NCBI GenBank assembly: GCA_009760855.2
Contig: WPIO01000090.1
Coordinates: 750,001-814,000 of the forward strand
Origin: Cristatella mucedo
Lineage: Eukaryota; Bryozoa; Phylactolaemata; Cristatellidae
Length of the DNA: 64,000 nucleotides
Direction: 5' to 3'
The position numbers were made by a program, and so were the translations under genes. The notes below the pieces were generated by a model. The model did no database searches. It was not told where the DNA came from and saw only the letters and a list, made by a program, of their open reading frames with translations. Shown one piece after another: positions 1-64,000 of this stretch. How positions within the stretch are numbered: the stretch's first letter is position 1; every line of letters begins with the position of its first letter.

Positions 1-129
1 GCTGACTGCCCTTGAAGCTCTGAACACGAACTACATAGCGACAGTAAAGCCGATCGATTACGAGGCGGTACGTGGCCATACAGTAGCAGTGATTCTCGCC
101 TAAAACGCCGGCCTTAGTATACAAAAATC

Positions 130-450
130 TCTATCAAGCTTACTGCGTGCACGACGTTGGATCATCAGTTGGACCTTTGCCTTTATCCCTCCCTCATCGG
201 TCCTGAGAGTCGCAGTCGCTACATCTCGCCACTTATCGGCAACCTGCAACTGCTCCCAGTTAAGCAATAGATTGAATTCAAAGTTGTGTCCTTCAATAAC
301 AGGTGCCTTGATTCATTGGCTCCAGCCTACCTATCTGATGTTATCCCCCAAGACTTTGCATCGTAACCTCCGCTTTTCGGAATGTAACTGTTTACCTATA
401 TTTCGTACGGACTTTAATTATAGGCTTCGACACTGCATGATATCAACAAC
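130..450 (+). mobile_element. L2-A LINE remnant, RT C-terminal region
   Basis: This is a degraded piece of the plus-strand L2-A reverse transcriptase C-terminus. The stretch at about 250-290 reads LPVKQ, a stop, then IEFKVVS, matching the HWLPVKQRIDFKVLS block of the better copies. The preceding text aligns with the block encoding NSAARLVCRERRSCH. The copy carries stops and indels and has no recognisable 3' tail. It is an old dead fragment. Confidence 0.7.
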
Positions 451-1599
451 CATGTCATTCTCGTTGTTTACTGAGCCCCCTACCACTATTCGATGGTGCT
501 TGCTTGGCCTACAAATCTAAAGTGCATAGAAATATATTAATTTATCTTTAGGCATTATATGAAATTTATAAATAATAGTAATATGATTTATTAGCATAAT
601 GTGCTCAGTCATAATTATCTCATGCCATCAGGTCGAATGTTGAGCTTAATCTAAAGAACATTGCCTTAATTGAATATTGTTCATGACAGAAGTTTCGCAG
701 GGTCAAGTGTCTATGTTCAGTCAAGAATTCCAGCTCTCACAGATTTACTCTAGCCGTTACTCACACTGCTATGTGTGAGGTTTATATTGCACCAGCTGTT
801 TTGCAGACAGAGTTATGTTGCTAATTGTATGTTTTTTTTATGATATTTGATTTGTGGGCTATTTGTGCACCCATCAAAGCTTCACAGTAATTGGCTGTGT
901 TGAAGAAAACTCTCATGACCCATACAAATCATGCATTTGAGCTTTGTGGTGCTTCCGACGATGTGGATCAAACTTGGGCCCTTCACTTCAAAGAGAAGTG
1001 CAGGGATAGCCGTCACACCATCACCAACAAGGGGTTGTTCCTTTCATAAATGCCGTCAAAATTGCTGTGAGGAACTGCTCAAAGATATTCCGATGTGTGC
1101 CTCATAAGAGTTAAAGTCATTGAAAAGCTTTTATTCTAGTCTTGAAGTCGAGTAAAATTCAGAAACTGTTTTATTGACTGTGTAGCCTAATATGCAACCT
1201 CTATACAGAAATAGAAGGATGCTTTCACAGCCCTCTCTAGCAATCGCTGAATTGACGAATTTACAGACAACGTGAAAAGCAAACTTTAAAATATTCCCTA
1301 CAGCAAAACTCACTTTCATAATTACACACCATTCTCATTTAGTGAGCCTTGCTTACCAATGATAATGTATTTGACCTAGGGACAACTAATGACTTCTTTA
1401 TGAGAAGTGTTCGTAAGCCTAAGGAAATCTTTTAAACTCCTTCGAATTCAGTCAAGTTGCCTCTAAGCTAGTTCATATATGCCTAGCAAGCAAGATATAG
1501 CCTCTATTTTTCAATCGCATGCAACAAGACAAAGTTTGCATGACACAGGGTCACGAGTGACTGTTTATGCATATATCTTCCACGCAAGAAACAGTTCTA
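451..1599. other. No recognisable feature
   Basis: AT-rich sequence with stops in all frames. No repeat shared with the rest of the window was recognised. Short open frames of about 60 codons here have no recognisable motif. Confidence 0.5.
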
Positions 1600-1790
1600 G
1601 GTGGTACCAATCAATCGTAACTATCCTAGTCCTGCGATGTATGTTTATGCTGTTGTCATTGATACCTAACAGAATAATTGAGTCCTTAGCCTTAGGTCGC
1701 GCCCAAACACTTTTCAAAAAGGTCATCGTAAGGGAGCTAATAAAGTAAGCTTTTATGCAAGGTTAAATGGATGGGCCAGCTACTATCAAC
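1600..1790 (+). mobile_element. L2-A LINE remnant, RT N-terminal (finger) region
   Basis: The plus-strand translation reads LRCMFMLLSLIPNRII, then a block ending ALGRAQTLFKKVIVREL. It aligns position by position with the LLRCIVLLLPCITNII and SLASGHIPAPFKKAAVRPL segments of the minus-strand copy at 55,007-55,525. Only this short RT block is recognisable. Flanking sequence is not alignable, so this is an old internal fragment. Confidence 0.72.
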
Positions 1791-2109
1791 AAATGAAAAC
1801 TATTTTTTATACCAATACTGCAGATGTCGCCATAATAAAATTCCACTGATTTGAAATGGGAGGCTATCAATCAGAATTTACTAACTCTCTCTTTGCAGCA
1901 TTTGCAAAGCCCGTAGAAAAAAATTACGATTATATGAGGACTCTAAGAGAATTGTATGTTACAGTTATTTGTAATATGGTGAAATGAATAGCTTTGCTTG
2001 GCAGACTCATTGGCTACCTCATAAAAATAGTATCAATAAATTCACTCTAGCCAGCACAAATAACAATGTCACGGTCTAGAGACTGCTGAAAAGAAAGAAA
2101 TATCAATTG

Positions 2110-2880
2110 TTTAGCAGTAGTATGCTCAATACCAGCAAACGTAGCATGTTTTGGAAGTGACACACGCCGGTTTGACATGCAAGTATATTTAGCAGCAGCT
2201 TAGATAATGTCTGCACCATAAATCACACTAAGGATAATACTCACGGACAAACTAAATGCTGCGATAAATACGTGCTAGACCATTTTTATAAATTTCATCC
2301 AGTCAAGGGATGTAGTGACCCCTGTAGGAAGAGGGCTTCCTTTTTTGGGAGCTTTTAAAGTAAAGGTATGGCCTCCAGAGGATAAAAGACTCTTGTGAAT
2401 TATGGATTAATGGTTACATTAGGGAATGCGTTTGGTATGATGCGCAGCCTTGTGGTTGGAGTTGATCTGAGTGGTAGGCTCTAGCAAAAGAGGGAAGGGA
2501 GCTAAAATTAAGTGGTAATGACTAAATTTGATGCCTAGCTTTACTGTGAGTAAGTGAAGGTTGACTAGAAGTGGTGAACTGTGGCAACTGCTAAGTTAAT
2601 GACGAAGCAACTTAGGTGAGGAGCTTTTATTTGCATCCATTTTAGATGCTTTATTAAACAGGCCTAATCAGTATTCAGCAGTCAGTTTCGCAAGAAAGTC
2701 AATATGGGATGTAGCAAATGTATGTGGCAACTGAAACGCAGCATCCCTGGCAGGACAAGGCCACAATTGTAGCAATGAGATGTGGCTGTAAGTCGAAAGA
2801 CTTAACCGCTGAACTGAAATACTTAACAGACCTACTTTATGTTCACGTGCTCCTGTAGCAAGTGACTTAGTGACCACTAA
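2110..2880 (-). mobile_element. L2-A LINE remnant, 3' UTR and RT C-terminus
   Basis: Minus-strand copy recognised by order and spacing of several blocks. These are the 3' UTR block near 2110-2250, the 'tcaagggatgtagtgacc' block at about 2307 (compare 'tcaggggatgttctgacgc' at 35,180), the GGAGC...CCAGAGGAT block at 2340-2380, and the block at 2690-2820 that matches the SRLDFCNSL to SSTVKS region. Heavily mutated, with no open frame. Confidence 0.65.
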
Positions 2881-3177
2881 TTCTCTCTATTGCTGTACAT
2901 ATTGGAAAAAACAGGAAGTGGCAACAAGCCAGTCTCAAAATATGCTTGCTCTGACGAACTATCCTAAACCAATTTAACCGATATTCACGGCGAATATTGT
3001 CAAAATACTGATTTGGCAAGGGACTTTTGCTAAAGAAAAGTTATATTACTACTATTGAGAACCAAGTGATAGCCTAGAGAGAAATAAATTATATTCTTAT
3101 GAACTACCCTGTAGGGGAAGATCGTGTCTATGATATTTTAATTGACGTGCTTCTCTTTTGAATTAGATAATAGTTTA

Positions 3178-3405
3178 ATAATAATAATAATTCACTTGAC
3201 AAAGCGTCCTCAAAGAACTTAATCTCTCTCGAGGCAATTTACATTTGCTGTAAAGTGAAATGCAATTGAATGGTAAGTAAAATCATGCTTGAAAACAAAC
3301 GAAATGAATAATATGGTTAGGATTGACATGTACAGGGTCAGCATGCAAATGGGGTTAGATGTTCTCACTCACCACCACAGGGACATTGAATAAGTTCAAA
3401 ATGTT
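3178..3405 (-). mobile_element. L2-A LINE 3' end, strongly 5'-truncated
   Basis: Begins with (ATA)n and the 'cacttgacaaagcg' 3' terminal block, the L2-A stem-loop (tctctctcgaggc) and the conserved 3' UTR with 'gggtcagcatgcaaatg'. The element runs leftward on the minus strand. No coding sequence is retained. Confidence 0.85.
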
Positions 3406-4459
3406 GAAGTCACAGCATAATAAGGTTTTTGATCAAGAGCTTGCTGTCTTGTATTTGTTAAGATATAAGCAACACAAAACCACATCAGAATCCCAGAGAC
3501 ACGGGTTAAATAAAAATCATTAAACTGAATTATTACTTATGAAAGCATTTCAAGCTGTTTCCTGCAAAGTTGCATCCAGCTTTGCACAATAGAAGTTATT
3601 TAAACGCATAGCTACTGTAAATGATAATGAAATAATGGTTTCCATGTAACTGAATAATTAAATATGGAAAATAAATCAGATGACCATATTTCAACAGTTT
3701 TATCCCATTATCAACCGTATTTTACCACTTATAATATTGTCGAGCTTTATTTTGAGCACCTTTAAAGTGTGTCTACAAAGAGATCTAGTCGCCCAATGGT
3801 GCCACAAATGCATAATAAGTATTGCTAATAATCATCGATTTACTTTTACCAGTCAAAACTCAATCACCAAAGAAAAATGTTTGACGGATTTCCTGAATTA
3901 TAGTTCCTCGAATGAGTTCGTAGCTATCAGCAATCATTCAATAGCACTTGCAAAGCTTCTGAGATGTTCAACAACATTCGTACAGTCCATGAATATATAG
4001 AGAGATAAAGAAATCAGCTGAAGCCTATTTCAACACCCTGTAATAGGCATCGGGAATTCACAATCATTAGTAGAACTAGGCTGTCGTAAAAAAAATCAGC
4101 AGCACCTAATAGTAATTGCAGAGTTGTCATATCAAAGCTGACGTCCTTCTCTTTAGTTCGGCCTAATATTCATGGCCTAGGAATTGTTCTAAAAACGTGC
4201 CCAAATCAGCAAACACGTCTGATTCTAAGAAAAAAACTGTTTTCGGGTACTAATTTGAATTGGTTCACTTAGTTAGTTCATATTGATTGCTTTCTAGCCG
4301 AGTCCTGGCCTCCCTGTAATATTGTATTGAAATGATGAGAGATACAAATCTTGCTCATGAATACATCATGCATTTCGCGGATCTTCTCTTCATGAAAATT
4401 GCCTTTAGGGAGTTTTAGACTTGCTATGACTTTTTTAGACTTTTAGAATTAGGTTTACC
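3406..4459. other. No recognisable feature
   Basis: AT-rich. A plus-strand frame of 106 codons at 3680-4000 is the longest here. It has no recognisable domain, and its composition does not differ from the surrounding sequence, so I do not call it a gene. Confidence 0.5.
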
Positions 4460-4560
4460 AACAAATGTAAAACTCCTAGGAAGCATTTGAGTTATCTGAG
4501 GGTTATTTATCAAGTGTTATCTTATTACATCATTATCATGATTATTACCCGCACGATGAG
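4460..4560 (+). mobile_element. L2-A LINE 3' tail
   Basis: The sequence 'acaaatgtaaaactcctagg' followed by 'gttatctgaggg', 'tatcaagtg' and AT-rich repeats matches the terminal 100 bases of plus-strand L2-A copies such as 41,811-41,890. The stem is partly destroyed. The upstream 3' UTR is too diverged to delimit. Confidence 0.65.
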
Positions 4561-5041
4561 CAAAATCCAGATTAACTAATATGTATGCACTTTTTTGAGG
4601 TAATTAGTTTGTTTAACTTTAGAACGGCAAGGCAAAGCTTTCGCTTTTCCAATTAAAAATTCCACCTGAAGAAACCTTGAAGATAAAGACGCATGATTCA
4701 CGGCAAATCAATCATTGGTGTGGCATTTATCCAGTACAAAACCAACAGCTAACAGACCCAGATAGCGCCTGAACGTTCAACAAGACCAACCCCCTACATT
4801 ATTTCCCAATGATCCAAAAATCGTTTAATTTGTTATGTATTTTTCAGTTTTAATATAATATTGTATACTACGTGTCATTAAGCTCTCCGATTTTATTCCG
4901 CATCTCCTATTCAAAACGTATAGGGTAATTTTTTCTTAGATTATTATGTTTGCGGGACCTAAATCTAATTGATAAAATAAGGAGAAATGTTTCTAATGCA
5001 ATATTTTATTCAAGACAATAGTTTGACAATATCAACGACAA
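4561..5041. other. No recognisable feature
   Basis: AT-rich sequence between two L2-A remnants. No motif or open frame of interest seen. Confidence 0.5.
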
Positions 5042-5615
5042 TAATAAAAAAATAATATTAGCTCACTACATCAAATGCCCTAAAAGAACCCAATCTGTTT
5101 CAAGGTGCTTTACATGAGCTAAAAGGGAACACGGTTGAATGGTTAGTAGTAGCATGTTCAATAAAAACTAGAATAACGAGGTGAGGGTGACATGCACAAA
5201 ATCTGCATGGGAGTATGGTTAGTGGCAGCATGAACAGAGTCAGCTCATACTCGCTCATAAAGGTCATATCCAGGGGACCCAATAAATACTTCATTAAACA
5301 GGTGAATTTTAGTTTCCGTTTAGAGAGGTATAGTCAGGGAATTAAGCCATAGTAGTCGGATGTACATTCTGGAATTGTGAAACATAGGAACTAAAGCCAC
5401 GGCCTTATACAGATTTGATATTTAGACGAGAGATAGCTAAATGGTTAGATTGTCAAAGCAGGGGTTTGCTACTGAGCCTGATAAGGTAGTAGTTCTGATA
5501 GGTAGGTATTAGCCAAAAAATGAAGGCACCTAAAAGTTAGGAACAAAACCTTGAAGTCAATGCTTCCCTAGACTGGGCTCAAGTACAGTTCGATAAGAAA
5601 TATTGTGCTGTGGTG
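5042..5615 (-). mobile_element. L2-A LINE remnant, 3' UTR to HWLPV region
   Basis: Minus-strand copy starting with an ATA-rich tract and a decayed tail (aaatgccctaaaagaaccc). It passes through the 3' UTR (gcagcatgaacagagtcag), the 'gaaggcacctaaaagtta' block and 'caaaaccttgaagtcaatgc', and ends near the HWLPV coding block at about 5570-5615. First of four degraded same-strand copies in series. Confidence 0.8.
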
Positions 5616-5759
5616 ACTGAACTTCTTGTATTTGGGGTGCTAATCATCAAGTGCATATCAAGTGCATATCCAGCCTCCAATAGTGAGATATTCTATCTCA
5701 GTCGTTTGCCGATCAGAGCGATACCTTATGGCCAGTTTCTTAATTGCTTTGTTGAAGAC

Positions 5760-6190
5760 TATGGTTTTAGAAATCGTAACGTGGTTAGCTAGTGGTAGCA
5801 CGATATACTTCCAGCAAGCATGATATAGTTTTAATTGACAAGCATAGATCGTCCCAACATTATGAGTGCATGCAGCATGGACAGGGCTCGAACTGATAAG
5901 CACCCAAACAAAGGGGAAAATATCGGTATTTTAGATGTCACGTTAAATGTCGTTAAGCCATGGTATAAAGAGATGCCCCATGGCATTCAGTTACTGGCAT
6001 TGCAATAGTTTCGGGTATATGCAGGGTCTATCCAAGATTACAAAGTTAGCTGAGTCGTTAATATACAATGCCATTCCGTAATTGCAGGTTGACTAACCTG
6101 GCGGGGAGTAGTTTTTATAGTTAGATTGAACGCATTGAAGCGATGACGCAAAAGTGACTGAGAGAGTCTATAAGTCGATGAAGTGAAAGA
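5760..6190 (-). mobile_element. L2-A LINE remnant
   Basis: Second degraded minus-strand copy. 3' UTR-like blocks (gttagctagtggtagcac; catgcagcatggacagg) are followed by a block at 6070-6190 containing 'ctaacctggcggggagtag' and 'gtgactgagagagtc'. That block corresponds to the 'gcttggcctgatggggtag' and 'agtgagcgacaaaacc' blocks of better copies. Alignment is patchy. Confidence 0.5.
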
Positions 6191-6239
6191 CTGGGAACCG
6201 ATTGGGTCACAATCGCGAGCACCTTAATAACCATAATAT

Positions 6240-7650
6240 CATTAGTGTAGCAACCACAATGACCAAGCTCTTTCTGGGTGCTTTAAGTTTGCTGCAATGG
6301 GAAGGTTAGTAATATTGTGCTTGAAAAACAACATAAAAACATGGTTAAGCCTTGACATACACAGGGTCAGTGTGCAAGTATGGGTTGTTGCAGCATGCAT
6401 AGCCTCAGCCCACATAAGTACACACAAGGACAAATCGTTGTGACCCACTAAATACTGACCTAATTATGTGTGTTTTTTAGCTTATTTTAAATGTGGTCAA
6501 GTCAAGGAATGCCTTTACACAGTCAGGAGCGAGCTCCATGATTTAGGAGCATACAAACTAAAGGCACGGTCTCAAAGAATTTGAGGTTAGTACGAGGTAC
6601 TAACTAATTTTAAAATGCCAAAAAGCTGTGGCAAGATTATTGGCTGGGTGGAGTAGATCTGATAGATAGGCTGCAGCTAAAGAATGCAGTGACCTAAAAG
6701 TAAGAGAAAAAACCTTGATTTCGATCCGTTGCTTGAATGATAGATAGTGCAGGTAGGCAAAAAAGTGGTGTAATGTGGCGACAATGACGCTCACGACAGA
6801 CAAGACTAGCTCTGGATTTTTACACAAGCTGCTATCTCCTGATCGCTAATGCTGGCAGGCCAGTAAGCCGTGAGTGGCAGAACTCGAATCGGTATATTAA
6901 GAATGTATAAGCTAACTTGGACGTGGGATCCACATCCATACAAACCCGAACTTTATCATCACTATCCATCTGAAAGTTTGGAGAGTTGATTGTGGATCTG
7001 ATGTGGTCATCTAACCACAGGTCACTTTGGCCCCTAGATTTCGTGCTTAGTCAACTGGAGTTATGCTGGCAGAGCCGATTTCGATAGTCAGCCTTTCTAA
7101 TATCCGAATTACGCCTTGTTAGCCCATAAATAATAAGTAAGTTGAAGCAAAAGTGAAGAACCAATTTTCAGAAAATGCACTGCCGTCCACGTTTGCATGC
7201 CACAAATCTACGCAGCAAGTCAGTTTGAGAGAATTCGTGGGGCTTGAAGGCTGAAATGGATCAAGCAAAGGTACAATTAGATGTCATTCACATTGAAGTA
7301 AAAGCCAAGATTGGGGTTGGCAATCACGTGGCAAGAGGAAGAGCATAAACCGTGAAGAGAATTGAGCCTATTATGGAGCTCTAAGCTACCCCATATTATA
7401 GAGATACCTCAGGTGATCTTTTGTCATTTACGTCGATACTCCAATGTCTCAACTGAGATAGGACCTGAAACATTGCAGAGCAGAGCTATTGATGCCCTAT
7501 CGGGATGACAGGCAATGTAGAATAAGTTTCAAGAAATAGTGCGACATAAAGGCTCATGACCGACAAGTATTTCAACAACCAACAAGGCGAACCAGATCCC
7601 CCAATGCAACCTTCCAAGTGGGCAATCCAGTAGACACAACTGCCGTGAGA
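6240..7650 (-). mobile_element. L2-A LINE remnant, tail through RT palm
   Basis: Third minus-strand copy of the series and the longest. It runs from the decayed tail and 3' UTR (catacacagggtcagtgtgc) through the HWLPV, NSAAR and ARNLGVIFQ equivalents. It continues across the RT motif C and B region (ggcaatcacgtggcaagagg at about 7320) to the motif A to B linker near 7440-7650. No frame longer than about 75 codons survives. Confidence 0.8.
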
Positions 7651-7729
7651 TTGGACGTCGAGAACTGTCAAAAGTTCTTGAATCAAATAGGATGTAAAAT
7701 CCCGTCTTTCGATATTTTATTTTAGCCTT

Positions 7730-8100
7730 TAATGGAACTTTAACAACAACTTGAATTTACAAAGAGACAAGCGAGTGTCACATGCTTTGTAGCGAAGCCT
7801 ATGTTGAGCTTGGCTACCAAATGGGCTAGCAGGAGATAAAAAAACTGTAAAGAGAAGCTGACAGAGCACAGAACCATGATTTACATGATAATTTAGTGAT
7901 TCCTGAGATTGGTTTCTTATACCTGGATTTGTATTGATTGGCATTCGTTCGCATCTATCTATACCCTGATTGCTTTCACTAAGATCGAACTTGCACCGAA
8001 TTAGTGTGGAGCCTGTAATGCTTAGGTAAAATGGAAGGCACCAGAGATAGACGCTATAATTAGTAGATGAAAACACTGCCAAATGATGCAGCAATAAGAC
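7730..8100 (-). mobile_element. L2-A LINE remnant, RT palm (motif A to C)
   Basis: The minus frame 7729-8094 reads YLSITGSTLIR, LSESNQGIDR, HGSVLCQLLFTVF and DTRLSLCKF in order. These align with LGITGTALQWF, LSGRLQSID, QGSVLGPVLFTVY and DDTHLYLCF of the family. The duplicated palm segment shows that this is a separate copy from the one at 6240-7650. The catalytic YADD is lost (KACDT). Confidence 0.72.
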
Positions 8101-9354
8101 CTAACCTAAGTCGGTGCTCCTGAAACAGTAAACCTAAACCTGAAAAAACCCTGACTCTAGTGTGGTTAATAATAAATTTAAACTGAAATTGACTAGATCG
8201 TTTTCAGTTTCAATGTAGCAGTTTGGCTGAAACGCAACCTCGACGAGACGTTTGAATCAAAGCCATATAAGTTTAAGCTCGGCTCAATATTGGAGATCAG
8301 TTCCCATGAGGACTGAGCAAGCTAATACCCTGGTACATACGATAACAGTCGTAGGGTGATCGTATGTCATTTGATCTCTGCCTTCATTCATCGGCCTATA
8401 CTTGGCTCTGCCCGTGGAATGAATAGGACTAGACACAGTTAAGCTCGGAGGCAATATCTGAAGCTCGAGAGCTAGCGATGATTGTGGCATTGCATTCTCT
8501 TCGGGTGTGGCAGTTCTACTGCTTAGCTGGTGTCATTTGGAAAAAGCACAGTTGCAGAAGACAGGTGTACAGTGGTCTTTCACATTCTGTCCATGAATAG
8601 CTTTGGTTTTGGTAAGGATGAGGTTATGACGACCTTACTGTGTGAGCAAAAAAGCTTTGAAAATATGCACTGCTGAATGCTATGATACACGATCGAGTTC
8701 ACATCACCCCAAAGATAAACGTATCGTTTAATTGATAGTCTGGCGATGGCACGTGCGAAGCATGTTTAGCAAGTTGAAGCCGTTATTTGGGCAACATTAG
8801 AGACCAATACTGTTTGGAGAATATAAGGAAGTCAGCTCAGCACCTTCAGAAGAAAACTTCTGCAACCATTTTAATGTCATCCACACCAACATTGTTGTGA
8901 ACAGTACAGCCTTTAACAAAATTCCACTTTTACCTTGCATGAACTTGGAGGTCACTTTGATTACACTATTCTAGCCACCATTGATTACCCAATGTTAGTA
9001 AAAACTCTACCTCTCTCGTTTTTTCCATCTGGAGCTCAAGATACCGATTTTCAGTGCCAGAAATTGCTTAGTCATTGAACCGTAACTAAAGACTATTCAG
9101 AACGACGTCTCAATTCTCCCGAGCGTTTACTTTATGGCTCAGGCTAGTTATTCCGTGTTTCTGGTAGATATAGCTGCCGGCGAGGAGACCAAGGCCATGT
9201 TGTAGAAGCACCATTACTGTATGTTGCAATTTTGTCTGGGTACCCTCCAGACTTCGAAAGATTGTGCGAGTGCTAAACAACAGTGTGGAACGATATCCTG
9301 ATACCGTAGCGAATAATATAAGTTTTTCAGACTTTCATTGTCTTCGTGTGCGTT
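8101..9354. other. No recognisable feature
   Basis: Unrecognised sequence of mixed composition. Minus-strand frame 8284-8490 (68 codons) has no motif. Nothing here matched other parts of the window. Confidence 0.5.
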
Positions 9355-9413
9355 TGTGAGTGTGTGTGTGTGTGTTAGTCTGTGTGTGTCTGTGTGTGTC
9401 TGTGTGTGTGTGC
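9355..9413. repeat. Imperfect (GT)n microsatellite
   Basis: Alternating GT with interruptions (gttagtctg, gtctgtgtg) over about 58 bases. Confidence 0.95.
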
Positions 9414-9774
9414 GTCTTCCTCATGCTGCTTAGTGTAAAGCCAAATAGATGATGATTACATTCGACAGCTCAGTCCAATGCTATTTCACAAGTCGTACGG
9501 CTGGTTGCAACTGTGAGTAGCCATGGCATGTTGACAAGCAATCCTGATCCGACATGTGCAGTGTGAATTACTGTGCCTTTTTTAAGCCACGGAAAAGCCT
9601 TTACAGCTATCAAAGCATCTTGCAGTGGCATTAAAAGACTGCCCACTGCAGGATTTGAAAGCAGAACTCTGAGACCCATTTCGTGAAAAGCAACTGCCTT
9701 TGCTAAAGTGCCAATATTGCCTTGAACACAGTTGGGCAAATACCACTTATCCTGAGATGGAGCTAGAAATAATG
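9414..9774. other. Unrecognised stretch with one 89-codon open frame
   Basis: A minus-strand ATG frame at 9470-9739 encodes 89 residues rich in Ala, Val and Leu. I recognise no family and no splice context that would make it an exon, and no copy elsewhere in the window. Chance open frames of this length are expected in 64 kb, so no function is proposed. Confidence 0.4.
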
Positions 9775-10060
9775 TTCACAAAATAATATAATAGTGATAA
9801 TAATGATAAGGCAGTTGATAAAACACCCTCTAAGTACCTAATCACTTTACAGGTGCTTTACATTTGCAGCAAAAGGAAATGCAGTTGAATGATGAGTAAA
9901 GTCATGCTTGAGAATCAAGCGATATAAATAATATGGTTAGGGTTGACATGCACAGCACAGGTTTAGCATGCTATTGTAGTAAGTGGTAGCATGCAGATAT
10001 ATACGTTGTTCACGGCGGAAAGGAAATACGTAATAAAATGTTAACCTTTATAAAATGTTT
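9775..10060 (-). mobile_element. L2-A LINE 3' end
   Basis: AT-rich repeat, then 'agttgataaaacaccctc', a decayed stem (taatcactttacaggtgc), 'tttacatttgcagcaaaagg' and a 3' UTR with 'gttgacatgcacag' and 'gtaagtggtagcatgcag'. 5'-truncated within the 3' UTR. Confidence 0.8.
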
Positions 10061-11743
10061 TGTTAAGCTTACCAGAGAGATCTACCCTGGCAGCAATTAA
10101 GGGCTGCTTTAAAAACTAACTTTGGTTAGAAGTAAACGGCAGCACAGGCTTTGTAAGTTCAAATTATCCTGCTGTGAATCTCTGCTTCTAAACAGCATCA
10201 GATATGTGAATTATTTGAATTTTTCCGTTGTAAGATTTTTTCAGAAGCTTTTGCAATATTTATGCCAAGAATTGTCTTGGCCTAGTCGAGCACTTGTTTT
10301 AGTTATACTTTATGCTTTAGTGTAAATGGCAATACTCGAATGATTTGCAGGCCTCCTTTACTGGCCCGGAGCCAGTAGACTACCAGCCCACACTGAAACT
10401 TGCGGAAGTAATACACCTGCTAAAGCAATGCGTGACTGTCGACCTTAACATCTCTGATTGAGTCGAACGAGGTAAACTGATTGCTAAAATGTTAGAGCTC
10501 GTGGTCGGAGCCTTGATGTAAGCTCACTCTTTTTGAGCACTTACTTTTCACCCAATGTCTCTGTTGTTTGTCGAAGCGACCGTCTCACAATTACTTGAAA
10601 ACATTGCAGGTGTTTTCAGAAGATTAAATAATGGTTGCGACAATCCGAAAAAGAAGGCTTACATTTGACTTTTCAAGACGTATTCTAATTGAGCAAACCG
10701 TTTTCTCAGTGCGTTTACCTTCCTCCTTCTATCACGATCTTCTCTCCCCTTGTATTCCCTCTCTGTCTGTCACTTTTCTGTATCACTGTGTACATTTGCA
10801 ATATATATAGATATGTGCTTAGATATGTCAATCTATGCACATACATTGGTATACCTTCTTGCTGCTTTTCCGCCGGGCTCACATTATCCATCAGGAGAGC
10901 GAGAAGTATTGCATTTTGATTGAATAAACTTTTTGTATTAGTGACTGGTTTTCCCTTTTCCGGTTTAACCATTTTTGGTCTAGGAAAATAGGGCAGCAAA
11001 TGGATGAAATATGATTTGCCGCTACAATCGAAAATAATCTGAGCAGAGCGGAACTTGGACGCCTTCATTCAGAATGTTAAAGTTATAAAAAATGATATAA
11101 AAATGAAAGCCTGCGAGTCATTCATTTTTTGAGCACTTTTAGCTGTAAGCTTCCATTAAATACGAAAGGACAGGCTCGGATACCCACTGAGGTATTAAAA
11201 AGTAAACGCAAATTCATTTTTCTTTATTAAAGTGAAGGTGGTAGTGCTTAGCTAATTAAGAAAAATTAGGACCACTAAAAGTATACCCTTAAATCACTTC
11301 TTACTGGTCTAATTCCGCTCCATATTTATCACTGAATCCCAATCAAATTGCATTCAATTATTTTTCTGATTTTTAAATTCCTTTAATATCTTAGCTATAG
11401 AACCACGCTCCAACCTTGCATTTCATTAAAAACTTGCATTTTTTTCTCGTTTTCTCACCGATTGATGTTGGGAAGCACTGACGAAACTAAAAGTTCATGC
11501 AGTCCGTGTGTTCAGGAAGTACGCCTTTCAACTCTTAAAGACATAACAAGGTTGCATTAAGCAAAATTGAACCTGAAATCCTAACCTTTAGTAATTGCAA
11601 TTGATTTAGCCGTATCTGCATGAAGTGGTTAAAGTTCGCTCATACGTACTGACATGTTTCAATTCCTAACCAGGTGATTTGATTCGATTAATTTTTAATA
11701 TTAGTGCGGGGGCAGAAATCATTTCAACTAGGATTGTAAAATT
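10061..11743. other. No recognisable feature
   Basis: Unrecognised AT-rich sequence. A pyrimidine-rich tract lies at about 10,718-10,790. Overlapping frames of 76 codons (plus, 10,689-10,919) and 117 codons (minus, 10,715-11,068) have no recognisable domain. The minus frame is lengthened by the purine-rich strand of the pyrimidine tract. Confidence 0.5.
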
Positions 11744-11892
11744 TGCCGAGCTGGTTAGGCCCAGCGGTTAAGGTGCTCGCCCCCCCCCCCGACTACGGTC
11801 TTGCTGAGGTCTTGGGCTCAAGACCAGAGGCAAATGTGAAGCACCTGAATTGAGATTAAGTTCTATTGGGGTGCAATAGAAATAAATTATAT
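11744..11892 (+). mobile_element. tRNA-like SINE with L2-A-type tail
   Basis: The head has a pol III A-box-like sequence (taggcccagcggttaagg), a run of about 11 C, and a B-box-like 'cttgggctcaagaccag'. It is followed by 'gtgaagcacctgaattgag' and 'ttctattggggtgc', the same stem-loop module that ends L2-A LINEs, and an AT-rich end. About 150 bp in total. Probably mobilised in trans by L2-A. Confidence 0.85.
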
Positions 11893-12404
11893 GTTTTCTT
11901 TTATATTTGATAATATTACTGTCATTCACACGAAGATTCGCCAGCACAATAGTCATACTTTGGTAGCCTATAGCTTCTCATCTGAGTTCTAGAGTACACT
12001 TGTTCGTGAGGTGTTTTCATAGCCAGATAGCAGTAACAATAATGCAAGTGAAACTAATGTCAAACTCTACAGATATTGTCACCTTTAAAGACTGTTAACA
12101 AAGTCCCTTCTTCTGTGTATACACGGCTAAAGGCCTGCTGCCAATTTTTTCTGAGTGAACCCGTCACCTAAAAGTTAGTATTACTGAACACCACTCTGTT
12201 TTTACTAGACTAAGATAGTATAGGTTGGTTTTATCAACAACATTAAACAGCCATGGGTATTTTGTTCTTTGAAGTTGCGAAATATTTAGATCGTTAAGTT
12301 TATTTTAAAATCAAACGGGAACTCAGAGTTGACGCTTTCGAAGCAAAAAACCGCAGCTCGAATTAACAATAAATACTGTACAAGTAAATTAGATATAGGC
12401 TATT
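11893..12404. other. No recognisable feature
   Basis: AT-rich sequence between a SINE and an L2-A remnant. Nothing recognised. Confidence 0.5.
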
Positions 12405-13645
12405 AAATAAAAAATCTCTTTTATGGCACTTTAAATTTACTGGAAAGTAAGTAGCATCCAATGGTTAGTGGTATCGTGCTCAATAAACGACGAGAATTAC
12501 ACGGTTAGGAGTGACATGCACACGGTCAGCATGCGAGTCAGGTTAGTGGGACAGTGCAAAGCGAAGGCAACCGTAAGCATGGAAAGGTCGAATGACATGG
12601 AATAATTTACTGATGAGACAAATATACATTCGCTCTTAGTGCCTTTTTAAACTTGGTCAAGTCAGGAGATTTTGTGACCTAATTAGGAGAAAGTTGCTGC
12701 CGTTTATAGGATATGAACTGAAGTCATGATCTCTTAAGGATTTGAGGTTTCGAATGATATATATGTTTACAATTAGTTTAAGAAAATGCAGGTGGCTAAA
12801 TGCTTATACTGGTGGACGAGAAGATTGGAGCGATAAGCTGAAGAATATAGAATACAGAAACCTAGAAGTGAGTAATAACACCTTGAAATCATTCATTGCA
12901 TAGTGGGAGCTAGCACTGGTTCGTGAGAAGTTGTTAGATGTAGTGACTGAAACGCATGACTGACAAACCTAATTGCAGAGTTTGGCATACTCTGTAAACG
13001 CCTGATTGCACATGCCTGCAGTTTAGCAAATAGTTAGTCATGTAAGTGAAGACAGAAAAAATGCATGAAGCAATGTAGATGGGGTATTAATGTCTAAACA
13101 AGCGTGAATTTTAGCTATTTTAGATAGATAGCTGAAAGTAGAGAAAATGGACTGTGGTACACATGTGATAGTCAGATAAAAGGTCATCTTCAACTATGCA
13201 ACCTATATTTTGCACAGATTCACCTTTCGATAAGCTGGAACAGCCGGTTTCTAGAATTAAGCTTTCCTATTTCGCTAACACATTTGATTGGCTATTAACT
13301 ATAAGTGGGTTTCATCATCATTCAATTTAAGAAACTTTGCTGCAATCAACGTTCAGATATCACCAATACACATAGTGAAGCGGTGCAAACAACTTGACGT
13401 ACACGAGGGCTTAGAGGTGTCAACATAGAGGTACGAATCAGTGCTATCCGAGTAGAAATTGAAAGCCTAGATTTAGTGAGGCAGTGCCAATGGCGAGAGG
13501 AAGAGTGTAAACCACGAAAAGAGCTGAGCGCCGAGGTACACAGTATTTCAGAGGTTCATCGGGTAATGTTTGTCTATTCATATCGGTAGTCAAGAGTCTT
13601 CCACTGAGGTAGGTCCTGAACCGTTGCAAATCCGACCCATATATT
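12405..13645 (-). mobile_element. L2-A LINE remnant, tail through RT palm
   Basis: Minus-strand copy. It runs from a decayed tail (tttatggcactttaaattt) through the 3' UTR (gacatgcacacggtcagc), the HWLPV block, the NSAAR block and the ARNLGVI equivalents. It reaches the motif C and B region (gtgctatccgagtagaaattg; cagtgccaatggcgagagg) and the motif B to A linker (cttccactgaggtaggtcctg). Frames are broken throughout. 5'-truncated in the RT palm. Confidence 0.8.
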
Positions 13646-13758
13646 CCAGCGTGAGAAAAGAAGTGCTCAAGAAGGACTTGGCTAGTGGTAGTACAAAAAA
13701 CGGTTGCATTATTGAGCGAAGCAAGAAGAGATACTTGACGTAAGTCAGCAATCCTATG

Positions 13759-13792
13759 TAGGATCCTAATCCTAATCCTAATCTAAATCCTA
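13759..13792. repeat. Short (CCTAAT)n tract
   Basis: About four imperfect CCTAAT units. The other strand reads ATTAGG, one base from the animal telomere repeat. It is far too short and mixed to be telomeric. Confidence 0.9.
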
Positions 13793-13943
13793 AGAAGTTA
13801 GATAAGAGCACGGTTTGTTATATGGGTCTGTCGAAATATCCGGATAGCTCTTCAAGCATTTAATTCAACAGTGAGGCACTCTTCCACAATGGTAACTCCA
13901 ATGTGATACAATACCGGAAGTTGGCATTTAATTTAATGGATTA

Positions 13944-14089
13944 TTTCTAGTAGTTAAGGTGCTCCACCCCCCCCCCCCCGACCAAGTTCTCACTGAGGTC
14001 GTGGGGTTGAGCCACGATGCATATGTGAAGCGCCTGATTAGAGATTGAGTTCTCTTGGGGCGCTGTATAACTGAATTATTTATTATTTC
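13944..14089 (+). mobile_element. tRNA-like SINE with L2-A-type tail
   Basis: Head 'tctagtagttaaggtgctcc', a run of about 13 C, B-box-like 'gtggggttgagccacg', then 'gtgaagcgcctgattagag', 'ttctcttggggcgctgtat' and an ATT-rich end. The terminal stem AGCGCC...GGCGCT is intact. The first part of the A box is missing or mutated. Confidence 0.85.
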
Positions 14090-15436
14090 TACTTAATTTC
14101 CAACACATGCATTGTATCACTAATTCCCCTGCGGTTCGGTTCTTGACTGTAGCTGTTTTTGCAGCTCGACTGAGTTTGCACTGACCACCATCTGTCCAAC
14201 GTGCCGATGAAGCTTTCCCAATCTTCTCATTCAATCGGATACGTTATAAAGATCGAGCTTCAAGTGATTGAATCAAATTCTCCATAAATTCAGAAAATAT
14301 GGCAATATAAGTTCCTCGTGCGCTCAAAAAGTGTTATGCTATTTGAAGGTGTGACCGATGATTGTGACACAGCAAGCTGTGCCCCCAAGATACAGTGGCA
14401 TAACTTTCTGCATCTTACCAGGTCATTGCAGCCGTTGCATCATTGTTACCAGTAGAGCATAGAGCTCTAGACAATTATGCTAGAAATCCTTAAGTGGTGC
14501 CCGTGAATCTAAACGAGCTGACATAAATGTACAAACATTATGAAGAGCTAACATTTCTTAATTATAGTCTTATCTCGACATGCTCATGACCACACAATAG
14601 CCATGAAAGTGCACAGATATGCAGAAAAACCTAGGTGCATGTGACCCCATGTACTTCACCAAGAGCTATAATGATCTGCCGACCATCACTATGCTGCATG
14701 TATAGCTCGTAAGTGGCTTCTCTTTTATATGCCTCCGACTAAGATTGCATTACCTGATCTTTTCAAGCAAGACTACTATTCAAATATACTTGCATAGCAA
14801 TTTCTTAACATTTATAATTCAGAATATAAAATAATGAATCGGCTGTAACACCAGAATGCGATCCTGTTAGCAAATCATTCCATGAAAGCGATTACTACTA
14901 GAGCGAGTTTTGGCCATGCCTTTGGTGGCACATTGCGAGGACCAAGCCGCCACAAAGCTGATTTTTCCGGAATGAGGCTTCCTTAGTACAGCAATCTCAG
15001 GTCAACATTTGTTCGAGCTAACGTTTGCTTACAAGCTGTTCAAAGTTACCATTCAACAGAGATCCAAAAATGCCATTTACCACTATTACTAACCACTGCA
15101 TGGACATGAATTCTGAAACCGGGTATTAGGCTGCAAAGTCCACCCCTGACAATGTTAGTCATCTGGGATTAATAGTGATACTGATGGCTGGTTGAATTTT
15201 AGAAGCTTTCTTAACCTGAAAATGGTTGCCCTATCCTCACGGCCCCTAGATTAGATGATATCCGATAACCTTAGATTATCTTGGTTTGAACGATTTAGAT
15301 CTGGCACTGAATTTGGACGTTGCATGAATTCATGCCGACAACGTTATACTCACAGTATTGTCAACTGCTTACGTGTTCACGAATTTCCCAAAGCAAACTT
15401 GGTATTACTCATTTCTGCTGTTACTAAAGAGGGTCA
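14090..15436. other. No recognisable feature
   Basis: About 1.3 kb of unrecognised sequence. The longest frame is plus 15,255-15,509 (84 codons). It has no domain, and its 3' end runs into the L2-A tail that starts at 15,437. Confidence 0.5.
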
Positions 15437-15640
15437 AAGTAATAATAGTTATACTAATAACCATAAAGCACTTGATAAAGCGCCCTCAGAGAACTTAATC
15501 CCTCTCTAAGCTCTGTACATTTGTTGTAAAGGGAAATGCCATGGATTGGTGAGTCATGCTTGATAAACAAACAACATGAAAAACATGGCTAGTGGTGACA
15601 AGTACAGTGTCAGATAGCAATAAGCCTACACAGATACGCT
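15437..15640 (-). mobile_element. L2-A LINE 3' end, strongly 5'-truncated
   Basis: ATA-rich tract, 'gcacttgataaagcgccc', 'gagaacttaatccctctc', 'tacatttgttgtaaaggg' and about 100 bases of 3' UTR (gtgacaagtacagtgtcag). Confidence 0.9.
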
Positions 15641-15716
15641 TTTGGCTTCTACCATTATTTATTAATGCTACCTTAATTTAAATGACTCCCAGCTGAGCTA
15701 TACAAATAACTATACT

Positions 15717-15865
15717 TTGCCTAACTGGTTTGGCCCAGTGGTTAAGGAACTGGCACAGCCATGGTCTAGCTAGGGTCATGGGCTCAAGCCCAACGGCAGA
15801 TGTGCAATGCCTGAATATAGATAAAGATCTCTTAGGGGGCTGTACAAATGAACCATATTATTCTA
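15717..15865 (+). mobile_element. tRNA-like SINE with decayed L2-A-type tail
   Basis: A-box-like 'tggtttggcccagtggtta', B-box-like 'gggctcaagcccaacgg', then 'gcaatgcctgaatatag' and 'gatctcttagggggctgt'. The poly-C run seen in the copies at 11.7 and 13.9 kb is absent. The tail stem is mutated, so this looks like an older copy. Confidence 0.8.
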
Positions 15866-16639
15866 TTTAACACAATTAATTTATAGCCAGTGTCCCAAAA
15901 TATTCCGTAGAGGAATGTCAGCTGGTGTGATATGTTTTTTCTTACTGTCATGGTTAAATAATACTGGAGGCTGGTGTACTGTCAGATCAATAATGACTTG
16001 CTCTAGTGAGTTAATATAGATGAACCAGATTCGATAGTACCATTATCAATTTTTCGGAGGTCCAAAAGCTCGACTCATGCAATGGGCCTTCACATTGACA
16101 GCAGCTTTTGACCACGGATAATGTACCCCGCCTCAGCTCTTGCAGGAAGTTCACTTATCTGCTCCCATGAAAATAGGTTGCTGAATGCCTTCGCTGGTGC
16201 TGCACTCTTATACGGCTTTTGTGCTAGTCATGGGAAATTAACTTGCTTTTTAAAGGCACGGGGTCTCTAGCCGCTTAGTCTTAGCCTAGGCTTAAAGCCT
16301 TCAACTTCTAAATCCAGTTGGTGGGTTCGAAAACTATATATGAAACTTAGCAGTGTACGATGAATGCTGGGAGACAGCTGCTAAGGCTCTCCCAGCTACG
16401 TATAAATGAGGCTCTGAATCAGATCAGCTGGCATGTACTTACTTTTAGCTATAAGCAGTAGGCTGTGCAAGAAGACATCGAGTTTCTCAAGTATTACTTG
16501 AGCAACTGCAAGGATAAGTAAGCTTCGTTCTAAGTGATGAAATGTTGGGATAATGCAATCAAAGGTACAGTTACTGTGTAGATATTTTGATGAGATGCAA
16601 ATATAGTCATAATATTACGTTTTCACATGACCATAAGAC
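15866..16639. other. No recognisable feature
   Basis: Unrecognised sequence. 'gtgggttcgaaaac' near 16,320 is B-box-like, but no A box with correct spacing is visible. Confidence 0.45.
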
Positions 16640-16770
16640 GCAATATTCACGTATGCTTAAAAAGAAGCATAGCCGTATAGTTAGTAGTAGAATGCCCAGT
16701 GTCGAAAAGCATAACTTGTTAAAAGTGACAAGCACAGTGGTAATACGTAAACATTGATATAGTAGCATTT
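16640..16770 (-). mobile_element. Possible L2-A 3' UTR remnant
   Basis: 'gttagtagtagaatgcccag' and 'aagtgacaagcacagtgg' resemble the L2-A 3' UTR blocks on the minus strand (compare 5140-5200). The tail and coding parts cannot be found, so this is tentative. Confidence 0.35.
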
Positions 16771-17539
16771 ATAGTTTTTGGGCTAGAGCTAAATTGACTG
16801 TTTATCAAGAGTGAAGCCAATTGGGAGCCGCATATACCTATTTTAGCTATGAGCAAAGTCGGCAGCCTACTTTGAAAAATCAATAAAACGACTTATAAAT
16901 AGGAAAGACAAGCGACCTTCACGTTTTAAGACGGCTGGAGCTGTACCGGCTAAGGTTTTTGATGGAACCTTGCCAGACAAAAGTAGGAGGCAGCGAAACA
17001 GCTGGATGAGCTAGAAAAATGCAAATCATATACCACAAAGTCGAATGCAGTCAGCATGTAGCAAAATAAATTGATTGAACTTGCATTAACTCACCGTTAA
17101 GGAAAACTATAAGTGTATATAGTTTCAGTTCCCTCTTCAGACTCAGCCAGTGACGTATGTATTACAGCCTTGCATTTGTATTTGCTCACACTAATTTACT
17201 CAATTTCTGAGTGCTGGTGCTGAAGTTTCAATTTTTTAAGCTGCTGTGCCCTGGGACCAGAGGGATTGATTCTGCTCTTCAAGTTTGTCTTTGCACGGTG
17301 CCGTTTATAAACCTACATTCTATGTAAGATGTAGCTGACTGGGGATTTAAGTTTTACATTTATTAAGTGTTGTGTGTAAAGGTAAATTATAATAGCTCCT
17401 TGAGAACGAAACAAGCCGTATCGATATAGCATGATGGAGGTATGATCTTCAAAATAATTTGTTCACCGTAAAATTTAATCCTGCCTTGGAATTATCTAGC
17501 CACATATACTGGACTCTGACTGATCGTAGACAAAAATTA
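16771..17539. other. No recognisable feature
   Basis: Unrecognised sequence between a doubtful L2-A fragment and a clear one. Confidence 0.45.
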
Positions 17540-18575
17540 TAGATCCTTCACTAAATGCTGCCTAAACAATTCTTGTCTGCACCGGGGTGTCAACATCTAA
17601 GTAGGTCACTAGTGATCTCCTTCAGAAGTTCATATTCCAATCAACAAGAACAAGTCGTTTCGACCCTATTATCACAACCCCCGATTACGTTGCATTAATC
17701 TGCTGCTGCCAAGCATAACTGACATTATTAATATGTCATTAGCCTGAGGTTAATGTCCAAGCACCTTTAAAAAATGCTGTAGTTAAGCCACTACTCAAGA
17801 AAGTCACACTAGACCAAGTGAACTTGAGCAACTACTGCATAGTCTTAGTTCTACCTTTCCTATCAAAAACACTGGAACCGGTCTTGGCGGACCAGCTGAA
17901 CTCACATATTGAAACTTTAAACCTTGCTAGTAAGTTCAAGCCTGGCTTTAAACCTAATCACTCAAAAGAATCAGCATTACTTAGAGTGGACAACAACCTA
18001 CTTAGGAATGCAGACGTAGGTAGAATGTCTGCTGGTTTTTCTGGATCTTTCGGCAGCTTTTGAGGCTATCGATCACAAAGTTCTCCTAGAGTTCCTCCCA
18101 TATCGCCTGGGCATCACTAGCACTACTCTGCAATGGTTCAGGTCCCAACTCAATTGGATACTCAAGAGTATTGACTTGAATGGAGCAAAGTCGTCCAAGG
18201 TACCTCTAAAATATGGGTTCCTTAAGGGCTCCATCGGAGTTACAGTTCTTTTCACTGTTCATGCTCTCCCTCTTGCTGATGTGATTGCCAACCATAATTT
18301 AGGCCTCAACTTCTATGTGGATCACATTAGTACTTTGCTTTAATACCTCCCTGCCTTCGAGCACCTCGAATTGTCTAAAATCCCTTTTTGCAGTCATTGA
18401 TGACATCCCCACAGGGATTGCAGCTCAATTTCTTAAACTAAATAATGGTAAAACTAATTTATTTAGTTGCGGGCAGAGCCAGTGTGATTCATGTATTGGA
18501 AATGCTGAAGCTCCAAATTTGCTCTGCCAACACATCTGCTGTTAAATCGGCTCAAAATCTAGGAGTCATGTTCCC
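17540..18575 (+). mobile_element. L2-A LINE, RT region, left half of a split copy
   Basis: The plus-strand RT begins near the finger domain (ctgctgctgccaagcataac at about 17,700). It encodes LSNY...LPFLSKTLEPVLADQLNSH, passes motif A ('gctggtttttctggatcttt' at about 18,031) and motif C, degraded to YVDH near 18,313, then AQFLKLNNGKTNLF. It breaks off at 'gtcatgttcccaag', in the middle of the LGVMFQSDLS codons. The rest of the same copy resumes at 19,093. Confidence 0.85.
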
Positions 18576-19092
18576 AAGTTAATAATAACAATAATAATAT
18601 TAATAATTCACTTGATAAAGCGCCCTCAGAGAAGTTGATCTCTCTCTAGGCGCTTTACAATTGCTGTAAAGTGAAATGCAATTGAATGATAAAATCATGC
18701 TTGAAAAACAAACGAAATGAATAATATGGTTAGTGGTGACATGCACAGGGTCAGCATGCAAATGTTGTTAGTGGCAGCATGCACAGTGTCAGCACGCATA
18801 AGCACATCAAGGACAAATCACAGGGACACACTAAATGCTGTCCTAAATAGGTGTTTTTAAGTTCTTTATAAATGTGGTCTGGTCAGTGGATGTTCTGGCG
18901 CAGTCCGGGATGGAGTTTCAGGCTGTGGGAGCATATGAACTAAATGCACAGTCTCCAAGGATTTAAGGTTTGTATGAGGTCTTTGTAGACTGTTGGATTA
19001 AAAAACGCGGGTGGTACGATGCTTGGCCTGATGGGGTAGTATATCTGACAGATAGGCTGGAGCCATAGAATGAAGGGACCTAAAAGTGAGCG
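18576..19092 (-). mobile_element. L2-A LINE 3' part inserted into an older L2-A copy
   Basis: Starts with (ATA)n and an intact-looking 3' tail, continues through the whole 3' UTR and the last codons of the ORF, and stops at 'aaagtgagcgacaaaac'. It lies antisense inside the plus-strand copy 17,540-19,920, whose reading continues on both sides. 5'-truncated within the RT C-terminus. It must be younger than its host copy. Confidence 0.88.
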
Positions 19093-19920
19093 ACAAAACA
19101 CCTCTAGTTAGACGACCACATCATCTCCACTATCAAGTATCCATACTTTCAGGTACGTAACATTGATAAAATATGGGCTTGTTTACATAAGGATACCACG
19201 GCTGAGAAGGTCCATGTATTTTCTGCCATCCAGTCACGACTTCTGTCACTCAGTGCCTGCTGACCTACCAAGGTATGCAATCAGGCTCTCACAGCTGGTG
19301 GCAAACTCTGCCGCTAGGCTTGACTGTTGTGAGCGTTGCAGTTGACAAATTACAAAATTTCTTGCCAACCTGCACTGTAATCTAGTCGTGCATCGGAATG
19401 AAATCACGGTTTTGTTGCTCACTTTTAGGTAACTTCATTCTTTGGATTCGAGCCTATCTCTCGGATCTAGTCATCTACTAGGCCAAGCATCTTCCCGCCT
19501 GCTGTTTGGAAATTCCCCAGTTAACAAGCACCTCATACAAACGTCAAATCCTTCGGAGACATGAATTTATTTCGTATGCTCTCAAAGCCTGGAGCTCACT
19601 CCGGATTTGCATCGCAGTATCCCTGACAAAGTTAAAAAAAACTTAAGATCACGAATATTTAGGACAGCATTTAGTGAATCCCTATGATACGTCCTTCATG
19701 TGCATACGTGTGGTGAGAACTGGGCATGCTGCCACTAACCACAATAGCATGTTTACCCTGTGCATGTCATCCCTAACCAAGTTATCCATCTTGCATATCA
19801 AGCATGATATTACTCACCATTTAATCGCGTTTTCCTTTGTAGCAAATGCAAATGTAAAGCGCTTAGAACGAGATTGAGTTCTCTGAGGGTGCTTCATCAA
19901 GTACAATTATATTATTATTA
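19093..19920 (+). mobile_element. L2-A LINE, right half of the split copy, with 3' tail
   Basis: Resumes with 'ctctagttagacgaccacat', the codons directly following the break at 18,575. It continues through the NSAARL block and the HWLPV equivalent, then the 3' UTR (catgctgccactaaccac; gtgcatgtcatccctaacc). It ends in 'aaagcgcttagaacgagatt', 'ttctctgagggtgcttcat' and (ATT)n. Frames are interrupted. Confidence 0.85.
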
Positions 19921-20253
19921 TTACACGACTTGCTTTCTAGATCTGCTTGTGTCATAAAGGATTTTCAATTGCAGCGTTTTGTAACTAGTGAGCTAATTTA
20001 TTATATGATGGACCTAATTACCTTTTTAAAAGAGTAAGTTCTTCTAAGTAAAGCACAATTTTGGGACTGAAAGTGAACAAGTTTGTCACTTTGTCAAGAT
20101 AATAGTTGATTATGGTAAAGTTTTGGACACTGCTTAGGAATCCGTCTCCTTTATAAATGAAACCAAATAATTTATATTAATTTTCAATAATACTTTGCAA
20201 AGCTTTAATTGTAATTCATAACAGATGATACTCATTTAATCTGGATAACATCA
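19921..20253. other. No recognisable feature
   Basis: About 330 AT-rich bases between an L2-A tail and a SINE. Confidence 0.5.
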
Positions 20254-20405
20254 AGATTGTTTGGTCTAGCGATTAAGGTGGTCGCCCTGACTTAGGTCTG
20301 ACTGAGGTCGTGGTCTCGAGCCTAGAGGCATATGTGAAGCGCCTGTATTAAAATTAGGTTCTCTTGGGGCGCTACATAAATGAATTATTATTATTATTAT
20401 TATAA
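20254..20405 (+). mobile_element. tRNA-like SINE with intact L2-A-type tail
   Basis: A-box-like 'tttggtctagcgattaaggt', B-box-like 'gtggtctcgagcctagagg', 'gtgaagcgcctgtatt', 'ttctcttggggcgctacat' and a clean (ATT)n of about seven units. The poly-C run is absent. The best example of head, stem-loop and microsatellite tail in one copy. Confidence 0.88.
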
Positions 20406-20474
20406 ATCCTGGAGAACTTAAAACTGATTTTCCGTCATTTGACTTTGACACTGATAAACACTCAATACTGCTTT

Positions 20475-20545
20475 ATTGACGGCAAATGTAAAGTACCGGT
20501 AAGATGCTAAGCTCTCTGAGGGGCTATATCAATTTACATAGATAT
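20475..20545 (+). mobile_element. L2-A LINE 3' tail remnant
   Basis: 'ggcaaatgtaaagtaccgg', 'gctctctgaggggctatatc' match the last 70 bases of L2-A copies. The left stem is mutated. Lies just 3' of the SINE. Confidence 0.65.
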
Positions 20546-20589
20546 ACACATTTACTAACTTTTACTAACGGAATTAGGAGGTACTGCCG

Positions 20590-20812
20590 TTTAATCAGCG
20601 CGAAAAGCAGTTTTGCAATGGCCGGCCCAGCGGTAGTGGGAGATTATTGATAGGTAAGCTGCAGCCAGAGACTGGAGGGAACTGAAAGAGATAAGCACAA
20701 TCATGAAATCGATAAGTTGCATGATTGGCAGCCGCTTCAAGTCTGCGAAACGTGAACAGAAGTAGCAACGGCGACTTACTGCAGAAATACGTAGCACCTG
20801 AGTTTGTCATTA
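20590..20812 (-). mobile_element. L2-A LINE internal remnant (HWLPV region)
   Basis: Minus-strand blocks 'attgataggtaagctgcagc', 'ggagggaactgaaag' and 'gattggcagccgcttcaag' correspond in order to the LSDIL, SLHSMAP and HWLPV coding blocks. Two overlapping minus frames of about 70 codons here are frameshifted pieces of it. Confidence 0.65.
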
Positions 20813-21030
20813 TTTTCTAAATACCTAAAATCCTTAGTAGCAAGCTATGCTGTTCCAATAGTTTATCTTTGCGCGTTAGAGAAATGGCTACAGTGGTTAA
20901 AACGGCCACTGGTCAACGTTACTCTACAGTTCCTTGCTAGATAATGGCAATGTGGCCAAAGCATCCTTCCTCGATGTCCATACTCGGGATGCGAATGTAA
21001 AGAATGACTGAATGCCACGTAGGAATAAAC

Positions 21031-21113
<83 letters not shown>

Positions 21114-21175
21114 TTATATATATTTATATATATATATATATATATATATTACATTATATATATCATATATATTAG
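21031..21175. repeat. Compound (AC)n(AT)n microsatellite
   Basis: About 66 bases of AC followed by about 75 bases of AT with TTT interruptions. The open frames here (His-Thr, Tyr-Ile and Cys-Val repeats) are artefacts of the microsatellite. Confidence 0.98.
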
Positions 21176-21404
21176 AGTTTTACCATCCTTCAAACACACG
21201 GCCTGAAGTGCAATTCTTGCTTTTCGCTGTAGCTGTCATTCTAAGCTAGCGATGTATTTTAGCATCTCTATTTCGAGCTTTTCTCGTTTAGCCTTTGACA
21301 TTGCTAGACTCTGAGGAGTGAAAACAAATAAGCTCCCTTTGAGACCTCTTCCAATGTCTTAAATAGCTGTCCCAGTCGTTTGTTTGAATATAGCTATTGA
21401 CACA

Positions 21405-21695
21405 AGATTTGTTTATGTATGTCCAAGATTCTGGAATTCACTTCAACGGTTGTTGCGAAACGTCAAATCTCATCCTGCTGCCGCCGATGATTCACTCATT
21501 TTCAATGCTCCTGACCTGCTACTTTCATGCTACACAGTACCACAGCTGCTATCCTGACTCTGCTATTCTTTCCAAGTTCCCTATGTTTTGTGAGATGAAT
21601 CGTGTGTGCTGCCAAGTGAGTACCGAACGCTGCTTCGGCTGTGCATAAGCTCAACAAAACTCTCCTCTCTAAATTACACATAGCCTTTGTTGCTT
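21405..21695 (+). mobile_element. L2-B LINE 3' coding end remnant
   Basis: Matches the end of the L2-B copy at 26,990-27,220. 'ggaattcacttcaacggttg' corresponds to the NSLPQF block. 'cctgacctgctactttcatg' and 'tttgtgagatgaatcgtgtg' correspond to the YFYATHYLN and LFREMKSVG blocks. The 'aactctcctctct' end is present but the terminal GAGTTACAGACGG motif is not. Confidence 0.75.
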
Positions 21696-22983
21696 TGCAG
21701 ATTCACAGACGGGGAAGCATTATCCTAATGGTACAATGCAGATAAAATTTGAAATTGCCGAAGTTACTGATTAAATACAGATTACGGCTTCGGAAAATTG
21801 AGGAAATTATCAAGCAGGGCGTCGAAATCAACTGGTTTGAGTCAGAAAGTCGTAAACCGACATATTTGGCTGAACGAGCCGAAAGATGGGATGCCCCCAC
21901 AGTTTAGTGAAGAGCCTTCGAGTCTACATAGGTTTTTTGGTCTACCTTTACAAGAGTCGCTTCCGAGGCTTCCGCTTGTCGTCCCGAATAGTTTCCAAGG
22001 GAGTTGTTTTCTTCAAAAAACCGTACTATAGACGACAGCTAGAGCTCATTGGGCTGGAGCGCTAGCAAAACCATCTCGCCAAAATGAAATCGCAGCATAC
22101 CTCGCCAAATCCAACTCTGAATTGATGTTCTTCGACAGAGATCCTCCTTTTTAGCTGTTCTCTCTGTATGGCGAGGAAAGAGCTTTGCAAGGGTGTTTAA
22201 CTTAATTGAGTTCCACTTGCTGCTGCTAGCTGAGCTTACACAGGTGGCTTCTTTGCAGCAGTAGTTGGACATGCATTTTCGAGATTTTCGCTCACATTAC
22301 TTCAGGCGAGTCAAAGTGTTCTTACATCGTCCAGCTTGAGTCGGATTGGGTTTTAAGTGCCTCTATGTTGATGATCCAGTGTAATTCGCATAAATGCGGA
22401 TGGCTAGTCTCTGCCGTACGTGAATCGGAATGGTCAGTGCATGCAACCACTGATGGAGCCATGGCTGCCGAAGCCCGCTTCACGTCTGTAAGCTAGGGCT
22501 GCTTTACTGGTGCCAGGAGCCAACCGTGGCTTCACAGTAATTTTTGGCCAGCCTCGTCAAATTTGGAGCGAATAAATATGCAGTCTGTATAACTATAGTA
22601 GTAAGCAAAGGCTTTTGAATTAAATTTAGCCACCGAGTGAACTAAGACGGTGGTTTTGGATCGTGACTTCTTCCATCAGATTTTGTTAGCCGAACTACTG
22701 ACATAGTCAACTGCATCTAGTATTTTAATCGGCCAACAAAGTTTCTTCTCTCTGTAAGCCACCGCTTAAATGAAGTTATGAAGATAACTTTCTATTGAGT
22801 ATCCAAGCTGCCAGTGCCAAGTACCCAGGGTGCAACGACACAGCCAAGGCTCTGCTTAATATTCAAAGTTCTTCTAAAGCACTGCTAAATAACAGATCCG
22901 CAGTCGAAAAAAAAAGTTTTCCAATATCCGCCATACCCTTAACCCCTCTCAGGTTAGCTCCTAACCTAGCAATCCTTATGAAG
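21696..22983. other. No recognisable feature
   Basis: About 1.3 kb, slightly more GC-rich than its surroundings, with short frames on both strands (plus 21,798-22,031, 77 codons; minus 22,039-22,272, 77 codons). No domain, repeat or element end recognised. Confidence 0.45.
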
Positions 22984-22991
22984 ATCTAGAC

Positions 22992-23178
22992 CGGGTGTTC
23001 TCAACCAGAGGGTGGCGACCCTTTTAGGGATTGAACAACCCTTTCACAGTAATAGCCTAAGACCATTTGAAGACAAGCATTTTCCAATTTTGCACACAAT
23101 AGTTTCGTGATTGGGGGTAGCCACAATATAAAGAAATATATTACGGGGTCAAGGCATTGAAATGGCTGAGAACCAATG
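22992..23178 (+). mobile_element. SPIN-like hAT MITE (187 bp) with 8-bp TSD
   Basis: A non-autonomous DNA transposon with no coding capacity. The left end CGGGTGTTCTCAACC and the complement of the right end CATTGGTTCTCAGCC form imperfect 15-bp terminal inverted repeats around GGTTCTCAACC. Perfect 8-bp direct repeats ATCTAGAC flank it (22,984-22,991 and 23,179-23,186) and fit the hAT consensus nTnnnnAn. Internal motifs 'gtggcgaccctttt', 'aacaaccctttcacag', 'gcctaagaccattt', 'gattgggggtagccacaa' and 'ggggtcaaggcattg' are those I associate with short SPIN-type elements. The transposase would have to come in trans. Family membership is from memory of the SPIN ends. The TSD and TIRs are directly visible. 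Confidence 0.88.
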
Positions 23179-23279
23179 ATCTAGACGGTCAATTCAATTC
23201 GAAGGTTATTGACTGCTAAGATAGACAAAGGCAGCTGGACCGTTGATCAGATAGGCGCATAAATAGCTGATGTATCCTG

Positions 23280-23590
23280 GAGTCTAGTTCATCAATTCCA
23301 TGTGTCACCTAAATGGCTACATTAAAGAGGGTCACTAGTTACCTCTTCTTGAAGTTCATACCATCATAAAAAAGGCAACTAGTCCTTTGGACCTTATTTA
23401 CAAGGACCTGCTTCTACGATGCCTAGATTGGCCACGGCCATGTAGGAATCGCCCCTTAAATGTGTCATTAGCTTCAAGTCAGATACCAGAACTAAAAATA
23501 AGGCTTTAGTCATGATGCGAATCTAGAAAGCAACAGAGGATCAATATAACTTGAGCAACTTTCGCCCTGACTCCCTTCTGGAGTCATCTC
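23280..23590 (+). mobile_element. L2-A LINE remnant, RT finger region
   Basis: Plus-strand sequence 'ggcaactagtcctttggacc' and 'ctgcttctacgatgcctag' correspond to the KSALDPIP and LLLRC codons. They are followed by a decayed PFKKAVV equivalent and 'gatcaatataacttgagcaa' (DQENLSN). Only this piece of the RT is identifiable. Confidence 0.65.
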
Positions 23591-24684
23591 TGTAGTGGCA
23601 GTGGCCGCTTTTAATGATTTCCCTCCGGTCCGTTTCGAACTTCGATGTCTGCATTCAAGGAGGCAAGGGTTGGTGGGTTGTCAAAGTCTATTCTCTAACG
23701 AAAAAAATGAAAAACAAAAAGACAGACGAAAGGGATAATGAGCAGCAGGCTAATATTTAAGTATTAGCTTGTTTTTAAAAATATTTTTTGTGTGCACACT
23801 GCCCAGTTTAAAGCAACCGTTTAAATTAAAATCAATTTCCTATCGATTCTCAAATTGAATGCTGAAGCATTTTAAAAATTATAGCCGTCAGCAATAAGAA
23901 AGGTAGTATTGATCGTTGTTTATTAATGTGAAAAATTACGTGTTGGTTCAGTTCCCAGCCGACGTCTAAAGTTCAGACGACATGATATTTAATTGACTAG
24001 AACTTGGCTTGCATTTGTAAATAGCTATGCCTACAAAATCACTATCGGTTTTCTGAAGTTGAAGAAATTTTCCTAGTTAGATGAACTGAAGACACTATTA
24101 CTGCAATCATTGAAATATATTGTTCATGAGAAGTGAGAGGGAAGTAATTTGTTGCGTCTCAGAGTTGTTATTTGAGGAAGCTTCGAGCTCTCAATGCAGC
24201 CAGTCATTTGTTAGGAGCCCAAAATAAGTTCTGGCTTTTGACATCAGCATTCCACAGTGGAAGGTCAAATGTCAAGGTAATCATCTTGAGCCTTACTATG
24301 TGCCTGAGGCTCGTTTATACTATTTTAGGCATTCGTTGAATAAATTTGACCCACTAGAATTGAGATGACTAAGATGACTAAGTAGATTTGCCAGCTGAAG
24401 GACACTACACCGACTATCTGGAATCTTTATAGTCAGAATAATGCCCTTCGGCTGGCAAATCTTGTTCGGTCACCGAAAGTGGCAGCCGTAGATGCTAAAG
24501 CTTCTAACCACTATACATAATATTCTGCTAAAGAAACCAACAATGATTTTCGAATGACCTTTTAGTCACTTGAATCTTGAAATTTGATATGGTTCTGTCA
24601 TGTTTTAAGCACGTGATTCCTTGACAGTTCGTTTTTTCGGAAAGTTAATCCTGTTTGCAGATTCAATACAGCAGGTAATTTTGA
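23591..24684. other. No recognisable feature
   Basis: About 1.1 kb of AT-rich unrecognised DNA. Confidence 0.5.
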
Positions 24685-25465
24685 ATCAGGAATCTTGGCT
24701 TGTTTAGGTGAGGATCCCGCCTCTAAGTTGGTTTATGCATTTGTTACTTCCCGCATTGACTTCTGTAACTCACTGCTCGCTGGCCTACTGGCATGTGCAA
24801 GCAGGCGATTATAGCTGCTGCAAAACTACCCAGCTAGGTTAGTCTGTCGTGAGCTTCATAGTTGCCATATCACTACTTCTCGTCGATATGCACTGGCTAC
24901 CAGTCTGGCAACGAATCGAATTCAAGGTTTAGTCATTGGCTTTTAGGTGACTTCATTCTTTGGCTCCAGCCTATCTCTAAGATCTACTCCCCAAACAGAC
25001 CAAGCATCATACCACATGCTTTTGGGAATCCTATAGTTTATTACTACCGCGTACAAACTTCAAATCTTTTGCAAAACATGCATTTAGTTCGTATGCTCAT
25101 AAAGGCCGCCAGTCACTCCCGACTTGCGTCAAGACATCCCCTGATTTGACCACATTTACAAACAACTTAATAAGATGCCCATTTAGGACAGCATTTAGTG
25201 GATCCATGTGATTCATCTGAATTCGTTGTTGTGCACATGCTGTGCATGCTGCCACTAGCAACACTTGCATGATGACCATGTGCATATCAGCCCTTACCAT
25301 TTTATTAAGGTCGTTTACCAAGCATGATATTTCTCACCATTCAATCACTCTTTCGTTTACAGGAGATGTAAAGTGCCTAGAAAAAGACTGAGTTATCTGA
25401 GGGTGAGTTATCAAGTGCATTATTATTGTTATTGTAATTATTACTATTATTATTATTATCAAATA
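24685..25465 (+). mobile_element. L2-A LINE, 5'-truncated, with tail
   Basis: Starts near the RACLD codons ('cttgtttaggtgaggatccc'), then SRIDFCNSLLAGL, the NYPARLVCRELHS equivalent, the HWLPVWQRIEF region and the LSDLL region. The 3' UTR follows (catgctgccactagcaaca). The tail has 'aaagtgcctagaaaaagact', 'ttatctgagggtgagttat' and a long interrupted (ATT)n. One strand base change converts the stem GGCGCT to GGTGAG. Confidence 0.88.
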
Positions 25466-26499
25466 AAATTTCCATTAAAAAATCCTGCTTATAAAGTAGA
25501 CCAACCCATACTCACGGTCCGCTTGGGAATGCATCTTTCAAAATGAGCTGCAAGTTAGTACCAATTTAACTATTTTAAAACATAAAAAAGCTACATGGTC
25601 TCACCTGATGTTGTGTTGCTTGTAGCTTGAATCGTGCAGTCCTGCACGCCTATTTTGTCTAAGCGACATGCATCTCTTTATGTTGTTTCCAAATTTCTAA
25701 ATCATAAGCAAATTACAATAGGTAGCAATTACTTGACCGTTTATCGTAGTGATAATAACTGGAAAATTGCTCAAAGACTCATAGTGCTAAAGTGACTAGG
25801 TACAACTTAGGTACTCTAACTTCTTCCACCTTGCATGGCTATCTGTTTCGTTCAAGTCTCATTGTTTGACATTGATATATCACTGATATATTTTTAATAT
25901 CAACAAAATCTGCCTATTAAGAAACCCGCTTTCACGACAGAGGCCGTGTTTGAATTGTGCATTTGAGTGATCCTTAGTGCTAACTACAAGAGGGGGTGCT
26001 AAACGAAAAGTTTTCTCAGCTGCTATACACAAAAGGCAGTGAAAGTTGCTGAGAAGTTTCATTTTATGGTACCTGGGCCAATTGCTATCATATCATGTCC
26101 ACTTATTACAATGGGTTTATTATAAGCTCAACCTTACGCTCCAAGCAACCGAGTATCAGACCTGCTTCTTTTATCCCTCGTTCGGGTGGATGATCCTTTT
26201 AACCTCCAACCCATTCTCTTTTGTTTGCAGGTCATACTGCCGCTTGGAAACTTCATTCCTATCCATGCTGAGGCAGAATTTTAATTGCTATTCTTGTCGA
26301 GCTAACAAAAGGTCGTTCTAGGTCTTATATCCCCAAGGCACATACAGTTTCTACCCTGCTGCCATTAAATTGGCATAAGATGTTATTCGTTATGATTCGA
26401 GCCGTTTACTAAAATCATTATCTTCATTATAATAGTGCTAATGATGCACTTGAAGTACTGTCTTCGCATAACTAAATTGTTTCCAATAAATTGAAATTT
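25466..26499. other. No recognisable feature
   Basis: About 1 kb unrecognised. A plus-strand frame of 91 codons (26,046-26,321) is hydrophobic and Tyr/Leu/Phe-rich but has no identifiable domain, and I do not call it. Confidence 0.45.
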
Positions 26500-27285
26500 T
26501 TTGCTTAACAAGCTTCATTCAGAAGACTGCCTCTACAGCTAGCCATCACATCCAATCCCTATCCAAGATTAGAAGCTGTCTCCCACAGTGGCTTGTAAAA
26601 AAATTAACTAGCTCTTTAGTTCTGTCTCGACTTGATTATTGTAATTCCCTTTTGGCTGGGCTACCAAAGAAAGCTATTATGCCACTACAGCGGACTATGA
26701 ATATAGCTGCAAGGCTGGTCTTCAAGTCCCAGCGGTTTGAGCATGTGTCTCCTTTTGCAGTAAGAGCTAGAATGGTTGCCGGTTGAGCAAAGGATACAGA
26801 GCAAAGTTCTCACGCTGACCCACAAGGCCCACCACGGCTTGGCTCCTTCATACCAAGCTGAACTGCTGCATCAGTTTCAGCCTGTTCGCGCCCTCAGGTC
26901 CTGTGTGGACTATAAATTAGCTGTCCCATTCCTCGGCTTAAAGACAGTTGGCGACAAAAGCTGTAGCTCTGAAGGTCCTAGACTGTGGAACTCGCTTCCA
27001 CAATTCTTACGCAACGACATCTACTCTCCAACTGCCGACTATGGCTCATCTTTTTCAGCGGTCCTGAACTGCTACTTCTATGCTACTCACTACCTCAACT
27101 GCTCTCTTAACTCTGCTATGCTTCCCACTTTCTCTTTGTTTCGTGAGATGAAGTCTGTTGGCTACCGAATGCGTACCAAAAGCCGCTTAGGCTGTGAGTG
27201 CTCTATACAAAACTCTCCTGTGTAACACTCACATGGTCTTTATGAGTTTGTGGAGTTACTGACGGAGATACACTATGGATGATCA
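26500..27285 (+). mobile_element. L2-B LINE, RT C-terminus and 3' tail
   Basis: The best copy of the second L2-like family. In order: SRLDYCNSLLAGLPKKAI (about 26,627-26,680), a decayed NIAARLV block, LEWLPVEQRIQSKVLTLTHK, HGLAPSYQAELL, RLWNSLPQFLRND. A 149-codon frame at 26,776-27,225 is open. The 3' end is 'tttgtggagttactgacgg' and then GAGATACAC. There is no (ATT)n and no AAAGCGCC stem, which separates it from L2-A. RT catalytic motifs lie upstream and are absent. 5'-truncated. Confidence 0.88.
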
Positions 27286-27329
27286 GTGGTGGCATTCCGG
27301 ATGACAACAAGCCTACCAAGATAGGGGTG

Positions 27330-27745
27330 AAGATCAAAGTGTGGTCATGCAATCGTGGCTATTGACAGCATGCAGGTTTTGCCCTCAGAACCTGTAAATG
27401 TCGAATGACATGGAGTCAATAAATGATGTACTAAATTGATATGTTTTAGTTCCTTTTTACATTAGGTCAAGTCATTGGATATCGCGAAGCAAGTGATTTC
27501 CAGTCATTGGGTACTCAAACTGAAGACACGGTCTCAAACGAATTTCAAGTTTCAAGAATTCAGTTGGCATGCTATATAGGTAAAGATAACTTGAGCTCCA
27601 TAACACCAGTGTTACTATGTTTAAGCTGGCAGGGCAGTAGATTAGATAAGCAAAGACTGGAGTGACATAAAAAAAATGTGACAGCCTAAGTCAAGGCCTT
27701 GCTAGACTGGGAGGCACCGCTGGTTGGTGAACACGGATGGTACAC
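27330..27745 (-). mobile_element. L2-A LINE remnant, 3' UTR and ORF end
   Basis: Minus-strand copy shown by 'aatgtcgaatgacatggag', 'attaggtcaagtcattggat', 'ggtctcaaacgaatttcaag' and 'gtcaaggccttgctagactg', in the order expected from 12,580-12,910. The tail is missing. Confidence 0.6.
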
Positions 27746-27814
27746 TGCATACAATATATTATGTATAGCACTAATATAGTATCAATCAGCTAAACAAACT
27801 AATTTTCTTTTACA

Positions 27815-28880
27815 TAGGGTCTAACCTTTGCTTCGATTCCTCACGGCCTTCAAGAACCTCGAATTGTCTTTAATCACTTACTGCTGGTATTGATATCGTC
27901 CCCACATGAATATCAGCAAGTTGTGGTAAACTAAATGATGATAAAAACAAATTATTTCGTTATGAGCAAACCTAGTGTGACTCGGAAAGTGGAAAGGCTG
28001 ACTCTCAAAAGAAGCTCGCCAGCATAACTCCTGCTGAATTGGCTCAAAATCTAGGTTTCGTTTTCCAAAGAAAACTCTCGTTAGATGACAGCACCAGGCC
28101 CACAATCAAGTTTGTCTACTTTCAGGTACATAACATAGCTGAAATTTGGGCTTGTATGGGTAACAATCCCACGTCTAAGCTGGTCCATGCACTTGTAACT
28201 TTCCGTCTTGACTTCTGTAGCTCACTTCTGGCTGGCCTAAAGGCATGTGCCATCGGGCACATACAGATGGTGCAAACCCTGCAGTTTTGCTTGTCTTTCG
28301 TGAGCATTGCAGTTGCCACATCACTCCACTTTACACCGACCTGCGCTGGCTCCAGTCAAGCTACGGATCGCCTTCGAGTAAGTGTTGCTCACCTTTAGGT
28401 CATTTTATTCTTACGCTTTAGCCTATCTGTCAGATCTATCCCCACACCAGGCCAAGCATAGTATCATCTGCTTTTAGGTTTTTCAAAAGTTTACCAATAC
28501 CTCATACGAACACTCAAATCTTTTAGAGACCGTGCAATTAGTTCTTATGCTCCCAAAGCTTGAAACTCTTTCCCGACTTCCATCGCAACATCCCCTGACT
28601 TGAATACACTGAAAAAGAACTTACAAAACACCTACTAAGGAGAGAATTTAGTGGGTCCCTGTTATTTGTTCTTCACATCCTAATGCATGCTAAGAATGTG
28701 TCAATGATACAGCTAACCTTGCTAGCATGCTGACTCAGTGCACGTCACCCTAACTATGTTTTTATTGTTGCTTATTGAACGTTCTAGCATTGAACACCCA
28801 GTTGCGTTTCCTTTGCAGCATACTTAAATATCGCAGAAAGAGACTAAGTTCTCTGACGTGGCTTTATCAATTTTATTGGT
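27815..28880 (+). mobile_element. L2-A LINE, 5'-truncated, with decayed tail
   Basis: Begins just after motif C ('cctttgcttcgattcctcac') and runs through the KLNDDKN, AQNLGFVFQRKLSLDD, KFVYFQVHNIAEI, SKLVHALVTFRLDFCSSLLAGLKACAIGH and SFVSIAVATSLHF blocks to a 3' UTR. The tail at 28,830-28,880 is decayed ('gcagaaagagactaag', 'ttctctgacgtggcttta') and lacks ATT repeats. A 119-codon frame is open at 28,039-28,398. Confidence 0.88.
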
Positions 28881-29618
28881 AAGATGAACCCTATTGCAAT
28901 TATTGATGAGACGAACAGCAGGTGTCAGCGATCCAACTATATTAGTTGCTACTTTAAATTGCACTCATTTCTGATTGTCGATAAAGCAGTTTCCAGAGAG
29001 TCATTGCAACAACCCGTAAGCCGAAAAATGGTACTGTTGCTCTGACAAAAATTTAGGCAACTGATTCTTTTTATGCTCAAGAATTTTGTGCTCCCATTCT
29101 TGTTATTGTAATTTGCAAGAAAAACCTAGCTTTGGGCTCAGCTTTAATTAATAAAATGGAACTCAAGGAATCAACAAGTTTGACGATAAGACCACACTAA
29201 ATGAGAGATATTGTTTATTGCGGTTAAGAACGAACATATTAAAACTTTAAAGTTTACTGCATTTGGAATCACTGGGCTGATTAAAGTTATATACTTAAAT
29301 TCGATATCACTTCCTGAAGTAAAGCTCAGTATCTCGCTGCTAGACCGGGTAAAGAAATAACGGATTTTCTTGCTTAAATGAGTGGAACGTGTTGTTGCAG
29401 CTTCTAAAGTGTGAATCCGTTTTATGCTTGGTACTAATGCTATTTATTAAAGGTTACAATCACGATGTAAGAAGTAAAAGATTGCCTCCACTGAGCCTTA
29501 TTACAAGTGTTGTGACGCCGAATCTTAACGTGTGGTTGTAGTTTATCTAACATGCGTACTAAAATAATTTAAGCGCTTACCATTATACCTTCCCATATTA
29601 TTCTTTACATCCCTGTAA

Positions 29619-29621
<3 letters not shown>
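28881..29621. other. No recognisable feature
   Basis: AT-rich sequence. Nothing recognised. Confidence 0.5.
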
Positions 29622-29710
<89 letters not shown>

Positions 29711-29735
29711 TGCGTGTGTGTATGTGTGTATGGAT
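29622..29735. repeat. Compound (AT)n(GT)n microsatellite
   Basis: About 28 bases of AT followed by about 85 bases of GT with TATG and GCG interruptions. The minus frame 29,605-29,931 is inflated by it (His-Thr repeats). Confidence 0.97.
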
Positions 29736-30309
29736 TTATGTCCGTAGATTCAGCTTTAAACTTCCATGTAAACCTATGACCTAGTGACACCTGGTAGAAG
29801 CGGGTTAAAGTACTGCTTTGCTTTTCAAAATTTCTCAGCCAGGCAGGTATCGTTTGAGACATGATTGTGTCATAGGATTTCAAGGCATCTGAAGTAAATT
29901 TCCGGGCTGATGGTATTGTGCCTAGTGTCAATGGGTTGTAGCTCCATTAAGCAGGGTGCTGCCAGTACTTCAGGGGTGATAAGAGAGATTTACGAAACCT
30001 CATATATGCTAAACTGCTTGATAGGAAGCCAGAGCTGGTAGTCGAGACCTCATGAACTGTAGCATTACAAAAATGTTTCATTATCAAGCCCGCCTTTCAG
30101 AGTAAAGATTGATGTATGAACAGTAAGCTTGTATTCCTATTGATATCTCTTGTTCAGGATACAGAGTATTCAATGTAAAAAGCTGCAGAATAAGCAGTGA
30201 GTCCCGGCATGTAAGTTAAGGTAATTTAGTTTGGTCCATTACGTGAATCATGCCTCACACGTCGGTGGCCAAATTCTTGATCTTCGATTACTAAGGATGT
30301 CTCCACCTC
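29736..30309. other. No recognisable feature
   Basis: Unrecognised sequence next to the microsatellite. Confidence 0.5.
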
Positions 30310-30388
30310 AATATTAATAATAATAATGCACTTGATAAAGCGCCCTCGGAGAGCTCAATCTATTCCTATGCGCTTTACATTTCAAACA
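30310..30388 (-). mobile_element. L2-A terminal tail only
   Basis: (ATA)n, 'gcacttgataaagcgccc', 'ggagagctcaatctattcc', 'gcgctttacattt', then it stops. Either an extreme 5' truncation of L2-A or the tail of a SINE that lost its head. 'gcacttgataaagcg' favours L2-A. Confidence 0.85.
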
Positions 30389-30489
30389 TTGGGGTACGCC
30401 GGCTGACCCTCTCGCACCATTTTTTGATCTGGTTTACTGTTTCTGCTCCCTTTTACATGCTGGGTGATGTCTAACTTGCCAAGCAACAT

Positions 30490-30757
30490 AACTTACAGAT
30501 CTTTGACATAGACAGTTTTAAATTACGTATGTGATGCAGGTCTTCCTTATCGACACACAGACTTGACAGACGGCCTTGACACCATCACGAATCCAGTGAA
30601 CATGACACTCAGGAGTGCTCTTGACAAGCATGCTCACGTTCATTCTATCCGTGTACAGAGTCGTCGAGATTCCTTTCAATTTAATAGCTCTCTAGCGTAA
30701 CACTGGCTTAGTCTTTGTGGCTTTGTGGAGTTACAGACGGAGATACATTACACTTGC
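30490..30757 (+). mobile_element. L2-B LINE: EN-RT linker joined to 3' tail
   Basis: The plus-strand frame at about 30,560-30,690 reads MTLRSALDKHAHVHS. This is the TLxxxLDKHAPxK linker that lies between endonuclease and RT in L2-type ORF2. At about 30,695 it jumps directly to the L2-B 3' tail ('gtgtaacac'-like, then 'tttgtggagttacagacgg'). About 2 kb of RT sequence is absent. Either an internal deletion or two fragments side by side. Confidence 0.7.
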
Positions 30758-30890
30758 ACTGTATCTCTGTCTGTGACTCCACAGAACCACACGGAAAGGA
30801 TCGGAGTTACACGGGTGAGTTTCAGAAAGGGCACTGACAGCCTAATCGGGTGTCAGTATGCATTCATTAGCCAACATTCTTCACGCACAA
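30758..30890 (-). mobile_element. L2-B LINE 3' tail, inverted relative to its neighbour
   Basis: 'gtatctctgtctgtgactcc' is the reverse complement of the L2-B terminal motif. It is followed leftward-reading by 'gtgtaactccgatcc' and the LFREMKSVG-equivalent region. It abuts the plus-strand tail, so the two termini form an inverted repeat of about 22-bp arms separated by about 13 bp. Confidence 0.75.
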
Positions 30891-31450
30891 CACATGCACT
30901 GTATCTCCGTTTGTAACTCTTCAAAGCCGTAACTACCTAATGAGCGTTAGGCAGGATCCTTTTTTTATAGCCCACCCATAGCCCATGCGGTTTCGGTACA
31001 CATTCGGCCGCCAGCGTACTTCTTCTCACGCAACAAAGAGAATGTGTGATCAGAGGCACGAGAGCAGTTGCGGTAAAGAGAAACTATTAAGAAGCCGCTG
31101 AGGAACGCTAAATAGGACAAGCCTTAGTCTGCCGCCTGAGATTAGTTGTCGCTGCGGAAGAAGAAAGCGGGAACCATAGCAGAGGCAGGAAGCAGTTAAG
31201 GTAGTGAGTACCATTGAAGTAGCTTCCCAGAACAGCATGAAAAGATGCCCCACAGTCGGAAGTAAGTAGGTAGTTGCTGCATGAGTATCATGGGCGAGTT
31301 TTCCACGGTAGGACCTGCAGTGCTTGAGGCAACGTCACCAGCGGTCTTTTAGCAGAGGAATGGAAAGCTAATGTATTGTCCATACAGAACCTGAGGGGAC
31401 GAATGAGCGTAAACTGGTGCTGTAGTTATGCTAGGTATGGAGGAACAAAG
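30891..31450 (-). mobile_element. L2-B LINE, second minus-strand copy
   Basis: Starts with another inverted tail ('gtatctccgtttgtaactc' at 30,902) and runs to the 'gaggcaggaagcagttaagg' (YLNCSLNSAML) block, a 'ggtaggacctgcagtgcttg' block and 'ccatacagaacctgagggg' (RALRSCVDYK equivalent) near 31,400. No intact frame. 5'-truncated. Confidence 0.75.
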
Positions 31451-31607
31451 CCATGGCAGTCCAGGTATGACATACTTCGATAGCTCTTTGAATTCCACTG
31501 CCAATAGTCCTAATGTACTTGAGTCCGCATGGCTGCTTGCTTTAACTTAATTCAATTCAGTGCAAATGATACCCAGACCAGAATTGTAAAGCTCTATATG
31601 TATCACA

Positions 31608-31755
31608 TATCTATTTATTCTCTTGTAAAGCGCCCCAAGAGAACTTAAACTCTATTCAGGCACTACACATATACCTCGACATTTAAGCTTGAGATCGCAC
31701 ACTTACCTTTGTCGTGGCTAGCACCTTAACCACTGAACCAAACTGCTTTAGAAGA
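31608..31755 (-). mobile_element. tRNA-like SINE (reverse orientation)
   Basis: Reading leftward: head complementary to 'gcaccttaaccactgaacca' (A box), a diverged B box near 31,683-31,700, the stem-loop (gcgccccaagagaac...ggcac) and an AT-rich end at 31,608-31,622. The poly-C run is absent. Confidence 0.8.
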
Positions 31756-32935
31756 ACTGGCAAATACCAGCATCTAAAGCTTCTTAGGGTTTGAGCGGAA
31801 CAACCAGATGAACAGTACCTTAATCCGCAATCTTGTGATATACTTTTGAAGCTCAAAGGTTCGCATAGACTGGCGGTCGATTAGCCATAACACTGTACTT
31901 GAACCTATATGCTATAGTTACAGTGGGGATAAAGAGTTCAGTAGGTTGGAGAAGACTTGCCGGCATGCCTTTCATGGAATGGCGTCATGGATACTAAGTA
32001 CAAGTTTCTTTTGTTCTTAATATCTAGTAATACTTTACATGCCATTCAAACACTTGCGATTTACAATAAAAATAGTTTGAAGGAAAACTGGCCTCTGTAA
32101 ATATTGAGACTAACGCTTCAGAATCAATTATTAATAGTAGTCTAATAACCTATTGAAATAAGCCTGAAAGATTGGTCGGTGGGGGGCTAGCAAATGGTTT
32201 GATCTCCACTATCATTCTCTTTCATTTCAGAACAAGGAAAAAATCTCTCAGACTTGGGTATTCCAGGTCAAGGGTGAATATAGTAACACTTGCCAGTCAC
32301 TTACATATGAGCTTTGTACAGCTGGCATTTTGAAGATTTTCTGTAACCTACTTTTGAAGATGTGCTGATTCCGGAGCATTTCGTCGCTAAGAATATCAGA
32401 CTGATTCGTTTTAAAACAACGCAATAAGTTGTAGGTTTATTCATTTTCTTAGCAAGCCTTATTAATGCCTAGCCACTTATTCCTATAATTTCCATTGATT
32501 GCTTACGTTTTTGTTGGTCGCTGCAGTAAATTTAATGGGAGAAGGCCGTAGACCGAAATAATATCAAAGCTTTTATAGTCCACTTCATGATGACGATCGT
32601 AACAGTAACACAATTTACCTTTATCAAATGAGTTTATTTATACGTTTGTGCACAGCTGACTATGAGATTCAATCAGAGATGGCATTAACATATCCGTTAC
32701 AGTATGTGCAGATCCTGAAATATCTTGTACGGCTGCTTTTTAAAACCTCATTCTTAAAGTTTAGTTTGTACTAAAGAAATTATTGAACCTAGCTAAAAAC
32801 TCTAATTCCGACTGCTTATTTTGATCTTGCATTCATCTGCTTTGTCTGTGAATGACTAATCTAATAAATAATCAGCAGCAAGAGTTGGCACAGCATTCCT
32901 ATGATAGGCTACACCTGGTTTCAGTAAGAGGTAAA
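31756..32935. other. No recognisable feature
   Basis: About 1.2 kb of AT-rich sequence with no recognised element. Confidence 0.5.
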
Positions 32936-33046
32936 TGATCTCCAATCAAGGTCTGGCAGAGCTTTTGGTTTCGATCCCCGTACTATTATTGAAGCCTTTA
33001 AATAGAGATTGAGTTATCTTAGGGCACTAAGCAAATGAATTATATG
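32936..33046 (+). mobile_element. tRNA-like SINE, 5'-truncated
   Basis: Retains a B-box-like 'ttttggtttcgatccccg', 'gaagcctttaaatagagatt', 'gttatcttagggcactaag' and an AT-rich end. The A box is not identifiable. The stem is mutated (AGCCTT...GGCACT). Confidence 0.65.
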
Positions 33047-34914
33047 GAAGGAATTATACGAATCTACAGTAAAAACCCAGTGCAGTTCAAAGCGAAACTA
33101 GGATATCTGGAGTAACTTCGAATCAGTTCACCTCTTGCTCCTACTATAAAAGCCACCGCAGCAAGCTGTATCTAAAACGTCTAAACTGTTTGGCTAGAAA
33201 TTGCATTCTCCAAGCACATACTATCCTTTTTTTTGCATAGAATACTGCTCCTAACAGAGGGTTGCATCAATCGCAACACGATATTCTTAGCAATAATTTT
33301 GAATATAAGTTTTGTAGTTTTCATCCTTATACTACCAATTGCTTAGGAACATTGCGATCATCAATCGTTCTCAGGTGCCGCTGTTTTATGGCACATCGTT
33401 AACATTGTTCAATTGAACCGATTTAAAGATGAATGCATGACACAATCAATTGTATGAGCTTTAAACCTGTGGCCTACGTGAAGAGCCCGATTAGATGGTA
33501 TTTCCATTTAGGGCAGGATTAAATTGAAATACATTTTACTCATGAGTTGAGTTTAGTATAGCTTCAAGGAGATTATCAGATACTCATTAGTCTACATTTT
33601 ATACTATCTGAAGGAGAGATCCCTGAGTATAGATAAAAACCGGAACGATTTTCACGTCAAGCAATTTAGTGTGGTTCAAGCAAGTGGTCTCTAATAGGCG
33701 AATTTCTTGAAACAATAATTGCAATTCATTGCTATTACGGAACCCAGAAGCAGTTTAAGATCTAAATTATACAAACAGTAAACGCAAATGTACCTGTGGT
33801 TTGATCGCTCTTAGTTGTCTTGCTCCTCCAATCTATCGAACTTACTTTTAGGGCACAGTCCTACTTTCAGCTCGGAAAAGGCTGCGAACTTGTTAAAGGT
33901 AATTGCTAAGGAAACTCTTAACTAATTATCTTACAAATTAGTAGTACTTTTTAATTATATGAATGGGGCCATAAGCTGGCTCTGTCAGCTTACGTACTTG
34001 CAACATTGCAATACAATCTAGTTGTTTGGTTCTCAAGAAACCTTCATGGAGGGTTCAAACTTGCTCAGGGATTAAATCCACCTATGTTTAAGTACATGAC
34101 TTTGCAAATATTGAGATATTATTTGTAGATAAATTGGAAATGCTGAGACACTGTGGTGCTAATCATTACTATTATTTAATATTTAATATTAACCATTATG
34201 ATACACCACGAACATGTACTTGTAATATCTTACTAACCAGAAGGACATACATTTCTTTGGATAGGAAGACCATCAGCAGTACAGTAGTCTGTGCTCATAA
34301 TTACTGTTTCCATCTGCAATTTCATATGAGTATAATTAGAATGAAATGAATATAATTAAAATGTATAAACATCATTCTGTTACAACTATCTACATCAATA
34401 ATTGTTAAGCTACCTGCTTAGCTGTGGTTCTTCTTATTTCCCATCCTTACTATGAGTTTAAGTCCACATACAGCCCGTCCTTAAGTAGCTTGAAAATTCG
34501 CTTCTTGAAATTTGATAAACCACTGGTATGCATGATGCATAAGTTTTTATTGCGATTAAAGATAAACTAACTGCATTTGTAGAAAACCAATCTCTTTGGG
34601 TTTTGGTCCGATGGCAGGGCTGTTGATCTGAACACTTAATTAGTGGAGTATTTCTTATTCCTAGGATTGTGAGACAATTGGTTTTGCTGTGATCTTAATC
34701 AAAAAAGACTAAAACTTGCAGGGGATCCTAAACCGGAAAAAACTTCAGTCATTAGTAAGAAAATAAGTTACCATGACGAGAGTTACAACTTGATGTCCGG
34801 AATGTCATAAACTATTTACTAACAAATAATTTAAAATGCTTGATACATTATTTCTATCGAACAGCTGATTTGTTGTTTTATATATCTGCAAGTATTACTA
34901 TCTAGCATGTACCT
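33047..34914. other. No recognisable feature
   Basis: Nearly 1.9 kb of strongly AT-rich sequence, the longest stretch in the window with nothing recognised. Confidence 0.5.
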
Positions 34915-35905
34915 TTAATAATAATAATAATAGTAATTCTCTTTATAAAGCGCCCTCAGAGAACTTAATCTCTCTCTAGGCGCTTTAAATTTGCTGTAAA
35001 GTGAAATGCAATTGAATGGTAAGTAAAATCATGCTTTAAAAACAAACGAAATGAATAACACGGTTAGTGGCAGCATGCACTGTGTCAGCACGCATAAGCA
35101 CATCAAGGACGAATCACGGGGACCCACTAAATGCTGTCCTAAATAGGTGTGTTTTAGGTTTCTTTTAAATGTGGTCAGGTCAGGGGATGTTCTGACGCAG
35201 GTCGGGGGGTAGTTCCAAGCTTTGGGAGCATATGAACTTAATGCAAGGTCTCCAAAGGATTCAAGGTTTGTACAAGGTATTTCTAGACTGTTGGATTCCG
35301 AAAAGCGGGTGATACGATGCTTGGCCTGATGGGGTAGTATATCTGACAAATTGGCTGGAGCCATAGAATGAAGGGACCTAAAAGTGAGCGACAAAACCTT
35401 GAAGTCAATCCGTTGCTTGACTGGTAGCCAGTTCAGGTTGGCGAGAAGGGGAGTAATGTGGCAACCACAAAGCTCACGGCAGACAGGTCGAGCAGCCGAG
35501 TTTTCCACCACCTGCAATCGCCTGATCGCACATGCTGGTAGGCCAGTAAGCAGTGAGTTGCAGAAGTCGAGACGGGATGTCCCGAATGCATGGACCAACT
35601 TGGACGTGGTATCCTTATCTAAACAAGCCCGAATTTTAGCAATGTTATGAAGCTGAAAATGGGTGTATTTGACTGTGGAGCTGCTATGGTCATCTAACGA
35701 GAGGTAGCTTTGGAATATGACACCTAGATTCCGAGCTGATTCAACTGGAGATATGCTGTCAGAGCCAATTGTGAGATTCAGCCTTTCCAATCTCTGGATC
35801 ACACTGGGTTTACCCATAGCTAGTAAGTTAGTTTTATCATCGTTAAGTTTTAGAAAATTTGCTGCCATCCACGTACGGATGTCATCAATGCATGCAAGTA
35901 CCTTT
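34915..35905 (-). mobile_element. L2-A LINE, 5'-truncated, with open C-terminal frame
   Basis: Minus-strand copy with clean (ATA)n, a near-consensus stem-loop tail and full 3' UTR. The frame 35,029-35,868 is open for 279 codons and encodes the RT C-terminal third: FLKLNDDKTNLLAMGKPS, ESARNLGVIFQSYLSLDD, SKLVHAFGTSRLDFCNSLL, LNWLPVKQRIDFKVLSLT and the GDLALSSYAPKAWN block. Truncation falls just downstream of motif C, so no catalytic residue is encoded and the fragment cannot act on its own. The long open frame suggests a relatively recent insertion. Its stop lies beyond the usual GSL end, because a base change reads through into the 3' UTR. Confidence 0.93.
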
Positions 35906-36171
35906 AGCTAGATACATCCACTAGTGTGGTGACTCCATGGGATAATAATAAATAGCTTCAGGAAAGGCAGTTCTGCTGTTGGGTTTTATCTTTTCCCTCA
36001 ATTGTATGATGTTGGAACATTTTAGCTGGAGCCCAACCTTGAGGTACAAGGTTTGAGCTAAGCTTATTTAAGCTGTATCTTTTTCGAAAGGTAAATTCGC
36101 AAGATTAATACTGTTCTGCTCCATTTACGGCTGTACCTTTCCGAACCGTGTTCATCTGTATGACATTCTTC
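35906..36171. other. No recognisable feature
   Basis: Flank of the L2-A 5' truncation point. Nothing recognised. Confidence 0.4.
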
Positions 36172-36410
36172 ATCTCTGCATCATAGTATCTCCGGCTATC
36201 TGTGTCTCCAGTGCTCTATCACTCAAGCACTCTTCTTCGATCCTAACTGCCTTTTGTCTCTCTAGCTCTCAGTCGCTTAGTCTCTCTGTCATTTTTTTCT
36301 GTTTTCTGTCTCCATTTCTCTCCACCTCTTTGTGTCACCGTATCTTCGTCGCTCTGCAGCTCTCTAAGTACGTCTTTTTGTCTTTCTGTGTTCGTTTCTC
36401 TACTTTAGAT
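36172..36410. repeat. Pyrimidine-rich degenerate (TCTCTGTC)n tract
   Basis: About 240 bases dominated by TCTCT, TCTGTC and TTTCTGT motifs on the plus strand. No regular period. Low-complexity sequence. Confidence 0.8.
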
Positions 36411-37644
36411 TTGGCTGTTCGAATGCTACTGTAAGAAGAAGCCTATAAGTACGGTTAGCGTGGCTGCATAGTACCTTTGACATATTAAGTTTCGTATGCT
36501 GAGACTTAGTGTGATCAAAACATATTTAAGCAACAAGTTTAAAATTGTGTTCTTAGTTCCCAGGTTTGGTAAGTGCTCTTGTAACTTGGCATAAACTAAT
36601 GAAGGCTCCGAATCAACTTATATTCCCGGTGTCAGCCTTGAAGCAGTTGGTTAAACGCAGTGGTGAATGTATAGCTCAAGTACTTGCACTCCATTGGTTA
36701 AACAGATTAGGGCTAGCAGTTATGCGATTCGTTACCACAGCTTTATATCCGGACAAAGCAATCAAGGTTTACTAAAGATTGTTGCACAGTTCTTGAACCA
36801 GAAGTTGAGGCTTCGCTTGATGATTATAATAGCAAGACGACTAGAGTAGTCACTTGTGTCCATTAAAATATTTTGCTGTCAAAGACGACCAGCATGTTAA
36901 ATTGCTCGTAGTTCGAACCTATTAGAAAAGTCCTCGAGATTACTTGCCTATTCGTATCTGGCAATTTACGAATAGTCAGAGATTCCAAAACCTCTAAACA
37001 CATCATTCGTACTCAACTACTTACCTGATCGATCCTGCAGGATTGCTGCTTCTTCTCTTTAATTACAAAGTGCAGTGTGATTTATCCATTCAAGGCTTCT
37101 TCTACTGATCAGGTATAAAAAACATCCCTCGATCGAAGTAAATGAATAAATTACTAGAACCCATTCATACTGACCAAGTTCCTTGCTAATAATGCCACGG
37201 AAGACAAATAGTACTTTGTAGATATGTCATCAGCTTCTGATATAGTACCTGCATTTACCTAAATGGCTTTATATAGTAACTAAATGGAAAAGCATCATAC
37301 AATTAAGAAAAAAAGCCACATGTATTTATTCTCGATTGGGCCTTACACATAAAAACGAGCCCCGAAAATTCCAGTGTGATTTAAGGGCTAATCAACCACC
37401 AGGCTGCACAAAGCTTTTGGGCGTCTAGAGTTCATCTCGAGGTAGATGATTAAGGTACTGTTTATCTGGTTGTTCAATTCCATCAGTATAGAGCATTAGA
37501 TTGCAGTCGTTGATAGCCTCATCCTAAGCATTGCCATCTCTTCATTTGCAATGCATTGACTTAAATTAGTTGCACGGCGATAGGAACTCTAGTACATTAG
37601 TACATATGGGAATACAATTCGATGAATTATCGATGGATGTCATA
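36411..37644. other. No recognisable feature
   Basis: About 1.2 kb unrecognised. The frame 36,566-36,775 contains LHWL, but the neighbouring residues do not follow the L2 order, so it was not called. Confidence 0.45.
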
Positions 37645-37940
37645 CCTAGGACCGCCACAGCTTGGCTACCCCCTACCTAGCATGACCAGCCTCAGCTTCG
37701 TCGTGCTCTCAGGTTCTATATGGAATATAAATTAGCTGGTCACTTTGTCCACTTAAAGACCACTGGTGCCAGAAGCTGAAGCTCTGCACGTCCTATCACA
37801 TCAAACCCTCTCCCACGAGTCTTGTGCAATGATAATTATTCTTCAGCTGCATACAGTGGCACATCTTTTCCAGTGGTCCTGAAATTATTCTTCCCAAACA
37901 CTTACTACAATTACTACAGCTACTTTTGGGTTCGTTGACA
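37645..37940 (+). mobile_element. L2-B LINE remnant
   Basis: 'ccgccacagcttggctaccc' (HHGLAPSYQ), 'gtgctctcaggttctatat', 'gaatataaattagctggtc' (VDYKLAVP), 'cttaaagaccactgg' (LKTVG) and 'ggcacatcttttccagtgg' follow the order of the copy at 26,840-27,060. Frames are broken, and the 3' tail is missing. Confidence 0.8.
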
Positions 37941-37986
37941 CAGTAACTTATGTTACTTATAAGGGATCACTGCTCCTATCTTTCCT

Positions 37987-37991
37987 ATTGA

Positions 37992-38045
<54 letters not shown>

Positions 38046-38050
38046 TCAAT
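37987..38050. repeat. 64-bp palindrome: (AT)n with 10-bp unique arms
   Basis: ATTGATGCAT at 37,987-37,996 and ATGCATCAAT at 38,041-38,050 flank an uninterrupted AT dinucleotide run, so the whole unit is its own reverse complement. Such tracts can extrude as cruciforms. Confidence 0.95.
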
Positions 38051-38777
38051 ATGGTATATAGGGATACCGAGGATGAACTTGGGGTCTAAAGGTAAACGTT
38101 TTAATTTTCGCAATGGACCTGCTACAAGAAACTGCATCGGCATGTTGGGACTAGGCGTGGAAAGTCTTCAACAATAGTTCAGTAGAGACTGCCTATTGCT
38201 TAATTCCTCCAGGTGGTGACCCTTAAGATGTAGCACTCGAAGTAAGCCTAAACGGATTTATATTTAAGGCGCTCCAACAGGATGTTCCACTGATTTACGT
38301 GAGAACATCCGTTGGTCCCAACCAGGTCAAGCAGCGAGAAAGCGACCTTTACTTGTGGAAGTGGTATTTACTATACGTATAACGTGAATTAGCGGAGCCA
38401 CTCCACAGGCAGTGCAATTTAAATGATTCGCATGTTTTTTGTTAGTATTACTTAAAAACATAGTCCTCATTTAGTTTGGCTCTGATCACAAATTTGGTTG
38501 ATTCCTTGAGTGCCAATTATAATAACTCAAGCGAAGCCTGAAGACAAAGGTTTTCTTTCAAATTACACTGACAATAATGTGGGCAAGCAATGCTTGAGCA
38601 TAGTCAACAAATTCTATTGCCTAACATTTGTGTGGGAGCAGCAGTACCATGGGTCGGCTTTCGTCATGTTGCAATGCCTCTCTGGGAACTGCTTAGTCAA
38701 CAATCGGACATAGAGGGTACTTAAAGTGTTGACGAACCTAGTTGGTTCCTGACACCAGAAGCCCATCTAATTGAGAC
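38051..38777. other. No recognisable feature
   Basis: Unrecognised sequence with one short plus frame (38,510-38,713) lacking any motif. Confidence 0.45.
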
Positions 38778-39310
38778 TAGTAATAATAATAATACTAGTA
38801 ATATAAATTCATTGGACAAAGCGCCTTCTAAGAACTTAATCTTTTTCTAAGCGACTTAAATATGTTGCAATATAAATACGATTGAATGGTTAGTGCTAAC
38901 ATGCTTAATAAAAAACAAGAACAACATGGCTAGGGTGATGGGTGCCGAGTCTGAATAAAATAGTGGTGAGTTGCAGCATGCACAGGTTTAGTCTACATGA
39001 TCATATAATGACTAAGTAACATGGACCTAATAAAGACTGTAAGATTGTTTGTGTGTTCTAGCTTAATTTTAAATGTGGTAAAGTCAGGAGATGTCCTCAG
39101 GCGAGTCGCTAATGGGTTCAGGGCTTTGGGAGCATACCCACTACAGGCATTGTCTCTAAAGAATTATAGGTAGATTTGTACGATTAATAAGTAAACAATC
39201 GAATTCCGAAAAGCATGTGGTACGATGCTCAGCATGGTGGGGCAGTGCATTTGATAATAATACCAAAGCTAAATAATACAGGGATACAGAAGTAATTAAG
39301 TTATGGTAAA
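38778..39310 (-). mobile_element. L2-A LINE remnant, tail, 3' UTR and ORF end
   Basis: (ATA)n, 'cattggacaaagcgccttc', 'ctaagcgacttaaatatg', 3' UTR with 'gttgcagcatgcacagg', then 'ggctttgggagcatac' and 'ggtacgatgctcagcatgg'. Degraded. Ends near the SLHSMAP equivalent. Confidence 0.85.
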
Positions 39311-39644
39311 ACTTTTAAAGGAGCTGGGGAAAATCACAGAGGCAAAATACTAGTGGGACATTGTCCCATAATTGTGATTCAGATCGAAGGGTACTCGATA
39401 TTCCTTAGACTAAATATCTAAAATATGTTGGTTCAAAGATATTTTAAAATTCAAAAGCACGGCTTCACTGAGAAAACGCCTGAGTCTTACAGTTTTATCA
39501 AAACAGAGTCCCTAAGAGTTGTAGTTAGGCAGCTATCGTGCATAATATCTTAGCAGTGAAGCTTTGCCGTGTGTGACTTTTCAACCCGTCGGCTATTCGG
39601 TGTGATAACTCAGGCAAGCCTAAAGTAGGATACATTTCTCCATC
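39311..39644. other. No recognisable feature
   Basis: About 330 unrecognised bases between two minus-strand L2-A copies. Confidence 0.45.
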
Positions 39645-39871
39645 ACTTTGAGATTTGTAGGAGGTATAGGTACAGAGTTAGATTAGGGGTACAGTACTCG
39701 GCCTGGTGGTGCAATAGATCTGATAGTCAGGCTGGAGCTGAGGAATGAAGGGATGTACAAGTGATCCACAAAACAGTGAAGTTTATCCATTGCTTGACTG
39801 GTAGCCATTGCAAATCGGCGAGAAGAGGTGTGATGTAGCAACTGAAACAGTCACAACAGACAACCCAAGCT
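39645..39871 (-). mobile_element. L2-A LINE, left part of a split minus copy
   Basis: Minus-strand LSDIL to HWLPV region ('cctggtggtgcaatagatct', 'attgcttgactggtagcca', 'gaagaggtgtgatgtagca'). Reading is interrupted at 'caagctcttctc' and resumes at 40,426. Confidence 0.75.
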
Positions 39872-40425
39872 CTTCTCACCGACTTGCTACCAGTAATGCA
39901 ACGGATCGCCTTTAATGTTTCGTGGCTCGCTTTTAGGTCCCTTCATTCTTGGGCTCCAGCTTATGTACTAGATCTAATTCCCATGGGCCCACCATCGCAC
40001 TACCCACTTTTTGGAATCTAATTTTTACAATAACTCGTAGAATTGTCGAACCCTTCGGAGATCGAGCATGTCGCTTGTATGCTCCCAAAGCCCGGAACTC
40101 ACTCCTGACTAATGGCGTGGCATGGTCTGACGGCGACAATTAAAAGGTACTTAAAAATGCTGTTTATTTATGACTGCATTTAGTGGGTTCCTGTGATTCG
40201 TTCTTTATGTGATTATACTTGCTGACACTGGGGATGCTGCAACTAACTACACTTGCATGCTCAATCTGTGCATTACACTGCTATCCATGTCGTTCATATT
40301 GTTTAACAAGCACGATGCAACTGACCATACGATCGTGTTTCGTTTTCATCAAATTTAAGAGCCTAGAAAGAGATTGAGTTCTCTTGGGACCCTTATCGAG
40401 TGTATTTTTAATATTATTAGCAGGG
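39872..40425 (+). mobile_element. L2-A LINE 3' part inserted into a minus copy
   Basis: Begins at the HWLPV codons ('accgacttgctaccagtaat'). It continues through the LRSLHS, GDRACRLYAPKARNS and SGSL-like end, the 3' UTR (catgctcaatctgtgcatt) and a decayed tail ('gagcctagaaagagattgag', 'ttctcttgggacccttatc', ATT-like end). 5'-truncated. It lies antisense within the copy 39,645-40,600. Confidence 0.82.
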
Positions 40426-40600
40426 GAGTTTTTCGCCAGCTGTAAGTGAGTGATTGCACATGCTGATAGGCTAGCCAGCAGTGATTTACACAAATCAAGA
40501 CTAGATGTCACAAAGGCACGGACCTAGTTAGATGGGTCATCCTTATTAAAACCAACACGATAATATATCACATGCTTACATGTTACGATTGAGGTACTCG
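40426..40600 (-). mobile_element. L2-A LINE, right part of the split minus copy
   Basis: Resumes with 'gagtttttcgccagctgtaa', 'gattgcacatgctgatagg' (NSA...PACAIRR region) and 'caagactagatgtcacaaag' (FVTSRLDF), directly following the codons lost at 39,871. Confidence 0.75.
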
Positions 40601-40824
40601 GGTGGAATCCTGCAGCAATGCATCGCTTAGGGGAAACTCGAAGGGCTGTTAATGGCAGTTTTTTACGTCTACAGCTATTAAAATGTAGCTTTTGAGTCGA
40701 TTAATAGCATTTGGTTAATAATGGCTCCTAAAGGAAGGTGATCAAATGTCAGGTAATTCATGTTATATATTTCCGTCTGGAACTAAAAAAATCACAAAGT
40801 CTATTTAGGTGTTAACCAGAAGCG

Positions 40825-41895
40825 TTTTCCATCCTTCGAGCACGTCAAATTCTCTCAACTCACTTGCTGCATGCATTGATGACATCCGATCATGGATAGC
40901 AGCAAATTTTCTAAAACTAAACGATGATAAAACTAACTTACTAGTTATGGGCAAACCTAGTGTTATTCAGATATTGGAAAGGCTGACTTTCAAAATTGGC
41001 TCTGCCAGCATATCTCCAGTTGCATCAGCTCGAAATCTAGGTGTCATATTCCAAAGCGACCTCTCGTTAGACGACCACATCAGCTCCACAGTCAAATCAG
41101 CCTATTTTCAGCTTCATAACATTGCTAAAATTAGGGCTTGTTTAGATAAGGATACCACGTCCAAGTTGGTCCATGCATTCGTGACATCTCGTCTCGACTT
41201 CTGCAACTCACTGCTTACTGGCCTACCAGCATGTGCGATCAGGCGATTGCAGCTGGTGCAAAACTCTGCAGCTAGGCTTGTCTGTCGTGAGCGTCGCAGT
41301 TGCCACATTCCTCCACTTCTCGCCGACCTGCACTGGCTACCAGTCAAGCAACGGATTGACTTCGAGGTTTTGTCGCTCACTTTTAGGTCCCTTCATTCTA
41401 TGGCTCCAGCCTATCTTTCAGATATACTACCCCATCAGGCAAAGCATCGTACCACTCGCTTTTCGGAATCCAACAGTCTAGAAATACCTCGTACAAACCT
41501 TAAATCCTTTGGAAACCGTGCATTTAGCTCGTATGCTCCCACAGCCTGGAACTTCCTCCCGACCTGCATCAGAACATCCCCTGACCTGACCACATTTAAA
41601 AGAAACTTAAAAACATACCTATTTAGGACAGCATTTAGTGGGTCCTTGTGATTCGTCCTCGATGTGCTTATGCGTGCTGACACTGTTCATGCTGCCACTA
41701 ACCACATTTGCATGCTGACCCAGTGCATGTAACCCCTAACCATGTTATTCATTTTGTTTGTTTTTCAAGCATGATTTTACTTACTATTCTATTGCGTATC
41801 ATTTTGCAGCAAATGTAAAGCGCCTAGAAAGAGATTAAGTTCTCTGAGGGCGCTTTATCAAGTGCAATATTATTATTATTATTATTATTATTATC
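40825..41895 (+). mobile_element. L2-A LINE, 5'-truncated, best 3' end in the window
   Basis: The frame 40,809-41,651 is open for 280 codons and encodes the RT C-terminal third. In order: FLKLNDDKTNLLVMGKPS, ASARNLGVIFQSDLSLDD, STVKSAYFQLHNIAKI, SRLDFCNSLLTGLPACAIRR, NSAARLVCRERRSCH, LHWLPVKQRIDFEVLSLT, SFGNRAFSSYAPTAWN and KTYLFRTAFSGSL before the stop. The 3' UTR of about 170 bases ends in the consensus stem-loop and about nine ATT units. The catalytic RT motifs lie upstream of the truncation, so this is a non-functional but young-looking insertion and a good reference for the family. Confidence 0.95.
41817..41856 (+). other. Conserved 3' stem-loop of L2-A (reference copy)
   Basis: AAAGCGCC (41,817-41,824) pairs perfectly with GGCGCTTT (41,849-41,856). 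Inside, AGAGA (41,830-41,834) can pair with TCTCT (41,841-41,845). The same two stems recur in most L2-A copies and, with compensating variation, in the SINEs. In related LINEs the 3' hairpin is the RT recognition site. That role here is inference. Confidence 0.85.
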
Positions 41896-42129
41896 CATCG
41901 CTCACTCCCAACATAAAGAGCTAATTTAGTAGCCCATCAAATATGTATTAAACAGCTCAGAGAAAGGGTAAAGTTGAGCTAAGTCAGAAAAGCAGTTGAT
42001 GTAGTGAGTAGCGTGGCAATAGGATTTGAGGACGGCTGATAAGACGTGTCATTATCGGATGCCAGAGAGTATTAGCCTGGTGTGGGTTCACGACTTCATC
42101 GAGTGGTTAAATACTGGAGTTATTTGTTA

Positions 42130-43420
42130 CAGCTAACAATACATGCAAACATATACTATTTACATCCCGATTCACTTCTAGGGTGCCAATTAACTCGCCT
42201 GGGCACTACAAGCAGTGTAATACAATGGCCCTATTTCAAAGCTGGACTCTGGATTATTGACGTGATCTAACAAAGATCGTCTAATGAATATCAGAAATAT
42301 GGGACACCTTGGGGCTTGAGACTGATTGCGGTCCTTTTAAGGTTTAAGCTCTTCCTCCTGCTAATCATAGTATTTCACTTCTATGACTATTCACTAGTAT
42401 GTCACTCATTTGTACCTTCTCTGCTAGTCCTCCAATTCCTCGAGCAGCCGATGTTCTCTGTATTTTCCTACTGCTTGTATAAGTGACATCCATGCGTGAA
42501 TTGCACAAATTATGCCTACATGAAAGGATGATAATACCAACGTACTCGCTATGGACGAACAAAATTGGAATTGGCACCTGAAAAAGGCTCTCCCTCACAA
42601 TCATTCCAATCGGCATAGCTCCTATTGAATCCACACAAAAACTGAGTCCTGTTCCAAAGTAAGCTTTTTTAGTCAACATCAGCTTCTCAGTCGTATCAGT
42701 CTGCTTTCAGCACGATAACCCTGCTAGAATTTGGGCTCATTTAGACAGGGATATAAAAGCTACTCGACCAATTTTTAAGTGATCCTCCGTCTTGACTTCT
42801 GTAAATCACAGCCTGCTGGCCTACTAGCCTATACAATGAGCGTCGTACAGCTGGTCCAGAAATCCTCAGCAAGGCTTGCCAGTCTCTAGCTTCCCAGTCA
42901 CTCGGTTACACGACTTCTTGCCGATCTATACTGGCTTCCAGTCAATCAAGGCATCGACTTCGAGGTTTCGTCACTCAGTTTTAGATCTCTTCAATATTTG
43001 GCTCCAGCCTCCGCATGATACATTGGCTCCACCAATCTGATCAGCTTGTCTTCTACTTTTCAAAATATGACAGTTTACCTGTATAGTTGTTAACTAGAAA
43101 TGTTTTGGGTACCGTGCCTTAAGTTTGCATGTCAGAAAAATCTATAACTAATTACCAACTTTAGTCACGACAGCTCCTGATTTAGGCACATTGAAAAAAA
43201 GGCAAACTCACTGGTTAATCGAAGTATTTATAGTATTTCTGTGATTCGAAATTGTGTGCTTATGGACATTCACACTATGCCTGCTAGAACTGAGCATAAT
43301 TACAAACTGACTTGTGGGAATAACCAGTAACTATACTTTTCTCGTTTGCATGGAGCATGGTGAGACTAACCATTTGATCGTGCATTCTTTTTCGAAAAAT
43401 CCAGTGCACTGAGAAACACA
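42130..43420 (+). mobile_element. L2-A LINE remnant, motif A-B linker to tail
   Basis: Degraded plus-strand copy. It starts near the LGITGTALQWF codons ('cctgggcactacaagcag'), then 'atgggacaccttggggctt' (YGVPQGS), a decayed motif C region ('tttcacttctatgactatt'), 'gtcttgacttctgtaaatca', 'cagtcaatcaaggcatcgac' and a 3' UTR to about 43,420. The tail is almost unrecognisable. An antisense frame (42,365-42,679, minus) is a shadow of it. Confidence 0.78.
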
Positions 43421-43451
43421 TTATAACGACTATTCACAATAGCAATCTCCT

Positions 43452-43697
43452 TTAATGTACACATTGAGGTGTGGCAAAGGATTGATGGATGGCATTTTTA
43501 GAGGGATACTGAAATCGTATGCAGTCCCTCATTTTCTCTATCCTATTGACAGAGAAAGTGCACAAGCAATTCTCTGGATCGTCAGAATGGTTATTTGGTA
43601 AAGTTCGGACGTCGGAGTTCTTGACGATGTGGTCGATCGTTGACATCAGCTTTGTTTTGTTGCTCATCTGTGACGACAATGTTTTTATTGCTGGCAA
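43452..43697 (-). mobile_element. L2-type LINE remnant, EN-RT linker
   Basis: The minus frame reads KLMSTIDHIVKNSD and NHSDDPENCLCTF...RIEKMRDCI. It aligns with KLLMSTINHLLNRSQ, DSSDDLADRYNRFF and KIDEIRESI of the copy at 55,007-55,525. Residue agreement is lower than among other L2-A copies, so it may be L2-B or a third subfamily. Confidence 0.65.
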
Positions 43698-43734
43698 CCA
43701 TGGCTTTTTATAGGATAGATTATTAAGATCTTCT

Positions 43735-44005
43735 TAGGCAGAGACAACTACTCTCCTGCTGCCCACTATGGCTCATTGTTTTCAGCGATTCTGAGCTGCT
43801 ACTTCCATTCTACTCACTACCTCAACTGCTCTTCTGACTCCGCTATGCTTCCCACCTTCTCTTTGTTGCTTGAGATGAAGTCTGTTGGCTACTGACTGCA
43901 TACCAAAATCCGCTTGGGCTGTAAGTGATCCATTCATAACTCTCCTGCATTAACAGTATCTAAATTTTATGACTTTGTGGAGTTACAGACGGAGATACGT
44001 GACAT
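43735..44005 (+). mobile_element. L2-B LINE 3' end
   Basis: 'caactactctcctgctgccc', 'tatggctcattgttttcagc', 'tgagatgaagtctgttggc' and the terminal 'tttgtggagttacagacgg' plus GAGATACGTGACATTACA match L2-B 3' ends. The coding part has a stop (GCTACTGA) where the 27-kb copy reads through. Confidence 0.88.
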
Positions 44006-44082
44006 TACAACGCAAACAGTAGTTATAGTATGCCAGACTAAGGACAGTAGGCCTGATTTTTTGTGGGCCACCAGTTGTATAA

Positions 44083-44270
44083 ACATGCTGCCGCCATGGA
44101 ATACCCAGCAGCCCGAAGTGATTAGCGTTTATATGTTCACTGACAAATTACTTTTAATGCACTATGGTCAATCGACGCACTGATGAGCTTTCAACATGTC
44201 TTCCTTGCATCGAGATCCATGAACTGTGATTGCGGGAACTTGAGTTTTAAGAAGAATTTGCAAAGCTCGG
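44083..44270 (-). mobile_element. L2-A LINE 5' UTR and ORF2 start remnant
   Basis: 'cccagcagcccgaagtgatt' and 'agcgtttatatgttcac' match the 5' end of the near-full-length copy at 56,915-57,000 (start codon region plus 5' UTR). One of only three places in the window where the L2-A 5' end is seen. The rest of that copy is not attached. Confidence 0.65.
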
Positions 44271-44384
44271 CCACTCCTTAGTGAGCCTAGTCAAAATTAG
44301 TCCTTAGTGAGTCTAGTCAATTAGTCACATTAGCTATAACCATGCTTTGCAATTAACGCTTAGCTATTGCATTTAAAAGACATT

Positions 44385-44806
44385 CAAATAATAATAATAA
44401 TGTACTTGATAAAGCACTCTCAGAGAACTTAATGTCTCTCTAGGCACTTTACATTTGCTGCAAAGGAAAATGCAATTGAAAGGTAAGTAAAATCGTGCTT
44501 GAAAAACAAACAAAATGAATAACATGGTTAGGGGTTACATGCACGGGTCAGCATGCAAATGTGGTTAGTGGCAGCATGCACAATGTCAGCACGCATAAGC
44601 ACGTGAAGGACGAATCGCAGGGACCCACTGAATGCTGTCCTAAATAGGTGTTTTTAAGTTCCTTTTAAATGTGGTCAGGTCGGGGGATGTTCTGAGGCAG
44701 TTCGGGAAGGAGTTCCAGGCTTTGGGAGCATACGAACTAAATGCACGGTCTCCAAAGGATGTAAGGTTTGTACGAGGTATTTCTAGACTGTTGGATTCCA
44801 AAAGCA
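44385..44806 (-). mobile_element. L2-A LINE 3' part
   Basis: Clean tail ((ATA)n, 'gtacttgataaagcactctc', 'tctctctaggcactttac'), near-consensus 3' UTR and the end of the ORF to the SNSLE-equivalent 'ctgttggattccaaaagc', where it is truncated at 44,806. One stem base change in both arms (GCACTTT and AAAGCACT) keeps pairing. Confidence 0.92.
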
Positions 44807-45309
44807 ATATTTTATTTCAGGTGCTAAGATCCGTCAATTATGCATTAAGGAAAGAAGAGCGCCGAGGAACTGTATCGGCGGCTGAGGTACCCAGTGTAAT
44901 CCTGGTGCTTTGGTTTGAGGTCTAAACTGAATGGGTCTCTTTCGGATTCCTAAAATCATCTCGAACCGCTCAGCACACCTGACTTCAAGCGTCCCTGCGA
45001 ATACCTCTAACTTCCTGTGTCATCAGGCGTATTATAACTCGGGCAGCTCAAATTAAATAATATCGTTGGAATCCTTGCTCGATCTGCATAAACTGAAAGA
45101 AACAAGCTAATGTTTTCTGAAAAAGGTCTAGATCCCTTCGCCTCAACTGAAACTTAACTAAAACTCAGTAAACTTCCCGACCTTTCAAGACATTGCCCAG
45201 GTCGATTTCATTACGAATGTGCTTTTAAGACATATCTAAGCAGCATCACCTGTCACAGAGCGACTTATTCTGAACAAGAAGGACATGGCTGTTGTCAGGC
45301 ATGTAACTA
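44807..45309. other. No recognisable feature
   Basis: Unrecognised. A block at 45,175-45,250 could encode a degraded LP...AFKTYL end of an L2-type ORF, but the alignment is too weak to call. Confidence 0.4.
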
Positions 45310-45480
45310 CGTATAGCTGCTACTTGAATCACCCTCATGTTGAATTATGGACTGAGGAGTTCCTGGAGTTGCATTCCGACAGGGAGTAAGCTAACCAATC
45401 ACACGGTACCTCCCACATAACTTTTAGGCAACACGTTTTTCTGAATATGCTTAATCATTTTAACCCGCATTCTCGTCATT
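45310..45480. repeat. Unclassified dispersed repeat R, left part (split copy)
   Basis: Matches 61,050-61,215 base for base over several blocks ('accaatcacacggtacctcc' against 'accaatcacaaggtacctcc'; 'atgcttaatcattttaaccc' against 'ggcttaatcatttcgtaccc'; 'attctcgtcattg' against 'attctcgttatg'). The match stops at about 45,480 and resumes at about 47,301, so the repeat is interrupted by the L2-A sequences between. No coding capacity or terminal repeats recognised. Confidence 0.75.
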
Positions 45481-46985
45481 GTATCCGGGTCTTAGCTGAC
45501 CTGCTGAACTCATGCATTGAAACTTCAATTATTGCTAGTAAGTTCCATTTTGGCTTTGGAGCTAATCACTCCACATTGTCAGCATTGCTTAAGTTGTACA
45601 ACGACCTACTTAGGAAAAAAGATATGGGTAGAGTATCTGTGTTCGCTTTACTTGATCTTTCGGCCGCTTTTGGTACTCTCGATAGCCAAGTTCTGCTAGA
45701 GAACCCAGCATCTCGTCTGGACATCACTGGCACTGCTTTGCAATGGTTCTGGTCCTATCGCAGTAGAATAATCTAGAGTATTGATGCAAATGGACTAAAA
45801 TTATCCGATGTACCTCTGAAATATGGGGTACCTCAGGTTCCTTGCTATGTCCGGTTCTTTTAATGGTTCATACTCTCCCACTTACTAACGTGATTGTCGA
45901 GCACGATCTAGGCTTTCACTTCTATACGGATGACACTCTCTTGTATCTTTGCTTTGATCAGTCCCAGCCTTTGAGCAAGGCGATTTCTCTCACGTCACTT
46001 GCTCCATGTACTGATGACCTCCCCACATGGATGTCAGCGAGTTTCCTAAACTAAACGATAATAAAAATGACTAATTAGTTATGGAAAAACCTAGCGAAGT
46101 TTATAAATTGGAAAGGCTGAAGCTCAAAACTGGCTCTGCAAGCACATCTCCTGTTGAGTTAGATCGAAATCTAGGTGTCATGTTCTAATACGACCTCTCG
46201 TTAGACGACCACATCAGCTCGACACTTGAGTTCGGCTTCTTTCAGCTACACAACCTAGCTAAGATTTGCACTTTTATAGATAAGGATACTAAATCTAAGT
46301 TGGTCTATGCATTTTTGAGATCCCGCCTCGATTACTGTAACTCTCTGCTTGTTAGCCTACCTGTACATGCAATCAAGCGACTACAACTCTTGCAAAACTC
46401 AGCAGCTAGGTTTGTTTGTCGTGAGAGTCCCAGATGCCACAGCAAACCACTCCTCGCCGACCTGCACTGGCTCCCAGTCAAGCAACGGATTGACTTAAAG
46501 GTTTTGTTGCTCAATCTTAGGTCACTTTAATCTTTGGCTCCAGCCCATCTCTCAGATATATCCCAACCAGGCCAAGCATTGTACCACCCGCTTTTCGGAA
46601 TATAAAAGTTTACCAATACCTCGTACAAAGCTCAAATCTTTTGGAGACCGTGCATTTAGGTCTTATGCTCCTAAAGCATGGTACTCACACCCGAATTGCA
46701 TCACGACATCCCCTGACTCGACCACATTTAAAAAGAACATAAAAAAGACCTATTTATGACAGCATTTAGGGGGTGCCTGTGATTCGTCCTTCCTATGATT
46801 TTGCCAGCTGACACTGTGCATGGTGACGCTAGTCACACTTGTATGCTGACCCTTTGCATGTCACCCCTAACCCCGTTACTCTTTTTTTTTATTCAGCATG
46901 ATATTACATACCATTCAATAGCGTTTTCCTCTGCTGGAAATGCGAAGTGCCTCGAAAGAGATCGAGTTATTTTATGGTGCTTCAT
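45481..46985 (+). mobile_element. L2-A LINE, RT and 3' end, inserted in repeat R
   Basis: Starts at the ADLLNSCIETS codons and includes motif A (FALLDLSAAFGTLD, catalytic Asp codon at 45,654), GITGTALQW-type and PQGS-type blocks, and motif C as YTDD (45,923-45,934). The FLKL, LGVMF, SRLDYCNSLL, NSAARFVCRE and HWLPVKQRIDLKVLLL blocks follow. Catalytic residues are retained but spread over several frames. The 3' UTR runs into a tail ('gaagtgcctcgaaagagatc') that lacks ATT repeats and joins directly to another L2-A piece at 46,985. Confidence 0.88.
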
Positions 46986-47300
46986 GTTCCGAAGTGAATT
47001 TTCGTTACAAGACAACATTATTTTCTCACTCATATATGTCAGCTTTCTACTGCATAACACTGCTACAGTTCAGGCTTGTTTACACTGGGATAAAATATAT
47101 AAGTTGATTTATCAATTTGAGACGCTCCTTCTTCACTCCTGTAAATCACAGCTAGCTGGGATACTGGCCTCTACAATAAGGGGCTGACAGCTGGCCCAGA
47201 AACCTGCAGCTGACTCGTCAGTCATGAGCTTCCGAATCGCTACATCAGACCACTTCTTGCCGATATGAGCTAGCTTCCAGTCAAGCAAGGTAATTATTAG
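46986..47300 (+). mobile_element. L2-A LINE internal fragment joined to the previous copy
   Basis: Starts at 'ttccgaagtgaattttcgtt' (FQSDLSL) and runs to 'cttccagtcaagcaagg' (HWLPVKQ), then an ATT-like end ('attagtattattatc'). Within one frame (46,795-47,187) the 3' end of one copy passes into the middle of another. Probably an older copy invaded by, or co-integrated with, its neighbour. Confidence 0.75.
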
Positions 47301-47700
47301 TATTATTATCCCGTAGAGTAGTATGTGGCTTCGGGCTTGGCTTTAAGTAGTAGTAATCACACTTTAGTTTAAAAAAAAATTAATCGGAACCCTAATATGT
47401 AAAAAATATATTCAAAAAGTGGTAATTATAGCAATATTAACAACACACAAGAGTTCACAGCTTTCGGATTCGTTCCATGGATGCATAGTTAAACTAAAGT
47501 TCTTATTGGTTTCTTTCGGATGTAGAGACCGCCATCTTGCCACTTGACCATGGAAAGACTAACGGACGAGCTTGGTATGGTTAGTTGAGAATGTCATGCT
47601 GCCACTAGATCGCTAATCCATTGTAGATCTTGTAGGTGTGCTTTCAATAAACGTCCATCACAAAATAGATTTGCACGGCTAACTGCACTGTATCAATACT
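47301..47700. repeat. Unclassified dispersed repeat R, right part (split copy)
   Basis: Continuation of the repeat broken at 45,480. It aligns with 61,225-61,620 through 'aatcggaaccctaatatg' (61,302), 'aatattaacaacacacaag' (61,355), 'ccgccatcttgccacttgac' (61,449) and 'taggtgtgctttcaataaac' (61,555). Diverged by roughly a quarter by eye. Confidence 0.75.
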
Positions 47701-47836
47701 CATAGGGCCGTTCAAGCATGGTTTTACCATTTTTCGAACATACAGTTCAACACTTTGGATCGGCAGAGCAGTTAGCCTTTTATCCTGTTAGAAGACTAAT
47801 TCTCAAAGACTGGCTAAAATAAGCTAGTATCCTCAA

Positions 47837-48104
47837 AATGAGCAATATCCTCAAATGAGCTGTGAATCACACGCGTTGCTTAAGTGGCTGCTATTTCAGG
47901 CTAGCTTTAATTGTCACCATTTTTCAACTCCCGAGCTTTTGGCAGACGAGCATAACCGACGACTTTGGTAAATGAGCGATATCCTCAAATGAGCTGTGAA
48001 TCGCATGCGTTGCTTAAGTGCCTGCTTTTTCAGGCTAGCTTTAATTGTCACCATTTTTCAACTCCCGAGCTTTTGGCAGACGAGCATAACCGACGACTTT
48101 GGTA
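47837..48104. repeat. 134-bp tandem duplication (two units)
   Basis: Units 47,837-47,970 and 47,971-48,104 differ at about half a dozen positions (for example gagcaatat against gagcgatat, and aatcacacg against aatcgcatg). Each holds 'gctagctttaattgtcacca' and 'cccgagcttttggcagacg'. No coding content recognised. Confidence 0.97.
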
Positions 48105-48146
48105 AGTCCAGAAAAGCGTCAAAGGGTGGGATTAAATACCAGCAAT

Positions 48147-48189
48147 GAGAGAGAGAGAGAGAGAGAGAAAGAAAGAGAGAGAGAGAGAT
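48147..48189. repeat. (GA)n microsatellite
   Basis: About 43 bases of GA with a GAAAGAAA interruption, 43 bases downstream of the tandem duplication. Confidence 0.97.
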
Positions 48190-49794
48190 TGAGGTCTATA
48201 CGAAATTTAAAAAATGCAACTACCAATTAGGAAGTAATTCTGCAGTCGCATTAGGCAAAACTATCCTTAAACACCGTAAATGCGAGTCGTTGTATTTCAA
48301 GTTTTAGCTGATGAGCACCTCGCATGGGAATTTTCTCTGAGGGCATTAGTACTAATTTTTCTTAGTTAGCGTGCTGGAAGAACTGAATTTAGTCTACACT
48401 AAGTAACTTCACTGACGCAATAGTTTTACTCAAAATTAGTCACTGGGTTTACTAGCAATTACCTTTGAAACGTTTTTTCTGCCTTGCCGAAGCTGAAAAG
48501 AGTAATGTTCATGGAAAGGAAGTTGGGCTTATTAATGTGCCAGAAACTAAGGGGATTAGGGCATGCGTGCCGTTGTGTTTCATATTCATCGAAGTAACCT
48601 CATGGACTGTTCTTGGTTATCCCCTGACCGAGAATTGTCTCAAATTAAAAGAGAGGAGAGCGGGTTTTTCACTAGTAATTGGTGTGGCAGAGTGAGTCAG
48701 AACCAGTAGAACTCGGTTTGTGTTACCGAATACGGTTCTATAGTGCCTGACGCTCGCATTTGTTTCACCTGTATATGAAGTAAGTTTTTGGAAGCATTGT
48801 CTTTTAATCTCACTATTACCTTTCGTCAAGTAACAGATCTCCAGCCGATAGATCAATCGGGCTGCTTTCATAATAAGCAGACTTTTTGTGATTGTCACAA
48901 CCTATCGGACAGAGTTTAGCTTGGCAAAGCACTCGAGCTAGTAAAAAGCACTGCGGACGTTTTTTGTGGGAAGATTTATTTCTAAGATAAGGTAATAGTA
49001 AGGTAAAATAATCATTGGTTATTAAAGTAGATGCAAAAAAAAGAAAGACAGCGGCCGTTGCTAACGTTACATTAACAAGAGTTTCATTTGCTAATGTTAC
49101 ATTTCATTATCATTTCATTTCATTATCCGTAACCAGCGAGTATGTTTTATCATCATTCAATTCAAGAATGTTCTTTGCCAGCTATGTCTCAATGCTGTAA
49201 AAGAAGGCAAAAGGTTGTGGTTTAAGAAACTTAAGGAGCTAGGGCTGTAAGGGATCGAAGCAAAGGTAAACTGATAGTTTTAGGTGTAGAATTGAAAGCA
49301 TTGACTTTACCAATCAACCACATCGTCGAGAAAAAATGAACCGTTAAAGAAAAGTAGCGTACTCACTCTACTTTTTCTGGCGTACCCATTTTTAGAACTC
49401 AGCAAACGGAAGCCACAATGGTGCTCTTTGCTTTAGGCGGTGGAAGACTATTAGGCCATTTCAGAATTTTTGATAGAAGCTGCAACGACGGGCAGCATAA
49501 CGCATGTGGACTGACGCAACAGAGCATGAAGTCGGTCTATTTAATCTTTCGGGAAAGATCCGAAAGAAGTCAAGATTATGTAAGCATGACTCTTTAAAAT
49601 GTTGCTGAATCGTTCAAAATTATAAGACAGGCTATAACTGATGGATAGGTTTGAAAAATAATTACTTCGGCTAACCGATTCTTGTGTAGGATTTGTTGTC
49701 AACAAAATGTTTGTCGAATTATTGAAGTAGTTTTTTTCAAGTCACCAGTTATTAAAGGTTATCTATTACAAATTGTATTGCTCTTCTATGGATT
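48190..49794. other. No recognisable feature
   Basis: 1.6 kb unrecognised. Frames of 76 codons (plus 48,465-48,695) and 93 codons (minus 48,617-48,898) have no recognisable domain. A short TTTCATT-rich run lies at 49,096-49,125. Confidence 0.5.
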
Positions 49795-50054
49795 TCGATT
49801 ATTGTCCTAGTTCCAGATTATTTATCATATATTTTGCCCCACCAGGATAAGCATTGTACCATTTTTTAAATCCAACTGTTCGCCTGTCCAGTGGACAACC
49901 CTCATAAACCTTTGGACCCCATGCCTTTAGTTTGTATACTCCCTAAGCCTGGAGCTCACTTTTGTCTGGCGTCACGGCATCCCCTGGCTTGACCAAATAT
50001 AATAAGAAACTGAAAGTGCACCTATTTTTAATACAGCATTTACTGTCCATATTA
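49795..50054 (+). mobile_element. L2-A LINE, first part of a multiply split copy
   Basis: Plus-strand LSDIL, PHQAKH-equivalent ('caccaggataagcattgtac'), 'tttggaccccatgcctttag' and TTxxNKKL blocks, up to 'acagcatttactgtcc' at the ORF end. The continuation of the same text is found 7 kb away at 57,108. Confidence 0.82.
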
Positions 50055-53000
50055 CTAAAATAATAATAATAATTATTATTATTATAATAACTTTTATTAT
50101 TATATTAATGCACTTGATAAGGCGCCCTCAGAGAACTTACTCTCTTTCTAGGTGCTTTACATTTGCTGCAACGGTAAATGCAATCAGATGGTAAGTAAAA
50201 TCATGCTTGAAAACAAACAAAATGAATAACATGGTTAGGATTGACATGCATAGGGTCAGCATGCAAATATGTTTAGTGGCAACATGCACAGTGCCAGCGC
50301 CGATAAGTATATCAAAGAATGAATCGCAGGGACCCACTACAAGCTGTCCTAAAAGGTGTTTTTTTAAGGTTCTTTTTAAATATGGTCAGGGGATGTTCTG
50401 AAGCAGGTCAGGATTTCCAGGCTTTGGGAGCATACGAACTAAATGCACGGTCTCCAAAGGATTTAATGTTTGTACGACATTTGTAGGCTGTTGGATTAGG
50501 AAAAGCGAGTGGTACGATGGTTGGCCTGATGGGGTAGTATATTTGAGAGATAGGCTGTAGCCATAGAATGAAGGGACGTAAAAGTGAGCGACAAAACCAT
50601 GAAGTCAATCAATTTCTTGACTGGTAGCCAGTGCCGGTCGGCCAGAAGTGGAGTAACGTGGCAACTGTGAAGCTCACGATAGACAAGCCTAGCTGCAGAG
50701 TCTAGCACCAGCTGCAATCGCCTGATCGCACATGCTGGTACACCAGTAGGCAATAATTTTCAGAAGTCGAGACGGGATGTCATGAATGCCTTGACTAACT
50801 TGGATGTGGTATCCTTATCTTAACAAGCTCAAAATTTAGCAATGGTATGGAGCTGAATGTTGGAAGATTTGACTGTGGAGCTTATATGGTCGTCTAGCGA
50901 GAGGTCGCTTTGGCATATGACACCTATATTTTGAGCTGATGCAACAGAAGATATGCTGGTGGAGCCAATTTTGAGACTCAGCCTTTCAAATCTCTAAATC
51001 ACGCTGGGTTTTCCCATAATTAGTAAGTTAATTTTAGCTTTGTTTAGTTTTTAAAAAGTTGCGGCCATACCTGTGCGGATGTCATCAATGCATGCAGCTA
51101 GTATGTTGAGAGAATTTGAGGTGCTCGATCGCAGGAAGTGATCAAAGCAAAGGTATGACTCAGTTTCATCCCCATAAAAATTAAATCCTAGATGGCGCAT
51201 GGCAATCACATCAGTATGTGGGAGAGTACAAACCTTGAAAATAACCGGACTTAGCATGGAGCACTGAGGTACAACATATTTCAGAGGTACTTCAGATGAT
51301 CGTTTCCATTCACGTCAATTCTCTTGAGTCTCCCACTGAGATAGAACCTGAACCACTGCAGAGCAGTACCAGTGATGCCCGGTCGAGATGAGAGGTCTCT
51401 AGAAGAACTGTGTGGTCAATGGTATCAAAAGCTGCCTAAAGATCAAGCAATCAAGCAGAGACACTCTACCCATGTCTCCATTTCTTAGTAGGTCGTTGCA
51501 TACCATGAACAATGCTAACTCTGTGGAGTGATTTGCTCTAAAGCCAGACTGGAACTACTAGCAAGGGGTGAGGTTTCGATATATGAGTTCAGCTGGTCCG
51601 CCACGACCCGTTCCAGTGTCTTTTATAGGAATGGTAGAAGGGAGACCGGGTGGTAGTCGCTTAAGTTCTCTTGGTCAAGTATAGCTTTCTTGAGAAGTGG
51701 CCTGACTACAGCTTTTTTGAAAGGTACTGGGACATGACCTGAGGCTAATGACATATTCATTATGTTAGTTATGCATGGCAGCAGCAGATCAATGCAACGT
51801 AGGAGCAGGACAGTGGGAATACGGTCCAGCGGACTTGTTGTCTTCTTTGATCGAGATACGAACTTTAGGACTAGATTACTGGCGACCTGCTTAAATGCAG
51901 ACATTGAGGCGCAGCCAGGAACCGAGGAACAGCTTTCTAGTGGGGCGTTGTCATCGCAGGGATGGATTCCCTGATCTTGCCTATTTTATGCACAAAGAAT
52001 CGGGAGAAGCGATCAGCTAGATCATCACAAGGATCATCGGATTAGGAGCTAATCTGGGAACGGTTGAGGAGATGGTTGATCGTCGAAATCAGCATTTTCG
52101 GATCGTGCATCAGCGATTCAATCATGTTTCTGTAGATGCTAGACTCGGCCTTTGCTAGGATCAAATTTTACGATCTAAAGTAGTCTTCATATGCCTGTCG
52201 ATAGACAGTTAGTCCGGATGTTTTGTATGCTTTTTCAAGCTTTCGTTTAATAGACCTGGCAAGTTTAATGTCTGCGGTAAGCCATGGGCCGTCTGGGCCG
52301 GGGCGCACAGTGAACTTTGTCAGAGGTGCAAACTCGTCTAGCATGTCAGCTAGTGTCGTGTTGAAGCTATCTACCAATAATGACTGATCGGATAGGGGAC
52401 TGAACGGCAGAGGCGAACCAGATATTCTCGCACGGACAGCATCGATGTCAAGGGTCTTGAGGTTTCGCAATTCACAGAATTTTTTAGAGGACGAAGTGGG
52501 CACTCACTGTAGATTGAATGAGATCTGCCTGTGGTCAAATTAGCAAGAATTGGAAATAATTGGTGAGGAAAAAGTGCAGTTGTATAAGAAAATCTGGTCG
52601 AGTGTGTGACCTTTGATGTGGGTAGGGCCATGCACACGAGCCAAAGAGACAATGAGCCTGTCAATGCACAAAATTTGATGCTGAAAGTGTCAGATAAGTT
52701 ATCAAAGTGAACGTTGAAATCACCCATAACGAGGAAGGATCGATTTCTTGCATATAGAAACGCAATGAGATCGGGGAAATCTGAGATAAAGGAGGATTTG
52801 GTAACTGGTTGGCAATAGACTACTGCCACTATCGGTAGCTTTTTTAGGGTGAGATCCAGACAATTGATTCAAAAGACTGCTTCGAGGGTACTGCAAATGG
52901 CATGAAGTTTAATTTCGATGGCACGATAATTACAACTCCACCTCCAGTTTTGATTAATCTAGAGGTGTGAAGGAAAAAAAACTGGATGGAGTAGCGTCTT

Positions 53001-53505
53001 TAAATTCCGGACTGTTTATCGATTTCAGCCAGGTTTATGTTAGGGCGAGCAGGTCGATACCATTTTAAGAAATAAGTTCGCTTAAGAGATTCATTACACA
53101 TTGAGGGAGTATTTCAAAGGCAAGGGTTAAGTCTGGCCAATGGAGTTACAACAGGCCTGATGACCACCAAGTTAGAGAGATGTACAGTGAGGCATGTGGG
53201 GGAGCGTACTGAGTGGTTCGAGACAACGCTAGGAATACCAAACGAGTGGGTTCTCAGTTCCCTGCTCCAGCCAAACGAGTGGCGTCTGAGCTGGTGGTTC
53301 CGGCCACCTCGGTGGCTAAAGAGTGCTTTTCTTTTGTTAATGCATAGTTCCTGAATCTTAGTAACTACAATATTATCTTGGAATGCATTCGACATACGAT
53401 AAAGAAGCAATAACAGCTGCTGATAACTATAACTAACAAGCTGGTTACTAGCAGCCTGAGAAGCTAAGGCAACAGCCATCATGGGAGACCCAGCAGCCCA
53501 AAGTG
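50055..53505 (-). mobile_element. Near-full-length L2-A LINE, copy 1
   Basis: About 3.45 kb. Reading leftward it holds the ORF2 start region ('atgggagacccagcagccc' at 53,481-53,499), endonuclease, RT, 3' UTR, stem-loop tail and long (ATA)n. The 5' end stops at the start-codon region, where the tail of copy 2 begins, so its 5' UTR is missing or displaced. Many frameshifts and stops. RT motif C has mutated to YGDE, so the copy is dead. Confidence 0.92.
50330..53482 (-). pseudogene. L2-A ORF2 pseudogene (EN-RT), copy 1
   Basis: Intact parents encode a nuclease plus reverse transcriptase acting in target-primed reverse transcription. Frames in order from the 5' end: 53,482-53,114 (N-terminal extension), 52,829-52,371 (endonuclease part with FLVMGDFNVHFDN), 52,503-52,168 (linker with LADMLDEFAPLTKFT), 51,904-51,623 (RT fingers, SPLDRIPTVLLLRC), 51,257-51,051 (palm with FYGDE for FYADD, at 51,165-51,176), then 50,753-50,408 (HWLPVKKLIDF and GDRAFSSYAPKAW). 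At least six frame changes. The motif C change removes a catalytic carboxylate neighbour. Confidence 0.9.
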
Positions 53506-56500
53506 ATAATAATCATAATGCACTTGATAAAGCGCCCTCAGAAAAAACTTAATTTCTCTCTAGACGCTTTACATTTGCTGCAAAGTGAAATGCAATTGAA
53601 TGGTAAGTAAAATCATGCTTGAAAAACAAACAAAATGGATACTATGGTTACGGGTAACATGCACAAGGTCAGCATGCAAATGTGGTTAGTGGCAGGATGC
53701 ACAGTGTCAGCACACATAAGCACATCAAGAACGAATCACAGGGACCTACTAAATACTGTCGTAAATAGATGTTTTTAGGTTCCTTGTAAATGTGGTCAGG
53801 TCAGGGAAATTTCTTACGCAGGGAGGGAGTTCCAGGCGGTGGGAGCATGCGAACTAAATGCACGGTCTCCAAAGGATTTAAGGTGTGTACAAGTATTTCT
53901 AGACAGCTTGAATCCAAAAAGGGTGTGGTACGTTGCTTGGCCTGATGGGGTAGTACATCTTAAAGATAGGCTGGAGCCATAGAATGAAGAGACCTAAAAG
54001 TGAGCGACAAAACCTTGAAGTCTATCCGTTGCTTGACTGGTAGCCAGTGCAGGTCGGCGAGAAGTGGAGTAATGTGGCAACTGCGACGCTCACGACAGGC
54101 TAGTCTAGCTGCCGAGTTTTGCACCAGCTGCAATCGCCTGCACGTGCTGGTAGGCCAGTAAGCAGTGAGTTGCACAAGTGAAGACGGGATGTCACGAATG
54201 CATGGACCAACTTATATGTGGTATCTTTATCTAAACAAGCCCGAATTTTAGCAATTTTATGAAGCTGAAAATAGGCGGATTTGACTGTGGAGCTGATACG
54301 GTCGTCTAACGAGAGGTCGCTGTGGAACATGACGCCTAGATTTTGAGCTGATTCAACTGGAGATATGCTGGCAGAGCCAATTATGAGAGTCAGCCTTTCC
54401 AATATGTGAATCGCACTGGGTTTGCCCATAACTAGTAAGTTAGTTTTGCCATCGTTTAGTTTTATAAAATTCGCTGCCATCCATGTGCGGATGTCATCAA
54501 TGCATGCAGGGAGTGAGTAAAGAGAATTTGCAGTGTTCGAAGTCTGGGACGGATCAAAGCAAAGGTACAAATGAGTGTCATCCGCATAGAAGTGAAAGCA
54601 TAGATTTTGCTTGGCAATCACATCGGCAAGAGGCAGAGTATAAACCGTGAAAAGAACCGGACCTAGCACTGAGCCCTGAGGTACTCCATATTTCAGAGGT
54701 ACTTCAGATGATCTTTGTCCATTCTCGTCAATACTCTGAAGTCTCCCACTGAGATAGGACCTGAACCACTTCAGAGCAGTGCCAGTGATGCCCAGGTGAG
54801 ATCAGAGGCACTGAAGAAGAACTTTGTGATAGATGGTGTCAAAAGCTGCCGAAAGATAAAGTAAAACAAGCAGAGACTCTACCCACGCCTGCATTCGTAA
54901 GTAGGTTGTTGTATACCCTAAACAATGCTGACTTTGTGGAGTAATTAGCTCAAAAGCCAGACTGGAACTTACTAGCAAGGTGTGAGTTTTCGATAAACGA
55001 GTTCAGCTAGTCCGCCACGACCCGTTCCAGTGTCTTTGATAGAAATTGTGGAAAGGAGACTCGGCGGTAGTTGCTCAAGTTTTCTTGGTCTACTGGAGCT
55101 TTCTTGAGAAGTGGCCTGACTGCAGCTTTTTTGAAAGGTGCTGGGATATGACCTGAGGCTAATGACATGTTAATGATGTTAGTTATGCATGGCAGCAGCA
55201 GAACAATGCAACGAAGGAGCAGGACAGTGGGAATTGGGTCCAGAGCACTTTTTGTCTTCTTTGATTGAGATACTAACTTTAGGACTAGATCATTAGTCAC
55301 CTGCTTAAATGCAGACATTGGGGTGCAGCTACGAACCGAGGAACAGCATTCTAGTGGGGAGGTTGTCATCCCAGGGATAGATTCCCTGATCTCGTCTATC
55401 TTCTGCACAAAGAATCGATTGTAGCGATCAGCTAGATCATCACTAGAATCATCAAATAAGGAGCTAATCTGGGAACGGTTGAGGAGATGGTTTATTGTCG
55501 ACATCAGCAATTTTAGATTGTGCATCTGTGATTTAACAATGTTTTTATAGAAGCTAGCCTTGGCCTTTGCTAGGATCGATTAGTACGACCCACATTAATC
55601 TTCATATGCCTGTAGATGGACAGTTAGTCCTGATCTTTTGTATGTTTTTTTCAAGCTTTTGCCTAGTAGACTTGACTAGTTTAATGTCTGTGGTAAACCA
55701 TAGGCCGTCTGGGCCGGAGCCCACAGTGAGCTTTGTCAGAGGTGCAAACTCGTCGAGCTTGTCAGCTAGTGTTGTGTTGTAGCTATCTATCAATGATGAC
55801 AGATCAGAGGGAGGATTGAGCAGCAGAGGTGAAGCAGATATTCTCGCACGGACTGAATCGATGTCAAGGGTCTTGAGGTTTCGTGATTCACAGGTTATTT
55901 TAGAGGATGATGTGCGCCCACACTGTTGATTGAATGAGATCTGCATGTGGTCAGATAAGCAGGATTTGGTAATAATTGGTTATGACAGAGTGAAGTTGTA
56001 TGAGAAAATCTGGTCGAATGTGTTACCCTTGATGTGGGTAGGGACATGCACATGAGCCACAAGAGACAATGAGTCAGTCAATGCACAAAATTCGGTGCTG
56101 AAAGCTTCAGATAAGTTATCAAAGTGAATGTTGAAATCACCCAAAACGAGGAAGGATCGATTTCTTGCACACATAATCTAAATGAGATCAGAGAAATCTG
56201 AGATAAAGGAGGATTTGGTACCTGGTGGGTGATAGACTACAGTCACTATCGGTAGCTTGTTTTCGGGTGAGACCAAGACAATTGATTCAAAAAACTGCTT
56301 CGAGGGTACTGGTAATGGCTTGAAGTGGAATTTCGAGTGCACGACAATAGCAACTTCACCTCTAGTTTTGATTGATCTAGGGATGTTAAGGAACGACAAA
56401 CCAGATGGAGTAGCGTCTTTAATTATATGGCAGTTTATCGATTTCAGACAAGTTTCAGTTAGGGCGAGCAGGTCAATACCATTTTCAGAAATAAGGTCGC

Positions 56501-57107
56501 TTATTACTGAAGGTTTATTGCACATTGAGCAAGGATTCCAAAGGCAAACGTTAAATCTGGCCGATGGGGTTACAACAGGCTTGATGACCGCTAAGTTTGA
56601 GGAATTTACAGTGATGCATGTGGGGGAGCGTGCTGAGCGGTTCGAGACAATGCTAGGAATACCGAACGTGTGGGTACTCAGCTCACAGTTCCTGCCTAAC
56701 CAGCTCGGTCTGAGCCGGTGGTTCAGGCCACTGCAGCGGCTACTGGGTGCTTTTCTTTTGTAAATGCATAGTTGATGAATCTTAGCAGCAACATTAATAT
56801 CTCGGAATGCATTTGATCTACAATGACGAAGCGATAACAGCTGCTGACGATCAAAACTAACAAGCAGGTTACTAGCCACTGGCAAAGCTAAGGCAGCCGC
56901 TGGCGTGGGAGACCCAGCAGCCCGAAGCAATTAGCGTTTAGATGTCCATAGGCATGTAATTTCTTATGTGCTACAGTCAACTAGCAATCAGAATAACTTT
57001 AAACAATTCTTAGCTGTATCGTTTCCGTATACGATGTTCGCATGAACTTCGGTTTTCGGAAGATCACTGCAACGAACACATAAGCACGTTAGAGCGCTCT
57101 ATGTCGG
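53506..57107 (-). mobile_element. Near-full-length L2-A LINE, copy 2
   Basis: About 3.6 kb, the most complete element in the window. Reading leftward: about 170 bases of apparent 5' UTR (57,107-56,935, partly shared with 44,083-44,270), ORF2, 3' UTR, stem-loop and a short ATA tract at 53,505-53,520. It abuts copy 1 head-to-tail in the same orientation. Boundary with the older plus-strand copy is at about 57,107 ('ggaggcaatgtccctgtg'). Confidence 0.9.
53770..56930 (-). pseudogene. L2-A ORF2 pseudogene (EN-RT), copy 2
   Basis: Best view of the family protein, about 1,050 codons if unbroken. Residues 1-126 (from ATG 56,930) are an N-terminal extension without a recognised domain. The endonuclease starts at NVCLWNPCSM and carries TET (about 56,453-56,461), GDFN (56,130-56,141) and SDH (55,947-55,955), the usual catalytic landmarks of apurinic-type LINE nucleases. 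The linker has TLADKLDEFAPLTKLT. RT shows SALDPIPTVLLLRC, PFKKAAVRPLLKKAPVDQENLSNYR, GPVLFTVY and YADD (54,577-54,588), then KLNDGKTNLLVMGKPS and HWLPVKQRIDF. Frames break near 56,176, 55,960, 55,560, 54,870 and 54,140 and at the C-terminus. Catalytic residues are preserved, so inactivation is by frameshift. Confidence 0.93.
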
Positions 57108-57238
57108 GAGGCAATGTCCCTGTGCTTCATCCTTTATTTGCTTATTTGGTCTGACATTATACATGCTGCAACAATCCACACGTGCATGCTGACCTAGTGT
57201 TTGTCAACTTTAACTATAGTTTGTTTGTTTTTACAGAG
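57108..57238 (+). mobile_element. L2-A LINE 3' UTR, continuation of the split copy
   Basis: 'aatgtccctgtgcttcatcc', 'catgctgcaacaatccacac' and 'gtgcatgctgacctagtg' continue the text interrupted at 50,054. 'tgtcc' occurs at both junctions. It stops at 'gtttgtttttacagagcatg', where another 3' end begins. Confidence 0.75.
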
Positions 57239-57465
57239 CATGCCACCACTTACAGGTCATGCTGCCACTAAACCACATTTGCATGCTGACCCTGTGCATG
57301 TCACCCATAACCATGTTACTCATTTTGTTTGTTTGTTAAGCATGATTTTAATCTCCACTCAATTGCATTTCCCTTTGAAGCAAATGTAAAGCGCCTAGGG
57401 AGAGAATGAGTTCTCTGAGGGCGCTTTATCAAGTGCAATGATATTATTAATGTTACTACTTACTA
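57239..57465 (+). mobile_element. L2-A LINE 3' end, short insertion in the split copy
   Basis: A complete 3' UTR from 'catgctgccactaaaccac' through 'gtgcatgtcacccataacc' to the intact tail (AAAGCGCC...GGCGCTTT, 'atcaagtgcaatg', ATT). Only about 225 bases long, so strongly 5'-truncated. Confidence 0.85.
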
Positions 57466-57560
57466 TTTTATTGAGTTTACTATGCAGCCGATGTAAGGCT
57501 CCTAGTATGAGTTGTAGTAATCTGAGGGAGCTAATCAAATGAGTTACGAATAACATTAAT
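57466..57560 (+). mobile_element. L2-A LINE tail, last part of the split copy
   Basis: 'ttactatgcagccgatgtaa', 'ggctcctagtatgagttg' and 'aatctgagggagctaatc' match the final 90 bases of L2-A, more decayed than the neighbouring tail. It completes the copy begun at 49,795 and continued at 57,108. Confidence 0.7.
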
Positions 57561-57904
57561 CTTAATGGTAACTAGATAGCAAATAGTAATACTAGATTTT
57601 TGTGGCAGCTAAATTACCGACTCCTGCACGACACGAAAGCCACCTTCATATTTTGGAACAGTTTTTTTACCATAGTAGATCCAAATCAAAGAGGTGAACT
57701 TATTAAATAAATCGTGGACTCAGGTACAGGCTTTGCCTTCGGATTAAACTTGGTGTTATCGCTTCGTTAAAAGACATTTGGAAGTTGACTCGTCCATACA
57801 TCTTTACACTACGAGAGAATATAGTTTCGTTGAATTTAACTCAGTTAATAGACAATTATAAAAGCATGCGTATAAATACGACATCTATTAAAATGTTGGA
57901 ATAT
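57561..57904. other. No recognisable feature
   Basis: AT-rich sequence separating the L2-A cluster from the GC-rich element. Confidence 0.5.
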
Positions 57905-59475
57905 AGCTTAGTATATTAGCCTGAGGAGCGTAGCCCTGCCAGATTTGCGGGGGCTACAGGTGACAAATTCATCGGGAACAGGAACCACATGGCTGCCGAC
58001 ATCGCATTGGCGGGCGAAATTCACAGCTGCCGAAACACTGCCTTTTCCGAGCACACAACGGCAGGGTCTTCCAGGCAGGTTTCTCTGTCTGGTCACCAGC
58101 TTCAAAGAGCACCGACAGGGAAGAGTCTCAGTCTCACCACTGCCGTCCGGAAGCCAGCAGTCCGGAAAGACCTGGCTATGGCTTCATACTTATCGACCTT
58201 TTTCCGTGCCGCCATCACTAGGGCGTCTTCGCTGCGGTAAAATGGCAGCCTTAAATCAAGTGTGACTGCTTCGGTGCCGATGTTGATTACCAGGTCCGGC
58301 TCTCTACGGCCGCAAGAGCCCTGATAAGGTGACCCTGAACCAGTTTTTGGCAAGCCATTATTGCTTTCAGCACCAGCCGGCAGCGGCTTCGAACGTGGCT
58401 GACATTCGCAACCACACTATTTCGTAAGCGGCAGCTGGCAGCCGTTCCGGGTTATGAGCTGCTTTGCTCCTAGCGTGCGCTGCGAACAATCGGCCAGGTG
58501 CAAAACGACAGTGCAAAACCCGTGGTCTGAAAGTGGCTGTGGGTCCCGAAACTGCCTATGGCTGGTGGACGGCGACCCTGCCCTGAGGATGCTGTGCTGC
58601 CCAAGCGTGGCCTTTTGCCAGCCTCGCGAACTCTTGCAGCTTGGATATGGAAAAGCGGCACATGAACGAATTATCCTTCTCGTCGTGGCCGGTTCACACT
58701 ATTAAGACGTCTGAACCGGTCAGCAACTCGTGGCCGGACAGCCACTTAAGGCATCGTCGTGCACCCGCTCTTTGCAAGGCTGAGCCTCACTCTGTTTTAT
58801 AGTACCAAAACCTTATTAGCTCAGGTACTGTGAGAGCTCCACGGCGGCCGATGTCGAGCCATCCATGCTGTAGATCGATCGGTCGAGACGATGAGATGCG
58901 AAGCCTAGCATTCAGACGTCGGGGAAGCAGAGCCTGCCTCAGATTTCGGGAAGGTCGCTGAGTTGGTCGAGAAGCATATGAGACACGTATTTCAGGCTGA
59001 GAATGGCATGAATCGGAAGCTTTTCAAATTGAAGTGCTGCAAACCCGCAAATGACCGGCTCGTAGAAAGCTCGTTGAGAGTCCTCTCTAACAGCTCCAGG
59101 ACATTCTTAGGTACCGGCTGCTACAGACAGATGTAATCAACCACAGGCTGAGCTGAAGTCCAAAAGGCATCGAGCTTTTGCCAGGGGACGAGAAGGCTTG
59201 CCTGCTGTCAGTGAATGTCCCTGTCTAGGGAGCAGCAGACCTACTCGATATTGGCCTTAGGTCTTCCGAGATTCTGACGGGCTATTAGGCAGGTCTTGGA
59301 CTCGATCTCTGGCATCACAGGAGTCTCCCTTCAGTTCAAGGAGACTGAAGTAGCTGCAGCCGTAGTGACTCGGCAGGCAACAAAGCTGCACTTATTTTCG
59401 GACACAACTGCATGCTGAGGGTCAGGTCAGCTCAGTCGGTGGCAATCACCAGGGCCTTCATACCGTTGGATGCAT
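57905..59475 (-). mobile_element. GC-rich remnant of an R2-superfamily (RLE-type) LINE
   Basis: About 1.57 kb, visibly richer in G+C than all around it. On the minus strand, in order: a segment with VREDSQRAFYEPVICGF and ALQFEKLPIHAIL (about 59,090-58,985), resembling the RT thumb region (LPxDTxxAFxHxPxxxGGLG) of R2/R4/NeSL/HERO-type LINEs. Next, CTVVLHLADC and TLGAKQLITRNG (about 58,515-58,440), resembling the zinc-binding CxxC...HxLxxC and RHN block, and then the restriction-like endonuclease. RT catalytic motifs were not found. Stops and frameshifts throughout. Family-level assignment within the superfamily is open. Flanks are not ribosomal DNA. Confidence 0.75.
58102..58353 (-). pseudogene. 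Restriction-like endonuclease domain fragment of the RLE LINE
   Basis: An 83-codon frame carries EPDLVINI followed by EAVTLDLRLPF, that is PD, twelve residues, D (codons at 58,255-58,299). It continues RSEDALVMAARKKVDKYEAI. The PD-(X12-14)-D signature with a downstream ALxxAxxxKxxKY is characteristic of the C-terminal nuclease that R2-superfamily LINEs use to nick the target. The frame ends in a stop at 58,102. Further residues may continue in another frame to about 57,908. Upstream text to about 58,560 is in the same frame apart from one stop. Confidence 0.78.
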
Positions 59476-59619
59476 CCAGCTATAAAGCTAGATTTATTGG
59501 TTTTCTTGTGCTTGTAAGCGTGCAAAGCATGTAAATGTCCCACAAAGCATGCAACCGGTTACTTAGATATATAAGAGCAGCTTCAAGTCACTGTAGTACA
59601 TTCAACGTGCGTGTAATTT

Positions 59620-59712
59620 TATGATGTTTTTATTGACTTAAACAATGATTGTACACAAGCTCTGAGAGAACTAGCTCTTGCTTGGTACTCAATACATGCT
59701 GTGAAGGAAGCA
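59620..59712 (-). mobile_element. Decayed L2-A or SINE tail
   Basis: 'attgtacacaagctctgaga', 'gaactagctcttgcttgg' and 'acatgctgtgaaggaagc' resemble the minus-strand L2-A terminal block. The stem is lost. Confidence 0.45.
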
Positions 59713-61049
59713 TTAAGATTAAGATCTTAATTTGTTATTTAACATGACTAGGCACTTATGTAAATTAATCGGGAATAGTTTTGCAAAGTATTCTTGAGAC
59801 TCGGCATACCCTATTCAAGTCCTCTCGTTATTTTATGAACATTAAAGCACAAATGTCTCAAAATAATAGATGTACTCTAATTTGTCTCCAATAAAGCTGA
59901 CACTTGCGATGCCAACACATAATGGTGTATTCAATTTCATCGAATTTAAACTATCTAAACGATATCTAGGAAACCACACCCATAATGATGGCATACTGCA
60001 AGGAGAGTGATGGAACTTTACCTAGCAGGCACGTTAGCTATTGCATTATTGTATTCCTCCAACGGTGTATGAATTAATGGCACACTATCTTAATAAAGTC
60101 TCGCCTCTTTTCAGGCAAATCAAGCGAGCCAGGGACAACAATTAAGCAATATGGTCCGGAAGTTGCATTTACCTTTATCTTGCTCTGGCCGAGCTCCTTA
60201 GCCGATGGGCCAAATCTGGTAGGTAATAAAGGTGAGATAACTACATCTCTAATGAGTTTATCGATAATTTTAAGGTAATTCCTTGACAGAATAAAGTTAA
60301 TGCCGACACAGAGAATCAAGATCATGTTTGTTTCGGTTATCCATGATAGCACTTCATGTAGGGCTGTAGTTTACTACGACTTTGTTGCCAAAGTTGTTGG
60401 TTCGAATCTTGTGATAGTTCTTCCTTTATTGCAGCTGCACATGACGGTGATGACCCCAAAGCCTCTTCTGCTGCTAGACAAAAGAAGCTTCTAAATCAGC
60501 TAGCCAATTTTTATTTATTTCAAATTGGAGCTTGTTCACATGGTGCTGGCATGTTTGGAGGATTCCCAAATGTTCAGAGCAAGAATTCATAACGAAGTTG
60601 AAAGCAAGTAGACATGTAAATCTCAGTGACTGGGCTTTCGGCCTGAGATTACACTCGCAATTGCAATTATAGATCAAAAGGCAAGCTTTTTATTTTTAAA
60701 TCGGCGAAATGTAACTATTGCCTAACTGTGTTGAGAAAATGCTTCTTTGCTCTTGCTGATCTACGTAATCGGTAATCATATACACTTCAATTTTTGGAAT
60801 GCTTGGGAACAGTCAAGCATATACACAGTAAAGCGATGCTTGTCAAACTATGAAGCAATTAGAGTCTAGATATATTATCCATGCAATCTGGAAATATCGC
60901 AAGCCAACCAAATCGAATTGAGCTTAGGCAGTGACGTCCGACTACGGCCATCGTTATCTTTCCCTTATTGTGTTTCTAAACAGTTTTGCAGCTCACACAA
61001 TAACTTTATCTAAAACAGAAGAGCAGCTAGCTTCCGGCGTCTAAGTAAG
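59713..61049. other. No recognisable feature
   Basis: 1.3 kb of AT-rich sequence. A B-box-like 'ttggttcgaatcttg' at about 60,399 has no convincing A box. Minus frame 60,074-60,352 (92 codons) has no domain. Confidence 0.45.
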
Positions 61050-61620
61050 TCTGGTTGCCACTTGGAATCGCCCTTATATCCGATGATTGACAAAGCTGTT
61101 CGTGGAGATGCATTGCATCGCAAATTAAGCCGACCAATCACAAGGTACCTCCCACGTGAATGTTAGGCAATTAGTGCTGTCGACTAGGCTTAATCATTTC
61201 GTACCCACATTCTCGTTATGTTACTGCGTGGGCTAAGCTTCGCATCAGGCCTGTCTTTGAATAGCAATAATGGCACTTAAGGCATCTATAACCTGGTGAA
61301 TCGGAACCCTATTAAGTATAGAATTTATTCAGAAAATGTTATTTATAGAAATATTAATAATACACCAGAGTTCCCCACCTGTTGACTCGCTCTAGTGATT
61401 CAAAGTAGAGTATCAGTAAGTTACAGGCCACTTTTAGTTTTAGCAGTCACCATCTGGCCGCTTGACCTAGAAAGTACTGGTAAATTATCTCGACTTAATT
61501 ATTCAAGGATTTTGTTGAAGCCTCAACAACGTGAACCTGTTCTACGTTTTTGCTTAGGTGTGCTACACATAAACGGCTATGACTTGATTACACGTAAATG
61601 ATTGTCTACACTCTATCATA
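61050..61620. repeat. Unclassified dispersed repeat R, uninterrupted copy
   Basis: About 570 bases matching 45,310-45,480 plus 47,301-47,700 in the same order and orientation. This copy shows the pre-insertion arrangement. No terminal repeats, poly-A, coding frame or pol III boxes were recognised, so the element type is unknown. Confidence 0.75.
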
Positions 61621-61861
61621 TCATTGCTAACAAAATGAACAGCCTTATACAGCAACCATGTTTTGTCGTTACTGGCATGTTGCTAACTTCAAGATTTAGC
61701 TTCGAAAAAATACAATAAATTGCAATCACTTTTGCCATTTCTGTCGTAATTTTCTTAGCTAAAGGTGGTATTTGTTTTGCAAATCAAAGATTTCAAAGCT
61801 TCTATTGCAGTTTTAAGAGAGGGTGGTGTTGTGCCAAGTGTTCATGGCTGGTTTCAATGTA

Positions 61862-62115
61862 ATGTAGTCTATCTTTGTCTGTAACCCTAAAAAGTCATAA
61901 ATACCATGTGGGTGTTGTGCAGGAGAGTTGTGCATAGCTCATTCGCAGCCTAATCGGCTTTCGGTACCCATTCATAGCCAGCACACCGACTCACGCAACA
62001 AAAAGAAAGTGGCAAGCATAGCAGAGTCAGGAGAGCAGTTTAGGATGTTAGTAACATGGAAGTAGCAGCAGAGGACAGCTGAAAAGAATGAGCCTTAATC
62101 GGCAGTATGAGAGTA
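61862..62115 (-). mobile_element. L2-B LINE 3' end
   Basis: Reading leftward: 'ttcttttcagctgtcc' and 'tgctacttccatgttactaa' equivalents (62,095-62,050), 'tgactctgctatgcttgcc', 'ttgttgcgtgagtcgg', 'aactctcctgcac', and the terminal 'agggttacagacaaag'. Strongly 5'-truncated. Confidence 0.82.
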
Positions 62116-62374
62116 GTTGATCGCTCTATTTGCTAGAACTGGCAACATCCTTTAAGGATGCTTTAAGTATTATCGTACCAGAGAATCACTTACTCGAGCA
62201 GCATCAGTTAACTTAGAGCTATGGTGAACAGCATGCTTGATAACTACATATTACAACTTACTATATCCTTCGAACAAAATTTCCATTTTACATCAGAGCA
62301 GTGAGCCATTTCGTTAGCAACCTCTAGTGTTTTTTCCAGGAATCTAACTGAGCAGTGGGATCGCCTAACTCGTG

Positions 62375-62470
62375 AACAGTAATGGCTCACTAGGTAAAGC
62401 CATGCTTTTCGTGAACTCAGCTCCAAGGACGTGGGTTCAAATTCTGTGGTGGGCGATCCTTTACCACTAA
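62375..62470 (+). mobile_element. tRNA-like sequence, possible second SINE head
   Basis: A-box-like 'tggctcactaggtaaagc' at 62,383-62,400 and B-box-like 'gtgggttcaaattctg' at 62,431-62,446. The spacing is about 7 bases longer than in a standard tRNA, as in tRNAs with a long variable arm. The head differs from the SINE elsewhere in the window, and the L2-A tail does not follow. A tRNA pseudogene is equally possible. Confidence 0.4.
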
Positions 62471-62699
62471 TGCATGCAGTGGTGATGGCCATCAAGGTTC
62501 TTCTATATTTTAAAAAAGAGGCAGTTAAATCAACTGGTATTTTTTTTGTTAAGCTAACAGTGGTGGAACCAATGGCATGCACGCATTTGAGCTGTAAATA
62601 CATCACCTTGCAGTCAATGCTAAACTGAAAAACATAAATGAAATACCTTCGTTACTAACCAAATCGTTTGAAGAGCAGCTCGTGGCCTAGTTATTCCTG

Positions 62700-63862
62700 A
62701 GAATAAGAATCATACACTCCTTAAAGAGCCCCGAGAAAACTCAATCTTTTTACATGCATTTTCCATTCGCTGCAAAGGAAACACAATTGAATGGTGAGCG
62801 AAAAAGCCATGCACGATAACAAATATGAATGACGTTGTTAGGGGTGATCTTACCTGGGTTAGCATGCAAGTGTGGTTGGTGCCAGCATGCATCAGTTAAT
62901 GCGAACATAGGCACATCAAGCATAAATCGCCGTGATAATTAAATACAGTCATATACAGGTGCTTTTAATTTTTTTTATTGTGGTCAAGCCAGGGTCGTAA
63001 TGATCCAAATTGGGAGTGAGATCCAGGCTTGTGGAGCATTTAAACTGAATGCACAATCTCCAAATGATTTGAGGTTTGTACGAGGTATTCCGAAACGGTT
63101 GGATTCCTAAAAGCGGGTGGTACGACGCTTGGCCTTGTGGGGGAGTAGATCTGATAGGCAGGCTGGAGCCTAAATATGAAGTGACCTGAAAGTGAGCTAC
63201 ACAAACTTGAAGTCGATTCCTAAAAGCGGGTGGTACGACGCTTGGCCTTGTGGGGGAGTAGATCTGATAGGCAGGCTGGAGCCTAAATATGAAGTGACCT
63301 GAAAGTGAGCTACACAAACTTGAAGTCGATCCGTTTCTTGACAAGTAGCTAGAGGAGACCGGCGAGAAGTAGTGGGATGTGGCAACTGTAAATATCAAGA
63401 CAGACAAGCCTAGCTGCTGGGTTTGCACCAGCTTTAAGTGCCTTATTGCACATGCCGGTAGGTGAGCAAGGCCGGATGTCACAAGTGTATCGACCAACTT
63501 TGATATATTATCTATATTTAAAAAACTTCGAATTTTAGCATTGGTATGTAGCTGAAAGTAGGAATGCTCTACTGTTGAACTGATCCGGTCGTCTATCAAA
63601 AGATGACTTAGGAACATGTTACCTAGATCGCTTGCGGATTTAACAGTATTTATGCCGGCTGAGCCAAATTTGAGCGTTATATTTTTAGAATTTTAAAACG
63701 AACCTGATTTCCCCACAGTAAGTAAGCTAGTCTTATCGTAATTTTATGTAAGAAAAGATTGAGCCATTATTTTGAGAACGTCATCAATACGTGCTCATTC
63801 CCTAATAAACAGGCCAAAAAACTCGAATCAGCAGAGTTGGATGATCTCAAATTCAAGGTAAA
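62700..63862 (-). mobile_element. L2-A LINE remnant, tail to downstream of motif C
   Basis: Minus-strand copy from a decayed tail ('agagccccgagaaaactcaa', 'cattttccattcgctgc') through the 3' UTR ('ggttagcatgcaagtgtgg'), GDLAL-like, HWLPV, NSAAR and STVEHSYFQLHTNAKIRS blocks, to the ACIDDI equivalent at about 63,780 and the DPSQTSNT-equivalent near 63,840. The frame 62,949-63,617 (222 codons) is open but switches between frames of the ancestral protein, and it contains an internal duplication. Confidence 0.85.
63102..63327. repeat. Perfect 113-bp tandem duplication inside L2-A
   Basis: Units 63,102-63,214 and 63,215-63,327 look identical base for base, starting 'gattcctaaaagcgggtgg' and ending 'caaacttgaagtc'. 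GAT occurs at each junction. The duplicated text covers the SNSLE to VLSLT coding segment. Confidence 0.97.
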
Positions 63863-64000
63863 GAGATCACCTTGTTAATTTTCTTTCATCTTGCAGTGGC
63901 AGTAACGTCGTTCTGCCAAATAAAGTAGTTGTGTAGAACTAAGGTATCCAGTTCAAATATGCAATTCATGAGTCTATGCAACCTTCGCTTTGTCAAGAAT

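Follow-up and report, generated by a model that had tools for sequence, protein, structure and literature searches.

Transfers of SPIN (SPACE INVADERS) elements 15-46 million years ago are recorded for galago, murine rodents, opossum, tenrec and vespertilionid bats (PMC5857283). SPIN elements are also recorded in the invertebrate Rhodnius prolixus, where a report links them to horizontal transfer and names OC1, hAT1 and ExtraTerrestrial beside SPIN as horizontally transferred hAT families (PMC11614815). Similarly, a hAT element with about 1,000 copies in Biomphalaria glabrata shows significant identity to SPIN and is linked to horizontal transfer (PMC5440852). Here we analysed a window of 64,000 nucleotides, which is the whole stretch of DNA presented, and found in it a 187-bp element of a large family. 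This family resembles those of R. prolixus and B. glabrata in being a SPIN-type hAT in what appears to be a non-vertebrate, and it can be likened to OC1, hAT1 and ExtraTerrestrial by description alone, as a hAT family of likely horizontal origin. The genome is probably that of neither R. prolixus nor B. glabrata, judging by the assembly size of 572 Mb, the G+C content of about 40% in the window and the lack of a match to the mollusc haemocyanin domain, for which the control was uninformative. With tetrapod SPIN it would share the ends CAGCGGTTCTCAACC / GGTTGAGAACCACTG, internal sequence and an 8-bp target-site duplication (TSD), and a presumed internal 65-mer of tetrapod SPIN has matches of up to 94% identity in the genome. 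It differs from tetrapod SPIN in that the host looks invertebrate, in that no SPIN transposase was found among the loci scored and in that the 187-bp form does not carry the presumed SPIN-internal stretch past its first 24 nt. We consider it highly probable that the window element, now dead, is a non-autonomous hAT MITE of the SPIN type, which was inserted into a LINE and has since decayed, and whose family was likely acquired horizontally.

The element, which we assign to SPIN-type non-autonomous hAT elements (MITEs), occupies positions 22,992 to 23,178 on the + strand, as delimited by repeat pairing and family alignment. The 187 bp with inverted ends lie exactly, to the base, where the original prediction had placed them. 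ATCTAGAC directly abuts both sides of the element as a direct repeat (unstranded), at 22,984 to 22,991 on the left, where the family flank comparison also delimits it, and at 23,179 to 23,186 on the right. The perfect 8-bp, hAT-type TSD conforming to nTnnnnAn, which had likewise been proposed, is thus present. The repeat finder gives 9 bp for this repeat and not 8, because the last G of the element equals the G preceding the left TSD copy. From the end comparison and the family consensus, the left terminal inverted repeat is CGGGTGTTCTCAACC (22,992 to 23,006, + strand; consensus CAGCGGTTCTCAACC), and the right one (23,164 to 23,178, - strand) reads GGCTGAGAACCAATG on the + strand (consensus GGTTGAGAACCACTG). 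Compared over 15 positions, the two termini match at 10 in the window copy and at 14 in the family consensus. Their common motif GGTTCTCAACC is found at both ends of the element with one mismatch each (22,996 and 23,164). By itself this motif occurs at chance level in the window, which has a G+C content of about 40% (13 matches with at most two mismatches vs 12.7 expected), and this might speak for a chance arrangement of repeats without any transposon past. On the other side, we looked for inverted pairs of the motif (at most one mismatch each) that lie 100-300 bp apart and are framed in register by a perfect 8-bp repeat; the window has one such arrangement, and 300 simulated windows (first-order Markov sequences) had none. 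The family with common boundaries described below contradicts chance as well. The probability of a chance arrangement is therefore negligible. With its 8-bp TSD, short fixed inverted ends and empty site, the element is a member of the hAT superfamily.

To describe the family, the 572-Mb assembly (688 contigs) was searched with the window element. There were 527 first-look candidates, that is, unconfirmed copies, and all of the best 40 matched when scored; these 40, namely the window copy and 39 others, are the copies analysed throughout. In local alignments, 37 of the 39 others start at position 5-8 of the element and 26 of them end exactly at position 187, so that the limits of other genomic copies coincide with the ends described for the window. 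The majority consensus of the 40 copies is CAGCGGTTCTCAACC...GGTTGAGAACCACTG, with sharp boundaries and nTCTAGAn flanks, and the 39 others show 0-9 gap positions against it. A search with this consensus gave 2,336 first-look candidates, which is not a copy count; the best 40 scored at 94-96%, and another match was at 85%. The family is therefore large, and its copy number in the genome is likely in the thousands. Being short, non-coding, abundant and uniform in length (187 bp), it is a MITE family. On C676 of the genome (G000), two oppositely oriented copies, at 2,828,045-2,828,224 and 2,828,317-2,828,503, are separated by about 90 bp.

The TSD is not a peculiarity of the window copy. When the 8-base flanks of each copy were compared, at least 6 of 8 positions agreed in 32 of the 40 copies and all eight in 11. 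As a control, left and right flanks were paired at random between copies (2,000 shuffles), which retains the TCTAGA preference; this gave means of 6.8 (maximum 15) and 0.38 (maximum 4), respectively. The copies with fewer than 6 of 8 (L010, L013, L018, L020, L024, L033, L036 and L040) were counted in the total. The insertions of the family show a strong preference for nTCTAGAn targets.

With regard to the SPIN identity, the family consensus is nearly letter for letter what we take to be the non-autonomous consensus of tetrapod SPIN. We also searched the genome with a 65-mer, which is presumably a stretch internal to tetrapod SPIN. The first 24 of its positions coincide with MITE consensus sequence (22 of 24 matching), and positions 20-36 correspond to a piece of the MITE in reverse complement, which leaves positions 37-65 (29 nt) as the part independent of the MITE. 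All 33 first-look candidates for the 65-mer matched, the best with 94% over 65 of 65 positions; 31 of the 33 pass position 36, 17 reach at least position 58 and 11 reach position 65. The presence in the genome of a presumed SPIN sequence that could not be derived from the MITE supports both this presumption and the SPIN name. Membership in SPIN thus appears well supported, with the name depending on the presumed SPIN sequence and on this prediction test. A native hAT MITE family with Charlie/MER5-type ends, SPIN-like at its ends only and vertically inherited, is conceivable to the extent that GGTTCTCAACC-like ends are common to several hAT families and that this genome holds other hAT families. 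However, the likeness extends inside the element and, in the presumed SPIN-internal stretch, reaches up to 94%, with 11 of 33 matches running through the 29 independent nucleotides, and the other hAT ends seen here are different (CAGGGGTGTCCAACACG and ...GGTACAGCCCTA). We therefore regard a native family as improbable and retain the SPIN assignment. The 'SPIN-like hAT MITE' of the original prediction has been borne out in that the TSD and ends, the family, its target preference and the empty site are concordant and that the presumed SPIN-internal stretch occurs elsewhere in the genome. The SPIN sequence had no exact match in viral_contigs or genome_contigs and no match in phages or plasmids, and a literal sequence search of the literature returned no SPIN text, the motif-bearing papers listed not being on SPIN or hAT by their titles.

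The window element lies in an old LINE copy, the left part of which (22,872 to 22,991, + strand) was delimited by aligning the joined flanks to four LINE stretches and the right continuation of which (23,187 to 23,579, + strand) was recognised by the same joined-flank alignment. This LINE copy and L076 are identical in 339 of 522 alignment columns. The joined flanks of the window copy align across the junction to the four LINE stretches with scores of 238-305, while scores of the control with a shuffled right flank were at most 93. The four stretches carry GATCTAGC- once where the window has ATCTAGAC twice, flanking the element, and thus represent empty sites. In a genome-wide search with the joined flanks of the window copy, no match except the window itself ran on into the right flank, the others ending at query positions 98-130 (junction at 120); it took the finer alignment to the four LINE stretches to cross the junction. 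Within the sequence compared, the joined flanks of 9 of the 40 copies (L015, L027, L032, L034, L035, L041, L042, L045 and L046) span a similar stretch elsewhere, and four of the nine were read at the junction. The junctions of L015, L032 and L045 align to LINE copies (window or L076) that have a single TSD-like octamer, with no gap in L015 and L045 and a gap of one base beside the junction in L032; the junction of L046 has a longer gap and its empty site is not clean.

Three of the 40 copies, namely the window copy (22,984 to 23,186), L032 and L045, share one LINE position. Since their TSD letters differ and the flanks of L032 and L045 are 79% alike over 333 columns, it seems that the LINE was hit independently at a preferred TCTAG site, and the TCTAG motif in the LINE is a possible insertion hotspot. 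LINE copies are abundant in the window (35,029-35,907, 40,809-41,651, 54,100-54,801 and others); ATT repeats were seen in several LINE tails, and of eight window ORFs that were scanned, one has a reverse transcriptase domain. The window also contains two-copy tandem duplications at 63,102-63,330 (113 bp, 100%) and 47,836-48,105 (134 bp, 96%). SPIN is best known from tetrapods and the host signs are not those of a vertebrate, which might raise the suspicion that the SPIN copies come from vertebrate contamination of the assembly. This is scarcely credible, because the copies lie inside a LINE family of which the window holds many members, because this LINE family also provides empty sites, and because the contigs that bear the copies measure up to 24.8 Mb.

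We then consider the age of the window copy. In the multiple alignment, it differs from the consensus by 42 substitutions in 187 positions without any gaps. With gaps allowed, its divergence is 19.5% vs 3.2-11.8% in the 39 others, which, being the best matches to the window copy among 527 candidates, are biased towards consensus-like, younger copies. Over all 40 copies, CpG positions are changed about three times as often as other positions (16.9% vs 5.6%), and such an excess is expected where CpG is methylated. The original prediction had left the choice between a moderately old insertion and a distinct subfamily, and of the two we favour the former. The window copy is probably an old insertion decayed by point mutation, and it is rather unlikely to represent a SPIN sub-lineage of its own that is older or diverged. 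The higher divergence of the window copy than of the 39 others would fit a sub-lineage. So would the sharing of its changes: its 30 non-CpG changes are common to other copies at 6.3% on average, the highest value of the 40 copies (mean 3.3% and maximum 6.2% in the other 39), for which the overall change rate of 6.8% is not a like-for-like comparator. On this like-for-like result we rejected the idea that the changes of the window copy are private to it. However, the 39 copies were selected from 527 candidates for their similarity to the window copy, which by itself raises the sharing, and the high value may reflect this selection. Moreover, the best genomic matches (the best 39 of 527) are at most 81% identical to the window copy and 3-12% from the consensus, and no sibling group of the window copy was found among the 40 copies scored. 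A perfect TSD is less expected next to an old, decayed element, which again would suit the sub-lineage; by a simple estimate, the chance of it beside an element with 22% substitutions is about 2-4%, a figure tempered by the fact that the window copy was noticed through its TSD.

To get insights into the host, several marker sequences were considered. The COX1 found on C688 is 68% identical to bovine COX1, with 15 TGA in the standard-code reading, and the CpG observed/expected ratio in the window is 0.65. In jawed vertebrates, a clearly higher COX1 identity and a lower CpG ratio are expected. RAG1 had no match in the genome, its control being uninformative. Similarly, a mollusc haemocyanin domain and an annelid erythrocruorin linker gave no genome match, again with uninformative controls. 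From the absence of a RAG1 match, the CpG ratio and the COX1 identity, the host genome looks invertebrate. C688 is probably the mitochondrial genome, with TGA codons in its COX1, and partial COX1 copies on C166 and C83 resemble nuclear mitochondrial insertions. An exon of CFAP47 is present and does not discriminate between host groups, and no solved structure matched an exon-like frame from L017.

High identity of non-coding sequence to the presumed tetrapod SPIN across such a distance is best explained by horizontal transfer, and the invertebrate look of the host also makes this the likely origin of the family. Horizontal transfer, which was offered as an inference at the outset, is thus better supported now, on the presumed SPIN sequence together with the appearance of the host. 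The family would most likely have entered the genome by this way and may have spread as a short, internally deleted derivative. As expected from hAT biology, a SPIN-type transposase made elsewhere would bind the GGTTCTCAACC ends in trans, and the element would be excised and pasted (cut-and-paste) into a LINE copy at a target resembling nTCTAGAn; the insertion would duplicate 8 bp at the target, and the inserted copy would then decay through point mutations. That we are dealing with an invertebrate lineage as a new SPIN host, with thousands of near-tetrapod MITEs acquired horizontally and amplified without a surviving transposase, has in our judgement an even chance of being correct. If the host is new, the SPIN transfer network would gain a further invertebrate lineage, one with a large burst of MITEs, and it would help to test the routes of transfer (parasites, prey, shared water) and the amplification of MITEs after loss of the transposase.

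With regard to an autonomous partner with a hAT transposase, for which the original prediction advised a search, hAT-type loci are present in the genome, and none of the 55 that were read for ends shows credible SPIN ends. In 20 of these hAT-type loci, taken from the best matches (L048-L067), the hAT dimerisation domain is strong; the others are 15 zinc-finger loci (L068-L082) and 20 other hAT loci (L083-L102), with five loci overlapping between the latter two sets. A SPIN transposase was not found among the genome hAT loci scored, which leaves room for a missed copy. The MITE consensus had no match beyond the 40 known copies in the window or in L009-L102 (E up to 1e-3), and the SPIN end motifs gave four stray matches with three mismatches in L068-L102, none of them credible. 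L048-L067 were set aside as the autonomous partner, since their 3' end differs and the MITE consensus does not match them; the sequence stretches compared do not extend to their 5' ends. L048-L067 are a very young hAT family, in which all 19 others are 99.0-99.9% identical to L053 and the 3' end is ...GGTACAGCCCTA. Their open frames reach 642 aa, and one is reported as 1,947 aa. Among the PF05699 matches listed, 63 of 138 score 69-78 bits and the rest at most 45.

SPIN is assigned to the TcBuster/Buster group. In a search with the TcBuster protein, the best 74 of 894 candidates showed 28-34% identity and none was above 34%, and the family that was read among them ends differently from SPIN. 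Only three of the 74 places (L077, L081 and L090) fall within the sequence compared, and no long-SPIN place (0 of 33) lies within 44 kb of the 74 scored TcBuster matches. L077 and L081, from the TcBuster-matching family, were set aside as the SPIN partner because this family ends in GGGTGTCCAACACG. A further hAT family, with pieces about 87-94% alike and a 5' end resembling CAGGGGTGTCCAACACG, is represented by L077, L079, L080 and L081, and the TcBuster matches include two of the four places, L077 and L081. In L090, a hAT fragment is accompanied by two open frames of 140-150 aa, which have no Pfam match. L083-L088, L092-L095 and L099-L102 belong to an older, degraded hAT family, with pieces about 84-91% identical to L083 over up to 2.3 kb.
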